A stretch of 64,000 bases of DNA from NCBI GenBank assembly GCA_021299455.1, contig JAJTGQ010000097.1:1-64000 (forward strand), in the 5' to 3' direction. Source of the DNA: Flammeovirgaceae bacterium. Its GTDB lineage: Bacteria; Bacteroidota; Bacteroidia; Cytophagales; Cyclobacteriaceae. Made by a program: the position numbers and the translations under genes. This document shows, piece after piece, positions 1 through 64,000 of the stretch; positions within the stretch are counted from its first letter, which is position 1, and each line of letters starts with the position of its first letter. The notes under the pieces were generated by a model that saw only the letters and a list, made by a program, of their open reading frames with translations, made no database searches and was not told the origin of the DNA.

Positions 1-321
1 GAATTAGCTTCTTATTTGAAAGAAACATATGGCATTGAGCCTGCTGCTGCTGCAGTTGTTGCTGGCCCTGCGGCTGGTGGTGCTGCTGGCGGTGCTGCTG
101 CTGCTGAAAAAACTAACTTCGATGTAGTATTGAAATCTGCAGGTGCAAACAAACTACAAATCGTGAAGTTGGTGAAAGAATTGACTGGTCTTGGCTTGAA
201 AGAAGCAAAAGATTTAGTTGATGGAGCCCCAAAGACTATCAAAGAAGGCTTACCAAAAGACGAAGCAGAAAACTTGAAGAAGCAACTTACTGAGGCAGGC
301 GCTGAAGTAGAGTTGAAATAA
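1..321 (+). CDS. rplL: 50S ribosomal protein L7/L12, 3' part (5' end outside window)
   Basis: Frame 1 open from base 1; Ala-rich hinge followed by [47 protein letters not shown], typical L7/L12 C-terminal domain. Confidence 0.97.
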
Positions 322-465
322 TTCTTGAGGGCGATCGGTACCGTCTGAAAGGTATTTCAGGCCCCATTCCTATGCAAATAGGGTTGGGGTTTGCCTGTTT
401 ATACTTGTACCCCAGCTTATTGGTTTTTTAAGTCTTATCCGGGAAAATTTTAAACTGTACGCACC

Positions 466-3400
466 TTGGCAAAGAAGACATCAAATAATAGGATTGATTT
501 TTCATCAATCGAAAAAGTATTGGAGTATCCAGACTTTCTGGATATTCAACTTCAGTCGTTTAAAGACTTTTTGCAGATAGAAACGGCTGCCGAAAGAAGG
601 CAGAATGAAGGTCTGTTTAAAGTATTCGCTGAGAATTTCCCTATCGCAGACTCGCGCGAGAACTTCGTGTTGGAGTTTGTGGATTATACCATCGACCCGC
701 CAAAGTATGACGTGGACGAATGTATCGATCGTGGATTAACCTTCTCGGTGCCTTTGAAGGCCAAACTTCGTCTTACATGTAATGATGAAGACAATGAAGA
801 TTTTCAAACCATTGAGCAAGAAGTATTCCTAGGAAATATTCCGTACATGACGGAGAAAGGATCTTTTGTTATCAACGGTGCGGAGCGCGTGATTGTGTCT
901 CAACTCCACCGTTCACCTGGTGTGTTTTTCGCCATGAGTAAACACACTAATGGAACGAAACTCTATTCAGCCAGAATTATCCCTTTCAAAGGTTCTTGGA
1001 TTGAATTTGCCACAGACGTAAACGCGGTCATGTATGCATACATTGATCGGAAGAAGAAGTTTCCAGTTACCACTTTACTTCGAGCAATCGGGTATGGAAC
1101 TGACAAAGATATCCTTGATCTATTTGGATTGTCAGAAGAAGTGGAGGCTAATAAGCCTAACCTAAAAAAATCAGTTGACCGCAAACTAGCAGCTCGGGTG
1201 TTGAAAACCTGGACCGAAGATTTCGTGGACGAAGACACGGGTGAGGTTGTTTCAATTGACCGAAACGAAGTGTTGTTGGAGAGAGATCATATCCTCACAG
1301 CTGAGGATGTTGACACGATCATTGAATCGGGTGTGAAGTCGGTAATTCTTCATCGCGTAGATGTGAACGTGGCCGATTACTACATCATCTTTAATACGCT
1401 CGCGAAAGACAATTCAAATTCAGAAAAAGAAGCGGTCGAGCAAATCTATCGTCAATTAAGAAATACAGAAGCTCCTGACGAACAAACAGCTCGCGATATC
1501 ATTCAGAGTTTATTCTTTAGTGAGAAGCGTTATGACTTAGGTGAGGTGGGGCGTTATAGGATCAACAAAAAACTAGGACTTGACCTAAGCTTCGATCAAC
1601 GCGTATTAACGACTGAGGATATTATCCTCATCGTGAAATACTTGATTGGTTTGATTAACTCTAAAGCTGTTGTGGATGATATTGACCACTTAAGCAATAG
1701 ACGTGTAAGAACTGTAGGTGAGCAATTGTATTCTCAATTTGGTGTAGGATTGGCACGTATGGCCAGAACCATCAAAGAAAGAATGAACGTTCGTGATAAC
1801 GAAGATTTCAAGCCGGTTGACTTGATCAATGCGAGAACATTGTCTTCCGTGATCAATTCGTTCTTTGGAACAAACCAACTTTCACAGTTCATGGATCAAA
1901 CGAATCCATTGGCTGAGATTACACACAAGAGAAGAATGTCGGCACTCGGGCCAGGAGGTCTGTCGCGTGAGCGTGCAGGTTTCGAGGTACGAGATGTGCA
2001 CTATACCCACTATGGTCGTTTATGTACCATTGAAACACCCGAGGGACCAAATATTGGTTTGATTTCATCCCTTTGTGTTCACGCAAAAGTGAACAAGATG
2101 GGCTTTATCGAAACTCCTTATCGCTCAGTTGAAAATGGTAAAGTAAAAGGGAAGGATGTTATTTTCTTGACTGCCGAAGAAGAAGATACGCATAACATCG
2201 CCCAGGCGAATGTGAAAATTAAAGCAGGTGGCGAACTTGAAAACGAGAAAGTGAAAGCTCGTTTCGAGGGAGATTTCCCGGTGGTGGATCCAAAAGAGAT
2301 TCGCTATATGGACATTGCCCCTAACCAGATTGTCTCGATTGCCGCTTCGATGATTCCTTTCTTGGAACACGATGATGCAAACCGTGCCTTGATGGGTTCG
2401 AACATGCAACGTCAAGCGGTGCCATTGATGCGTGCCGAAGCACCTATCGTGGGAACTGGCTTGGAAGGAAGAATTGCGTTGGATTCAAGAGCCTTGATAT
2501 TGGCTGATTCAAGTGGAACGGTTGAATTTGTAGATGCGAAGAAAATTGTCATTAAGTATGACGTTTCAGAAGACCAGCAAATGGTTCGCTTCGATGATGA
2601 GTATAAAACGTACAACCTGATAAAGTTCAGAAGAACCAATCAGGATACTTGTATCAATTTAACGCCACTTGTTAAGAAAGGTGATAAGGTGTCAAAAGGC
2701 CAACCACTGTGTCAGGGATATGGAACAGCAAATGGAGAATTGGCATTAGGTAAAAACTTGTTGGTGGCTTACATGCCGTGGCAAGGATATAACTTTGAGG
2801 ATGCGATCGTTATTTCAGAACGTGTTGTTCGAGATGATGTCTATACTTCTATTCACGTGGAGGAGTTTGAGTTGGAAGTTCGAGACACCAAGCGTGGTGA
2901 GGAGGAATTGACTTCTGAGATTCCAAATGTGAGCGAAGAGGCGATTAAGCATCTGGACGAGAATGGTATTATCAGAGTAGGCGCTGAAGTGAAAGAAGGC
3001 GATATCCTGATAGGCAAAATCACTCCAAAAGGAGAGACAGATCCAACACCAGAAGAGAAATTATTGAGAGCTATCTTTGGAGATAAGGCAGGTGACGTGA
3101 AGGATGCTTCAATGAAAGCACCGCCATCATTGAAAGGTGTTGTAATCGATACGAAGTTATTCTCTCGTCCTAAGAAAGATAAGGACGTACGTACCAAGTC
3201 TAAAAAGGAATTGGATGCGCTGAAGAACCGTTATAGCAAGAGCTTGACGGATCTTAAGAATGAGATGATTAAGAAGCTTACGCATCTATTGACTGGCAAA
3301 ACCAGCCAGGGAGTAAAGCATAAGTTTGGAGACGAACTCATTAGCAAGGGAGTGAAGTTCACAAGCAAGGTGATTGAAAGCAATCTGTTCCCTGACAAGA

Positions 3401-4335
3401 ACATCTATCGTGACGAAAGTAACTATAGCGTGCCAGAGGAAGTGAACTTGATTGTGGACATCAGCTTAGATGGTTGGACGACTGATGATGCAACCAATGA
3501 CTCGGTTTCTGAATTAGTGAAAAACTATCTTAATAAACGTAACTCTATCGCAGGTACGTTTAAGAGAGAACGATTTACATTGGAAGTCGGTGATGAGTTA
3601 CCAACAGGTATCGTACAGCTAGCCAAAGTTTACATCGCTAAAAAGCGTAAGCTTAAAGTGGGTGATAAAATGGCGGGTCGCCACGGTAACAAAGGCGTGG
3701 TTGCTCGTATTGTTCGTGAAGAAGACATGCCGTTCCTGGAAGATGGAACTCCGGTCGATATTTGCTTGAATCCGCTGGGTGTACCTTCTCGTATGAATTT
3801 GGGTCAGATTTATGAAACTGTGTTGGCGTGGGCTGGAAAGAAATTGGGTCGCAGGTATGCTACTCCTATTTTCGATGGTGCTTCATTAGAGCAAGTTTCA
3901 GCAGAGTTGACAGAAGCTGGGTTGCCAGAGTTTGGCAGAACGTATTTGTACGATGGATTGACGGGAGACAAATTCGATCAACCTGTTACTGTAGGAATGG
4001 CGTACATGCTCAAGTTAGGTCACTTGGTGGACGATAAGATGCACGCACGTTCTATAGGACCTTATTCATTGATTACGCAACAACCATTGGGCGGTAAAGC
4101 TCAATTTGGAGGTCAGCGTTTCGGTGAAATGGAGGTATGGGCGATCGAAGCATTTGGTGCTTCTCATATCCTACAGGAAATTTTGACAATTAAATCAGAT
4201 GACGTGATTGGTCGCGCTAAAGCATACGAAGCCATTGTAAAAGGCGAGAATATGCGCAAGCCGAATATACCAGAATCGTTTAATGTGTTAGTGCACGAAT
4301 TGCGTGGTCTCGCATTAGAGATTACGATGGATTAA
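466..4335 (+). CDS. rpoB: DNA-directed RNA polymerase subunit beta (TTG start)
   Basis: 1289 aa; [63 protein letters not shown]; order rplL-rpoB-rpoC. Confidence 0.99.
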
Positions 4336-4346
4336 TAAAGTCGGGG

Positions 4347-4403
4347 AGTCCGAAAGTCGGTAAGCTAAGCTTTCGGACTTTCGGACTAATCAACTTTCGG
4401 ACT
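4347..4403. repeat. Inverted/direct repeat cluster in rpoB-rpoC intergenic region
   Basis: AGTCCGAAAGTC (4347-4358) is complementary to GACTTTCGGACT (4376-4387); CTTTCGGACT occurs at 4370-4379, 4378-4387 and 4394-4403. Confidence 0.75.
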
Positions 4404-4438
4404 TAAAAGTGAATTAGTTAACTGAAAACTCAACAAGC

Positions 4439-7400
4439 ATGTCTTTCAGAAAAAATAAAAAGATCAACAACGATTTCTCAAAAATCACTATCAGTTTAGC
4501 TTCGCCAGAATCAATTTTGGAAAGCTCGCATGGTGAGATCACGCAACCGGAGACCATCAATTACAGAACGTATAAGCCAGAGATGGGCGGCTTGTTTTGT
4601 GAGCGTATTTTCGGTCCGGTAAAAGACTGGGAATGTCATTGCGGAAAGTATAAGCGTATTCGTTACAAGGGTATTATCTGCGACCGATGCGGTGTAGAGG
4701 TAACGGAGAAGAAGGTAAGGCGTGAGCGCATGGGGCACATCGAATTGGTGGTACCCGTTGCTCACATCTGGTATTTCCGTTCCTTGCCAAATAAGATCGG
4801 TTACTTGTTAGGCTTGCCAACCAAAAAATTAGATCAGATTATTTACTATGAAAGATATGTGGTAATCGCTCCCGGAATAAAAGAGGAAGATGGTATTAAC
4901 CGCCTTGACTTCTTGACCGAGGAAGAATATCTGGACATAGTAGACAAGCTTCCACGTGAGAATCAGTTATTGGATGATGCTGATCCAAAGAAGTTTATTG
5001 CAAAAATGGGTGCGGATGCGCTAGAGATGTTATTAAGCCGTGTGAAGTTGGATGAACTTTCCTATGAACTTCGCCACCAGGCGGCAACCGATACTTCTCA
5101 ACAACGTAAAGCGGAGGCATTAAAGCGTTTGAAAGTAGTCGAAGCTTTCCGTGAAGCAAACACTCGCGTTGAAAATCGTCCGCAGTGGATGACCATTAAA
5201 ATGGTTCCTGTAATTCCACCTGAGTTACGTCCATTGGTGCCATTGGATGGTGGTCGTTTTGCGACTTCCGATTTGAATGACTTGTACAGACGTGTGATCA
5301 TACGCAATAATCGTTTGAAGAGATTGATTGACATCAAAGCTCCTGAGGTTATTCTACGGAACGAAAAACGCATGTTACAAGAGGCAGTCGATTCATTGTT
5401 CGACAACTCGCGTAAAGTGAATGCTGTACGTTCGGATGGTAACCGTGCCTTGAAGTCGTTGAGCGATATGCTGAAAGGTAAGCAAGGACGTTTCCGCCAA
5501 AACTTATTAGGTAAGCGTGTTGACTACTCAGGCCGCTCGGTAATTGTGGTTGGTCCTGAATTGAAATTGCATGAGTGCGGTTTGCCAAAAGATATGGCAG
5601 CTGAATTATTCAAGCCATTTATTATTCGCAAGCTGATCGAAAGAGGTATTGTGAAAACCGTGAAGTCTGCAAAGAAAATTGTTGATAGAAAGGATCCGGT
5701 TGTTTGGGATATTTTGGAGAACGTATTGAAAGGACATCCTGTTCTTCTCAACCGCGCCCCAACCCTACATAGATTAGGTATACAAGCATTCCAGCCTAAG
5801 TTGATTGAAGGAAAAGCAATCCAATTGCATCCCCTTGTTTGTACTGCATTTAACGCTGACTTTGATGGTGACCAGATGGCCGTGCACATTCCATTAGGTC
5901 AAGAGGCTATTTTAGAAGCATCTGTATTGATGCTTTCATCTCATAACATCTTGAACCCAGCAAATGGTGCGCCTATTACCGTTCCTTCTCAGGACATGGT
6001 GTTGGGTCTATACTATTTGACGAAGGGAAGAAAAGGCGAAAAAGGAGAAGGCAAAACTTTCTATTCTGCTGAAGAGGTAGTGGTTGCTTACAACGAAGGC
6101 AAGCTTTCGAAGCATGCCATCATCAAGGTAAAAGCTAACGTAAAAGATAAAAAGACAGGTGTTGTTACTAGAAAAATGATCGAGACCGTAACGGGTCGAG
6201 TGATCTTTAATCAAGTGATACCTGAGGAAGTTGGTTTTGTAGATGAACTTTTGACAAAGAAGAAACTTCAAACCATTATCGCAGAAGTATTTAAGTATGC
6301 TGGTCAAGCTAAGACTGCTAAGTTCTTGGATGATATCAAAGAACTTGGTTTTCAAATGGCTTACCGTGGAGGTTTGTCAATGGGGTTAGGTGATGTGAAG
6401 GTGCCAGCGGAGAAAAAGAAGTTAGTTGAAGAAGCTCAGAAAGAAGTTGATTCTGTTTGGAATAACTACATGATGGGTTTGATTACTGACAACGAGCGCT
6501 ACAATCAGGTAATCGACATTTGGACCAGAACCAACACGATGTTGACCAATACGCTGATGAAGCAATTGGAAGAAGATCAACAAGGGTTCAACTCTATTTA
6601 TATGATGATGCACTCTGGTGCACGTGGATCACGTGAGCAGATTCGTCAGTTGGGTGGAATGCGTGGATTGATGGCAAAGCCTCAAAAGAATTTGGCGGGT
6701 TCTGTTGGTTCAATCATTGAGAACCCAATCTTATCCAACTTTAAGGAAGGATTAGATGTGTTGGAGTATTTCATTTCTACACACGGTGCGCGTAAAGGTT
6801 TGGCCGACACAGCTTTGAAAACGGCTGATGCAGGTTACTTGACGCGTAGGTTGGTAGACGTTGCCAATGACTTGGTAATTACTGAAGATGATTGTGGTAC
6901 ATTGAGAGGCTTGAAAGTTTCAGCGTTGAAAGACAATGAAGATATAGTAGAGCCATTGTCTGAACGTATTGTGGGTCGTGTGACAGTACACGATATCTAC
7001 GATCCCCTCACAGAGAGATTAATTTGTGCGGGCAACGAAGAAATCACAGACGAGATTGCTAAACAAATTGAGGAAACAAGTATTGAAGAAGTAGAGATAC
7101 GCTCTATTCTTACTTGTGAAACTAAGTTTGGTGGTTGTGCAAAATGCTACGGCCGTAATTTGGCCACTGGCAAAATGGTACAAGAGGGCGAGGCTGTTGG
7201 TGTAATTGCGGCTCAGTCAATCGGTGAGCCTGGTACCCAGCTTACACTTCGTACGTTCCACGTTGGAGGTACAGCGTCCAACATTGCGGTAGATGCAAAC
7301 ATCAAAGCAAAGTTCTCTGGAACAATTGAATTCGAAGGCATCCGTACTGTTGATACAACTGATAAGGATGAGAATAAAGTAAAAGTGGTGATGGGGCGTA

Positions 7401-8722
7401 CTGGAGAGATTCGCATTCTGGACGATGAGAAGCGTGTGCTAATTGCCAATAACGTTCCTTACGGTGCTTACTTGAAAATAAAGGATGGACAGAAAGTTGA
7501 AAAAGGTGCAGAGCTTTGCTACTGGGACCCTTACAACGCAGTTATCCTTTCCGAATTTGATGGAGAGATCGAGTATGAAGCCATCATTGAGGGTCTTACT
7601 TACAAAGAAGAGTCCGATGAACAAACCGGTCACCGCGAGAAAGTGATCACTGATACACGTGACAAGACGAAAAATCCGTCAGTCATTGTAAAAGGGAAGA
7701 CCGACTCAAAAGGTTATAACATGCCGGTAGGAGCTCACTTGGCAGTTGATGCGGGCGAGAAAATCAAGGCTGGACAAGTAATGGCCAAGATTCCTCGTAC
7801 GATGGGTAAGTCTCGCGACATTACGGGTGGTCTTCCACGTGTAACAGAATTGTTTGAAGCACGTAATCCTTCTAATCCAGCTGTTGTCAGCGAGATTGAT
7901 GGAGTGGTGACATATGGTGGTATTAAGCGTGGTAATCGCGAAATATTCATCGAATCAAAAGATGGTGTACAGAAGCGCTACCTAGTTCCTTTGAGCAAGC
8001 ACATTTTGGTGCAGGACAATGACTTCGTGAAAGCGGGTCAACCTCTTTCTGATGGTGCGATTACGCCTTCTGATATTTTATCAATAAAAGGCCCGACTGC
8101 GGTGCAAGAGTATCTTGTGAATGAAATTCAAGAGGTGTATCGCCTGCAAGGTGTGAAGATCAACGACAAACACATTGAGTGTATCGTTAGTCAAATGATG
8201 CAGAAAGTAGAGATTATTGATTCAGGAGATACGACTTTCTTGCCTGGCGAATATGTAGATAAGTTTGAATTCCGTGAGGAGAACGACATGATCTTGGATA
8301 AGAAAGTGGTGATGGATTCTGGCGACTCAACAAGATTCAAAGTTGGGCAGATCATTACGCCTCGCGAATTCCGTGATGAAAACTCTTCATTAAAGAGAAA
8401 AGATCAGCGTATCGTAGAAGTTCGGGATGCGTTGTCAGCTGTGTCTCGTCCGACATTGCAAGGTATTACTCAGGCATCTTTGAAAACAGAAAGCTGGTTG
8501 TCAGCTGCTTCTTTCCAAGAGACCACCAAAGTATTGAGTGAAGCTGCCATCCGTGGTAAGGCTGATCAATTGATGGGCTTGAAGGAAAACGTGATTGTAG
8601 GACATTTGATTCCTGCAGGTACCGGACAACGCAGGTTCAACGACATGATTGTTGGGTCTGAAGAAGACTACCATCGAATGGTCGATGCTCCTGAACGGAA
8701 AGTGAAAGAGTTGCAAGACTAA
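4439..8722 (+). CDS. rpoC: DNA-directed RNA polymerase subunit beta'
   Basis: 1427 aa; [15 protein letters not shown] catalytic motif; zinc finger [20 protein letters not shown]. Confidence 0.99.
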
Positions 8723-8745
8723 TTGAATTGTCAATTAATCGATTA

Positions 8746-8784
8746 TCAATTAGCCGATGGGTAACCATTGGCTAATTGATTTTA
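8746..8784. terminator. Stem-loop after rpoC (possible terminator or attenuator)
   Basis: TCAATTAGCCGATGG-GTAA-CCATTGGCTAATTGA (15-bp stem with one G-U) followed by TTTTA. Confidence 0.55.
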
Positions 8785-8809
8785 TTGGCTAACCGAAAAA
8801 TTAAATATT

Positions 8810-9133
8810 ATGGCAGACGACAAAAACATCCCTCCCCAAAATCAGATAAACATTGAGCTATCCGAAGAGATTGCGGAAGGCATTTATTCAAATCTCGCAA
8901 TGATCGCCCACTCCAATAGCGAATTTGTGATTGATTTCATTAGGCTAATGCCAGGTGTTCCAAAAGCAAAGGTCAAATCGCGAATCGTGATTACCCCCGA
9001 ACATGCGAAACGCCTATTGGCCGCCTTGAAAGATAACATTAGCAAATACGAGGCAACATTTGGCGCCATAAAGCAAACCAATGACCTTCCCACTTTCCCA
9101 ATGAATTTTGGAGGTACAATGGGCGAAGCATAG
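8810..9133 (+). CDS. DUF3467-family protein
   Basis: 107 aa, INIELSEEIAEGIYSNLAMIAHSNSEFVIDFIRLMPGVPKAKVKSRIVITPEHAKRLLAALKDNI; usual position between rpoC and rpsL in Bacteroidota. Confidence 0.85.
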   Translation: MADDKNIPPQNQINIELSEEIAEGIYSNLAMIAHSNSEFVIDFIRLMPGVPKAKVKSRIVITPEHAKRLLAALKDNISKYEATFGAIKQTNDLPTFPMNFGGTMGEA

Positions 9134-9208
9134 TTGGTTTTTAGCTCTTTTTAGGGCTTCGAAATGGCCAAAAAATGCTCCTTCCGCAAAATTTCTTTAC
9201 TCCAAAAT

Positions 9209-9238
9209 TTTGCATCCTTCCAAATTTAAATACCTTTG
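9209..9238 (+). promoter_or_regulatory. Bacteroidota-type promoter for rpsL-rpsG-fusA-rpsJ
   Basis: TTTG (9209-9212), 18-bp spacer, TACCTTTG (9231-9238) matching the -33 TTTG / -7 TAnnTTTG consensus. Confidence 0.65.
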
Positions 9239-9275
9239 CAGTCCTTATTTTTAAAGGTTTTAAAAGAAAACATAA

Positions 9276-9695
9276 ATGCCTACCATTCAGCAACTTGTGA
9301 GAAAAGGTCGGACAAAATTGACTTTTAAGTCAAAGTCTCCAGCCCTTGATTCATCGCCTCAGCGTAGGGGCGTGTGTACTCGTGTGTACACAACCACCCC
9401 AAAAAAGCCCAATTCTGCTATGAGAAAGGTTGCCCGTGTGCGCCTGACCAACCAGAAAGAGGTGAATGCTTACATCATGGGCGAAGGCCACAACCTTCAA
9501 GAACACTCTATCGTGCTAGTGCGCGGTGGTCGTGTAAAGGATCTGCCAGGAGTAAGATACCACATTGTACGTGGAGCACTCGATACAGCAGGTGTCAATG
9601 GACGCAAGCAAAGCCGTTCTAAGTATGGCGCAAAACGTCCTAAGGCAGGGGCTGCAGCTCCGGCAGCTAAGGGAGCACCGGCAAAAAAGAAATAA
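9276..9695 (+). CDS. rpsL: 30S ribosomal protein S12
   Basis: [12 protein letters not shown]...[21 protein letters not shown]... Confidence 0.99.
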
Positions 9696-9715
9696 AGCAT
9701 TCAAAATAGTTAGCC

Positions 9716-10186
9716 ATGAGAAAGTCAAAACCAAAGAAAAGATACCTTCTTCCTGATCCTAAGTTCAACGATACATTGGTCACTAAGTTCGTGAACTATA
9801 TGATGAACGATGGCAAGAAAAGTATTGCCTACAATATTTTCTATGATGCCATCGAGCAAGTAGAGAAAAAAGCGGGCGGTGAAAATGGCCTAGAGGTATG
9901 GAAGCGTGCCATGAGCAATGTAACGCCAGGTGTAGAAGTGAAAAGCCGTAGGGTAGGTGGTGCTACTTTTCAGGTACCTGTAGAAATTCGCCCTGAACGC
10001 AAGATCAATTTGAGTATCAAATGGTTGATCGACTATGCACGGGCTCGTGGTGAAAAAACGATGATGGATAGACTGGCGGGAGAAATCCTTGCTGCATCCA
10101 AAGGCGAAGGTGCTGCGATCAAGAAGAAAGACGATACGCACCGCATGGCAGAAGCGAACAAAGCATTCTCTCATTTTAGATTTTAA
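9716..10186 (+). CDS. rpsG: 30S ribosomal protein S7
   Basis: [45 protein letters not shown]; follows rpsL. Confidence 0.99.
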
Positions 10187-10225
10187 TTAAATCCTCAATC
10201 ATAACTCTTAATTCTAACATCTTTC

Positions 10226-12340
10226 ATGGCAAGGGATTTAAAGTACACTAGAAATATCGGTATAGCAGCACACATTGATGCTGGAAAAACTACAACCACA
10301 GAGCGAATCCTTTATTATGCCGGTGTGAACCATAAAATCGGTGAAGTACATGAAGGTGCAGCAACAATGGACTGGATGGCGCAAGAACAAGAACGTGGTA
10401 TTACTATCACTTCTGCTGCGACTACCGTGCATTGGAAGTATCGCCAAAAAGAGTATCATGTAAATATTATTGATACACCGGGACACGTTGATTTTACCGT
10501 TGAGGTAAATCGCTCCCTTCGGGTGTTAGATGGTCTTGTTTTTTTGTTTAGTTCAGTTGATGGAGTAGAACCCCAATCAGAAACGAACTGGCGGTTGGCA
10601 GATAACTACAAAGTGGCTCGCATCGGTTTTGTAAACAAAATGGATCGTTCGGGTGCTGACTTTTTAGGGGTTTGTAACCAAGTAAGGGATAAATTAGGTA
10701 GCAAGGCAGTTGCTTTGCAATTACCGATCGGTGCGGAAGATAACTTTAAGGGTGTGGTTGATTTGATCAACAACCGTGGTATCATTTGGAATGAGCATGA
10801 CAAGGGAATGACCTTTCAAGAAGTGCCTATTCCTGACGATATGAAGGAGGAAGCTCACGAATATCGGGAGAAATTGCTGGAAGCAGTTGCTGAATACGAT
10901 GAGACATTGATTGAGAAGTTCTTTGAAGATCCAAACTCAATCACTGAGGCTGAGATATTGTCTGCATTACGAAAGGCAGTAATCGATATGAAAATCGTTC
11001 CCATGGTCTGCGGTTCTTCGTTCAAGAACAAAGGCGTACAAACGATGCTAGATTATGTGATGGAATTATTGCCATCACCGTTGGATAAAGATGAGATTAT
11101 TGGAACGGATCCTGATACAGATTTGCCGGTGACCATCAGACCTGATGAGAAGGAGCCTTTCGTAGCTTTGGCATTCAAAATAGCCACAGACCCATTCGTA
11201 GGGCGTTTGTGTTTTATACGTGCTTACTCAGGTGTGCTGGAATCTGGTTCATATGTGTATAACACACGCACTCAATCAAAGGAAAGAATTTCTCGCGTGT
11301 TCCAAATGCACGCTAACAAGCAAAATCAGATTGAAAGATTACCTGTAGGTGATATCGGTGCTGTTGTTGGATTTAAAGATATTAAGACGGGCGATACTTT
11401 GTGTGATGAAAAGCGTAAAGTGATATTGGAATCGATGATTTTCCCGGAGCCAGTTATTGGTTATGCGATCGAACCTAAGAAGCAGGCAGACTCTGACAAG
11501 TTGGGGATGGCCATTGCGAAATTGGTGGAGGAAGATCCAACTCTTCGAGTGAATACAGATCATGAAACAGGTCAGGTTATTCTTCGTGGAATGGGTGAGT
11601 TGCACTTGGAGATTATTATTGACCGCTTGAAGCGTGAATTCAAAGTAGAGATCAACCAAGGAGCGCCTCAGGTTGCCTACAAAGAAGCACTTACTAAGTC
11701 AATTGAGCACAAAGAGGTTTACAAAAAGCAGACGGGTGGTCGTGGTAAGTTTGCCGATATTGTGTTCGAGATTGGGCCACGCGAACTAGGTCCTGAAGAT
11801 AAGCCAGGTCTGGAGTTTGAAAATGACATCGTAGGTGGTGTGATCCCTCGCGAATTCATTCCTGCTATCCAAAAAGGTTTTGAGCAGTCTATGGTGAATG
11901 GCCCGTTAGCTGGTTATCCAATTGACTCAATGAAAGTGAGATTGTACCACGGTTCTTTCCACGATGTTGACTCTGATTCATTGTCATTTGAATTGGCGGC
12001 TCGCATTGGATTTAAAGAGGCAGCTCGCAAATGCGCTCCTCAATTGTTAGAACCAATCATGGGTGTTGAAGTTATTTCTCCAGACGAGTATACAGGTTCC
12101 GTAACGGGTGACTTAAACAGAAGAAGGGGAATCATGAAAGGAATGGATATGAGAGGTGGGGCGCAAGTGATTAAAGCAGATGTGCCGCTGAAAGAGCTTT
12201 TCGGTTATATCACAGACCTTAGAACACTTACCTCAGGTCGCGCTTCAGCGAACTTAACGTTCTCTCACTATTCACCTGTTCCTAGAAATTTAGCTGATAA
12301 AGTTATTGAAGAAGTAAAAGGCGCTGTTGCCACAAAATAA
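10226..12340 (+). CDS. fusA: Elongation factor G
   Basis: 704 aa; [35 protein letters not shown] motifs. Confidence 0.99.
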
Positions 12341-12360
12341 ATCTAAAAGACGTTTAGATC

Positions 12361-12663
12361 ATGAGCCAAAAAATCAGAATCAAATTAAAATCCTACGATC
12401 ACAACTTGGTTGACAAGTCATCTGAGAAAATCGTGCGCGCGGTAAAAGCAACAGGTGCTGTCGTAAGCGGACCTATTCCCCTTCCTACAGAAAAGGAGAA
12501 GTTCACAGTACTTCGCTCTCCTCACGTAAACAAGAAAGCACGTGAGCAATTTCAATTGTGTACGTATAAGCGCGTAGTAGACATCTACTCAAGCAGTACT
12601 AAGACGATCGATGCGTTGATGAAACTGGAATTGCCGTCTGGCGTAGATGTTATCATCAAATAA
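12361..12663 (+). CDS. rpsJ: 30S ribosomal protein S10
   Basis: [43 protein letters not shown]. Confidence 0.99.
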
Positions 12664-12686
12664 GATTTATAAATAATTTATAAGAA

Positions 12687-12718
12687 ACATCCTGATTAAT
12701 CGTCAGGATGTTTTTTTT
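12687..12718 (+). terminator. Rho-independent terminator after rpsJ
   Basis: ACATCCTGA-TTAATCG-TCAGGATGT followed by T-run. Confidence 0.9.
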
Positions 12719-12738
12719 GTACCTAACAGCATGCAAAA

Positions 12739-13236
12739 ATGGCCTTACTAGAGAAATCGCTAATTGTTAAGAAGTCCACATTGCCTGGGGCCGGGCGCGG
12801 GCTGTTCACCAAAATAGCAATTGCAAAAGGAACACGCATTGTAGAATATAAAGGGAAGAAAGTCACTTGGAAAGAAGTCGAGAAAATGGCAGATGACCGC
12901 AATGGTTATGTCTTTTACTTCAATAGTAAGAACTGCATCGATGCCTGGCAGACAGAAAAATCAGTAGCCCATTTTGCAAACGATGCGATGGGCATTACAA
13001 GGATTGAGGGGCTTCGAAATAATGCTGAATATGTTACGGAAAAGAAACGATGCTTCATTGAGGCATCGAAAGATATCCCGGCAGGTGCTGAAATCTTGGT
13101 GGGCTATGGTGCCGAGTACTGGCAAGTGATCCGTTACAATATTCGTCTAGAACAAAAGAACCGTGAGAAGGAAGGGAAGAAAGCAACAGGGAAAGAGTTG
13201 CCACATCACAGTGCATCTAAACGCAAAAAGAAGTAA
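12739..13236 (+). CDS. SET domain-containing protein (putative lysine methyltransferase)
   Basis: LPGAGRGLFTKIAIAKGTRIVEYKG; RNNAEYVTEKKRCFIEASKDIPAGAEILVGYGAEYW. Confidence 0.85.
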   Translation: MALLEKSLIVKKSTLPGAGRGLFTKIAIAKGTRIVEYKGKKVTWKEVEKMADDRNGYVFYFNSKNCIDAWQTEKSVAHFANDAMGITRIEGLRNNAEYVTEKKRCFIEASKDIPAGAEILVGYGAEYWQVIRYNIRLEQKNREKEGKKATGKELPHHSASKRKKK

Positions 13237-13284
13237 CTATTTGACGCGGGCAAATCATATCGTTCGTGGCAAAGCGGGAATAGT

Positions 13285-13575
13285 TCATTGGGGGTATTTT
13301 CTCGGATCTTGAGCGGTGTGAAAAACAGGCACTATCGACACTTTAAAGTTTTCTTCATCTACTTTAAACAGTATAAGAAACGGGAAATTTTTAAGGTTAT
13401 AGCCCCGTACGTTTTTATACTTTTTAGCATAGAAAGGATTGATTGCTAAAATAGTAAAAGAATTTTCAAGTTCATTGAGGAAACGTGTACCTAACTCCAA
13501 CTGCTTAGAATTATACCAAATAGCAGCTTTCCTTAACTGGGCGATCGCCTTTGGCTTAATCTCAATGGCATACAT
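13285..13575 (-). CDS. RelE/ParE-family toxin
   Basis: 96 aa, MYAIEIKPKAIAQLRKAAIWYNSKQLELGTRFLNELENSFTILAINPFYAKKYKNVRGYNLKNFPFLILFKVDEENFKVSIVPVFHTAQDPRKY; typical ParE fold pattern, overlaps upstream antitoxin. Confidence 0.85.
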   Translation of the reverse strand: MYAIEIKPKAIAQLRKAAIWYNSKQLELGTRFLNELENSFTILAINPFYAKKYKNVRGYNLKNFPFLILFKVDEENFKVSIVPVFHTAQDPRKYPQ

Positions 13576-13813
13576 CCAGTTCTTTTCGTAATTGAGTTAA
13601 AAAAAACTTACCTTCTGTAGCAGGTTGCGGATTTGCTTCTTCCTCTTTAAGAATTTGTTCTAGCTCTTCTATTTGCCACGGGTGCAGATCCATTTCTGCT
13701 GAAATATTTTTGAGTTCATCAGTTTTCAGCACGGTGGCTGTTTTAAACCGCTCTAGTACCGCCATATAGAAACTGAATTCATTGTCAGGCACAGATATGT
13801 AAATACTTTTCAT
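13562..13813 (-). CDS. Putative antitoxin of RelE/ParE module
   Basis: 83 aa small ORF immediately upstream of, and overlapping, the toxin gene. Confidence 0.7.
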   Translation of the reverse strand: MKSIYISVPDNEFSFYMAVLERFKTATVLKTDELKNISAEMDLHPWQIEELEQILKEEEANPQPATEGKFFLTQLRKELDVCH

Positions 13814-13830
13814 ACCATTTTTATTTGTCT

Positions 13831-13877
13831 CCTAAAACCTATTTTTACTTTGTAAAAGTATCTTAAAACCTTGGTAT
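13831..13877. promoter_or_regulatory. Candidate autoregulatory operator of the TA module
   Basis: TTTTAC-TTT-GTAAAA (13843-13857) flanked by direct repeats CCTAAAACCT (13831-13840) and CTTAAAACCT (13862-13871). Confidence 0.4.
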
Positions 13878-13984
13878 AAAAAAGTTAACCGTGCCTAATG
13901 GGATACTGAGTTTGCCTACTATCAATGGAAAGGCGCATCATTCAAATCTGTGGCTTGCAAAGAGGCACATTTTACTTCCTACTT

Positions 13985-14220
13985 CTTAGCTTTGCTTTTT
14001 AACATTACATTCTCTTCTCTCAACGACTGGTTTTGTTCTTTCAGCAATGCAATTGTTTCTTCCAGGCTCTTCCTGTTTTCCGCATTTGATCCACCTAATT
14101 TATCAGATCAATACTAAATGCTTTTAGGAGCTGTCTTTGGTCGTCTGTTTTCACATGAAGGATACGGGTGGACTTACCCAAGTCGGGTAGTTGCATTTCA
14201 ACTGCAAAGATTGATTGCAT
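13985..14220 (-). pseudogene. Degraded coding remnant with C-terminal coiled coil (tail-fibre/S74-like tail?)
   Basis: Minus strand reads MQSIFAVEMQLPDLGKSTRILHVKTDDQRQLLKAFSIDLIN* then, in another frame, DKLGGSNAENRKSLEETIALLKEQNQSLREENVMLKSKAKK*. Confidence 0.35.
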
Positions 14221-14483
14221 GAGCCGTATTGCCTTGTTTCCTCACAGAGTATCGCTTCGGGGATCTCTGCGCAAACACAGGCGGAAGGGATGATATTTAC
14301 CTCAGAAGCAGGGCGGATAAATGCCGAAGATCGTACACTCGCATCTGTTTTTTAATAGGGCATAGCCCCTAGCGCAATAAAGCAACAGACAATGCAGCCT
14401 ATGTAAATGATAGCGGTGCGAGTGTAGGTGGGGAAGTAGGTGTTTTCGGGAAACATTTTTGTTTTAGTTGATCATACTTTCGA

Positions 14484-14569
14484 AGCACAAGCGGATGCTT
14501 GCGCTAGCCAGGGTTTGATGGGTATTTTTCTGCAACCCTAAGGTAATAAATATTTTGAGTGCTTGTGCT
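14484..14569. repeat. Nested inverted repeats
   Basis: AGCACAAGC (14484-14492) complementary to GCTTGTGCT (14561-14569) and, with one mismatch, to GCTTGCGCT (14497-14505). Confidence 0.6.
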
Positions 14570-14666
14570 GTGCCGGAATTCGAAGATGCATAATTGTCTG
14601 CGTGGCTGAACGAAATTAAGGAACTAAAACTTGTTATTGAAAAGTATTTGCGTTATTTAGAGGTTG

Positions 14667-15797
14667 ATGGATTTTACTGTTTTCAACATTCTGATACTCT
14701 TCGGCTGTGTTCAAGGCTTTTTTTTAGCATTCTTATTGGTACGTGGATCAAAATTTAAAAAGAAGTACCATGCCTACTTGGCTCTTTTCATTTTTAGTTT
14801 TTCACTCAACAATCTTTACTACTTTTCTTACGATGTAGGGTTGCTTCAAAAGTACCCGCTCTTATTTTTTTTACCTTTCACTTGGGGGCTGCTACTGCCA
14901 TTTGCTTTGTTATACTTTGTGGAATACCTGGTCAATCCCGGCTTCAAGCCGTCTAAGAAAGTTACGTTTTGGTTGGTCCTGCCATTCGCCATTCATATTT
15001 TAATTGAGGTGGCTTCGGGCGTAATCTTTTTGGTAGACCGAAAATGGCTTGCCGAGCATATCTCAATTTACAATACTGTTTTGGAAATCAGCGAATTAGT
15101 CAATATTGTTTTGGCGATTGTCATTTTGGTTTTTGTCTTATATAAAATTAATCGCTATCAATTCGACTTAAAAAATAATTACGCTGCGCTCACCAATAAA
15201 ACGTTGGTTTGGCTGAGAACCCTGATCATTGCATTGTTGGTACTCTGGGCACTCTGGAGCATTCCATATTTGTACGAGATTTTTATAGGTTCGTCTAGTC
15301 AAGCCCATCATTACCCCTTATGGATTGGAATGACGATTGTCATTTACTGGATTGGCTATTCTACCTATACCAAGGGCGAAGTATTTGAAGTGGCTGCTTT
15401 TGCACAGCCGGTTGAGCCTTCAAAGACAGATTCAACACTTTCGGAAAAAACAGAGGAACATCATCAAAAGCTGATGGACACGATGAAAAATCTGAAGCCT
15501 TATTTAAACCCCGATTTGAATCTAGAAATGCTGGCTGCGAATGTAGACGTAAGTGCTGGCTATCTCTCGCAAATTATCAACAAAAAGGAGAAAGTGAATT
15601 TTTATGATTTTGTCAATCGCTACCGCGTAGAAGAGGCAAAGAATATCATTAGAAACCCTAAGTTTAGGCACTATTCCTTGCTTGCCATCGGGCAGGAGGC
15701 AGGCTTTAATTCTAAGACTACATTCAATGCCGCTTTTAAGCGGTACGCAGGAGCCACCCCCTCGCAGTTCAAAAATGAGATGGAAAGGCAACTTTAA
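14667..15797 (+). CDS. AraC-family transcriptional regulator with N-terminal membrane domain
   Basis: Multiple hydrophobic segments then DVSAGYLSQIINKKEKVNFYDFVNRYRVEEAKNIIRN...IGQEAGFNSKTTFNAAFKRYAGATPSQFK (AraC HTH). Confidence 0.92.
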   Translation: MDFTVFNILILFGCVQGFFLAFLLVRGSKFKKKYHAYLALFIFSFSLNNLYYFSYDVGLLQKYPLLFFLPFTWGLLLPFALLYFVEYLVNPGFKPSKKVTFWLVLPFAIHILIEVASGVIFLVDRKWLAEHISIYNTVLEISELVNIVLAIVILVFVLYKINRYQFDLKNNYAALTNKTLVWLRTLIIALLVLWALWSIPYLYEIFIGSSSQAHHYPLWIGMTIVIYWIGYSTYTKGEVFEVAAFAQPVEPSKTDSTLSEKTEEHHQKLMDTMKNLKPYLNPDLNLEMLAANVDVSAGYLSQIINKKEKVNFYDFVNRYRVEEAKNIIRNPKFRHYSLLAIGQEAGFNSKTTFNAAFKRYAGATPSQFKNEMERQL

Positions 15798-15898
15798 ATT
15801 CAGTTTTTTGCTCAATTTGAGGTGCGGCTGCTTTAAATTTAAATAAAACGGGCATTGGCTACTTTTTTCAATATCAAATTGCACCCAAAAATTTCCGT

Positions 15899-16981
15899 AT
15901 GAAAAAAGCAACTTGGATTATTCTGGTAGTGATGATGATTACGCTGCAATCTTGTTTGGTAGGGCGGTTTGCCTGGTACAATTTTTCGAATATTACCGAT
16001 TACAAAATCTTTCCCTCCCGTCTGCTAAATAAATCAACTGAACCTTTTCGGTTTACGGAAGCCATCAAAAAGGAAAGGGTGGGCAGGGCTCGGGTTTACA
16101 AAATCGATTCTATGGCTGCGGCCAATAACTCGGTCGCCTTTTTAATTATTCGAAACGACTCACTGGTGTTTGAGCGGTACTACCAAAGCTACGAAGCCAG
16201 TTCCACAGTAGCTTCCTTTTCAATGGCAAAGTCGTACACCTCGGCATTGATTGGTGCAGCCATTGCCGATGGAGACATCAAGAGTGTGGAAGAGCCCATC
16301 ACCAATTACGTTACAGAATTGAAAAGCAAAAAGGGATTTAACGATATCAAAATCAAACACCTTTTGCAGATGACCAGCGGCATCAAATCGAGCGAGAGTT
16401 ACTACAACCCGCTGGGGCAGGCGGCCAAGTTATACTATGGAAGAAATTTACGAGGCTATCTAACTCGGCTAAAAACAGATTACGCACCGGGTACTAAGTT
16501 TGAATACCGTAGCGTAAATACGCAATTGCTGGGATTGATTGTGGAACGTGCCACAAAAAAGAATGTGACTGATTATATGAACGAAAAAATCTGGGGCTAC
16601 CTGGGGGCAGAATATGAAGCCACGTGGAGCATAGATAAAAAGAACAATGGCTTGGAAAAAACATTCTGCTGCATCAATGCCAGAGCTCGTGACTTTGCCA
16701 AGTTCGGGAGACTGTATTTAAACCATGGCAACTGGAATGGGCAACAGCTTCTGCCCAAACAATGGATAGAAGAATCAACAACCTCTGATAAAAAAGAAGG
16801 GGCCGTTGACTATTACGGCTATCAATGGTGGATTTCGGAAAAAGGTTTTTATGCCGATGGTTTCCACGGCCAATTTATTTATGTAAATAGGGCAAAGAAT
16901 TTGATCATCGTTCGATTAGGCAAGAGCGAAGGCAAAATGCCTTGGCCTAGCTTCTTCGATCAACTGGCGGAGTATCTATAA
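15899..16981 (+). CDS. Serine hydrolase, beta-lactamase/penicillin-binding class C-like
   Basis: SMAKSYTSALIGAAIADG (SxxK), YRSVNTQLLGLIVE (YxN-like), DGFHGQFIYVNRAKNLIIVRLG. Confidence 0.88.
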   Translation: MKKATWIILVVMMITLQSCLVGRFAWYNFSNITDYKIFPSRLLNKSTEPFRFTEAIKKERVGRARVYKIDSMAAANNSVAFLIIRNDSLVFERYYQSYEASSTVASFSMAKSYTSALIGAAIADGDIKSVEEPITNYVTELKSKKGFNDIKIKHLLQMTSGIKSSESYYNPLGQAAKLYYGRNLRGYLTRLKTDYAPGTKFEYRSVNTQLLGLIVERATKKNVTDYMNEKIWGYLGAEYEATWSIDKKNNGLEKTFCCINARARDFAKFGRLYLNHGNWNGQQLLPKQWIEESTTSDKKEGAVDYYGYQWWISEKGFYADGFHGQFIYVNRAKNLIIVRLGKSEGKMPWPSFFDQLAEYL

Positions 16982-17007
16982 CAGAAATAAAATTAGACCC
17001 ATTAACT

Positions 17008-17316
17008 ATGAAAACAACAATTATTTTAATTCTAAGCCTTGGCGCTTTTTCTTCTTTTGCTCAGCAAGCCAAACCAGCGGCAGATACCACCGTGGGTAAA
17101 TCAAATTCTGTTGTTCATTTCAAAAAGGACTCCACTCAACCCATTGTCAGGTCTCCACTTTTCATCAACAGCAACTCGAATTCTCACAATTTAAACGGCA
17201 TTACTCCACCGGCTCAACAGAAAGTGACGTCAGCGATTGTTTATGACATCAACGGGCAAATAAAAAGCAGCAGTAGTTCAATACACTTTGGGCAAAAGAA
17301 GAAAGGTAAAAATTAA
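17008..17316 (+). CDS. Hypothetical secreted protein
   Basis: 102 aa with signal peptide MKTTIILILSLGAFSSFAQQ. Confidence 0.55.
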   Translation: MKTTIILILSLGAFSSFAQQAKPAADTTVGKSNSVVHFKKDSTQPIVRSPLFINSNSNSHNLNGITPPAQQKVTSAIVYDINGQIKSSSSSIHFGQKKKGKN

Positions 17317-17645
17317 AGAAAATCCCTAACGCATATTTTCGCATCAACAGGATTCTAGTTTACCATTCGCGTCCTATGTTCGTTGGTGAATAAAACCAAT
17401 GAAGGCAACATGCCATATGCAGTTCAAAAGTGCGATTGCTACCAGCACCCTATTTGCAAGTAATTTTCTTTCTAAATCTTATCTCCTGCCAAGTTGACTG
17501 TAGCTATAAATCACTGCCACATGATCCAGAGATGATCCAGTCTCGAGTCATTGACAGCCCACAGCATAATCAGCGACAACGATGTGAATTCTAGTTTGCG
17601 AAGAGCGATATACTGCCCGAGCAAATTGATCCAAACCTTTGTTTT

Positions 17646-17801
17646 CTATATTTCCGCCAAGCCCAAGTACCGGCATGTTTTCCCCTCCTCCACAAAGAAA
17701 TCCCCCTTCTTAAATGTCTTTTTCGAAAAGGAATTCGCAATTTTTTGAGCTACTTTTTCGCTGAAATGCTGCGACTGAAAGTAGGCAAAAAGTTTTTCCA
17801 T
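17646..17801 (-). pseudogene. N-terminal remnant of a Crp/Fnr-family regulator
   Basis: 51-aa reading MEKLFAYFQSQHFSEKVAQKIANSFSKKTFKKGDFFVEEGKTCRYLGLAEI* matches the start of Bacteroidota cyclic-nucleotide-binding regulators, then stops. Confidence 0.55.
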
Positions 17802-17809
17802 CCCTGATA

Positions 17810-17965
17810 GTTAATCCCAAATTTTGCAGTAGCAAAATTTGCCTGCGGTTGACGCAAAATGCATAGCATTTTGGTCAAGGTTAACCCTGAAAATACTGAC
17901 GGTACCGTCAGTATTCTTCAGCCCTCCGGGCAGATTTTGCAGCCAACTGCAAAATCTGGGTTAAT
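17810..17965. repeat. Palindrome-rich structured element (MITE/REPIN-like?)
   Basis: At least five hairpins incl. perfect 24-bp palindrome AATACTGACGGTACCGTCAGTATT (17892-17915), AAATTTTGC-AGTA-GCAAAATTT, CAAAATGC-ATA-GCATTTTG, CAGATTTTGCA-N6-TGCAAAATCTG; TTAACCC/GGGTTAA closing pair. Confidence 0.75.
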
Positions 17966-18040
17966 GGTCAAAGTTAAACTATTCCATGACGAAAAGGGCA
18001 ATTGGACCATTAGACTAACCGTCAATATTTAAAGTGCCAA

Positions 18041-18796
18041 TTAAGTCGTGAGGCTCTTTTTATTGAAGCCCCCATTGGAAATGGATTTGAAGTAGTTGAC
18101 TACGGTCTTTTTGTAACTCTCACCAATCGGAATTACAGTTTGGTTTATGACCACCGACTGGCTTGTAAACGATTCTACTTTTAGGGTAGAAATAACAAAT
18201 GATTTGTGTGCTCGTAAAAATCCATGTGGTTTTACAAGTTCTTCAATTGAGGAGATTTTTGAATTGTAAATTCGTGTAGTGCCATCTACAAAAAACACTT
18301 TACAATAATTACCGAATGCTTGAAAGTAAGAAATCCGAGAAATTATAACGCGATGGATGATACGGTCTGCCTTCAAAAAAATAAAGGGATCACTTTCCGA
18401 TGCTTCTGGAAGTAAAGTAATCTTTGGCTTAATGATTTTATGAATGGCGTTACTAAACCGCTGAAACGAAAATGGCTTTCGTAAAAAATCAATCACGCCA
18501 AGTTCAAATCCATTGATTGCATATTGGTCATAGGCAGAAGCAAAAATGACCGAAGGCTGATACGCCAAACCCTTTACGAAATCAATTCCTGATTTGCCCG
18601 GCATTTTGATATCAGAAATGATAATCTCCGGATGATTTTCTTCGATGTATTTCTTTGCTTCCATGGCATTACCAAATGCCGCCACCAAATGAAGCTCGTT
18701 CATTCGTTTGATATAGTTGGTAACTACTACGATGGCAGGTGGTTCATCATCAATAATCACACAGCGAAAAGGCAATGTAGATTTGTTGCCAACCAT
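18041..18796 (-). CDS. LytTR-family response regulator
   Basis: RCVIIDDEPPAIVVVTNYI...IISDIKMPGKSGIDFV receiver + C-terminal LytTR (GFLRAHKSFVIS). Confidence 0.95.
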   Translation of the reverse strand: MVGNKSTLPFRCVIIDDEPPAIVVVTNYIKRMNELHLVAAFGNAMEAKKYIEENHPEIIISDIKMPGKSGIDFVKGLAYQPSVIFASAYDQYAINGFELGVIDFLRKPFSFQRFSNAIHKIIKPKITLLPEASESDPFIFLKADRIIHRVIISRISYFQAFGNYCKVFFVDGTTRIYNSKISSIEELVKPHGFLRAHKSFVISTLKVESFTSQSVVINQTVIPIGESYKKTVVNYFKSISNGGFNKKSLTT

Positions 18797-18803
18797 GTTT
18801 GCG

Positions 18804-19814
18804 TTAATTCAAGTCCAAGCGCAAGGTAGCGATGTAAACAGAGTTTTCAGAAATCAACTGCAAATCATATTTGTTTTTAAAAAGGAGTTCTAATCTTTTT
18901 TTTACGTTCTTTAGCCCAGTTCCGGAGCTGTTCTTCATCGGTAGTTGATCGCCAATTGAATTCGACACCTGAAAGAAAACTTCATTTTGCTGCACAGCTA
19001 TATCAATTCGAACAAACGAATGTGCTGTTGCTACTTCAGTGCCATGCTTAAATGCATTTTCAATAAATGGTAACAAGAGCAATGGAGGAACCTGTACGGC
19101 ATCAATTGGGCCGGTTACTTCAACCGATGCCTCGCATTTATTGCCAAACCGCGCCTTCTCCAAATGGATATAATGGGTGATGTATTCTACTTCTTGGCGG
19201 AGGGGAATCATGTGCAGTTGCGCTACCTTAAACATATAATGCATCAGCTCTGAAAGCTGGAGAATGGCCGCACTGGTCTTTTCAGGATTTTCCAGTGAGA
19301 GTGAATAGATGCTGTTCAAGGCATTAAAGAAGAAATGTGGATTTACTTGCGCCTTCAGCAAGTCCAGTTCGGCTATTAATTGTTGCTCACGAAGCTTTTT
19401 ATTCATGGCCACCGACCGCATAAACAACCCAATAAACGTTCCGACCAGTAAGTAAAAGCCCGCACCAACTAAATGAGACAAAAAATCTTTACTCTGAGTT
19501 ACCCCTAAATCAACATGAATACTCGCAAAAGAAATGACCAGTAAGCTACCGATTACACTAAGTGCATAATAGACATATTTTCTTCTGTCCAGCAAATGGG
19601 GCACCAACACATACAAATTGAAATAGATCAGCAGGGCTAATTCAAGGGAGTGACCGACCAGTTGAACAAGTGTTATTATGTGTATTTCCTGATTGGCCAG
19701 AATCAGAAAATACACTTGCATGGAAAACCAAACAGACCAGACCAAAAGGTGGCCAATCACCTTTTTCAGTTGTGGCGTCATCAAGCGATTCATTGTACAA
19801 AGGTAATCATCCAC
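18804..19814 (-). CDS. LytS/YehU-like sensor histidine kinase
   Basis: LLKAQVNPHFFFNALNSIYSLSLENPEKTSAAILQLSELMHYMFK; LLLLPFIENAFKHG. Confidence 0.95.
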   Translation of the reverse strand: MDDYLCTMNRLMTPQLKKVIGHLLVWSVWFSMQVYFLILANQEIHIITLVQLVGHSLELALLIYFNLYVLVPHLLDRRKYVYYALSVIGSLLVISFASIHVDLGVTQSKDFLSHLVGAGFYLLVGTFIGLFMRSVAMNKKLREQQLIAELDLLKAQVNPHFFFNALNSIYSLSLENPEKTSAAILQLSELMHYMFKVAQLHMIPLRQEVEYITHYIHLEKARFGNKCEASVEVTGPIDAVQVPPLLLLPFIENAFKHGTEVATAHSFVRIDIAVQQNEVFFQVSNSIGDQLPMKNSSGTGLKNVKKRLELLFKNKYDLQLISENSVYIATLRLDLN

Positions 19815-19952
19815 TTGAGGTGACCGGATTCACCATTCCGAGAAGCAGGGGTGTTCGTCACTAAAATATTGGGTTTCATCATCAAAAAGTTTCTCATTAA
19901 ATCTTAAATAAAGTCTGATTCGTTTCTTTGAGCAAAATCATCATTACAAACT

Positions 19953-22136
19953 ATGAAGCAATTTACAATTACTCTTTTTTTGGTATTCGCCATCACGGCC
20001 AGCGTGGCTACCGTGTTTGGGCAAACCAACCCATTGATTAACTCATGGAAGATTGAAGAAAAATCGGTTACGGCATTTTCGGAAGTGGTTATACACAGGA
20101 TCAGTAAGGTAAATCCGGATCAGGCCAAACAAATGGAAGCCTACCCCGATGCTGTTATTGAACTAGTAAAAGCGCTCGAATATACGTTCGGTGAAAAAGG
20201 TATCTACGAGGTTAATTCTACGCAAGGTAAGCAATCGGGCACGTGGAAAATTGTAGGCAACGATTTGATTACCCAATTAGCCGGAGGTGCCGAACGAAAA
20301 GACAGCATCATTTCCATTTCAAAAAATAGCATGATTCTGCTCAACCGCGAAGTTAGAAAACGCATCGAATATGTCTCGGCAAAAGCGGAGGGCACACAAA
20401 ACAAAAAGGAATTAAGCGAATTGCGCGAAGGATTAGAAAAGGAAAAGAAAGAATTTTCGCAAACCAAAGCAATCAGAAATGTATCTGTGGTAGATGTAAT
20501 CACCGGCAGACTTCTGAAGAATCAAACTGTTGTATGGAAGGAAGGTAAATTCATATCCATTTTACCGGGCAACAAATCAATACTTCCGGCCGATGCGGTT
20601 GTGGTAGACGGACAAGGAAAATTTGTGTTGCCCGGCTTGATGGATTCGCACATTCATTTCTTTCAAAGCGGAGGGCTCTACACACGCCCCGATGGCTTCG
20701 ACTTTACAAAAGTAATGTCCTATGAAAAAGACCAGCAATGGATCAAAGACAATCATGCCATCACCATGAAGCACTACCTTGCAAATGGTATCACCACTGT
20801 GGTAGATGTAGGTGGCCCCCTCTCCAATTTTACCATCCGAGATTCTATCAATCTAAAAATAGCAGCACCACATACCATTGTCACGGGGCCTCTGATCTCA
20901 ACCTACGCTCCTCCAAACTTAGATAAAGCCGATCCGCCCATTATCAAAGCAAACAATGCAGAAGAAGCCCGAGCACTCGTGCGCAAACAATTGCCATTCA
21001 AACCCTCGTTCATTAAAATATGGTTGGTGGTTTTGCCCGGACAGAAAGCAGAACAGTTTAGTGCAGAGGTAGGCGCTGCCATTGATGAAGCGCATAAAAA
21101 CAATTTGAAAGTGGCTGTCCACGCCACCGAGTTAGCCACCGCTAAAGAAGCCATTCGATTGGGAGCCGATTTGTTGGTTCACAGTGTAGACGATGCCATC
21201 CTCGATAATGCTTTTCTTAAAACGTTAAAGACCAAGAAAATTGTTTACATCCCCACCTTGCAGGTAGCTCAGCAGACTTACCGCATTTTAAAACAGCAGT
21301 TTGATTTTACTTCGCACGAGTTGGCGTGGTCAGACCCTACACAATTAAGTTCATTGCTTGATCTTCAACACCTCGACCCAAAAGACTTGAATGGATTTAA
21401 CTACAAAGCAATTGGTTCACAATTCTCCATTCCCTCCAAAAGCGACAGCATTATGCTTGTGAATTTGAAACGTGTGGCCGACTTTGGAATTACTATTGCC
21501 ACAGGCACCGATGCCGGTAATCCGGGCGTGGCCCACGGTGCTGCATACCTGCGTGAAATTGAGATGATGAAACGAGCGGGACTATCCAATTGGCAAGTGC
21601 TAAAAGCTTCGACTATTGATGTGGCCAAAAGTTTTGGTGTAGCCAGCTTATTTGGAAGTATTGAACGTGGTAAAGTGGCTAACTTCATTGTGTTAAAAGA
21701 GAATCCGCTACAATCTATAAATGCCTTGGAAAAAATAGAAACCGTTTATCTGAATGGATACGGATACTTTCCCGCGGATCTTCTTCCTAAAACTGTAGAC
21801 GAACTTGCGAAGGCAGAAGTAAATGCGTACAATGCACGTAACATTGATGCGTTCGTTGCCCGCTATGCTCCCGATGCAGAAATCTACGACCTATCAAATC
21901 TCTCTGTACCGATCGCCAAAGGCAGTAAACAAATCAGAGAAATATGGGGAGGCTTTTTTAAGCAGTTTCCAAATTTGCACTGTCATGTAACTAGCCGTAC
22001 CATTCTTGGCAACAAATGTATAGCCATCGAATCGATTTCGGGCGTGGAGCCAAATCCCATGATTGGAGTGGGCACCTACATATTTAATCTAAAAACGGGT
22101 CTGATCGAGAAAGTCTATTTTGTTTCTGAACGATAA
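19953..22136 (+). CDS. Amidohydrolase family protein with N-terminal lipocalin-like and C-terminal SnoaL/NTF2-like domains
   Basis: GLMDSHIHF metal site, VHATELATAKEAIRLGADLLVHSVDD, ATGTDAG; C-term EVNAYNARNIDAFVARYAPDAEIYDLSN. Confidence 0.85.
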   Translation: MKQFTITLFLVFAITASVATVFGQTNPLINSWKIEEKSVTAFSEVVIHRISKVNPDQAKQMEAYPDAVIELVKALEYTFGEKGIYEVNSTQGKQSGTWKIVGNDLITQLAGGAERKDSIISISKNSMILLNREVRKRIEYVSAKAEGTQNKKELSELREGLEKEKKEFSQTKAIRNVSVVDVITGRLLKNQTVVWKEGKFISILPGNKSILPADAVVVDGQGKFVLPGLMDSHIHFFQSGGLYTRPDGFDFTKVMSYEKDQQWIKDNHAITMKHYLANGITTVVDVGGPLSNFTIRDSINLKIAAPHTIVTGPLISTYAPPNLDKADPPIIKANNAEEARALVRKQLPFKPSFIKIWLVVLPGQKAEQFSAEVGAAIDEAHKNNLKVAVHATELATAKEAIRLGADLLVHSVDDAILDNAFLKTLKTKKIVYIPTLQVAQQTYRILKQQFDFTSHELAWSDPTQLSSLLDLQHLDPKDLNGFNYKAIGSQFSIPSKSDSIMLVNLKRVADFGITIATGTDAGNPGVAHGAAYLREIEMMKRAGLSNWQVLKASTIDVAKSFGVASLFGSIERGKVANFIVLKENPLQSINALEKIETVYLNGYGYFPADLLPKTVDELAKAEVNAYNARNIDAFVARYAPDAEIYDLSNLSVPIAKGSKQIREIWGGFFKQFPNLHCHVTSRTILGNKCIAIESISGVEPNPMIGVGTYIFNLKTGLIEKVYFVSER

Positions 22137-22222
22137 GAGCCTTGCTTCGTCATTGAATTCTGAGAGCACAGCTAAGTCCTGAAAAGGCACCTTTCAGTTG
22201 GTTTAAACAGCGTAAGCGCAAA

Positions 22223-22252
22223 GTCCCTGATCACGAGTCAGGGATTTTTTTT
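22223..22252 (+). terminator. Rho-independent terminator
   Basis: TCCCTGA-TCACGAG-TCAGGGA followed by T8. Confidence 0.85.
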
Positions 22253-22578
22253 GATCAAAAAAGCGTATCCATTTACGTGGCTTGATGTAAGGCTTTGAGT
22301 TTCCACAACCACCCACTATTTTTATTCCGGTATGATTGGTTGAATTCGCTAACAAAATTTATTGCCATTTTCGCACTCAAACAAACGATGCAAAATGGAA
22401 TCTTTAAAAAACACGGTCGTGGAAGGCAGATTCAAAAATCGCCCCTTTGAACCATTGACGTGAAAAATTTCAGGTTGATAGGTTTTGACCTTACCAGATT
22501 GGCACGCATGTTACCCCAAGACCCTCGCTTTACTCCAATTTTTTGTAAGCCTAAAGCCAATTTCCAAGTTTGTTGTGT

Positions 22579-22988
22579 ATGGAGCAAACTCAGGCAGTTA
22601 AATCTTCAGAAATCAATTCGCTACGAGGTTCGTGGACGCAGCAAATTGTAGATTGGCTCAGCGCTCTCTTTCCATTCTATCTGAATGACGGACGCAAAAA
22701 TTTTTTGCTGATTTCGATTCTTAGTGCTTTTATCACAGCATTCCTTTACTTGTTCAAAACACAGTCTGAGTTTTCGTTTGCCAATCAGCTGGAATGGCTC
22801 CACGGACTGATTACATTTGGGGCTTTGTGTTTCAACATCCTGTTGCTACCCCGGATTTTCCCAGTATCAATGGATTCCTCAGCATGGACAATTAAGAAAT
22901 ACATCCTGCTTAATGTTTTTCATTTAATCCTGATTTGGGCAGTAGCTACCGTTCTTGAAAAAATATTTTTTTGCTCTCTAGATATGAC
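22579..22988 (+). pseudogene. 5' part of a membrane LytTR-type regulator, truncated at the IS left end
   Basis: MEQTQAVKSSEINSLRGSWTQQ...FLLISILSAFITAFLYLF...HGLITFGALCFNILLLPRIFP...WTIKKYILLNVFHLILIWAV; ORF runs into the IS terminal repeat. Confidence 0.55.
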
Positions 22989-24541
22989 CCCCGCCTTGGT
23001 TCGTGGGGACACCATAGCCGTCAACCTAAGGAAAAAAGACATAGGAAAAGAAACTGAATCTCATTTTGAACAGGAAAATCAAGAGTTTTTCAAATTATCT
23101 GTCAACTATTGTTTCAGATGAACATCTGGAATCGATGGCCACATCATCGGGTTTCATGAAACGAAGGTCAACCATTTCACCCAAGGGTTTTCTGGACACA
23201 GTTTTTTTCTGTAACCAGAACAATAGCCCATCACTATCAGAGTATTGCATAGACTTATCACAGCATGGGGCCTCGGTGAGCAAACAGGCCATCGATAAAC
23301 GTTTCAACGAAAGCACGAAAGCCATGTTCACCAATCTTCTTGGGGAGGTCATGAGCCATCAATTGTCAGGCAAGGCCAAGAAAACGGCAAGCAAGAAATG
23401 GTTTACCGATATCCAGATAATGGACAGTTCGGAGTTTGCTGTTTCCAAACGGGCAGCAGGGACTTTTCCCGGCTACGGGGGAGAGGGGCGGGAGGCCCTT
23501 GTCCAAATCCAATTTGAATACCAATTGCTCGGGGGCAAGGTGACAACCTTGTCGGTTGGTTCCGCACTGGATTCAGATAGTATTGAGGGAATGAAAAACC
23601 TTGACCAGATACCCGCAAAGACTTTGCTGTTGAGGGACCTGGGGTATTGCTCCCCAAAAGCATTTAAAGAGTTAAGCAAGAGGGACCTGTATTTTATCAG
23701 CCGGGCCAAATCACAATGGAATTTTTATACACTTCACAATGGGGAGTGTCATTTGCTCACAACGGCAGACATTATTGGCAAGCTGAACCAAGCCCAGGGC
23801 AAGTATATTGATTTGGACGTGTTTGTTGGTGAACAAGTCCGCACACCGGTAAGGCTTATCGCCAATCTGCTTGCGGAAGAACAAAAGAAAAAACGTCTCA
23901 AGAAAAAATCGGCCAACAGAAAATTGGGGGAAGATGCACTGGAGAGTATTGGGCTGAACTTATTTGTGACCAATGTGGAAAGGGAAAAATGTGCAGCCAG
24001 TGAAATCTATGAACTCTATACTCTTCGTTGGCAGATAGAACTTGTCTTCAAGACTTGGAAAAGTGTGATGCAGGTACATAAAATACATGGCATGAACCCT
24101 ATTCGATTGGAGTGCATTATTCTCATAAAACTACTTTGGGTCATGTTGAACTGGTCGATCGTACGCTACCTCAGAAACCTCACTGGATTGGATTTGAGCT
24201 ATCATAAAGTGCACCGCACGATATTGAGCCGATCAAAAAGAATATCAAGCATTATCATGAAAAGCAGTGAGCTGTTTACAGAGTGGTTGATTGACCTGTG
24301 CGGGATAAGTGAACGACATCACGTAAAGGAATACAAGAAGGGCAGCAAAAGTATTCCAATAATTTTGTCGCAAGCGACAAGCCATTGATCATGGGAGCGG
24401 TTATATTTGTACCAACAAAAACGGCAAGGCCATCCGTCACATGGCCTAAAAAAGACATGGAAAATAAAACTAGGCCATGCGAATGGCCGTGCCTTTTTCC
24501 TTAGGTTGACGGCTATGGTGGGGACACGAACCAAGGCGGGG
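22989..24541 (+). mobile_element. IS4-family-like insertion sequence, 1553 bp with 48-bp terminal inverted repeats
   Basis: Left CCCCGCCTTGGTTCGTGGGGACACCATAGCCGTCAACCTAAGGAAAAA (22989-23036); right end complementary (24494-24541) except 4 bp; intact transposase. Confidence 0.93.
23066..24388 (+). CDS. IS4-family transposase
   Basis: 440 aa; IMDSSEF, LLLRDLGYCS and YTLRWQIELVFKTWKS (Y-x2-R-x3-E-x6-K signature). Confidence 0.92.
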   Translation: MNRKIKSFSNYLSTIVSDEHLESMATSSGFMKRRSTISPKGFLDTVFFCNQNNSPSLSEYCIDLSQHGASVSKQAIDKRFNESTKAMFTNLLGEVMSHQLSGKAKKTASKKWFTDIQIMDSSEFAVSKRAAGTFPGYGGEGREALVQIQFEYQLLGGKVTTLSVGSALDSDSIEGMKNLDQIPAKTLLLRDLGYCSPKAFKELSKRDLYFISRAKSQWNFYTLHNGECHLLTTADIIGKLNQAQGKYIDLDVFVGEQVRTPVRLIANLLAEEQKKKRLKKKSANRKLGEDALESIGLNLFVTNVEREKCAASEIYELYTLRWQIELVFKTWKSVMQVHKIHGMNPIRLECIILIKLLWVMLNWSIVRYLRNLTGLDLSYHKVHRTILSRSKRISSIIMKSSELFTEWLIDLCGISERHHVKEYKKGSKSIPIILSQATSH

Positions 24542-24592
24542 CATTTTTTATACCATAAGAAAGGTTTTTAATTGATGCTCCATGCAAAGCAG

Positions 24593-25039
24593 CTAGTTTT
24601 TCACCGCCTTCGCCTTTTCAATCGACTCGTTCATTAGGTCTTTGACCTTTTTAATTCTCTCCATTTCAGATTCTAAATAGGCTCTTGCTTTTTCCTGATC
24701 GGCAGAATCCGGGAGAGGTTTGAATAGATGCATCCAATCCATCATGGATTGATCGGCAGAATCCAGCTGAGCAATGACCAGTTCCAATTCTTGCTTTTTA
24801 CCCTCAGCCAACTCTGGACTGCTAGTCAATTTTTCTTGAAGTTCTTTCTTGAGTTGATAAATATCCTCTGCTCGAGGCATAATTTCATCGTGAATATCCA
24901 TCACTTGATCGTACAATGCTTGGTTAGGATTTTCTTCTGAGTTCCCGCCATTGTGGTGATGATCTTCTTGCTTGCCTATTTTAGCGCATGACGCTAGAAT
25001 TGACAAAGAAATAAATAGTAAGGTTTTGAGATTTTTCAT
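24593..25039 (-). CDS. Hypothetical lipoprotein with His-rich N-terminus
   Basis: SILASC lipobox, QEDHHHNGG, then helical DE/K-rich region. Confidence 0.7.
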   Translation of the reverse strand: MKNLKTLLFISLSILASCAKIGKQEDHHHNGGNSEENPNQALYDQVMDIHDEIMPRAEDIYQLKKELQEKLTSSPELAEGKKQELELVIAQLDSADQSMMDWMHLFKPLPDSADQEKARAYLESEMERIKKVKDLMNESIEKAKAVKN

Positions 25040-25185
25040 ATTTCGAGTTTAAAAGCATTTTAATATGTAACTTATTTACATTTTCTATTCAGGCTGAGTT
25101 CTTTGAATCACAATATCAAAAATGGGTCTGTAGATTGATTTCTTTGATATGCAAACTAAAAGAGCATTGCTATCAAGAATGACTT

Positions 25186-25431
25186 TCACTGCTTAGAGGA
25201 GGTGCGTGTATGTGTAGCAGCCCATTCTTCCATCGTACTATTGTCCCATTTATTTTGCTCCCAAAGCTTGTCCATCTCAGCCGTTGCTTTTTCAGCAAAG
25301 TAAGAGGAAAGCAATTGCCTGATTTCCGCTAATTGAGTTTCGTTTAGGTTGTATTGAAACACCTTTAGAAGTTCATGCTGTAGGTTAGTAAGTTTATCTT
25401 GAGCTACCATAATAGAGCTTTTGTAATTCAA
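25186..25431 (-). CDS. Hypothetical small protein
   Basis: 81 aa ORF, MNYKSSIMVAQDKLTNLQHELLKVFQYNLNETQLAEIRQLLSSYFAEKATAEMDKLWEQNKWDNSTMEEW. Confidence 0.6.
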   Translation of the reverse strand: MNYKSSIMVAQDKLTNLQHELLKVFQYNLNETQLAEIRQLLSSYFAEKATAEMDKLWEQNKWDNSTMEEWAATHTRTSSKQ

Positions 25432-25540
25432 ATATATGTAATTTTCAAGCTAACGCCAGTTAGGCGTTTAAAATAATGTTCTGTTGTACAACACCATAGT
25501 TGCATATGTCAAGAATTTGCGTTTCCTTCGTTCTATTATT

Positions 25541-25624
25541 ATGAAAATGAAAACTCAGCGATTTTATTTTAGCTTTTATTTTAATCCAGCCCTACCGGGA
25601 TTAGATAGAGAATCGCTTTGTTGA
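25541..25624 (+). CDS. Phe/Tyr leader peptide of aromatic amino acid operon
   Basis: MKMKTQRFYFSFYFNPALPGLDRESLC*; 4 Phe and 2 Tyr in 7 codons, upstream of terminator and pheA. Confidence 0.8.
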   Translation: MKMKTQRFYFSFYFNPALPGLDRESLC

Positions 25625-25684
25625 AAACATAAAAACAAAAGAAACTCAGAAAAGTCCCGGTAAAAGCCGGGACTTTTCTTTTTT
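25593..25684 (+). promoter_or_regulatory. Attenuator: antiterminator arm plus rho-independent terminator
   Basis: AAAAGTCCCGG-TAAAAG-CCGGGACTTTT + TCTTTTTT (25650-25684); TACCGGGA (25593-25600) exactly complementary to TCCCGGTA (25655-25662). Confidence 0.8.
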
Positions 25685-25757
25685 ACCTGTGCTACGTAGG
25701 TTTTGTAGAATGTAGCCATAGTTGATGTAGTAGTAACCGAAGTAGCATAACGATCGG

Positions 25758-26600
25758 ATGAGTAAAAAAAGAAAATTGAAAGTAGCCATACAGGGCATTG
25801 CCACTAGTTTTCACGAGGTGGCAGCGCAAACCTATTTTGGAGATTCGATTGAATCTGTTGAGTGCCTATCGTTTCATGCACTTTGCGAATCATTGAAAAA
25901 GGAGGAGTCCGACTTTGCCGTAATGGCTATCGAAAATTCGATAGCAGGAAGTATCCTTCCTAATTATTTCCTTTTGCAGGAATTTCATTTCTCAATTATC
26001 GGGGAAGTTTATCTGCCTATCCATATGCACTTACTGGCTTTGCCGGGCGTAAAGATGTCAGACATTAAAAGCATTGAATCCCATCCAATGGCAATCAGAC
26101 AGTGCAATGATTTCTTGTTTCGGCTTAGGAATGTGGAGATCAGAGAAAGTGATGATACGGCCGTGTCAGCCAGGAAAGTAAAGGAAAATAAACTGACCAA
26201 TACAGCAGCGATTGCCAACGAGCACGCAGCAAAAAAATTCGGATTGCAGATTCTTGAAAAGCGAATAGAAACAAATAAGAAGAATTTTACACGCTTTTTG
26301 ATTCTTGCAAAGGGCAGACAAACGACTCATGATAGTAACAAGGCGTCCCTTTGTTTTGAAGTTGCCAACGAGGTAGGAAGCCTGGCCGAAGCGCTAATGA
26401 CTTTGAAGAAAAACTTGATCAATCTTACAAAGATCCAATCAATACCTATTGTTGGTAAGCCAAGCGAGTATTCCATTCATATTGATGTAGAATGGAAGAA
26501 AAGAAGGAATTATGATACCGCGTTGCGGGAGATTTTGAGGCAAGTAAGGAATTTGAATGTGTTGGGTGAATACAAGAGCGCAAAAATTGAGTACAAGTAG
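25758..26600 (+). CDS. pheA: Prephenate dehydratase
   Basis: VAIQGIATSFHEVAAQTYFG; FAVMAIENSIAGSILPNYFLL; ESHPMAIRQCNDFL; NFTRFLIL. Confidence 0.95.
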   Translation: MSKKRKLKVAIQGIATSFHEVAAQTYFGDSIESVECLSFHALCESLKKEESDFAVMAIENSIAGSILPNYFLLQEFHFSIIGEVYLPIHMHLLALPGVKMSDIKSIESHPMAIRQCNDFLFRLRNVEIRESDDTAVSARKVKENKLTNTAAIANEHAAKKFGLQILEKRIETNKKNFTRFLILAKGRQTTHDSNKASLCFEVANEVGSLAEALMTLKKNLINLTKIQSIPIVGKPSEYSIHIDVEWKKRRNYDTALREILRQVRNLNVLGEYKSAKIEYK

Positions 26601-26625
26601 AAAGTGGAATTCTGAACTTTGAATT

Positions 26626-27819
26626 TTGAAAATGATTGAATTTGCAAATAGAATAAAGAACGTAGAAGAGTACTACTTCAGCAAGAAATTGGCGGTGGTG
26701 AGAAGTATTGATACGCCCGAATGGCGCGTAATCAACCTGGGGATTGGTAGCCCTGACCAGATGCCAGCTACAAATGCGATTGATGCTTTAGTCGTTTCGG
26801 CAAAGAATCCAGCCAACCATGGGTATCAGAACTACAAGGGGATACCGCAACTACGAAAAGCTATTGCGGATTTTTATGTAGACACGTATGATGTATCGTT
26901 GAATGTTGAATCTGATATACTTCCTCTTATGGGATCGAAAGAGGGGATACTTCACACCATGATGGCTTTCGTGAATGAAGGAGATGAGGTATTGATTCCC
27001 GATCCCGGGTACCCAACCTATGCGTCAGTGGCGAAATTGGTTGGCGCCAAGGCAGTTACTTATGACATGAAAGAAGAAGCGAACTGGCAAATCGATGTTG
27101 AGGGTCTTCGAAAAAAGGATCTTTCAAAGGTCAAAATAATGTGGGTCAACTTTCCGCATATGCCAACAGGAAGAATAGCTTCACGCAAGGAATTGAAGGA
27201 CCTGGTTGATCTGGCAAGAGCAAATAGATTTTTGATCGTAAACGACAATCCTTATTCACTCATTTTGAATGAACATCCACTGTCAATACTGAGTATTGAA
27301 GGCGCTGCTGAGGTGGCTCTTGAGCTTAACTCGCTGAGCAAATCACATAACATGGCAGGCTGGCGAATTGGTTGGGTAGCTGGTAATGCACATTATGTCG
27401 ATGCGGTGCTGCGCGTAAAAAGCAATATGGACTCCGGCATGTTTTTAGGATTGCAACATGCTGCCGTGGAGGCATTGAAAAGTGGCAAGGAATGGTTCGC
27501 CAATTTGAATGCGATGTATCAAGAAAGAAAAGATACGGCATGCAAAATTTTAGATGTATTGGGATGCAGCTATTCCACCCAGCAATCAGGTCTGTTTGTA
27601 TGGGCAAAGGCGCCTGTTGGAGTGAATGATGTAGAGAAATGGATTGATGAGATACTCTATGGAACGCATGTGTTCATAACACCCGGATTTATCTTTGGCG
27701 AAACAGGTAGAAGGCATATACGGATTTCGCTCTGCGCAACAGAGGAAAAGCTAAACGAAGCGTGCAACCGAATTCAAGAATTCGTTGACTCTCAAGTCAC
27801 ACAACCACAATCTTTTTAA
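26626..27819 (+). CDS. Class I/II pyridoxal-phosphate aminotransferase
   Basis: INLGIGSPDQMP; NDNPYSLI; SLSKSHNMAGWRIGW PLP-lysine region. Confidence 0.93.
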   Translation: MKMIEFANRIKNVEEYYFSKKLAVVRSIDTPEWRVINLGIGSPDQMPATNAIDALVVSAKNPANHGYQNYKGIPQLRKAIADFYVDTYDVSLNVESDILPLMGSKEGILHTMMAFVNEGDEVLIPDPGYPTYASVAKLVGAKAVTYDMKEEANWQIDVEGLRKKDLSKVKIMWVNFPHMPTGRIASRKELKDLVDLARANRFLIVNDNPYSLILNEHPLSILSIEGAAEVALELNSLSKSHNMAGWRIGWVAGNAHYVDAVLRVKSNMDSGMFLGLQHAAVEALKSGKEWFANLNAMYQERKDTACKILDVLGCSYSTQQSGLFVWAKAPVGVNDVEKWIDEILYGTHVFITPGFIFGETGRRHIRISLCATEEKLNEACNRIQEFVDSQVTQPQSF

Positions 27820-28669
27820 AATGAAGATAGCAATAGTTGGATTAGGTTTGATAGGAGGTTCACTCGCCATAGATTTGAGGAGTAAAAAAATCGCAACAAG
27901 GCTGATTGGTGTTGACTTCAATGAAGGACATGCGAGAAAGGCATTAGAACTAGGGTTGGTCGATGAGATTCTTCCAGAGGAGAAGGCGTTTGCGGAATCT
28001 GATGTAGTGATATTGGCTATACCGGTCAACACCATCGGTGCACTTTTGCCCTCCATACTTGATCGCGTAGCAAAAAATGCAGTGGTCATTGATACAGGCT
28101 CCACGAAAAGTATGATCTGCAAGTCTGTGGCCCAACACGACAGACGCGCCCAATTTGTGGCTGCGCACCCAATTTCAGGGACAGAAAACTCCGGACCTAC
28201 AGCCGCTTTGCAAGGATTGTTTGAGGGGAAAACAAATATCATTTGCGAAAAGGAACAATCTTCTGAGTCATCTTTGGCTGTGGCCAAAAACATTTTTGAT
28301 AGCGTGGGAATGAACACGATATTCATGGAGCCAGACGAACATGATAAACACGTGGCTTATGTCTCTCATCTCTCACACGTCAGTTCTTTTTTATTGGGGC
28401 AAACAGTATTGGATATCGAGAAAGATGAAAAGAATATTTTTGACTTGGCGGGTAGTGGTTTTGCATCTACTGTGAGGTTGGCAAAAAGTTCTCCGGCTAT
28501 GTGGGCACCTATCTTTGAGCAGAATTCGGAATATTTAAGTCAAGCGTTGTTGGAATACATCATGCATCTTCAAAAATTTCATTACCACCTGATGAAGAAG
28601 GACACAAAAGAATTGGTCAAGACGTTGACTAATGCAAATGAGATTAGAAGGGTGTTGGATAAAAAGTAA
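27785..28669 (+). CDS. tyrA: Prephenate dehydrogenase
   Basis: KIAIVGLGLIGGSLAIDLR; AHPISGTENSGPTAA; HVAYVSHLSHVSSFLL. True start probably ATG 27821 (MKIAIVGLG). Confidence 0.93.
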   Translation: MTLKSHNHNLFKMKIAIVGLGLIGGSLAIDLRSKKIATRLIGVDFNEGHARKALELGLVDEILPEEKAFAESDVVILAIPVNTIGALLPSILDRVAKNAVVIDTGSTKSMICKSVAQHDRRAQFVAAHPISGTENSGPTAALQGLFEGKTNIICEKEQSSESSLAVAKNIFDSVGMNTIFMEPDEHDKHVAYVSHLSHVSSFLLGQTVLDIEKDEKNIFDLAGSGFASTVRLAKSSPAMWAPIFEQNSEYLSQALLEYIMHLQKFHYHLMKKDTKELVKTLTNANEIRRVLDKK

Positions 28670-28735
28670 AAGGCGTGAAGAAAAAAAAGGTGAGAAAATT
28701 GAAAGCTTAGATGCGCAGAAAATAGCAGTTACCGA

Positions 28736-28832
28736 GCGGCAGGGATAGAAGCGAAAAGCCCACACCCCGATTGCATGTGTGCTGGAACGTGTGCATCGGG
28801 GGAGGACTTGTAGCGAATAGCCCGAAAGCCGC
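28736..28832. other. Candidate structured RNA/DNA element inside the aromatic operon
   Basis: Outer GCGGC/GCCGC pair, inner CCCCGAT...ATCGGGG hairpin, two similar halves AGCGAAAAGCCC and AGCGAATAGCCC. Confidence 0.45.
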
Positions 28833-28900
28833 CCGAAGAAAAAATAGAAGTAGGAAAAGTAAAACGAATTTTAAATCTTGAATCTTTAATTGCGAACGTC

Positions 28901-30001
28901 ATGAAAAAAGGATTGGAACTTGAATCGATTGCTGAATGGTTGGGAGTAAAAAAGCCGATCATTATTAGCGGGCCCTGCAGTGCCGAAACGGAAGAGCAGA
29001 TGGTGGAAACTGCAAAACAAATCGCAGCCACGGGAAAAGTACATGCACTTCGTGCAGGCATTTGGAAACCACGCACGAGACCTGGTCAATATGAAGGTGC
29101 CGGTGATATTGGTTTGAACTGGCTGATGACTGCGAAAAAAGAGACTGGCCTACCGGTAACAACGGAAGTGGCAAATGCGGCACATGTGGAAGCAGCACTG
29201 AAAGCAGGCGTGGATATTTTATGGGTAGGTGCCCGCACCACAGTCAATCCTTTTTCGGTACAAGAGATTGCTGATTGTTTGAAAGGCGTTGACATTCCTG
29301 TGATGGTAAAGAATCCAGTTAATCCTGATCTTGAGTTATGGATAGGCGCACTGGAGCGACTGAACAAAGCGGGCATCAAGAAGATGGCTGCCATCCATCG
29401 TGGTTTTTCATCTTTTGAAAAAGGCCCATTCCGCAATTTGCCAATGTGGGATTTGGCCATAGAATTGAAAACGAGATTTCCGGAATTGGAGATGATCTGC
29501 GATCCAAGTCACATCTCGGGCAATCGAGAATTGATCGCCTTTGTTTCACAAAAGGCACTTGACTTGGATATGGCTGGCTTGATGATTGAAAGTCATATTA
29601 ACCCAGATGCTGCATGGAGTGATGCGAAGCAGCAAGTGACACCAGCTGTGTTGGCTAAAATATTGTCTGAGTTGGTTGTACGCACTGCGTCAAGTGAAAG
29701 TAAAACGTTCAAGGATACACTGAGCATGTTGCGCGAGCAGATTGACCAGCTTGATGATGAGATTATGCAAAAGATGTCTTCACGCATGAAGATTTCTGAG
29801 AAAATTGGACAATACAAGAAAGATAACAACGTAACGATCTTACAGGTAAACCGTTGGGAGGAAATTATAAAAACACGGGTATCTCTCGGAAAGGCAATGG
29901 GGTTGGAAGAGGGTTTCATGCGCGATCTGCTGCGTCTAGTGCACCATGAATCAATTCAAGTACAGACAAAGGTGATGAACCAAATCGAAGAAAGGGTGTA
30001 G
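28901..30001 (+). CDS. Bifunctional 3-deoxy-7-phosphoheptulonate synthase/chorismate mutase
   Basis: SGPCSAETEEQMVETA...RAGIWKPRTRPG...; C-terminal LREQIDQLDDEIMQKMSSRMKISEKIGQYKKDNN chorismate mutase. Confidence 0.96.
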   Translation: MKKGLELESIAEWLGVKKPIIISGPCSAETEEQMVETAKQIAATGKVHALRAGIWKPRTRPGQYEGAGDIGLNWLMTAKKETGLPVTTEVANAAHVEAALKAGVDILWVGARTTVNPFSVQEIADCLKGVDIPVMVKNPVNPDLELWIGALERLNKAGIKKMAAIHRGFSSFEKGPFRNLPMWDLAIELKTRFPELEMICDPSHISGNRELIAFVSQKALDLDMAGLMIESHINPDAAWSDAKQQVTPAVLAKILSELVVRTASSESKTFKDTLSMLREQIDQLDDEIMQKMSSRMKISEKIGQYKKDNNVTILQVNRWEEIIKTRVSLGKAMGLEEGFMRDLLRLVHHESIQVQTKVMNQIEERV

Positions 30002-30005
30002 TTCC

Positions 30006-30755
30006 ATGGATTGCAAATTCAAAATTCAAGATTCAAAATTCAAAATCTTATTTTGTTGTTGTGTTTTGATTTTTCCTTCGATAATCGGGGCGCAAGATGT
30101 AGACAAGAACTATTTACTTGGCCAATTTGAAGAATCTAAAGATTCACGCTTTGTAAAGTTGGGTGATGATTTAGCCAGAGGAAGTGCACAAGGGAAATAT
30201 TTACGGAAAGAAGCATATGAAGCCTTTGTGAAAATGGCTTCTGCCGCCAACCAGGATGGGATCACACTTTTCATCATTTCTGCTACTCGAAATTTTGAAG
30301 CACAGAAACGTATTTGGGAAAACAAATGGGAAGGTAGAACCTTGGTAGAGGGGCAAAACCTGACCGAGGTTACTGATTTAGAAAAAAGAGCCAAGCTTAT
30401 TTTGTTGTATAGCTCCATGCCTGGTACATCTCGTCACCATTGGGGAACAGATATGGACTTAAATTCATTGGAGAATTCGTATTTCGATTTGGGAGAAGGA
30501 TTGAAAACTTATCAATGGCTGACTACACACGCGGCAAAGTTTGGTTTTTGTCAGCCCTATACATCGAAAGCAGCGGGTCGTACAGGTTATGAGGAAGAGA
30601 AATGGCACTGGTCCTATTGGCCACTTTCAAAAGAATTATTGAGTGCGTACGTAGAGTCAGTTCACTATTCAGACATCAAAGGTTTTAAAGGCAGCAAGAC
30701 GGCAAAATCTATTAATGCGATCGAAAAATATGTCCAGGGTATTGGTTGTAAGTAA
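30006..30755 (+). CDS. M15-family D-alanyl-D-alanine carboxypeptidase (VanY-like)
   Basis: ATRNFEAQKRIWENKW; MPGTSRHHWGTDMDLNSLE; EEEKWHWSYWP. Confidence 0.9.
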   Translation: MDCKFKIQDSKFKILFCCCVLIFPSIIGAQDVDKNYLLGQFEESKDSRFVKLGDDLARGSAQGKYLRKEAYEAFVKMASAANQDGITLFIISATRNFEAQKRIWENKWEGRTLVEGQNLTEVTDLEKRAKLILLYSSMPGTSRHHWGTDMDLNSLENSYFDLGEGLKTYQWLTTHAAKFGFCQPYTSKAAGRTGYEEEKWHWSYWPLSKELLSAYVESVHYSDIKGFKGSKTAKSINAIEKYVQGIGCK

Positions 30756-30762
30756 GTTTTTA

Positions 30763-32466
30763 ATGGACATGTTTTGTAACTCAATAAAATACAAGACCAC
30801 CGTTTCTTGTTTGAGGGAATCGGCTAGCTGCATCGGAATTCTATTTTTCGTTGGTGTTTTCACTAGTTCATGTGCGCAACATCCAAAACAAAAATTTGAT
30901 TTTATTATTAGAAACGGAACCATCTATGACGGATCAGGTGCAAAACCGTATAAAGGGGACGTGGCTATTCAGGCCGATACATTGGCAGCCATTGGAGATC
31001 TTTCGTACGCCACAGGAACCGAAGAGATAGATGTCAACGGGCTTGCGGTCTCGCCCGGGTTTATTAACATGCTAAGTTGGGCAGATGGTTCTTTGCTAAA
31101 AGATGGTCGTTCCATGAGCGATATCAAGCAAGGAGTAACGCTAGAGGTTTTTGGAGAAGGATGGAGCCCTGGGCCGAGGAAGAAGAGCAGTAGCAAAGAC
31201 ACATTGTGGCGTTCGCTAGGTGAGTACTTTGAGGTGCTGAAAAGGAAAGGCGTCAGCCCGAACTTTGCTTCGTTTGTTGGTGCCACTTCGGTTAGAAATA
31301 TTGTGCTAGGGCTTAATAATAAAAAACCGAATCAGGAGGAATTAAGCCAAATGAAAGAGCTCGTTCGTGCTTCGATGAAAGAAGGAGCGATGGGTCTGGG
31401 CACGTCATTGATTTATGCGCCCGCTGACTATGCATCTACAGAAGAGCTTATCGAATTGAGTAAGGTTGTTGCTGAATACCAAGGAATGTATATCACTCAT
31501 ATGCGCAGTGAAAGCGATAAAATTCTTCCAGCCATGAATGAAGTTTTTCGAATTGCGAAAGAAGCAAACCTACCGGCAGAGATTTATCATTTGAAAATAA
31601 ACAATACCTGGAACTGGAATAAAATTGACACCGTACTTGCTAAGATTGATAGCGCACAAAAAGCAGGTTTGAAAATAACTGCAAACATGTACACGTACAA
31701 TGCCAGTGGAACAAGTATTACAGCGAGGTTGCCTACTTGGGTGCAGGAGGGTGGGTTGCGTGAGATGAGAAAGAGGCTGCGAAATCCTACTATGCGTAGG
31801 CGGTTGTTGCTCGAAATGGAACAAGGCATTCCTAGCCGTAACTCGGATCCCAAAGATGTAATGCTGATGGGTTTTCGAACAGACTCTTTGAATAAACTCT
31901 ACAAGGCAAAAAGATTAAGTGAGGTGGCAAGCCTTCACGGCAAGAGCGCCAACGAGACGATTTTGGATTTGTTAGTAGCCGACAAATCGAGTATCCCTTG
32001 TATTTTCTTTTTAATTTCGGAAGACAACATCAAAAAAATGCTGCCTCTACCCTACGTGAGCATTTGTTCGGATGCTGGTTCCATGGCAGATGAAGCACCC
32101 TTCAACGAAAGTGGCACGCATCCTAGAGCGTACGGAAGTTTTGCACGACTACTCTCTAACTATTCCCGAAAGGAAAAATTGATTACGACTGAGGAAGCGA
32201 TTAGAAAAATGACTTCGCTTCCTGCAAATAACTTGAAGATAAAACAACGTGGGCTTTTGAGAGTAGGTTATTTTGCAGACGTAGTTGTTTTTGATCCAGC
32301 AAAGATCGAAGACCAAGCAACCTTTGAAGATCCCCATCAATATGCGACTGGCGTGTCACATGTTTTTGTGAACGGGCAACAGGTACTAAAGGATGGCGAC
32401 CACACCGGAAAGAAACCGGGCCGTTTGGTAGTTGGGCCAGGTTTTGAAGGCAAGGCCAATCGATAG
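30763..32466 (+). CDS. D-aminoacylase/N-acyl-D-amino-acid deacylase family amidohydrolase, lipoprotein
   Basis: FTSSCAQ lipobox; FDFIIRNGTIYDGSGAKPYKGDVAI; MYITHMRSESD; ICSDAGS. ATG 30763 preferred over track start 30715, which overlaps the previous gene. Confidence 0.88.
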   Translation: MDMFCNSIKYKTTVSCLRESASCIGILFFVGVFTSSCAQHPKQKFDFIIRNGTIYDGSGAKPYKGDVAIQADTLAAIGDLSYATGTEEIDVNGLAVSPGFINMLSWADGSLLKDGRSMSDIKQGVTLEVFGEGWSPGPRKKSSSKDTLWRSLGEYFEVLKRKGVSPNFASFVGATSVRNIVLGLNNKKPNQEELSQMKELVRASMKEGAMGLGTSLIYAPADYASTEELIELSKVVAEYQGMYITHMRSESDKILPAMNEVFRIAKEANLPAEIYHLKINNTWNWNKIDTVLAKIDSAQKAGLKITANMYTYNASGTSITARLPTWVQEGGLREMRKRLRNPTMRRRLLLEMEQGIPSRNSDPKDVMLMGFRTDSLNKLYKAKRLSEVASLHGKSANETILDLLVADKSSIPCIFFLISEDNIKKMLPLPYVSICSDAGSMADEAPFNESGTHPRAYGSFARLLSNYSRKEKLITTEEAIRKMTSLPANNLKIKQRGLLRVGYFADVVVFDPAKIEDQATFEDPHQYATGVSHVFVNGQQVLKDGDHTGKKPGRLVVGPGFEGKANR

Positions 32467-32629
32467 CACTCAATTTTCATGTGGGAGTCTGGTGGTAAAT
32501 GATTACCTTTGATGCTCGATCCTCCCAATTCCCGTAAAAAGCCGTTTTCAACGGTGCGTTCATCAGTCGGTGAGCAGGTTAGTCAAAGAGGCATTAAGTA
32601 AACAGTCGTCTCTCATATCAAAAATCAGT

Positions 32630-33907
32630 ATGTCATTTGAAAAATTAAATCTAATTGAGCCAATTCTTCGGGCTTTAAAAACAGAAGGTTACACAACACC
32701 CACACTTATTCAGGAGCAGGCAATTCCCATTTTGTTGGAGCGCAAAGATTTACTTGGATGCGCTCAAACAGGCACCGGGAAAACCGCTGCGTTTGCTATT
32801 CCTATTTTGCAATTATTGTATCAAGATGAGCTATATAAGGCGAGTGTAGGCATCAGCACATTAATACTAACGCCAACCCGCGAATTGGCCATTCAAATTG
32901 GCGAAAGCTTTGCTGCCTACGGAAGGCATTTGAAATTGAAACACGCTGTCATCTTTGGAGGCGTTTCTCAAAAATCGCAGACAGATGCGCTGCGCGCAGG
33001 CGTCAACATTCTCATAGCCACACCTGGCAGGTTGCTCGATTTAATGAACCAGCGCTTCGTCAAGTTGGATCATATTAAAATTTTTGTGTTGGATGAGGCA
33101 GATCGCATGCTTGACATGGGATTCATACACGATGTGAAAAAGGTGATTGCGAAACTGCCACCCAAGAGGCAGACGCTATTCTTTTCAGCTACCATGCCGA
33201 AAGAAATTTCTGCGTTGGCAAATTCAATTCTTACACATCCAGTACGTGTTGAAGTAACTCCTGTTTCGTCAACGGCCAATACCATTCAGCAGTCTTTGTA
33301 TTATGTCGATAAGAAAAATAAAAAATCACTTTTGTTGCACCTCTTGAAAGACGAGTCAATCATCACAGCTTTGGTATTTACCCGTACCAAACATGGTGCA
33401 GATAAAGTAACAGTGGATTTGAATAAAGCTGGTGTTCATGCTGAAGCCATACACGGAAACAAATCTCAAAATGCAAGGCAGCGCGCATTGAGCAATTTTA
33501 AACTACAAAAAACTCGGGTACTAGTCGCAACCGATATTGCAGCACGCGGTATTGATGTAGATGAACTTTCAACGGTGATCAATTTTGAACTGCCTAATAT
33601 TCCTGAAACGTATGTACACAGAATTGGCCGTACGGGCCGCGCAGGATTAAGCGGTAAATCCATTTCGTTCTGTGATTTTGAAGAAAGAGAATTCCTTCGC
33701 GACATACAGAAGTTGATAGGAAAGCCCATACCAGTAATTGATGGTCATCCGTTTCCCATGACGGCTACAAGTGGAGATGCGGATAAGCCTAAAGAAGTCC
33801 CTCGTCAAGGCCAGCAGCGTAGACATGGCTCAAGGCCTTCTTCTTCTCCAAGTTCTTCAGCACACGCAGGTAAGAGTTGGGGCGGACGACAAAGACGAAC
33901 CAATTGA
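32630..33907 (+). CDS. DEAD-box RNA helicase (RhlE-like)
   Basis: MSFEKLNLIEPILRAL; AQTGTGKTAAF; VLDEADRMLDMGF; SAT; HRIGRTGRAG. ATG at 32630 preferred over track start. Confidence 0.96.
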   Translation: MSFEKLNLIEPILRALKTEGYTTPTLIQEQAIPILLERKDLLGCAQTGTGKTAAFAIPILQLLYQDELYKASVGISTLILTPTRELAIQIGESFAAYGRHLKLKHAVIFGGVSQKSQTDALRAGVNILIATPGRLLDLMNQRFVKLDHIKIFVLDEADRMLDMGFIHDVKKVIAKLPPKRQTLFFSATMPKEISALANSILTHPVRVEVTPVSSTANTIQQSLYYVDKKNKKSLLLHLLKDESIITALVFTRTKHGADKVTVDLNKAGVHAEAIHGNKSQNARQRALSNFKLQKTRVLVATDIAARGIDVDELSTVINFELPNIPETYVHRIGRTGRAGLSGKSISFCDFEEREFLRDIQKLIGKPIPVIDGHPFPMTATSGDADKPKEVPRQGQQRRHGSRPSSSPSSSAHAGKSWGGRQRRTN

Positions 33908-33919
33908 GTGGTAAGTCCT

Positions 33920-34288
33920 TTATCCAAATTTAACCTCGCTGACTTGAATAAAGGGCGCTAAGTATTCATCTATTTCAACGTAAAAAGGCTCGTTGGTTAA
34001 GTGCGTAACTGCTCGGTTGAGTACCATCTGCACCACGTTGGAGTATTTGTCCAAATCCACGTTACCCTTTTTTAGATCAAGCAATTGGTCTTTCACTGAC
34101 TCAACCATTTTTCGAGTCGGTTTTACATTGAATTTGTAAACAATATAGGTGGGCAGGTCGCTAATCATCCGAGTGACGATTAACTCTCGATGATCTTTTA
34201 ATATTTCTCGTACTTGCAGTAGAAGTACGTCTGGGTTGGTGTCAATGAGTTGCTTCGTGCCCAGCAGGGCAGATTTTATTGTTTTCAT
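33920..34288 (-). CDS. Hypothetical protein, paralogue of downstream-numbered neighbour
   Basis: MKTIKSALLGTKQLIDTNPDVLLLQVREILKDHRELIVTRMISDLPTYIVYKFNVKPTRKMVESV. Confidence 0.75.
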   Translation of the reverse strand: MKTIKSALLGTKQLIDTNPDVLLLQVREILKDHRELIVTRMISDLPTYIVYKFNVKPTRKMVESVKDQLLDLKKGNVDLDKYSNVVQMVLNRAVTHLTNEPFYVEIDEYLAPFIQVSEVKFG

Positions 34289-34302
34289 AGAGTTGTTAGT
34301 GT

Positions 34303-34671
34303 TTAGGCTGCAAAATGCAAATGGGTGGTTAAGTTCATCCGGATACTCTCATCGATCTCCAAAAAAAAGTAGTCGTTCTTGATCTTGATTTCGTCCTTCC
34401 GCTTCAACTCTTTCAGCAGTGGCTGATAGTATTCCAGATCTACGTCCTTACTTTTCAGTTGATCGATCTTTTGCGCAATCTCTATCAGCTCATTTCGACT
34501 TGGTTGCACGCGAAATTTGAATTCCATGTAGGTGCCTAGATCCGTTAATATGCGGTTCACCAATGCATCACGGTGCTGGTTAAAAATTGCACGAATTTGA
34601 AACAATTGAATATTTGCTTCTCTAGCTCGCACCACCCTCGCCCCAATTAGTCCCGATTTGATGATTTTCAT
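34303..34671 (-). CDS. Hypothetical protein, paralogue of 33920-34288
   Basis: MKIIKSGLIGARVVRAREANIQLFQIRAIFNQHRDALVNRILTDLGTYMEFKFRVQPSRNELIEIAQ; start chosen to match the paralogue's N-terminus. Confidence 0.75.
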   Translation of the reverse strand: MKIIKSGLIGARVVRAREANIQLFQIRAIFNQHRDALVNRILTDLGTYMEFKFRVQPSRNELIEIAQKIDQLKSKDVDLEYYQPLLKELKRKDEIKIKNDYFFLEIDESIRMNLTTHLHFAA

Positions 34672-34695
34672 AGGTCTTTTTTGATTACTCAAATA

Positions 34696-34744
34696 TAAAT
34701 ACTAAAAATATTAGTTTTATAAATACTAATAAAATTAGTTTTAT
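34696..34744. promoter_or_regulatory. Tandem operator-like repeat, 2 x 25 bp
   Basis: TAAATACTAAAAATATTAGTTTTAT and TAAATACTAATAAAATTAGTTTTAT, each with ACTAA-N5-TTAGT. Confidence 0.6.
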
Positions 34745-34822
34745 GATCATCAAATTGGGTTGAAAAGGCTATTTTTGGCGATTAAGTCCAATTATTGGGG
34801 GATTTTAAGTAGTTTAGATTCC

Positions 34823-34930
34823 GTGAAAAGAACAATTATTCTATATGGCCTAGCCTTAGCCCTCTTCGTTTCTGGGTTCAAGTTTTTAGAATATCGATTC
34901 TTTGTTTGCGATCTATCTATTGAATTTTGA
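34823..34930 (+). pseudogene. N-terminal remnant of a LuxR-type regulator membrane protein
   Basis: GTG-initiated VKRTIILYGLALALFVSGFKFLEYRFFVCDLSIEF*, resembling the N-terminus of small Bacteroidota LuxR-type regulators. Confidence 0.45.
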
Positions 34931-34941
34931 TTTGATTTTAT

Positions 34942-35403
34942 ATGCAATCCAAATCTAAAACAGTTCCAGAATACATCGATACCCTTCCGGCTGATAGGAA
35001 GCAGATTATCAGCGCCATTCGAAAAGTCATTCTCAAGAATTTACCAAAAGGTTTTCAGGAAGAAATGAACTATGGTATGATTGGCTATGTGGTGCCCCAC
35101 AAAATCTATCCAGATGGTTATCATTGCGATCCAAAACTTCCATTGCCATTCCTAAACGTGGCATCGCAGAAAAATTTTATTGCTGTTTATCACATGGGCA
35201 TCTATGCGCAGCCGAAATTGTTAGAGTGGTTTCAGGATGAATGGAGAGTCCATTCAACGAAAAAACTGGATATGGGTAAATCATGCATTCGATTTAAAAA
35301 ACCAGAAGACGTGCCGTTGGATTTGATCGGTGAACTGGTTACAAAGCTGACGCCTCAGCAATGGATTGGTATTTATGAGAAAGCATTTAAAAATAAAAAA
35401 TGA
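34942..35403 (+). CDS. DUF1801 domain-containing protein
   Basis: VPEYIDTLPADRKQIISAIRKVILKNLPKGFQEEMNYGMIGYVVPH. Confidence 0.85.
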   Translation: MQSKSKTVPEYIDTLPADRKQIISAIRKVILKNLPKGFQEEMNYGMIGYVVPHKIYPDGYHCDPKLPLPFLNVASQKNFIAVYHMGIYAQPKLLEWFQDEWRVHSTKKLDMGKSCIRFKKPEDVPLDLIGELVTKLTPQQWIGIYEKAFKNKK

Positions 35404-35807
35404 GCAAAACCGGGTTTGAACAGCCAACAGAGACTATGAAATTAGGTGCATTTTCTGTAAGCCTTAGTGTCAAGGACATCAAGGCCTCAAAGCAATTTTA
35501 TGAGAACCTGGGCTTTAGTGTTTTCGGAGGCGCCCTCGAAAAAAACTACCTAATCATGAAGAATGGAAATTCGTTGATCGGGTTGTTTCAAGGAATGTTT
35601 CAAGGCAACATTTTAACGTTTAACCCCGGCTGGGATGAGAACGCCAAAAATATTGAGAAGTTTGATGATGTCAGAGAGATTCAGCGTCAACTAAAAAGTA
35701 AGGGACTAAAGATTAATAATGAAGCAGACGAGAAAACTTCTGGGCCTGCAAGTTTTATGATCACCGACCCAGACGGGAATGTGGTTCTAATTGATCAGCA
35801 TCGTTGA
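35400..35807 (+). CDS. VOC-family (glyoxalase-like) protein
   Basis: MKLGAFSVSLSVKDIKASKQFYENLGFSVFGG...FMITDPDGNVVLIDQH. Confidence 0.9.
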   Translation: MSKTGFEQPTETMKLGAFSVSLSVKDIKASKQFYENLGFSVFGGALEKNYLIMKNGNSLIGLFQGMFQGNILTFNPGWDENAKNIEKFDDVREIQRQLKSKGLKINNEADEKTSGPASFMITDPDGNVVLIDQHR

Positions 35808-35859
35808 TCCTGACGGAAACAAAATTGAATTGTGGGAGCCGAAAGACGAGGGTTTTTAA
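35800..35859 (+). pseudogene. C-terminal remnant of a second VOC-family gene
   Basis: Alternate frame reads IVDPDGNKIELWEPKDEGF*. Confidence 0.6.
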
Positions 35860-35870
35860 ACCCTCATCTT

Positions 35871-36131
35871 TCATTTCATCGAAGCCCAACGTGCAACCTC
35901 TGATCTAAACCACTCGTCAGCTCCTTCAGTCCATTTGAAATTGTCACGGATATATTCCATCGTGTCTTTTTCAACATCGGTGTATTCTCCGCTGTCTTTC
36001 ACAGCAGCGATCATTGTTTCGGCATCCTGTTTTGAGATGCGGCCATCACCGGCACCCGCTATTGCCTCTTCAGCCATGTCAAGCAGATTGCCATCCATTT
36101 TTTTGCCATCAACCGTTTTGTAGTAGCTCAT
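35871..36131 (-). CDS. Hypothetical protein
   Basis: 86 aa, MSYYKTVDGKKMDGNLLDMAEEAIAGAGDGRISKQDAETMIAAVKDSGEYTDVEKDTMEYIRDNFKWTEGADEWFRSEVARWAS. Confidence 0.75.
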   Translation of the reverse strand: MSYYKTVDGKKMDGNLLDMAEEAIAGAGDGRISKQDAETMIAAVKDSGEYTDVEKDTMEYIRDNFKWTEGADEWFRSEVARWASMK

Positions 36132-36226
36132 ATTTTTTTTTAACCAAGTTCAAGGAAAAGCATCGTCTACCAAAGTCAATTTGGTTACGATATTGTTAAC
36201 AATAGATGAACAGCGGGTGTGGTGCT

Positions 36227-36625
36227 TTACCCCTTTCTTAAATACTGCTTGGTGAGTTGCTTCAAAGCCATCTTATCATCATCGTTGCCGCCACTTTTTA
36301 CTTTGAGCATCAATTCAAAAAGCACATCTTGCTCATAGCCGAGGCGGGCCGCAATCTTTGAGCAAAATTTGATTTCTTCCTGGTAGAGTCGTTCATCAAT
36401 TTTCATCAGCTGAACAAGGCTGAAGATGTAGTCAAAACGCTGGTCATCAGTTAAATTATCTGGTATGATGATTTCGTGAGATTGGTAGAACAAAGTGGCG
36501 ACAGAAGATTCAGGAAAACTGTTGGCTTTTGCTATGTTGATGATGTAGGTTTTTTCACGCTCGGCCATATCTCCATCAATTCGAGCAAGATTCACCAGTA
36601 ATTTGAGTTGTTCCAGCAGCGCCAT
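36227..36625 (-). CDS. TerB-like protein
   Basis: LVNLARIDGDMAEREKTYIINIAKANSFP; LMKIDERLYQEEIKFCSKIAARLGY. Confidence 0.75.
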   Translation of the reverse strand: MALLEQLKLLVNLARIDGDMAEREKTYIINIAKANSFPESSVATLFYQSHEIIIPDNLTDDQRFDYIFSLVQLMKIDERLYQEEIKFCSKIAARLGYEQDVLFELMLKVKSGGNDDDKMALKQLTKQYLRKG

Positions 36626-36710
36626 AAATCAGTTGTTTGTACCAAAAGTCAACAATTTATTGGCGAATAAAAATAGCCTAATATGAATTTCTATTACATT
36701 CGAGGCCTCA

Positions 36711-37298
36711 ATGAACTTTCTTGCGCATCTTTACTTATCGGCCGATGACCCCGAAATACAATTGGGCAACTTTATTGGTGACTTCGTTCGGGGCCGCGAC
36801 TTGTCGTCTCGTTTTTCGCCAGGTATTGTAAAGGGTATTTCGTTGCACCGCGAAATAGATGAATTTACAGATCGGCACGCCATTGTAAAACTGAGTAAAG
36901 ATCGGCTTCGCCCTAAGTACAGACACTATGCACCTGTAATTATTGATATGTTCTATGACCACCTTTTGGCGGTTAATTGGAATGCACATCACCATCAGCC
37001 ACTACCCGATTTTGCTGCTGCATGTTATGGCTATCTAACAAAAAGTGAAGCCATTTTGCCGGAACAAGTGAAATGGATGCTGCCACATATGATGCGAGGC
37101 AACTGGCTTGTCAACTATGGTAAGTTAGAAGGTATTCAACAAGCGCTGAGTGGCATGACAAGGCGATCTAAATTTGACTCTAAAATGAATGAGGCAACGG
37201 AAGAGCTCCAACAGTTCTACAAAGAGTTTGATCAGGAATTTCAATTATTCTTTCCGTTACTAAAAGAGCATGCAACACAATTTCTTGGCAAGTATTAA
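36711..37298 (+). CDS. ACP phosphodiesterase (AcpH-like)
   Basis: MNFLAHLYLSADDPEIQLGNFIGDFVRGRDLSSRFSPGIVKGISLHREIDEFTDRH. Confidence 0.92.
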   Translation: MNFLAHLYLSADDPEIQLGNFIGDFVRGRDLSSRFSPGIVKGISLHREIDEFTDRHAIVKLSKDRLRPKYRHYAPVIIDMFYDHLLAVNWNAHHHQPLPDFAAACYGYLTKSEAILPEQVKWMLPHMMRGNWLVNYGKLEGIQQALSGMTRRSKFDSKMNEATEELQQFYKEFDQEFQLFFPLLKEHATQFLGKY

Positions 37299-37310
37299 TT
37301 TTGAAATCGT

Positions 37311-37688
37311 ATGGAAATACCCATGAACAATGACCCTGAGCTAAGCGGAAAATATTTGGGCACCATCAGCGCTGATTTTGTAAACGCAGCAGATACCCTG
37401 AAGGAAGCCTCGTATCAAATCAGAAAAGCTGGTTTTTCTTACCCTATTTTTGCCATTTCGAAAGAGGTGGTTCCGATAGGGCAGTTGCTAATTGACAAAT
37501 ACTCCTTACAACTGGAATGGAATTATTTTGCCTCTTTCATGGACGAGTTTGTGCAGCGCGAACTCATTGCTAAAGAGAAGGTAGATGATTTTGTTAGCGC
37601 CTACAAAGACCCCGATGAATTTTGTTGCCTATTTGTAGTAGACAAAGAATTTACTCGTTTTGTTTTTATTCCTTATCCCGAGGACTAG
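37311..37688 (+). CDS. Hypothetical protein
   Basis: 125 aa uninterrupted ORF between acpH-like and thiL genes. Confidence 0.7.
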   Translation: MEIPMNNDPELSGKYLGTISADFVNAADTLKEASYQIRKAGFSYPIFAISKEVVPIGQLLIDKYSLQLEWNYFASFMDEFVQRELIAKEKVDDFVSAYKDPDEFCCLFVVDKEFTRFVFIPYPED

Positions 37689-37689
37689 T

Positions 37690-38727
37690 TTACAGCTTGG
37701 AAAAGTGATTCCAACCTTGAGCTGTTAATGGCACAATAGTCTCTTGTTTGGTCACCATCACATTTTGTTGTGGATTGTTATGCACATGCCCGATGAAGTG
37801 GATATCAGGGTGATTTTTTAATTTTTCATAATCGCTGGGGGTAATAGTAAAAAGTAACTCGTAGTCTTCGCCTCCATTCAGTGCGCAGGTAATCGGGTCA
37901 ATTTTAAATTCAATGGCTGTCTCAAATGCGCCAGCATCAATCGGCACTTTATCTTCGAAAATTTTGATGCCCACTCCAGAACTTTTGCTGAGGTGCAATA
38001 ACTCCGAAGCGAGTCCATCGGAGATGTCTATCATCGCAGTGGGCACGACTTCTTTATCTGCCAATTCGTGCACAATGTCCATTCTCGCCTCTGGTCTTAG
38101 TTGACGCCCCACGAGGTATTCATATTTTTCTAGATCAGGTTGCATCTCAGGGTTAGTGAGAAATACCTGTTTTTCGCGCTCCAGTACCTGCAGCCCCAAG
38201 TAGGCTGCCCCTAAGTCCCCGGTTACACAAATGATGTCGTTCACTTTAGCGGTGCTGCGAAGTGTTTCTTTCCCTTTGTTTACTCTTCCTAAAGCGGTGA
38301 TAGAAATAACAAGACCAGATGCAGAGGCAGATGTATCTCCACCCACCAAATCAACTTTATAATTTTCGCACGCAGAACGAATTCCATTATACACACTTTC
38401 GATAGCTTCTAATGAAAAACGGTTACTAAAAGCAAGGGCCACCGTAATTTGCTCTGGCTTTCCATTCATCGCTGCAATATCAGATACATTAGCAACTACA
38501 GCTTTATAGCCCAGATGCTGCAGCGGCATATACGACAGATCAAAATGCACGCTTTCTAACAGCATATCGGTGGTGACCAAAAGATATTCTTCGCCACTGG
38601 CAATCAAAGCGGCATCGTCACCAATACCCACGATTGATGTACTGTTTTGTAGCGAAAAGCTACTTTTTACTCGTTCAATAAGCCCAAATTCTCCTAAATC
38701 TGTGATTTCTGTTCTCTTCTCCGCCAT
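37690..38727 (-). CDS. thiL: Thiamine-phosphate kinase
   Basis: VGIGDDAALIASGEEYLLVTTDMLLESVHFDLSYMPLQHLGYKAVVANVSDIAAMNGKPEQ; GGEDYELLFT. Confidence 0.96.
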   Translation of the reverse strand: MAEKRTEITDLGEFGLIERVKSSFSLQNSTSIVGIGDDAALIASGEEYLLVTTDMLLESVHFDLSYMPLQHLGYKAVVANVSDIAAMNGKPEQITVALAFSNRFSLEAIESVYNGIRSACENYKVDLVGGDTSASASGLVISITALGRVNKGKETLRSTAKVNDIICVTGDLGAAYLGLQVLEREKQVFLTNPEMQPDLEKYEYLVGRQLRPEARMDIVHELADKEVVPTAMIDISDGLASELLHLSKSSGVGIKIFEDKVPIDAGAFETAIEFKIDPITCALNGGEDYELLFTITPSDYEKLKNHPDIHFIGHVHNNPQQNVMVTKQETIVPLTAQGWNHFSKL

Positions 38728-38846
38728 GGGGTAAATTCAGTTAGTCGGTTGATATGTTTATTCGTCCGGCAAAAGTACGACTTGGGGCTGATACAATGCG
38801 AAGGTGTCAACCTTACCTGTATCTATGTTCAAAAGAAAGAAACGAT

Positions 38847-39005
38847 ATGAAAAAGTGTGTTGTACCTTTTGTAGTGGCGATGATCATTTTTACTTCTTGT
38901 CGGGTAGAAAGACCTTATTATGAAACGCCCATTGGCAAGAAGAAGCAAGATTACTATAACAAGATTCAATATGGCGCAAAAGAGCGCCCGAAGCGGAAAT
39001 TTTGA
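38847..39005 (+). CDS. Small lipoprotein-like hypothetical protein
   Basis: MKKCVVPFVVAMIIFTSCRVERPYYETPIGKKKQDYYNKIQYGAKERPKRKF. Confidence 0.5.
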   Translation: MKKCVVPFVVAMIIFTSCRVERPYYETPIGKKKQDYYNKIQYGAKERPKRKF

Positions 39006-39059
39006 AGTATGAGGTTGTGAGAGCTGTGCTATGAAAGGAGCTCAAACATGTCCAGTCAC

Positions 39060-39461
39060 TTACGGATGTTTTTCTTCACACAACTCAACCAAAACATTGT
39101 TCGTGGTTTTTGGGTGTAAAAAAACAATGCGTTTGTTATCAGCGCCATCTTTGGGTTCGGATAGTGGGCGAAAACCCTTTTCGATTTCTTCTTTCACCCG
39201 ATCTTCCAAGCCCACAACCCCAAATGCCAAATGATGAAGCCCTTCGCCCCTCTTTTCAATGAATTTTGCAATGGGTGAATCTGCGCGAATCGCTTCCAAC
39301 AGCTCTATCTTAATTCCGCCCACGTCAAAAAACGATGTTCTCACACCTTCTGAAGCCACTTCTTCGATTTTATAATGGGGTTTTCCGAGCAGTTTTGCGA
39401 ATAGCGCGTTTGACTCTGTCAGGTTCTTGACGGCAATGCCAATATGTTCTAGTTTTTCCAT
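39060..39461 (-). CDS. mce: Methylmalonyl-CoA epimerase
   Basis: MEKLEHIGIAVKNLTESNALFAKLLG; GEGLHHLAFGV; FLHPKTTNNVLVELCE. Confidence 0.92.
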   Translation of the reverse strand: MEKLEHIGIAVKNLTESNALFAKLLGKPHYKIEEVASEGVRTSFFDVGGIKIELLEAIRADSPIAKFIEKRGEGLHHLAFGVVGLEDRVKEEIEKGFRPLSEPKDGADNKRIVFLHPKTTNNVLVELCEEKHP

Positions 39462-39607
39462 AATAGGGTATTGATCAGGTTTTCTTAATTTTGATCTCAA
39501 ATTGTGAAACTTTTACGGGTTTCCGAAAGTTTTACATGTGCTACAAAGCTTTTGGCTAAAGTAGTTAAGTTATTGGATAAACTAATAGATCGAAGTAGTA
39601 GAATCAG

Positions 39608-40030
39608 ATGCCAAAAATAACACTCGAAGCAACAACTGACATACACGTGGAATCTGCTCGTGTGCAACAGCAAGTCAAAGATTATTTGGGCTTGCGCACA
39701 AGTGATCTCGTCTTTGAGTTTAGCAATGTAGATGGCAAAGCAAAATTAGATTTGATCACGATCAATCCACGACACAATCAATCTTTTCTGTTTCACAGCG
39801 AGACTGGGTCGGACAAGGTGGATGCCTTGCGAAAGATGTGGGATTATGTGCAGAATTATAAGGAGAAAGAGAATTCCTATACAATCCAATGGGTAACGAA
39901 AAGTGATAGTGAATTGCACACTTCTTATTTTAGGGCCGGAAATATTTTAGAGGCATTAGAGAAGTTATACTATGGCCGAGATCGCAATACCATCACTGTT
40001 TTTAGTGTCGTGTTGAATCCAGTGGCTTAA
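39608..40030 (+). CDS. Hypothetical protein
   Basis: 140 aa ORF, collinear with iscA-like gene. Confidence 0.7.
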   Translation: MPKITLEATTDIHVESARVQQQVKDYLGLRTSDLVFEFSNVDGKAKLDLITINPRHNQSFLFHSETGSDKVDALRKMWDYVQNYKEKENSYTIQWVTKSDSELHTSYFRAGNILEALEKLYYGRDRNTITVFSVVLNPVA

Positions 40031-40050
40031 CAAATATTTTGTAAAAGACT

Positions 40051-40377
40051 ATGATTAGTGTGACGGAAAAAGCAAAAGAGAGAATTCTAAATCTTCGTAC
40101 AGAGGAGGGTAGAGGTCATGAGCAAAACATTCGTGTTTCAGTACAGGGAGGAGGCTGCTCGGGACTGATGTACGATTTAGGTTTTGATGCAGAGATCAAG
40201 CCGGCAGATCAAATTTTTGAAGACAAAGGAATCAAAATTTTAGTGGATAAAAAGAGCTTATTATATCTGTTAGGCACCACACTCGATTTTTCAGATGGGT
40301 TGAATGGAAAAGGATTCCAGTTTATCAATCCCAATGCCTCACGCACTTGCGGCTGTGGAGAAAGTTTTTCGGTATAG
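40051..40377 (+). CDS. HesB/IscA-type iron-sulfur cluster assembly protein
   Basis: VSVQGGGCSGLMYDLGF; GFQFINPNASRTCGCGESF. Confidence 0.95.
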   Translation: MISVTEKAKERILNLRTEEGRGHEQNIRVSVQGGGCSGLMYDLGFDAEIKPADQIFEDKGIKILVDKKSLLYLLGTTLDFSDGLNGKGFQFINPNASRTCGCGESFSV

Positions 40378-40396
40378 AAATCAATCGCTGTGACCG

Positions 40397-40978
40397 CTAA
40401 AGCTTGATTAGATTTAGATCGAGAACAAATCCTTCTACAAGACCTTCGCCTTTTAACTTTTTGTCAAATCCTTCAATTTCTATTGTTTCTCTATTTGATT
40501 TATAGATGAATGATTTTTTTTGAAAAGGGTCGATCAGCCAAGCTAGCTGTGCTCCATTATCAATCCATGTTTTCATCTTTGCCTGAAGATCTTGTAATGA
40601 GTCTGATTTTGATTTAATCTCGATTACAAACTCGGGACAAATGGGCGCAAATTTATTTTGATCTTCTTCGGATAACGATCGCCATTTTGTTTTTGAGACC
40701 CACGATGCGTCTGGAGACAAGACCGAGCGATCAGGTAGCGTAAAGCCCGTTGAGGAGTCAAATGCGATTCCTTTTTTTTGCTCAACAGCCCAATTGGCAA
40801 GCTGTCGGGATACTTCCATATTCCAAAAGCCAGACAGTGATGTGACAGGTGACATAATTAGAACTTCAAGGTTGCTATTCCGTTCAATACGCAAGTCTTT
40901 ATTCTCAAGGCAAAACCACAGAAACTCATCGTCTGTCATTTTGTTGGTCACTCGATCTTTAAGAACAATTGTTTCCAT
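40397..40978 (-). CDS. Uma2-family (DUF820) PD-(D/E)XK endonuclease-like protein
   Basis: SVLSPDASWVSKTKWRSL; CPEFVIEIKSKSDSLQDLQAKMKTWIDNGAQLAWLIDP. Confidence 0.92.
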   Translation of the reverse strand: METIVLKDRVTNKMTDDEFLWFCLENKDLRIERNSNLEVLIMSPVTSLSGFWNMEVSRQLANWAVEQKKGIAFDSSTGFTLPDRSVLSPDASWVSKTKWRSLSEEDQNKFAPICPEFVIEIKSKSDSLQDLQAKMKTWIDNGAQLAWLIDPFQKKSFIYKSNRETIEIEGFDKKLKGEGLVEGFVLDLNLIKL

Positions 40979-41014
40979 AATTGTGATTCACTAGTAAAGC
41001 TACAAAAAAGGAAG

Positions 41015-41440
41015 CTAATTAATTGTCGCAATACATTTTAACTCAATTGCAATAGGTGTAGGCAACGCATTTATTTCTACCGTTGTGCGACAGGGTTGCG
41101 TTGCTTTGTCTGGAAAATAGCTGGCATAAATTTTATTGAAAATCGGAAAGTCGCTTTTCATATTGGTGAGATATACGGTTACATCAATCAGATCTTCCCA
41201 CCGCGAGCCGGAGGCTTCCAGAATTAGTTTTACATTTTTAAACACCGAATGACATTGAACCTCGATGTCGTAGGCAGCAATAGCTCCGTTGGCGTCCAAC
41301 GTTACACCGGGGATTTCTTTGGATCCTTTTTGGCGAGGGCCCACTCCCGACAAAAAAAGTAGGTTGCCCACTTTGCGCGCGTGCGGGTAAGCGCCAACTG
41401 GCTCTGGTGCTTGATCAGATGATATTAGTTGACTACTCAT
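41015..41440 (-). CDS. RidA-family protein
   Basis: APEPVGAYPHARKVGNLLFLSGVGP; TQPCRTTVEINALPTPIAIELKCIA. Confidence 0.9.
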   Translation of the reverse strand: MSSQLISSDQAPEPVGAYPHARKVGNLLFLSGVGPRQKGSKEIPGVTLDANGAIAAYDIEVQCHSVFKNVKLILEASGSRWEDLIDVTVYLTNMKSDFPIFNKIYASYFPDKATQPCRTTVEINALPTPIAIELKCIATIN

Positions 41441-41447
41441 TTTGGTA

Positions 41448-42245
41448 TTATTGAATTTCGAAAACTAAACTACTCCACATACTTTGGTAATCAGCACTTG
41501 GTTTTTCAGAAGGAAACATTTTGACGGTGCTCACCATCCAAGGGCCTTTGGAGTTTAATGGAAATGTTATGTTGCCATCTTTCTCAGTATACATATTTTG
41601 TAAAAAAGTCGTGTTGCCGATTTTATTCCAAACTTTCACCAGTTGATTGATCGCAGGTTTCCCATTCACCAGTATTAAACAAGATAGATAATCACCCGAT
41701 TTAATTGCGTAAGGATTTTTGTTAGGGATGATTTCTACCGGTGTGCCAATTTTCTTTTTATACGTGTCTGTTACTTTGTCACCCGTTTGTACCAACAGCT
41801 TGACAAAACGCCCATAGAATTCCTTGCTTGATTTGTTCAGCTCATTATTTTTCTCGCGTAGTTCGTAAATATTCTCCAAGCCATCTTCCTTTAAATAAGC
41901 ATTGAATTTCTCTGCCTCTAACTCAATAAAAGCAAAATTGCTCTGCATGGTAATGAGTTGTGTTCCTTCTTCCGTCATCTTGACGACAACCTTGTCACGC
42001 GCTGTGACATTTACCAGTTTTTTAATATCTGTGACTTTTGCACCCGAATGTAACTCGAGCTTTTCTACCTTGTGTTTTTTCAGATCCCATGGCTCGCCCT
42101 CAAAGTTTTCGCCCACCATCAGGTTAAACTTCAATTCTTCCCCCACCGCTAAGCGGTACTTTCTGGGCAACAGCCAAAACTCATGGGCAATAGCCAACGT
42201 TCCACAGGTGATTAATAAAACAATCGTAATCAATTTTTTACACAT
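41448..42245 (-). CDS. DUF4198-family secreted protein
   Basis: Signal peptide; AHEFWLLPRKYRLAVGEELKFNLMVGENFEGEPWDLKKHKVE. Confidence 0.82.
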   Translation of the reverse strand: MCKKLITIVLLITCGTLAIAHEFWLLPRKYRLAVGEELKFNLMVGENFEGEPWDLKKHKVEKLELHSGAKVTDIKKLVNVTARDKVVVKMTEEGTQLITMQSNFAFIELEAEKFNAYLKEDGLENIYELREKNNELNKSSKEFYGRFVKLLVQTGDKVTDTYKKKIGTPVEIIPNKNPYAIKSGDYLSCLILVNGKPAINQLVKVWNKIGNTTFLQNMYTEKDGNITFPLNSKGPWMVSTVKMFPSEKPSADYQSMWSSLVFEIQ

Positions 42246-42287
42246 CGCTCTTACATTTTCAAATCAACGAATTTTCAAATTAACAAA

Positions 42288-43580
42288 TCAATTCATTAGT
42301 TCTTCAATCTCTTCTGTTTCAATTGGAATGTTTTTCATCAGATCGAAATTTTTATCCCTACCAATTACTATGTTGTTTTCAATTCGGATACCTAGTCCTT
42401 CTTCTTTGATATAAATGCCCGGCTCTACCGTCCATACCTGACCTACTTGAATTTTAGCGTGCATATTTCCGACATCGTGTACATCAAGGCCAAGCATGTG
42501 GGAGGTGCCATGCATAAAGTATTTTTGAAAAGCTGGCCTTTCCGAATTTTGATTTTTGATATCTGTTTTGCTTATCAATTTTAACTCCACTAACTCTTTT
42601 TCTATCAATTTTTGAATCTCTTTATGGAACTCAAAATAATGCACGCCTGGCCGCAACATTTTAATCGCTGCTTTTTGTACTCGAAGGACTGCATTGTAAA
42701 CATCTTTCTGTCGCTTGGTGTATTTTCCGTTTACCGGAATGCTCCGTGTTAAATCTGCATTGTAGTTAGCATATTCGGCACCTACATCTAATAAAAGAAT
42801 GTCTCCGTCTTGACACAATTTATCATTTTCAATGTAATGCAATACACATGAATTGGCACCGGAAGCGATGATCGGTGTATAGGCGAAACCTCTTGATCCG
42901 TTTCGCAAAAACTCATGGGCGTATTCGGCTTCTATTTCGTATTCTTTAACTCCGGGCTTTACAAACCGAAGCACTCTGCGAAATGCGGTCTCGGTGATAT
43001 CACATGCTTGTTGTAATAAATCAATTTCTGCTTTTGATTTGACATTTCTCAGTTTGCTGACAATCGGTGCCAATCGCTCGTACCGGTGCAATGGATACAG
43101 CTTTTTGCACCAATCAATGAATCGGGCATCCCGCGTTTCAACGTTGATCTCGGCCCGATAGTGCTCGTTGGTATTTAAGTAAACATTTTCAACGCCCCCC
43201 ATCGTCATCATGTGCCGGAATAGTTTGTTGAATTCTGAAAGCCACATTATCGTTTCAATACCTGTCAATTTGTGCGCTTCTTCTTTTGTTAATTTGTGTC
43301 CTTCCCAGATGGCTATTTGTTCATTGGTTTCTTGCACAAATAAGACTTCTCTGTATTTTTTGTCAGGGAAGTCCGGGCAGATCACCAGAATGCTGTTCTC
43401 TTGATCAACACCGGTCAAATAGAAAAGATCATTGTTTTGCCGAAACGGAAGATGCCCGTCTGCATTCGTAGGCATCGAATCGTTGGAGTTAAACAGTGCC
43501 AACGAAGCAGGTTTTAGTGCTTTTGCTAATTGATTTCGGTTGGAAACAAACAACGCTGGGTTAATGTCTTGGTATCTCAT
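42288..43580 (-). CDS. Aminopeptidase P family protein (Xaa-Pro aminopeptidase)
   Basis: LLDVGAEYANYNADLTRSIPVNGKYT; FMHGTSHMLGLDVHDVG; WTVEPGIYI; IRIENNIVI. Confidence 0.96.
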   Translation of the reverse strand: MRYQDINPALFVSNRNQLAKALKPASLALFNSNDSMPTNADGHLPFRQNNDLFYLTGVDQENSILVICPDFPDKKYREVLFVQETNEQIAIWEGHKLTKEEAHKLTGIETIMWLSEFNKLFRHMMTMGGVENVYLNTNEHYRAEINVETRDARFIDWCKKLYPLHRYERLAPIVSKLRNVKSKAEIDLLQQACDITETAFRRVLRFVKPGVKEYEIEAEYAHEFLRNGSRGFAYTPIIASGANSCVLHYIENDKLCQDGDILLLDVGAEYANYNADLTRSIPVNGKYTKRQKDVYNAVLRVQKAAIKMLRPGVHYFEFHKEIQKLIEKELVELKLISKTDIKNQNSERPAFQKYFMHGTSHMLGLDVHDVGNMHAKIQVGQVWTVEPGIYIKEEGLGIRIENNIVIGRDKNFDLMKNIPIETEEIEELMN

Positions 43581-43703
43581 AAGAACGTAAGTTACTAAAT
43601 TGACTATCTCGCAAAAAAAGAAAAATCAACCCGTTTTTCACCTTCCCAACACATCATTTTATCCTTACCTTTGCCTTTTAAAAATCTTGAAAGAATGACG
43701 GGA

Positions 43704-45488
43704 ATGGAGAATATCCGCAATTTTTGCATCATCGCACATATCGATCATGGCAAAAGCACCCTTGCGGACAGGCTTTTAGAGTTTACAGGTACCCTTACCA
43801 ATCGGCAAATGCACGCTCAAGTGCTAGATAACATGGACCTTGAGCGGGAGAAAGGGATTACCATCAAGTCGCATGCGATTCAAATGAATTATAAGTTTGA
43901 AGGCGTGGAGTATACGCTCAACCTGATAGATACACCGGGTCACGTAGATTTTTCCTATGAAGTTTCCAGGTCGATCGCAGCTTGTGAAGGTGCGCTTTTG
44001 ATTGTTGATGCAGCACAGGGTATTCAGGCACAGACCATTTCAAATTTATACCTCGCTTTAGATCATAACCTTGAGATCATTCCGATCCTAAACAAAATTG
44101 ATTTGCCGGCCGCTATGCCCGAGGAGGTCACTGATCAAATTGTTGATTTGATTGGCTGTGATCGCGAATCAGTTTTGAAGGCAAGTGCGAAAGAGGGAAA
44201 GGGGATTGAGGATATTCTGGCAGCAGTGATCAGACGTGTGCCAGCCCCTAAGGGCGACCCAAAGGCACCCTTGCAGGCTATGATTTTTGATCTCGTGTTT
44301 AATTCGTTTCGAGGTATTGAAGTTTATTATAGAGTTTTCAATGGCACGATGCGCAAGAACGATCAGCTTCGTTTTGTAAACGCAGAAAAGGAATACGGTG
44401 CTGATGAAATTGGTGTGTTGAAATTGGACAAACACCCGCGCCAGGAAATCAGTGCGGGCAATGTAGGTTATCTCATTTCTGGAATTAAGGTGGCCAAAGA
44501 AGTAAAGGTGGGTGATACCATCACCTTGGTAGCTAACCCGGGTGAGGCACTGCAAGGCTACGAAGACGTAAAACCAATGGTTTTTGCCGGAATCTATCCG
44601 GTAGATACGATCGAGTTCGAAGAGCTGCGTAGCTCTATGGAAAAACTACAATTGAACGATGCTTCATTGGTGTGGGAACCCGAAACATCCGCTGCACTTG
44701 GTTTTGGGTTTCGATGCGGTTTCTTGGGCATGCTGCACATGGAAATCATTCAGGAACGACTGGAGCGCGAATTCAACATGACGGTGATCACCACTGTGCC
44801 GTCCGTTCAATTTAAGGCAATGCTCACAAATGGCAAAATGATTGAGATCAACGCGCCTTCCGAGATGCCTGATCCGACTACGATGGACTACATTGAGGAG
44901 CCTTATATCTCTGCGCAAATTATTAGTAAATCAGAATTTATTGGTGCCATCATCGGTTTATGTATGGATAAGCGAGGCATTATAAAAAATCAGGTATACC
45001 TCACTGCTGACAGAGTGGAACTCACGTTTGAAATGCCGTTGTCAGAAATCGTATTTGATTTCTTTGATAAATTAAAATCTATCTCCAGAGGATATGCCTC
45101 TTTAGACTACCAATTGATCGGCTTCCGCGAAAGTGATATGGTGAAGTTAGATGTGATGTTGAATGGCGACAAAGTAGATGCTCTTTCGGCCATTGTGCAT
45201 CGCGGTAAATCATATGAGTGGGGGCGGAAATTGTGTGAGAAATTGAAAGAGTTGATTCCGCGTCAGATGTTTGAGATTGCAATTCAAGCCAGTATCGGGC
45301 AAAAGATTATAGCGCGTGAAACCATTAGCGCCATTCGCAAAAATGTGATTGCAAAGTGTTATGGCGGTGATATTTCACGTAAACGTAAACTGTTAGAGAA
45401 GCAAAAGAAAGGAAAGAAACGGATGCGCCAGGTAGGAAATGTGGAAATTCCGCAAGAGGCTTTTATGGCGGTGTTGAAGATTGATTAA
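43704..45488 (+). CDS. lepA: Elongation factor 4 (LepA)
   Basis: [44 protein letters not shown] at 43671 lies within a TACCTTTG -7-like box, so ATG 43695 or 43704 is preferred. Confidence 0.97.
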
Positions 45489-45891
45489 TTTGGGACAATT
45501 GTTAGAAGACAGAAAAAAATTGGTTGATTTTTGGGTTGCTTCGTCTGACAACGATTGGGTAACGATGAAAAATCTTGTTGAATCCAAAGACTTTTCTTGG
45601 TCTTTGTTTATTGGACATTTGGTAATTGAAAAATTATTCAAAGCATATTATATCGAAATAAAGGGCGAACATCCTTTATTTATACACGACTTATCGCGTC
45701 TAGCGGAAAAATGTAGTTTGGAATTGACGAAAGAGCAATCAGATTGGCTGGAGGTGGTCACGCGATTTAATCTAAAAGCCAGATATGAAGATTACAAAGA
45801 AAATTTTAGGCTTGTATGTACAGCCGAGTTTACCGCTCTATGGATTGAAAGAATTGAAATACTAAGACAATGGTTGAAAGAGAAGCTCTAG
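45481..45891 (+). CDS. HEPN domain protein
   Basis: [40 protein letters not shown]...[14 protein letters not shown]; followed by MNT gene. Confidence 0.85.
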
Positions 45892-46175
45892 AGGTCGCCA
45901 GGAAATTCATGGCGGCAGTGTCTGTGCACTATTCGGTACAGACGGGTTATCTCTTTGGTTCTTATGCCAAAGGGAAGGCACATGTAAATAGTGACATTGA
46001 TGTAGCGATTGTCTTGAATCAAAAGCAATTGTCTTTCGATAGTGAAATGGATTTAGTGAAGTTACGGAGGGATATAGATTTACGCATCGAACCTCACGCT
46101 TTTTTAAAGAACGACTTTAACGATAATAATCCGTTAGCTCGCGAGATTTTAACTCATGGCGTACCCCTAGTCTAG
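45870..46175 (+). CDS. MNT-type nucleotidyltransferase
   Basis: GYLFGSYAKGKAHVNSDIDVAIVLN (GSxxxG...SDxD); overlaps HEPN gene. Confidence 0.9.
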   Translation: MVEREALEVARKFMAAVSVHYSVQTGYLFGSYAKGKAHVNSDIDVAIVLNQKQLSFDSEMDLVKLRRDIDLRIEPHAFLKNDFNDNNPLAREILTHGVPLV

Positions 46176-46182
46176 ATAGAAT

Positions 46183-47070
46183 ATGGTTGGAGAACAAACC
46201 TACACGCTTATCGATGGAAAGAAAATATCGGCTGATATAAAAGCGGAAATTTCTCTTAAAGTAGTTGAGCGTAAAAATCAAGGCAAGAAAATACCACATT
46301 TGGCCATTATCTTAGTAGGCGATGACGGTGCAAGTCAAACGTATGTCGATCACAAAGTCAAGGCATGCAAAGAAGTGGGCTTTCATTACACCATGATGCG
46401 CTTTGCAGATACTATTGCTGAAGACAAGCTGATGAAGCACATTGATCAGGTAAACAAAGATCAAGATGTCGATGGATTTATTGTTCAACTTCCACTTCCT
46501 GCACATATCACAGTTGAGCGAATCACCGAGAAAATACGATCAGACAAAGACGTGGATGGGTTTACCAATCATAACTTTGGAAGCATTATTTCAAAAAATC
46601 CGTTGTTGATGCCGGCTACGCCATTTGGCGTAATGGAGTTGTTACGCAGATACAACATTGAAACAGAAGGAAAAAATTGTGTGATTGTTGGCGCCAGCAG
46701 GTTAGTGGGTGCACCATTGAGTATGATGTTGGTCGAGCAGGGCAGAGCAACAGTTACCATCTGTCATAAGTATACAGAAGACTTGGCCGCCTGGACAAGG
46801 CAAGCAGATATTCTAGTAGTCGCAGTGGGTAAGCCAGGACTCATTACTGGCAACATGGTAAAGGAAGGGGCTGTTGTTATTGATGTTGGCACTACGAGAG
46901 TGGAAGGCGCGCAATATAAAAATGGTTATAGTTTGAAAGGCGATGTAGAATTCAAAGAAGTCGCTCCCAAAACTTCTTTTATTACACCTGTTCCTGGAGG
47001 CGTAGGACCGATGACCATCGCTTCCTTGCTGATGAACACGCTGAAAGCATGCGAAAATTTGAACCCTTAG
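46183..47070 (+). CDS. folD: Methylenetetrahydrofolate dehydrogenase/cyclohydrolase
   Basis: VGDDGASQTYVDHKVKACKEVGF; DGFIVQLPLPAHI; VIVGASRLVGAPLSMML; PVPGGVGPMTIA. Confidence 0.97.
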   Translation: MVGEQTYTLIDGKKISADIKAEISLKVVERKNQGKKIPHLAIILVGDDGASQTYVDHKVKACKEVGFHYTMMRFADTIAEDKLMKHIDQVNKDQDVDGFIVQLPLPAHITVERITEKIRSDKDVDGFTNHNFGSIISKNPLLMPATPFGVMELLRRYNIETEGKNCVIVGASRLVGAPLSMMLVEQGRATVTICHKYTEDLAAWTRQADILVVAVGKPGLITGNMVKEGAVVIDVGTTRVEGAQYKNGYSLKGDVEFKEVAPKTSFITPVPGGVGPMTIASLLMNTLKACENLNP

Positions 47071-47111
47071 TTGCATTTTAGATTTGCGATTTGTGATTTA
47101 CGATTTGTACT

Positions 47112-47759
47112 TTGAATAAAGTGAAGCCAGATTCATCAAATCTAAAATCTCGAATCATAAATCAGGAATTGCCCCTGATGGAGGATTTCTACACCATTCA
47201 AGGTGAAGGTTTTCATCAAGGTACTGCTGCTTATTTTATTCGTTTGGGAGGATGCGATGTGGGCTGTGTGTGGTGCGATGTAAAAGAAAGTTGGGATGTG
47301 AATGCGCATCCGAAATTGCCTGTTTCCGTACTGGCGCAAAAAGCCAAGGAAAGTGGAAGCCAGGTTGTAGTAATTACTGGAGGCGAACCCGCCATGCATA
47401 ATTTGGAAAGTTTGACAAGTGAAATAAAACAGGTAGGGCTAAACACACACATTGAGACATCGGGTGTCTATCCGTTAACGGGAACTTGGGATTGGATTTG
47501 TTTCTCACCAAAGAAATTCAAGGCTCCCCATCCCTCTATTTTCGGCCAAGCCCATGAATTGAAAGTAGTTGTTTTTCATAAATCTGATTTTGACTTTGCT
47601 GAAGAATTTGCAGCTAAAGTCTCTTCTTCGTGTTTTTTGTATTTGCAGCCCGAGTGGTCGAAAGAAAATGAAATGTTGCCTTTGATTATTGAATATGTTA
47701 AGCGCAATCCCAAATGGAAGATTTCGTTGCAGGTTCATAAATACATGAATATACCCTGA
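47112..47759 (+). CDS. queE: 7-carboxy-7-deazaguanine synthase
   Basis: MEDFYTIQGEGFHQGTAAYFIRLGGCDVGCVWCDVKESWD (radical SAM); VITGGEPAMH. Confidence 0.93.
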   Translation: MNKVKPDSSNLKSRIINQELPLMEDFYTIQGEGFHQGTAAYFIRLGGCDVGCVWCDVKESWDVNAHPKLPVSVLAQKAKESGSQVVVITGGEPAMHNLESLTSEIKQVGLNTHIETSGVYPLTGTWDWICFSPKKFKAPHPSIFGQAHELKVVVFHKSDFDFAEEFAAKVSSSCFLYLQPEWSKENEMLPLIIEYVKRNPKWKISLQVHKYMNIP

Positions 47760-47775
47760 GCAAGAACAAGGGAAA

Positions 47776-48750
47776 ATGGATCTAAAGAATTTTAAGGAAA
47801 TGCTAAACGATTGGGGACATAATAAAGTCCCTTTTTTGTTTTTCATTGATTTTGAAATGCAAAAGCCGAAAGCCTGGCGGATTAACGAAATCAAATCGGA
47901 TGAGTTACTTTTTGAGATCAACGGATTTTCAAATGCCCCTAAAAGCAAAATAGGAAAAAATGCCAGTTTTAATTTGGAGATCGAATCCGGTTTGGATACT
48001 CAATACGAATCGAAATTTTCCAGAGTGATGCATTATCTCAATCGAGGGGATTCTTTTGTAACGAACCTAACCATCAAAACAAGGATTCACACCAATTACA
48101 CTTTGCGCGAACTGTTTTACTTTGGTAATGCGCGGTACAAGATCTGGCACAAAGAAGAATTCCTCGTTTTCTCTCCCGAAACATTTATCCAAATAAAAGA
48201 TCAAAAAATCTTTTCATTTCCCATGAAAGGAACCATTGATGCGGCCATACCCCATGCAAAAGAAAAAATCCTGGCAGACCAGAAAGAGTTGGCTGAACAT
48301 GTCACGATTGTAGACTTGTTACGAAACGACTTGAGTAGTGTTGCTTCTTCGGTCAAGGTGGAGCGGTTTCGCTATGTCGAAGAAGTCAAAACAAACGGCA
48401 AAAACTTGCTTCAGGTAAGTTCAGAGATACAAGGAGATTTGGCCCCCGATTATTCATCACATTTGGGCGATATCCTGTTTTCACTTTTACCGGCTGGTTC
48501 AGTAAGTGGGGCTCCCAAAGTAAAAACATGTCAGATTATACGAGAAGTAGAGGGCGAAAGTAGAGGCTATTACACAGGAATAGTTGGTTTTTTTGATGGT
48601 GTCAATTTGGATTCGGGTGTAATGATTCGATACATTGAAAAAACAGGAAATGATTTATTTTTCAGGAGTGGAGGAGGAATCACCACGCAGAGCAACGGAA
48701 AAGCAGAGTATCAGGAAGCAGTAGATAAGATTTATGTACCGGTTTATTGA
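47776..48750 (+). CDS. pabB: Aminodeoxychorismate synthase component I
   Basis: FSFPMKGTIDAAIPHAKEKILADQKELAEHVTIVDLLRNDLS; LLPAGSVSGAPKVKTCQIIREVEGESRGYYTGIVGFF. Confidence 0.93.
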   Translation: MDLKNFKEMLNDWGHNKVPFLFFIDFEMQKPKAWRINEIKSDELLFEINGFSNAPKSKIGKNASFNLEIESGLDTQYESKFSRVMHYLNRGDSFVTNLTIKTRIHTNYTLRELFYFGNARYKIWHKEEFLVFSPETFIQIKDQKIFSFPMKGTIDAAIPHAKEKILADQKELAEHVTIVDLLRNDLSSVASSVKVERFRYVEEVKTNGKNLLQVSSEIQGDLAPDYSSHLGDILFSLLPAGSVSGAPKVKTCQIIREVEGESRGYYTGIVGFFDGVNLDSGVMIRYIEKTGNDLFFRSGGGITTQSNGKAEYQEAVDKIYVPVY

Positions 48751-49330
48751 GACAATAAAACTGTTGGATGGACAATTCTTCAATCTGGACTATCACCAAC
48801 AGAGAATGGATCGGACTATCAAAAAATTCTTTGACCAAGAAAATGCTATCCATTTAAAGGAATATCTCGCATGCCAATCGTTTTTGACAGAAGGACTTTT
48901 TAAATGTCGGATTGTTTATGGCAAAACTATTTCATCATTGGAGTTTTTGCCCTATACGATCAAACCTGTCCGTTCATTGAAGGTAGTGCACGCTCATTCC
49001 ATTGAATACGCCTACAAGTTTGAAGCAAGGGACCAGCTACTAGAATTGTACAATCAAAGAGGACTACACGATGAAATAATAATCGTAAAAAATAACCTGG
49101 TAACGGATGCCTCCTATGCAAACTTGATTTTCTTTGATGGAAAATCCTGGTTTACTCCAAGCGCCTGTTTGCTAAATGGAACGATGCGACAAATTTTAAT
49201 CGATAAGCGAAAGATTAAAGCTGCTCAAATTTCGTTATCGGATATAACTAACTTTGAAAAAGTAAAGTTGATCAATTCAATGTTAGGCTTTGAGGGACCT
49301 GAAATCCCGATATCACAAATTGAGATTTAA
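48734..49330 (+). CDS. pabC: Class IV aminotransferase (4-amino-4-deoxychorismate lyase-like)
   Basis: FIETIKLLDGQFFNLDYHQQRMDRT; DEIIIVKNNLVTDASYANLIFFDG; overlaps pabB. Confidence 0.88.
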   Translation: MYRFIETIKLLDGQFFNLDYHQQRMDRTIKKFFDQENAIHLKEYLACQSFLTEGLFKCRIVYGKTISSLEFLPYTIKPVRSLKVVHAHSIEYAYKFEARDQLLELYNQRGLHDEIIIVKNNLVTDASYANLIFFDGKSWFTPSACLLNGTMRQILIDKRKIKAAQISLSDITNFEKVKLINSMLGFEGPEIPISQIEI

Positions 49331-49332
49331 AA

Positions 49333-51225
49333 ATGAGATTCGTATTTAGTCTTTTGTTATTGTTTTCATTAGCTGTTCAGGCACAGCCCCCCTTAAGCAC
49401 GAAGTCGAAAAAGGCCATAGAGTATTATTTGCAGTCGGATAACTTTAGGGTTCGCGGTCAACTGGCGCAGGCTATTGCATTATTGAACCAGGCAATCGCA
49501 AAGGATAACAAATTTGAGGAAGCCTACTACCGACTGGGGCTTACCTATCGTAGTTCTGGTGAGCTGGCGCTTGCTGTAAAAATTTTTGAGAAAGGCGCAA
49601 GCCTCACTCGCGATCCATTGAAGGAAAAATCGTATTCGTTTATTCTTGGCGAAACCTATTTGAAGCAGGGTCAATATGCTTTGGCGATACCCTACCTTGA
49701 TCGGTTGTTGGCGTTGGAGAAATTCGATAAGGCTAAATTGGAACAAGTAAAGGTTTGGCGATCACAATGTGACTTTGCGCTGTTACATCAAAATGAAAAA
49801 TGGAGATATGACACGCGTCCTCTTAGTGATACGGTAAACATCTTTCCAATGCAGTATTTCCCTACGCTCACTGCAGATGAAGGGCAACTCATTTTTACCG
49901 TTCGCTTTGGCAAAGAGCATGACGACAATGAGGATATTGTGGTCTCCGGAAAAATGCCAAATGGCCGATGGGGCAAGCCCGTTTCAATTTCAACCAATGT
50001 AAATAGTGGTTTTCGCGAGGGCGCATCGACCATCTCGGCCGATGGTCGCAAATTGATATTTACTATTTGTGGACCACGCGGCTGCGACCTTTACGAAAGC
50101 AATCGGGTAGGAGGGGTTTGGAGTAGACCAATAAGCCTTGGCGCGGGAGTCAATAGCGCAGGTTGGGAAGCCCAGCCCGCCTTATCTGCAGATGGAAATG
50201 AACTCTATTTTGTGTCAGATAGAAAAGGTGGCATTGGGGGGTACGATTTATGGTATTCGCGAAAAGGGGTTGATGGCACCTGGGGCAGAGCCACCAATGT
50301 TGGGAAGCCGGTCAATACACCATTTGATGAAATAGCACCATTCATTCATGTAAGCAATCAAAACATATACTACGCTTCCAACGGACTTCCTGGTTTTGGC
50401 AGTTACGATATTTATGTAGCCGAAAAGTCCGAGGGCGGGTGGGGCATCCCACTTAATATGGGTGCGCCCTTAAACGACTTTCAGGATCAATATTCTCTTG
50501 CCGTGACCAGCGATGGGCAGTGGGCTTATTACTCTAAAGAAGAAGGACGCAACAGGAGCAAGATTTATACTACGCCCATCCCTAAAGATTTTCAGGTGGA
50601 TAGAAAGGGAAACCTCGCGGCCGGTTTTATTACTGACGCAGTCACACAAAAGCCAGTGAAGGCAGTGGTTGAATTGAAAGACTTAAGTACGAATCAAGTC
50701 GTGACAACAGTAACGTCCGACTCAACCACGGGGCGGTATTTGGTCGTAGTCCCGGGAAAATCTGAATACGCATTGTTTGTCAACGCTCCCAATTACCTTT
50801 TTGCCAGCCGTCATTTTGACCTGCGTAAAATAGATCAACCGCAAAAGCCGTTGGAACTTGATTTCAAATTGCAGCCGATAGTCAAAAACGCAGCTATAGT
50901 ATTGAACAACATTTTCTTCGAGGTTGATAAGTACGAACTGGAGGAAAAATCAAAAACGGAGCTGATCGAAGTAGTACAGTTACTCAGAAACAACCCATCA
51001 CTGCGTGTTGAGATCGGTGGCCACACCGATGACACCGGGAATGAAGCTTACAACCAACAATTGTCCCTCAATAGAGCAGGTTCGGTACTAAATTTTCTTC
51101 AAAGTCAGGGAATTTCATCAGAAAGGGTTACCAAAAAGGGGTACGGATCCCAAAAGCCGCTAAAACCCAACAGTTCCGAAGAAAATAGGCAATTCAACCG
51201 GAGAATCGAGTTTAAAGTGCTTTAG
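49333..51225 (+). CDS. OmpA-family protein with TPR, PD40 propeller and carboxypeptidase-regulatory-like domain (PorE-like architecture)
   Basis: N-terminal TPR-like segment; repeated LSADGNELYFVSDRKGGIGGYDLWYSR; AAGFITDAVTQKPVKAVVELKD; OmpA motif IGGHTDDTGNEAYNQQLSLNRAGSV. Confidence 0.9.
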   Translation: MRFVFSLLLLFSLAVQAQPPLSTKSKKAIEYYLQSDNFRVRGQLAQAIALLNQAIAKDNKFEEAYYRLGLTYRSSGELALAVKIFEKGASLTRDPLKEKSYSFILGETYLKQGQYALAIPYLDRLLALEKFDKAKLEQVKVWRSQCDFALLHQNEKWRYDTRPLSDTVNIFPMQYFPTLTADEGQLIFTVRFGKEHDDNEDIVVSGKMPNGRWGKPVSISTNVNSGFREGASTISADGRKLIFTICGPRGCDLYESNRVGGVWSRPISLGAGVNSAGWEAQPALSADGNELYFVSDRKGGIGGYDLWYSRKGVDGTWGRATNVGKPVNTPFDEIAPFIHVSNQNIYYASNGLPGFGSYDIYVAEKSEGGWGIPLNMGAPLNDFQDQYSLAVTSDGQWAYYSKEEGRNRSKIYTTPIPKDFQVDRKGNLAAGFITDAVTQKPVKAVVELKDLSTNQVVTTVTSDSTTGRYLVVVPGKSEYALFVNAPNYLFASRHFDLRKIDQPQKPLELDFKLQPIVKNAAIVLNNIFFEVDKYELEEKSKTELIEVVQLLRNNPSLRVEIGGHTDDTGNEAYNQQLSLNRAGSVLNFLQSQGISSERVTKKGYGSQKPLKPNSSEENRQFNRRIEFKVL

Positions 51226-51282
51226 AAGGCTGCAAAGACCACTTTAATATTTTCAGAAAATCAGGAAAGTTTTACTGCCATG

Positions 51283-51315
51283 TTATTGCAGTATTAAATT
51301 TATCCCCTAAATTCG
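51283..51315 (+). promoter_or_regulatory. Promoter of first susC
   Basis: Box TTATTGCAGTATTAA (51283-51297); TTG, 19 bp, TAAATTCG (one mismatch to TAnnTTTG). Confidence 0.5.
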
Positions 51316-51360
51316 CCCCATTAGTAGTATTACTATCATAAAAACCTAAACCAAAAAAGT

Positions 51361-54300
51361 ATGAGGAAAAATTTACTCCTTAAACTTTTGCCGCTTCTGT
51401 TCTTACTGGCAACCAGTATGGCATGGGCGCAAGAGAAAAGTGTATCGGGTAAGGTGACATCACAAGAAGATGGCACCGGACTACCTGGTGTAAACGTAGT
51501 AGTGAAAGGGACTACGAATGGTACGGTTACCGATGCAGACGGTAACTATACGATAAACGTTCCATCAGGTGGTGGAAGCTTGGTATTCTCGTTTATCGGG
51601 CTTTCTACGTCTGAAGTGGAGATTGGCGACCGCACTACGGTCGATGTGAGCCTTGGCTTGGATGTTCAGCAATTGTCAGAGGTAGTGATTGTGGGTCAGG
51701 GAGCGTCTAAAGACAAGAAGGCACTTGGTTACGCTATTTCTACTGTGGGGGCAGATCAGTTATCAGCTCGCCCTCAGCAAGACGTAGCACGCATTTTACA
51801 AGGTAAGGTGGCCGGAGTAAACATCTCACCAACGGGAGGTACTACTGGTTCAGGAGCCAGCATTAATATTCGGGGATATAGTTCACTAAGCGGTAATACT
51901 CAGCCACTATTCGTGGTAGACGGTGTTCCGTTCAGTTCATCCACCAACAACGGTTCTGATTTTGGGTCGGGAGGGGCTTCTGGTACGCCCAGTAGATTCT
52001 CAGATCTTGATCCAAATAACATCCAATCGATCAACGTATTGAAAGGCCTTGCAGCAACCGTTTTATACGGGGATCAGGGGCGAAATGGTGTTATTTTGGT
52101 CACCACTAAGTCGGGCAAAGGTAAGAAGAATGCAGAAGTGACTTTTCAGCAGACCGTTAATGTTACAGAAGTTGCTTCACTTCCAACTTTCCAAAACAGT
52201 TGGGGAAATGGATTTCAAGGTTTGTACGGTGCATTCTTTAGTAATTGGGGATCTAGCTTTTCTGAGATAGATTCAGTCGGACATCCCTATCAATTTTTGG
52301 GAACGCCTTCATTGAGAGATGCATACCCGCAGTATCTGTTCAGCCGTGTGAGATATGATGCAGGGCAAGACATTAGCAAGTTCTTTAGAAAGGGGCTGGC
52401 TTCAAATACCTATTTAAATTTTAGTGGGGGATCGGACAAGGTTGGATTTAACTCCTCAGTCTCTTATACTAAAGAGCAGGGTTTCGCTCCTGGCAATGAG
52501 CAGACTAAGTTAAACATTGCGTTAGGGCTCAATGCAGCCATCACCAAAAAGTTGTCCATCAACAATAACATCCAATTCTCTGTTAATAACATCGACCAGC
52601 CTCCGCTAAGTCCAGCAACGGGAGGTGGCGGTACGTTAGCAGGTGTGCCTTCACTGTATGGCCAATTTCTTTATACTCCCCGTAACCTGGATTTATTCGA
52701 ATGGCCAAACGCAACTCCCGATAATCGTAGCATTTACTACCGAGGAGGAAATGATATTGCCAATCCACTTTGGATCGCCAATAACTATAAAGAGTTAAAT
52801 AACACGGTACGCATTTTTAATGCAACCACGATTTCTTACGACATAACCGACAATTTTAGCTTAAGCTATAGGGTGGGCTATGACACGTATACCGAATCGC
52901 AAGAACGCAGATTCAACAGGGGAGGTACTCAGGGACCAAATATCATTAACGGAGTTTTCCAAACTCAAACTGTGAGGAATACCATCTTCAATCAAGACTT
53001 TATTGTTGGCTACAACAAACAGTTGACAACTGACTTGAACTTAAGTGCAAGGGTTGGTTTCAATGCTAGAAATGATAAATTTAATCGGGACGGCTTATAT
53101 TCTGAAAATCAAGCGATTGATGGTTTGTTTAGACATTATAACTTCTCAGTAGCTTCGTCCAGAAGTATCGGATTTGCTGGCTTCAGCGCAGATGGCGCCC
53201 GCATTCTAAATCGTGAAACCGAGGAACAACGCATGGGTGTTTATGGAGACTTTACCTTAGATTACAAGCAATACATCTTTTTGAATTTAGCGGGCAGAAA
53301 TGACTGGACTTCTACACTTGAGACTGCTAACAATAAGATATTTTACCCATCAACATCACTTTCTTTAATTCTTACCGAAGCTTTTTCATCACTCAAGTCT
53401 AGCGCTATGAGCTTTTTGAAGCTACGTGTCGGGTATGGAACTTCTGCTGGGTTTGCGCCCTTTCCTTATGGAACACGTTCATTGGCTTCTCTGAATACCC
53501 GGGGCTATGTAGATTTGACAGGTGCACCAACAACGGTTAACTCGGTTGGTAACTTCTTGGGAAATCGCAACCTTCGCCCAGAGCTTCAACAAGAAATTGA
53601 GGTGGGGATAGACGGTAAGTTCTGGAACGATCGGATCGGTGTAGACCTTACTTTCTATGATAGAAGCACAAGTGATTTGATTACTGAAGCTCCCTTGGAT
53701 CCTTCAACTGGTTATACCAGCACATTGACAAACGTTGGAAAACTGAGCAATAAAGGTATTGAACTTGGTTTGAATGCCAAGATAATTGGTTCTGGTGCTC
53801 TTCGTTGGGATGCCACACTAAATTACAATATTGTTAGACCTGAAATTATTGATTTGGGTGGAAGCTTATCTCAAGTTAGAATTGCAGGGCAAGACACACG
53901 AGGCAACTTTGCTGTTCCCGGAAGACCTTACAACATCATTAAAGGTTTTGCAGTACGCAAATCGCCTTCTGGCCAACGAATCGTAAGAGATAACGATGGC
54001 TTGTATGCGGTAGACCCAATCATCCGAGAGATCGGGAATCCAAATCCGGATTGGACGGCTTCACTCTTTAATACATTCACTTACAAGGGTTTTGCGCTTA
54101 ACATTCAGGTCGACTATCGTCAGGGTGGCGACATGTACGCATCCACTCCTTCGGCTACCATCGGTCGCGGAACAGTTTCAACCGATGTTGTGTATGGCTA
54201 TGATCAGACCTTTGTGCTTCCTGGCGTGTTAGAGACAGCCAACCCGGATGGCACGTTCACCTATCGTAAAAATGATAAACAGGTCACAGCTTCTGATTAT

Positions 54301-54603
54301 GGATTCAATGTGCAATTCAATGGCACAGATGATACCTCGATCTTTGATGGCACTTCAATACGTCTTCGAGAAGTTTCGTTGGCCTATGAATTCCCCAAGG
54401 GATTTTTGGCGAAGACACCATTCAAATCGGGGTCGCTCCAGTTGAATGGAAATAACCTATGGTTTAACGCTGTTAATGTACCAGCTAATGTTAATTATGA
54501 TCCTGAGGTCTTAAGTACAGGAGTAGGAAACGGTGCGGGGTTTGATTACTTGACGGGGCCAAGTGCTCGGAGATACGGTGTGGTGTTAAGGCTGACTTTT
54601 TAA
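51361..54603 (+). CDS. SusC/RagA-family TonB-linked outer membrane protein
   Basis: VSGKVTSQEDGTGLPGVNVVVKGTTNGTVTDADGNY; plug domain with FVVDGVPF...LKGLAATVLYGDQGRNGVILVTTKSGK. Confidence 0.97.
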   Translation: MRKNLLLKLLPLLFLLATSMAWAQEKSVSGKVTSQEDGTGLPGVNVVVKGTTNGTVTDADGNYTINVPSGGGSLVFSFIGLSTSEVEIGDRTTVDVSLGLDVQQLSEVVIVGQGASKDKKALGYAISTVGADQLSARPQQDVARILQGKVAGVNISPTGGTTGSGASINIRGYSSLSGNTQPLFVVDGVPFSSSTNNGSDFGSGGASGTPSRFSDLDPNNIQSINVLKGLAATVLYGDQGRNGVILVTTKSGKGKKNAEVTFQQTVNVTEVASLPTFQNSWGNGFQGLYGAFFSNWGSSFSEIDSVGHPYQFLGTPSLRDAYPQYLFSRVRYDAGQDISKFFRKGLASNTYLNFSGGSDKVGFNSSVSYTKEQGFAPGNEQTKLNIALGLNAAITKKLSINNNIQFSVNNIDQPPLSPATGGGGTLAGVPSLYGQFLYTPRNLDLFEWPNATPDNRSIYYRGGNDIANPLWIANNYKELNNTVRIFNATTISYDITDNFSLSYRVGYDTYTESQERRFNRGGTQGPNIINGVFQTQTVRNTIFNQDFIVGYNKQLTTDLNLSARVGFNARNDKFNRDGLYSENQAIDGLFRHYNFSVASSRSIGFAGFSADGARILNRETEEQRMGVYGDFTLDYKQYIFLNLAGRNDWTSTLETANNKIFYPSTSLSLILTEAFSSLKSSAMSFLKLRVGYGTSAGFAPFPYGTRSLASLNTRGYVDLTGAPTTVNSVGNFLGNRNLRPELQQEIEVGIDGKFWNDRIGVDLTFYDRSTSDLITEAPLDPSTGYTSTLTNVGKLSNKGIELGLNAKIIGSGALRWDATLNYNIVRPEIIDLGGSLSQVRIAGQDTRGNFAVPGRPYNIIKGFAVRKSPSGQRIVRDNDGLYAVDPIIREIGNPNPDWTASLFNTFTYKGFALNIQVDYRQGGDMYASTPSATIGRGTVSTDVVYGYDQTFVLPGVLETANPDGTFTYRKNDKQVTASDYGFNVQFNGTDDTSIFDGTSIRLREVSLAYEFPKGFLAKTPFKSGSLQLNGNNLWFNAVNVPANVNYDPEVLSTGVGNGAGFDYLTGPSARRYGVVLRLTF

Positions 54604-54611
54604 ATTAAAAA

Positions 54612-56729
54612 ATGACATTTTTTATGAGATATTTTAAAGCTTTTTCAATAGCTATGCTGATGGTGATTGCATCATCGTGCAATTTGGACTTATTAGATGA
54701 TCCAAACGCTGTCAAGCTTACAGCAACTGGGCCCAGTCTGGTTCTAAACCAGATTCAAGTTGATCTGGCGCAATTCTTTAACGGAGCCAGCACTTTCGGT
54801 ATGCAGGTGACTCGCCTTCAAAATTCTGGCGGAGCGTTCTATGAGAATTTTGCAAATCCTCAGACTTTCGATGCAATATGGACAAATGGATATGCCAATG
54901 TTCTTACAGATTGCGATATCTTGATTAAACAAGCAGATGCCAGCGGATTCTCGGTGCATGCAGGTATGGCTCGCGTAATGCAAGCCTATACGTTATCTGT
55001 TTTGGTAGACTATTTTGGCGATGTACCTTTTTCACAATCATTTAAAGGGTCTGAAAATCTCAATCCAGGAACCGATAGATCAGAAGATTTGTATCCAGTT
55101 ATCATCGCAATTTTGAATAGCGCAATCGCAGATTTTGCGAAAACCCCGAATGCTCTTGCCCCCGTTATCACAGATTTTTATTATGGAGGCGGGACAGCCG
55201 GAATAGCAAAATGGGTTCGGTTAGCCAATACACTGAAACTCAAGCTAGGTCTTAATTTAAAAAATCAGAATCCCACGTTGGCTACTACAGTAATCAATCA
55301 GGCATTGACTGCGGGAGTTATTACCGCTCAGGGAGATAGTTTCATTTTCAGATATGCCACCAACGGTGCCGACCCAGATGTTCGTCATCCCCGTTTTGTT
55401 AACAATTACATTACGGGTGCAAACGACTATATGTCGAATTATTTGATGTGGCAGATGTTTTACGGATATGATATGATTGATCCAAGGATGCGCTTTTATT
55501 TTTATCGCCAAAGAGCAGCTAATTCTACGGATCCAAATGAGATTCGTTGTGTAGCTCAAACTGCACCTGGTCATTATCCGTTTACGACTGGCACTGCCGT
55601 TGTGTATGGTGTGGCAGGCATTCCTCCAGGGATAACTTCGGCAGCGGGTAACCCTGCTTGGACGCGCACATTCTGCCAGCCAACACCTATTGGATATTGG
55701 GGTCGGGAACACGTGGATCCACAAGGCATCCCGCCAGATGGATTGGCACGTACTACGTGGGGTGCTTATCCAGCCGGGGGACGTTTTGATGCTAACACAA
55801 ATGCAGGAGTTAATAATCCCGCGTTGGGTATGAGAGGCGCAGGCATTCAGCCAATCTTAATGCGTTCTGCAGTAAACTTTATGCGCGCGGAGATTGCATT
55901 GTCTCCTACTTTATCTGGGGTAACTGGGGCGGGAACGGCTGCAGCGCAGTTTAATTTGGGCGTGACAAATTCACTTGCTGATGTCCGAGATTGGTCTATC
56001 AATGGTACACTTGGAACAAATGCATTTGGTGCTTCACCTGCGGAGACCTCAACTATCAATGGATTCTTTCCAACAGTTGGCACAACGTTAACGCCAGTAA
56101 GGGTAGCTTCCACAGGAAACGTGGCCATTGCAACGGGCGGATTGTTAACGATTGATGGGGTAGCATTGGCAGCCGGTGATCGTGTATTATTAAAGGATCA
56201 AACAACGGGTAGTCAAAATGGAATCTACGTGGCTGCGGCTGGCGCTTGGACTAGAGCATCTGACGCGGATATTCAAGCTGAACTTTTGGGTGCTACGGTT
56301 ACTGTCTCAGAGGGTACGACAAATATTACAGCGCGATTTGTGCAAATTACCACAGGTACAATAAATGTTGATACTACTACACCTCCAGCAACCACGATTA
56401 ACTGGAGATCACCACTTGCAGATGAAATCGCGAGATATACAACACGAGCCAATGCAGCTTTTGCAGCCGCAGGCCCCGATCAATTGAATATAGTCGCGCG
56501 CGAGTATTGGATATCGCTTTTTGGTTGCGGGGTTGAATCGTATAATCTTTATAGACGTACCGGTTTACCTTCGGGAATGCAGCCAACAGTAAACCCAGCA
56601 CCTGGAGCTTTTCCTCGCACGTTTTGGTATCCGACTTCATTTGAGGCAAGAAATTCCTCAGTTGAGCAGAAGCCAAACTTAACAGGTAAGGTTTTCTGGG
56701 ATACGTTTACGGCAAATCTGAATTTTTAG
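54612..56729 (+). CDS. SusD/RagB-family lipoprotein with internal foreign-looking module
   Basis: SSCNLDLLDDPNAV lipobox; SusD-like C-terminus AREYWISLFGCGVESYNLYRRTGLPSGMQPTVNPAPGAFPRTFWYP; internal segment 56097-56405 differs. Confidence 0.92.
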   Translation: MTFFMRYFKAFSIAMLMVIASSCNLDLLDDPNAVKLTATGPSLVLNQIQVDLAQFFNGASTFGMQVTRLQNSGGAFYENFANPQTFDAIWTNGYANVLTDCDILIKQADASGFSVHAGMARVMQAYTLSVLVDYFGDVPFSQSFKGSENLNPGTDRSEDLYPVIIAILNSAIADFAKTPNALAPVITDFYYGGGTAGIAKWVRLANTLKLKLGLNLKNQNPTLATTVINQALTAGVITAQGDSFIFRYATNGADPDVRHPRFVNNYITGANDYMSNYLMWQMFYGYDMIDPRMRFYFYRQRAANSTDPNEIRCVAQTAPGHYPFTTGTAVVYGVAGIPPGITSAAGNPAWTRTFCQPTPIGYWGREHVDPQGIPPDGLARTTWGAYPAGGRFDANTNAGVNNPALGMRGAGIQPILMRSAVNFMRAEIALSPTLSGVTGAGTAAAQFNLGVTNSLADVRDWSINGTLGTNAFGASPAETSTINGFFPTVGTTLTPVRVASTGNVAIATGGLLTIDGVALAAGDRVLLKDQTTGSQNGIYVAAAGAWTRASDADIQAELLGATVTVSEGTTNITARFVQITTGTINVDTTTPPATTINWRSPLADEIARYTTRANAAFAAAGPDQLNIVAREYWISLFGCGVESYNLYRRTGLPSGMQPTVNPAPGAFPRTFWYPTSFEARNSSVEQKPNLTGKVFWDTFTANLNF

Positions 56730-56752
56730 TTTTTATTTAAAATTCGACAGAT

Positions 56753-57880
56753 ATGAAATTTAAAAGATATAGTTTAGTTACAGCCTTACTTCTAACAGTA
56801 GTTGGAATTGGGTGTAGAGATAAGGACTTGTATCCGCTTCCTTACGATGACAGAGAGGTGGGTGCGTACATGCGTTTGTATTCACAAACTTCTAATGTGA
56901 TTGATTTGAATGACTTGGCAAATAGTGGATTGGACGGAACTTTTGAGGCTGTAGATGGTGCCGGTGGTAACAGTTTGCAGGAATTTCGGATTTTGGTTAG
57001 ACACCGTAGGGGTGCTGCTCTTTCCGGAGAAGTTCCTTTAACTACTATTGCTGGAGCTGACTTTGCCAAGGTGCCAGAGCCCACTTTCTCTGAGTACAGA
57101 CGGGCGAAGGTGAGAGTATCGGCCGCTCAAGCACTCACCGCTTTAGCGACAGCAACGGGCTTTCCGGGTTCATTCGCGAATGGTGATCAGGTTATTTACA
57201 GGGGTGTCATGGTGTTAAAGGATGGCAGACAGTTCACGGATACAAATACGACTCCAAACATCACTGGTGGACAATTCTATAGTGCATCTTTTGTGTACAC
57301 GTTAACTGTTCGGAATCAGACCACTTCGACTTCTTGGCTTGGGCAATACACTCTTGCTCAAACCGCAATTTGGTCGCCTAACCATTCCACTGCTTTGCAC
57401 GCGGCTCCTCAATTTCCGTCTACACTTGCTGCGCGGTTGTTTCCTAACCAAACCGTAACACTAAGCATTCCTCCCGGTGGCCTTTCTACCGAGCGGCAGT
57501 TTACCGTAAGTTATAGGGGACAAAATGTTACGCTACGATTTAACCTAGAAGCGGCTCCTACAACGGCTGCACCAACAGCTGGAACAGTTTTCGTACCGTT
57601 GCAGAATTCTACTGTTGATTGTACTACCGAAAGGGAGATTTATTGGACTCAGCCTACAGGTGGTACTTTTGGTACGGCTGCTGCCCCACCTCCTGCTTAT
57701 ACTAATCCTCTTTTGCCGTCAGGCACTACAGCCAACCAGGGTTCCTACAATACGTCTCAGACGGGTCTTGTCGCAGGTCAGTCACTTTCCATTGGCTTGG
57801 ATGATGATGCCGATGAGTATGGCAGAAGAAATGGCTATTGCACTTGGACAAGACGGGTTCGTTTGACGCTTACTCGCTAG
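56753..57880 (+). CDS. Hypothetical lipoprotein of the first SusCD locus
   Basis: VVGIGCRDKDLYPLPYDDREVGAYMRLYSQTSN; collinear with susCD. Confidence 0.8.
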   Translation: MKFKRYSLVTALLLTVVGIGCRDKDLYPLPYDDREVGAYMRLYSQTSNVIDLNDLANSGLDGTFEAVDGAGGNSLQEFRILVRHRRGAALSGEVPLTTIAGADFAKVPEPTFSEYRRAKVRVSAAQALTALATATGFPGSFANGDQVIYRGVMVLKDGRQFTDTNTTPNITGGQFYSASFVYTLTVRNQTTSTSWLGQYTLAQTAIWSPNHSTALHAAPQFPSTLAARLFPNQTVTLSIPPGGLSTERQFTVSYRGQNVTLRFNLEAAPTTAAPTAGTVFVPLQNSTVDCTTEREIYWTQPTGGTFGTAAAPPPAYTNPLLPSGTTANQGSYNTSQTGLVAGQSLSIGLDDDADEYGRRNGYCTWTRRVRLTLTR

Positions 57881-57900
57881 AATTTTTTAGCGTTTTACTT

Positions 57901-57930
57901 AAAAAAACCGCCTAAAAGGCGGTTTTTTTA
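57901..57930 (+). terminator. Rho-independent terminator
   Basis: AAAAAAACCGCC-TAAAA-GGCGGTTTTTTT. Confidence 0.9.
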
Positions 57931-57999
57931 TGTGCAACATGTTAAGCAAGCGACTTTTCCGCAATCGTTTGAAATTTTTTTTAGTGTTTTGCTTTCATA

Positions 58000-58032
58000 T
58001 TATTGCAGTATTAATTAGAAATACTACATTTG
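58000..58032 (+). promoter_or_regulatory. Promoter of second susC
   Basis: TTATTGCAGTATTAA (58000-58014); TTG (58003-58005), 19 bp, TACATTTG (58025-58032). Confidence 0.65.
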
Positions 58033-58077
58033 ACTTCTTAAAGGTATATTCCTTAATAAAAACTTAAACCAAACAGT

Positions 58078-61000
58078 ATGAGGAAAAATTTACTAATCAA
58101 ATTGGTTCCGCTCTTGTTGCTGATCAGCAGCATGGCATGGGCACAGGAACGCATAGTTTCCGGGAAAGTGACTTCCGAGGGTATCGATCTCCCAGGAGTA
58201 AACGTGGTTGTAAAAGGTACCGGCTCAGGTACCGTAACAGATGCAAACGGAGCTTACAGCATTTCGGTCGGTAGTTCTGATGTTGTATTGACCTTTTCAT
58301 TTGTCGGCTATACTTCGCAAGACGTTGTAGTGGGTGACAGAAGAACTGTTGATGTAGTGTTACAATCCGATGTCAAGCAGTTGTCTGAAGTGGTGGTTGT
58401 AGCTTATGGAACAGCAGAGAAGAAATCACTTACAGGTGCGATTGCATCGATTAGCTCTTCATCGTATAAAGATCAGCCCGTTCGCGGTCTTGATCAGGCT
58501 CTTCAAGGACGTGTAGCAGGCGTGCAGGTATCCCAAAATTCCGGAACCCCAGGATCTGGTATTCAGGTTCGTGTAAGAGGTTCTTCATCACTTTCTGCAA
58601 GTAATGAGCCACTTTATGTTGTAGATGGTATTCCTATTAACACTGGTAGTTCTTCACAAATTGGTGTAGGTAACCAGCAAGTGAGTGCTTTGAACGATAT
58701 CAACCCCAATGACATCGAGTCGTTAGAAGTACTAAAAGACGCTGCCTCGGCTTCGCTCTATGGTTCTAGGGCAGCCAATGGTGTTGTTCTGATTACAACC
58801 AAAAGAGGTAAGTCGAACAAAACACAAATAAGCTTTAATGCCTACGCAGGCGTGCAGGATGTCTGGAAGAAAATTCAGCCATTAACTGGCGGTGACTATG
58901 TAAATATGCTGACGGATGGTTTAGTTAACCGTTATGGCGCAGGCACAGGAACAACAGCAAACCCACAAGGCGCATTAAATCCAGATGGTAGCGTTACAAC
59001 TCAAAGCCTTTTTGGATCAGGTGTTAGAACTTGGGCCTCTAGAAATCACTTAGCTGCTTGGTATTGGGGATTGAATCCTGCGTTGACTGTTAATGGCGCT
59101 GGCCAAACCGAGGTCATCCGAAATGGTGCCCCAATTGAAGTGAGTGATGTTGGGTTTTTCCTGGATCCTTCAACGGCTCCCTCGACCAACTGGCTAGATA
59201 AGGTGTTTCAGTCTGCGCCTATCTATAACTATGACTTGTCACTTTCTGGCGGTACGGATAAAACAAAATTCCTTGTTTCTGGTGGATACTTCAAGCAAGA
59301 AGGTGTTATTATCGGTTCAGGATTTGAAAGACTAACTGGTCGCATTAACTTGGACAACCGGGTGAGCGATAAGTTTACATTTGGTAGCACTACTTCGTTT
59401 TCAAGATCGGTGAACAATCGCGTCAATAACGATAACAATATTTTCGGTGTTTTATCAACTGCAGTATTAACGGCTGGTGATGTACCGGCATACACTTCAT
59501 CTGGAGCCTATGCTTTTGATCCTAGGAATTCAACGGACAATCCTATTGCGCAAGCGCGCGAGCCGCAAAATAAAGCTTACAATAATCGTTTCCTCAATAA
59601 CCTTTATGGTGAGTATTCATTCAATCCCAACTTGTCGTTTAGAACTTCGATAGGAATCGATTTTAGCTATTTCTCAGAAAATAGATTTATCCCAACCACG
59701 GTACGTCAGGGACTTCCCAATGGACAGGCTCAAGCGGGAACCAGCCAGGATATCAATTGGATCAACGAGAATATTCTAAGATACAACAAGACGTTTTCAA
59801 GTGATCATGCCGTTGACGTATTGCTGGGAACGTCCTTTCAAGAGTCTCAAAACAGAACAACTTTTGGATCGGTAACAGGATTTCCATTTAATTCCGTTGG
59901 TCAATTGTCTGCCGGTTCTACCAAAACAGACGCAACCAGCGCGGCTACTTCTTGGGCGCTTGTATCTTATTTTGCCAAGGCATCCTATGCTTACAAAGGA
60001 AAGTATATTCTTAACGCATCAATCAGAAGAGATGGTTCGTCAAGGTTCGGAAAAGAAGTTCAGTACGGAAATTTCCCTTCAGTCTCCGTTGCGTGGAATC
60101 TAAAAGATGAAGGGTTCATGGCCGATATAGGCGCTGTCAATAGTCTTAAGTTAAGGGGAAGTTGGGGTATCACGGGTAATCAAGAATTTGGGAATTTCAC
60201 CTATGCTGGATTGTACGGGATTGGTAATAACTATGTCCTAGCAGGAGGTTCTGCACCTTCCCAGCTTCAAAACACTAGACTGTCTTGGGAGGAAACCAGT
60301 CAAATAGATGTGGGGTTGGACATTGGACTTTTTAATAAAGTAAACCTCGTTATAGACTACTATAAGAAGAGTACTACTTCATTGTTGTTGAATCGTCCCA
60401 TTTTGGCCGTATCTGGATTCAATGCAATCGGACAGAATATTGGTGAGATGGAGAATAGTGGAATTGAGGTGGGCATTAATGCCACGCCAATTAGTTCCAG
60501 CAAAGGCTTGACGTGGACTACCGATTTTAATATCGCATTTAATAGAAACAAGATTGTTAGTCTTTCTAGCGATGTTCTCCCCTTTGGTGTAGGCTTTGCA
60601 AGTTGGGTAGAGGCTGGTCAGCCTTTAGGTGCATTTAGAGGGTACAGAAAAGTTGGTATTTTTCAGAACCAAGGTGAAATTGATGCAGCCAACGGAGGCT
60701 CCAAAACAGGTGTTTATCAATCCACTCTTACCCGTCCTGGAGATTTCAAATTTAAAGACATTGACGGAGACGGTGTAATTACAGGTGCTGACCAAGAGAT
60801 ACTGGGCAGCGCGCAGCCTGATTTTATCGGTGGCTGGAACAATAATTTGACCTACAAAGGTTTTGATTTCTCTTTCTTCTTCCAGTTTGTGCAAGGAAAT
60901 AAAATCTGGAATCATACCAGAGTTTTTGCCGAGGGGATGAATAGCATTTTCGGCCAATTCGAATCAACAAAAAGAGCTTGGACTCCTAACAATACAAACA

Positions 61001-61353
61001 CTGAAATTCCGAGAGCAGTGTTTGGAGATCCAAATAATAATAGAAGAAATTCAGACTATTGGCTAGAAGACGGTTCATTTATTCGCATGAAGAATATTGT
61101 TTTTGGATACAGCCTTCCAAGTTCTTTGGTCAACAAAATCGGACTATCAAGGTTTCGGGTCTATGCATCTGCACAAAATTTGTTCACGATTACGAAATAT
61201 TCTGGATTTGATCCAGAAGTGAGTACGTTTAGTTCTGGTAATAGTTTTCAGGGAAGTTCAAATACTACAGCCAATGCTGCCCCTGGAACTGACTTCTTGA
61301 CTTTCCCCCAATCTAGGACGGTGACAGTTGGTGTTAACTTAACTTTTAAATAA
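58078..61353 (+). CDS. SusC/RagA-family TonB-linked outer membrane protein
   Basis: VSGKVTSEGIDLPGVNVVVKGTGSGTVTDANGAYSI; YVVDGIPINTGS...LKDAASASLYGSRAANGVVLITTKRGK. Confidence 0.98.
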   Translation: MRKNLLIKLVPLLLLISSMAWAQERIVSGKVTSEGIDLPGVNVVVKGTGSGTVTDANGAYSISVGSSDVVLTFSFVGYTSQDVVVGDRRTVDVVLQSDVKQLSEVVVVAYGTAEKKSLTGAIASISSSSYKDQPVRGLDQALQGRVAGVQVSQNSGTPGSGIQVRVRGSSSLSASNEPLYVVDGIPINTGSSSQIGVGNQQVSALNDINPNDIESLEVLKDAASASLYGSRAANGVVLITTKRGKSNKTQISFNAYAGVQDVWKKIQPLTGGDYVNMLTDGLVNRYGAGTGTTANPQGALNPDGSVTTQSLFGSGVRTWASRNHLAAWYWGLNPALTVNGAGQTEVIRNGAPIEVSDVGFFLDPSTAPSTNWLDKVFQSAPIYNYDLSLSGGTDKTKFLVSGGYFKQEGVIIGSGFERLTGRINLDNRVSDKFTFGSTTSFSRSVNNRVNNDNNIFGVLSTAVLTAGDVPAYTSSGAYAFDPRNSTDNPIAQAREPQNKAYNNRFLNNLYGEYSFNPNLSFRTSIGIDFSYFSENRFIPTTVRQGLPNGQAQAGTSQDINWINENILRYNKTFSSDHAVDVLLGTSFQESQNRTTFGSVTGFPFNSVGQLSAGSTKTDATSAATSWALVSYFAKASYAYKGKYILNASIRRDGSSRFGKEVQYGNFPSVSVAWNLKDEGFMADIGAVNSLKLRGSWGITGNQEFGNFTYAGLYGIGNNYVLAGGSAPSQLQNTRLSWEETSQIDVGLDIGLFNKVNLVIDYYKKSTTSLLLNRPILAVSGFNAIGQNIGEMENSGIEVGINATPISSSKGLTWTTDFNIAFNRNKIVSLSSDVLPFGVGFASWVEAGQPLGAFRGYRKVGIFQNQGEIDAANGGSKTGVYQSTLTRPGDFKFKDIDGDGVITGADQEILGSAQPDFIGGWNNNLTYKGFDFSFFFQFVQGNKIWNHTRVFAEGMNSIFGQFESTKRAWTPNNTNTEIPRAVFGDPNNNRRNSDYWLEDGSFIRMKNIVFGYSLPSSLVNKIGLSRFRVYASAQNLFTITKYSGFDPEVSTFSSGNSFQGSSNTTANAAPGTDFLTFPQSRTVTVGVNLTFK

Positions 61354-61359
61354 TCATCT

Positions 61360-62691
61360 ATGAAAAAAATATTTTATATCGTTTTGTTTGCCGTTGTTCT
61401 AACAGGTTGCGATTCGTTGCTTCAGGAGCAAAAGCCACAGAATAGCGTGGATCCCACCGTTGTGTTTAAAGATGCACCTGGTGCAAGAGCAGCAATTATA
61501 GGTGCTTATGATGCACTGCAAAGCGCCTCGTATTATGGAGTAGATTTCTTGCTTCTTCCCGAAGTGCACGGTGGAAATCTTAGCCATACTGGCACGTTTC
61601 CTTCTTACGCGCAGTTTGCCAACAGAAGCCTTTTGAACGACAATGCCAATGTGACAAATATGTGGGCTCAGATTTATGTAGGTATCAACCGCGTGAATCA
61701 GATTATCGATAAAGTGCCAAAAATCACAGATCCTGCATTAACACAAGCGGAAAAGGATCAAATCGCGGGAGAGGCACTTTTCTTGAGAGCTCTTCATTAT
61801 TCGAATCTTGTTAAGTATTGGGGTGGCGTACCATTGAAGCTTACACCATCCGATGATGCAAGTCCTTCAAAGATCATTTTACCAAGAGCTACGAAGGATG
61901 CTGTTTATGCACAGATATTAGTTGACCTGGCGGAAGCAATAGTTAAATTGCCAGCCTCTCCATCTAATAAAGCAAGAGCTTCTCAGGCTGCTGCACACGC
62001 ATTGAAGGCAAGAATACATTTGTACCTAGGTCAATATACTGAAGCCATCAATTCAGCTACGTCAGCAAGCACTGGTTATTCATTAGTTGGAAATTTCTTA
62101 GATCTGTGGGTGGTAAGAAATACTTCTGAGGCTATTTTTGAACTTCAATTCAACACGGTCGACACAAACTCTTTAAGCTTTTACCTACTTACTTCGTCCA
62201 CCGGTGGTCGGAATGAAGTGAGGCCTTCTGGCGGGTTAGTGAGTGCGTATTTGGGAACGGACGCAAGAAGAATTCTTTCCACCTCTGTTGATTCAAGATT
62301 GCGTTATTATCGCGCAGCAACGGATGATGATAACGTTCTTTTACTTAGACTGGGAGAGGTTATCCTAAACAGAGCGGAAGCATTGGTTGAGAGAAATACG
62401 GGATCAGATTTAACGGATGCCGTCACGTTCTTGAATCAAATTCGCAACAGAGCTGGGATTGGGAATTATTCAGGTGCTTTAACTCAGACTGCTGTTAGGG
62501 ATGATATTTTCTTACAACGTAGATTAGAGCTAGCGCTTGAAGGACATTATTTCTTTGACTTAGTTAGAACTGGGCGTGCTGCAACAACACTGTCATCACC
62601 GATTTGGAACAATGACCAAGCACTGCTTCCTATACCGTTAAGAGAGCTAAATGCTTCTGGTGGTATTTTGACTCAAAATCCAGGTTACTAG
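61360..62691 (+). CDS. RagB/SusD-family lipoprotein
   Basis: VVLTGCDSLLQEQKPQNSV; AEALFLRALHYSNLVKYWGGVPL; LRLGEVILNRAEALVE; RRLELALEGHYFFDLVRTGR. Confidence 0.96.
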   Translation: MKKIFYIVLFAVVLTGCDSLLQEQKPQNSVDPTVVFKDAPGARAAIIGAYDALQSASYYGVDFLLLPEVHGGNLSHTGTFPSYAQFANRSLLNDNANVTNMWAQIYVGINRVNQIIDKVPKITDPALTQAEKDQIAGEALFLRALHYSNLVKYWGGVPLKLTPSDDASPSKIILPRATKDAVYAQILVDLAEAIVKLPASPSNKARASQAAAHALKARIHLYLGQYTEAINSATSASTGYSLVGNFLDLWVVRNTSEAIFELQFNTVDTNSLSFYLLTSSTGGRNEVRPSGGLVSAYLGTDARRILSTSVDSRLRYYRAATDDDNVLLLRLGEVILNRAEALVERNTGSDLTDAVTFLNQIRNRAGIGNYSGALTQTAVRDDIFLQRRLELALEGHYFFDLVRTGRAATTLSSPIWNNDQALLPIPLRELNASGGILTQNPGY

Positions 62692-62715
62692 AAATATTGC
62701 CAAAATCTATTTTTG

Positions 62716-62755
62716 ACTTTTGCTGCAGAATTAATTCTGCAGCAAAAGTTTTTTT
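62716..62755 (+). terminator. Terminator with 34-bp perfect palindrome
   Basis: ACTTTTGCTGCAGAATTAATTCTGCAGCAAAAGT (62716-62749) followed by T-run. Confidence 0.85.
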
Positions 62756-62774
62756 ATATTTATACCTTTATCCA

Positions 62775-63485
62775 ATGATGAGAAAAAAAATAATTTTTGC
62801 AGCATTTCTGTTGATTGGAAAATCGGTTATTGCTCAAACTCCTCAAGGCTATGATATGCAGCAAAACCTTGCCAATGCTGGTCAGGGAGATGCGTTGGGC
62901 ACCAATACAATCAGAGCAGTTAAACCGCGATATGAGGGAGTGGTAGGCACACCCTACTTTTCAGAAAAACCCATAAGCGGTAATGTTGTCGTGGCTGATG
63001 GACGGAAATTCACCGGGTTTTTTAACTTTGACTGGATGGACAATACTCCGATGTATTACAAGAAGGAAGCGTCTTCTTATATGATTATTGACAACATGGT
63101 GGTTACTCAACTCAATCTAGACTATTCGTATGATAGCCTGATCTCTTTTGATAGATTGAAAAAGGCAGATGGGAGTTTTTTTTTCGGTGAGCGTTTGGGT
63201 CAGATCGACTCAGCCAGGATTTACCTAAGCATTGAAAAAACACTAAAGAAAGCAGACTTTTCTGGTGCCTACAGTGCAGGTAAAAAGTATGATGAAATAC
63301 TTAATGAGTACAACTATTTTATTTGTGCGAATCGTGCAGAAGGTTGTACACCATTTAAGCCAAACAAAAAAGGTTTTACTCAGCTTTTTCCGTTGCGTTC
63401 AGAGCAAATAGCAAAGAATTCGTTCTTGCTCAAGCAAACTAGACCCGAACTAATTGGCCTCTTTTTACGGAATGTAAATCGTTAG
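62775..63485 (+). CDS. Hypothetical secreted protein
   Basis: MMRKKIIFAAFLLIGKSVIAQ signal peptide; ATG 62775 preferred over track start 62697 because the terminator lies between. Confidence 0.75.
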   Translation: MMRKKIIFAAFLLIGKSVIAQTPQGYDMQQNLANAGQGDALGTNTIRAVKPRYEGVVGTPYFSEKPISGNVVVADGRKFTGFFNFDWMDNTPMYYKKEASSYMIIDNMVVTQLNLDYSYDSLISFDRLKKADGSFFFGERLGQIDSARIYLSIEKTLKKADFSGAYSAGKKYDEILNEYNYFICANRAEGCTPFKPNKKGFTQLFPLRSEQIAKNSFLLKQTRPELIGLFLRNVNR

Positions 63486-63735
63486 CTTAACATTTCGAAA
63501 TTCTTATTAATACCATTTTAATTTTCTTCTCGCACGAAGAAATAACTGAGGGATTAGAACATTGATTGTTGACCTCAGCCCCTTAAAAATAATAGCATGC
63601 CGTTAATTCGGTGGATTTTTCCCTTTCTTATTAACGCAGCAGGTACAAAAACTCAAGCGTCCCCATTTGAGCGCTTTAACTACATCTCACTTGCACAAAT
63701 TGTGCTTTAGCACAGCTCCAACAAGCTAGTCTGAA

Positions 63736-64000
63736 CCTTCTTTGGAAGTGGGAGATCGAGACGCCTATATCGTTGAAAAGGAAACGTTATATTATTCATT
63801 TTCGGATAGGAGAATATCAAAAGTCAAGGAAAAGACAGAGATGCTAGGCTTATTTGGTGAGCGCAAAGAGTTGATAAAATCGTTTATCTCATCCAATAGA
63901 TTGGGATTCAAAAACGAAGAAGACCTTATCAAAATCTTCTCTTACTACATTAGTTCAAAAAAAGTAACTGGCTCACTCTACTCGTGGATAAGACTAATGT
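63736..64000 (+). pseudogene. Open reading frame running off the window without a convincing start (decayed or 5'-truncated gene)
   Basis: SEPSLEVGDRDAYIVEKETLYYSFSDRRISKVKEKTEMLGLFGERKELIKSFISSNRLGFKNEEDLIKIFSYYISSKK open to base 64000 after an in-frame TAG. Confidence 0.4.

Follow-up and report, generated by a model that had tools for sequence, protein, structure and literature searches.

A phage virion-type domain within the SusD-like lid of an outer-membrane importer, scattered among relatives in one genus

Phages and bacteria trade domains, and a gene in the window, the stretch of 64,000 nucleotides of Flammeovirgaceae DNA analyzed here, raises the question of whether such an exchange has reached the lid of a nutrient importer. 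The gene (positions 54612–56729, + strand), delineated by its open reading frame, Pfam matches, and orthologue comparison, encodes a SusD-like surface lipoprotein of 705 aa. A lipobox (...VIASSC, with C23) can be read in its sequence and in those of its orthologues; the latter begin at the second ATG (M5), which is probably the start codon here as well. The protein scores 137.6 bits against the SusD-like_2 family (PF12771), for which the curated cut-off is 27. The matches cover an N-terminal part at residues 36–300 (54717–55511, +; E 7e-40) and a C-terminal block at residues 605–674 (56424–56633, +; E 4e-6) that corresponds to family positions 345–415, which indicates that SusD sequence resumes directly after an intervening module. 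The first-pass annotation had placed a phage tail-fibre-like module at residues 496–598 (56097–56405, +) of this reading frame, with ordinary SusD sequence on both flanks; the coordinates are exact, and the two PF12771 matches bear out the description of the flanks. Alignments define a short linker leading from SusD into the module (residues ~489–495, part of PTVGTTLTP; 56076–56096, +), preceded in the orthologue alignment by an indel-tolerant loop (residues ~465–488, GTLGTNAFGAS...INGFF; 56004–56075, +). The loop is rich in N, P, and T and shows insertions or deletions of as many as ~20 residues in genomes G440, G025, and G427.

The gene is part of an operon. Immediately upstream lies its partner, a SusC-like TonB-dependent transporter of 1080 aa (51361–54603, +; CarbopepD_reg_2 and Plug domains), and the adjoining position of SusC and SusD is kept in seven relatives. 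The third gene encodes a 375-aa putative lipoprotein (56753–57880, +), which in relatives adjoins SusD with and without the module, so that the susC–susD–lipoprotein order is the same in carriers and non-carriers. This putative lipoprotein has no Pfam match; a near-invariant DDDADEYGRRNGYC motif lies close to the C-terminus of the window gene product and of its relatives, and products from other clades exceed those of the window clade by ~80 aa in length. By Pfam scan, a second SusC-like transporter (58078–61353, +) and a second SusD (61360–62691, +; PF07980/PF14322) follow, both without the module. No carbohydrate-active enzymes were found among the neighboring genes scanned, and the genomic context therefore does not indicate a glycan substrate. 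Upstream of the operon, at 46183–49330, is a folate-type cluster with folD, a radical SAM gene, and pabB-like and pabC-like genes; pab-like genes were found in genome G036 too.

PHROG profiles, tblastn searches of phages, the predicted fold, and matches in the BFVD collection all assign residues 496–598 to a domain of phage virions, present here in complete form. Searched alone, the module matched the PHROG profile for virion structural protein best (E 8e-28), followed by those for head decoration (3e-23) and for tail fibre (2e-22), PHROG 24595 and 2647 being virion structural and head decoration families and PHROG 11518 a tail fibre family. The PHROG matches span about residues 1–95 of the 103-residue module, with E-values between 1e-27 and 1e-20 among the matches. 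In tblastn searches, 300 phage records from many host groups were recovered, with identities reaching 57% across ~80 aa, and together with the PHROG values these place the likeness to phages far beyond chance. A scan of viral contigs with a single protein as query returned 385 related stretches in one scan, and no SusD-like frame was present among the viral open reading frames fetched from such scans. The PDB yielded only two entries in a profile search, 9efk orf22 (E 3.6e-9) and, as the stronger match (E 1.5e-15), the "capsid decoration protein" 9nx3. The phage similarity claimed in the first pass was thus recovered, and a phage virion domain it is, but "tail-fibre-like" is too narrow a label, since the top-scoring profile, and likewise the best relative with a solved structure, belongs to virion structural or capsid decoration proteins. 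The accompanying description as a repeated module mostly fails, because more than one copy occurs in only three of the fetched viral open reading frames (L173, L110, and L137, with two or three copies per chain). No Pfam or NCBIfam model gave a meaningful match over the module, an annotation gap for a family present in hundreds of phages.

The insertion has the same borders as the phage domain, which starts at VRVATT..., after ...GLDxKxS, and stops at ...GTTxxxW. Neither the upstream phage flank (...ATKxYVD..GLDxKxS) nor the downstream one (FSGAGQITAG...) is present in SusD. Foreign base composition was not seen in the module (GC 0.47 versus 0.45 for the gene; GC3 0.33 versus 0.36).

Modeled alone by AlphaFold from 51 aligned modules, the segment forms a compact domain of several strands (pLDDT 92, pTM 0.87). 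In a comparison of predicted model against predicted model, Foldseek returned 91 viral matches in BFVD at E ≤ 0.001, with TM scores of up to 0.87; many superimpose with an rmsd of 1.1–1.4 Å over ~110 residues and are named tail fibre, Stf repeat, or capsid decoration. With the PDB as target, Foldseek found no significant match for the module. The full-length SusD model is of low quality (mean pLDDT 56), too low for positioning the module against the ligand-binding face, and contains helices on either side of the module, which is predicted to sit between a helix ending near residue 483 and a helix starting near residue 601. These predicted helices and the preceding indel-rich loop argue for a surface turn as the site of insertion, and indel tolerance and secondary structure suggest that the loop bearing the module is exposed outward on SusD.

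The module is complete in 5 of the 63 genomes of the genus, always inside this SusD, and two public metagenome-assembled genomes (a Flammeovirgaceae MAG and Bacteroidetes SZAS-64) are among the carriers. In a sixth carrier, G014, SusD is cut by the contig end, yet the same domain begins there. An assembly chimera can be ruled out, with the module at the same place in five separate assemblies, and the absence of a second copy in the window's own genome, where the module is single-copy, eliminates a prophage in that genome as the source. Most orthologous operons in the genus are without the module; 11 close orthologues lack it cleanly and have an unbroken site that reads FYPA/ATYTxDV or similar (INAFYPA/ATYTxDV; the slash marks the junction), which defines the borders and establishes that close SusD homologues do not all hold the segment. 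The site is also unbroken in G008, the direct sister of the carriers G009 and G438, with a SusC that is 90% identical and a SusD that is 80–81% identical to theirs. No further SusD carriers were found in partial and overlapping samples of the family (397 genomes), order (392), class (395), and phylum (398); the matches in these samples fall mainly in tail-fibre-like genes or other long virion-like frames. A weaker copy, L221 in genome G586 of the same family, lies close to the N-terminal end of a frame of ~1,200 aa that resembles a contractile-injection-system baseplate protein.

Outside phage-like genes, observations of the module are confined to this SusD in a single genus, bacterial matches having been only partly traced to prophages. 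Since the domain is otherwise widespread in phages of unrelated hosts, transfer from phage to SusD is the likely direction. That a phage-type domain was captured into SusD, as the first pass had proposed, is nearly certain given the phage matches and the close orthologues without the segment, and the empty orthologous sites and scattered distribution make the finding stronger than was stated there. In a tree of SusD with the module left out, carriers fall in three places, and the AU test rejects their union in one clade (p 9e-6, or p 1e-22 when G014 is left out). The SusC tree mirrors the SusD-core tree in shape and independently rejects a single carrier clade (p 1e-5). The same loop would therefore have gained such a domain at least twice, or one cassette would have moved between SusD genes; more than one acquisition, or lateral movement of the module, in the genus is accordingly considered probable.

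The module has not decayed in its new setting. Its dN/dS between G009 and G438 is 0.08, and within the window clade its pN/pS of 0.14–0.17 resembles that of the SusD core, with synonymous sites near saturation. The window copy also retains all positions that are invariant among 52 aligned modules. Judging from these sequence comparisons, purifying selection acts on the module as it does on its host, and the module is being maintained.

A scheme for its origin and role can be drawn from these observations and from known systems. SusD forms the lid of a pedal-bin importer (PMC7782687). Several phage decoration proteins raise surface attachment by binding host-surface carbohydrates (PMC7602432), and phage Douge has surface domains that attach to host glycans (PMC13033339). 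In the proposed scheme, a ~100-aa virion surface domain of the tail-fibre or capsid-decoration type would have entered a loop of the SusD lid by illegitimate recombination, the acceptor being susD of the conserved operon and the insertion falling between the helices near residues 483 and 601. It would then have been kept as a folded, selected module, and the same loop would have acquired such a domain at least two times in the genus, or one cassette would have moved between SusD genes. Displayed outside the SusC–SusD "pedal bin," the module may keep ligands of a polymeric or cell-surface kind (probably glycans) close to the transporter, in the way that comparable domains hold virions to host-surface glycans. 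By this analogy, the most likely function is auxiliary binding of ligands or glycans at the lid, although this is held with a little less than even confidence. The "adhesin-like" nature suggested in the first pass is made plausible by the role of such domains on virions, where the module could also be structural or oligomerising. Taken together, capture, repeated gain or movement, and auxiliary binding form an explanation whose chances are about evenly balanced.

Other histories can be set against repeated acquisition. The idea that the segment belonged to the SusD core from the start and was lost by other members draws on its presence in the closest relatives and on nothing else. It would demand that loss recreate the same unbroken junction in several separate lineages, and because non-carriers of such lineages share that one junction, gains are likelier than losses; moreover, the SusD and SusC trees would need more losses than gains, and PF12771 does not include the domain, which is common in phages. 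On the strength of the empty orthologous sites, this reading was rejected and retains hardly any probability. A more serious contender is a single capture followed by scatter among SusD genes of the genus through short-tract recombination. G014 and G009/G438 have a linker in common (FYSLNY[V/L]G..TP(V)), though module-less lineages separate them; linkers of the window clade read VGT..TPVRVA, whereas phage proteins mostly have KQS, KAS, or KDS at that spot; and a single module clade for the carriers is not rejected (AU p 0.113). The module tree itself leans toward separate captures: the two complete carrier groups stand apart, are united in 0% of 200 bootstrap trees, and are nearest to different phage modules. 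Nor is similarity between G009 and G014 raised in the SusD blocks flanking the module, as tract recombination would lead one to expect. A single capture is accordingly a real possibility, with roughly one chance in three.

The function is contested as well. The module might be a tolerated passenger, a spacer, or a multimerising element without a ligand of its own, and its site next to a loop that admits indels as long as ~20 residues, together with the maintenance of module-less orthologues in the same operon, fits such a role. Retention of the invariant positions and purifying selection at the level of the SusD core speak against it, as does the persistence of the module across species at ~80% amino-acid identity while synonymous sites are near-saturated, and this role is judged rather unlikely. 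Still less probable is phage interference, by which a virion-like domain would occupy the surface glycan used by incoming phages or mask the SusCD complex. The module is indeed the same kind of domain that virions display, and SusC and SusD are mentioned together with phage receptors in papers on Bacteroides, but its fixation within a nutrient transporter operon counts against a defensive role. Auxiliary binding on the lid stays the preferred and simplest reading of function.

No prior description of a virion surface domain moved into the lid of a nutrient importer was found in the literature searched, which comprised open-licence papers, and a SusD lid with a captured phage domain is, within that literature, a variant so far not found described. 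The orthologue pairs with and without the module, G008 against G009 and G438 with a SusC that is nine-tenths identical, make its function directly testable by comparison. A domain so common in phages, for which Pfam and NCBIfam have no model, can now be given a name and examined apart from virions. A broader and more doubtful proposition is that a single loop of the lid serves recurrently as an acceptor site, into which binding domains of phage virions have been captured repeatedly and independently, as interchangeable capture modules for outer-membrane import. If recurrent capture is true, bacteria re-use surface-binding parts of phages in outer-membrane import.

Compared with other SusD-like_2 (PF12771) lids of SusCD importers, the window protein is alike in its N- and C-terminal homology, lipobox, and adjoining SusC, and differs by the addition of a ~100-aa phage virion domain ahead of the conserved C-terminal block. 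PHROG 24595, 2647, and 11518 are homologous to it along the full module and agree in predicted fold and in domain borders; theirs is found in virion proteins, often after ATKxYVD...GLDxK, whereas the window copy lies not in a phage structural gene but inside susD of a conserved operon, in a transporter lid. To PDB 9nx3 and 9efk orf22 the module is related as a sequence-profile homologue, with weak pairwise similarity. The glycan-binding phage decoration proteins and the Douge domains, which supply the analogy for function, have other folds (for example, Ig-like) than the module.
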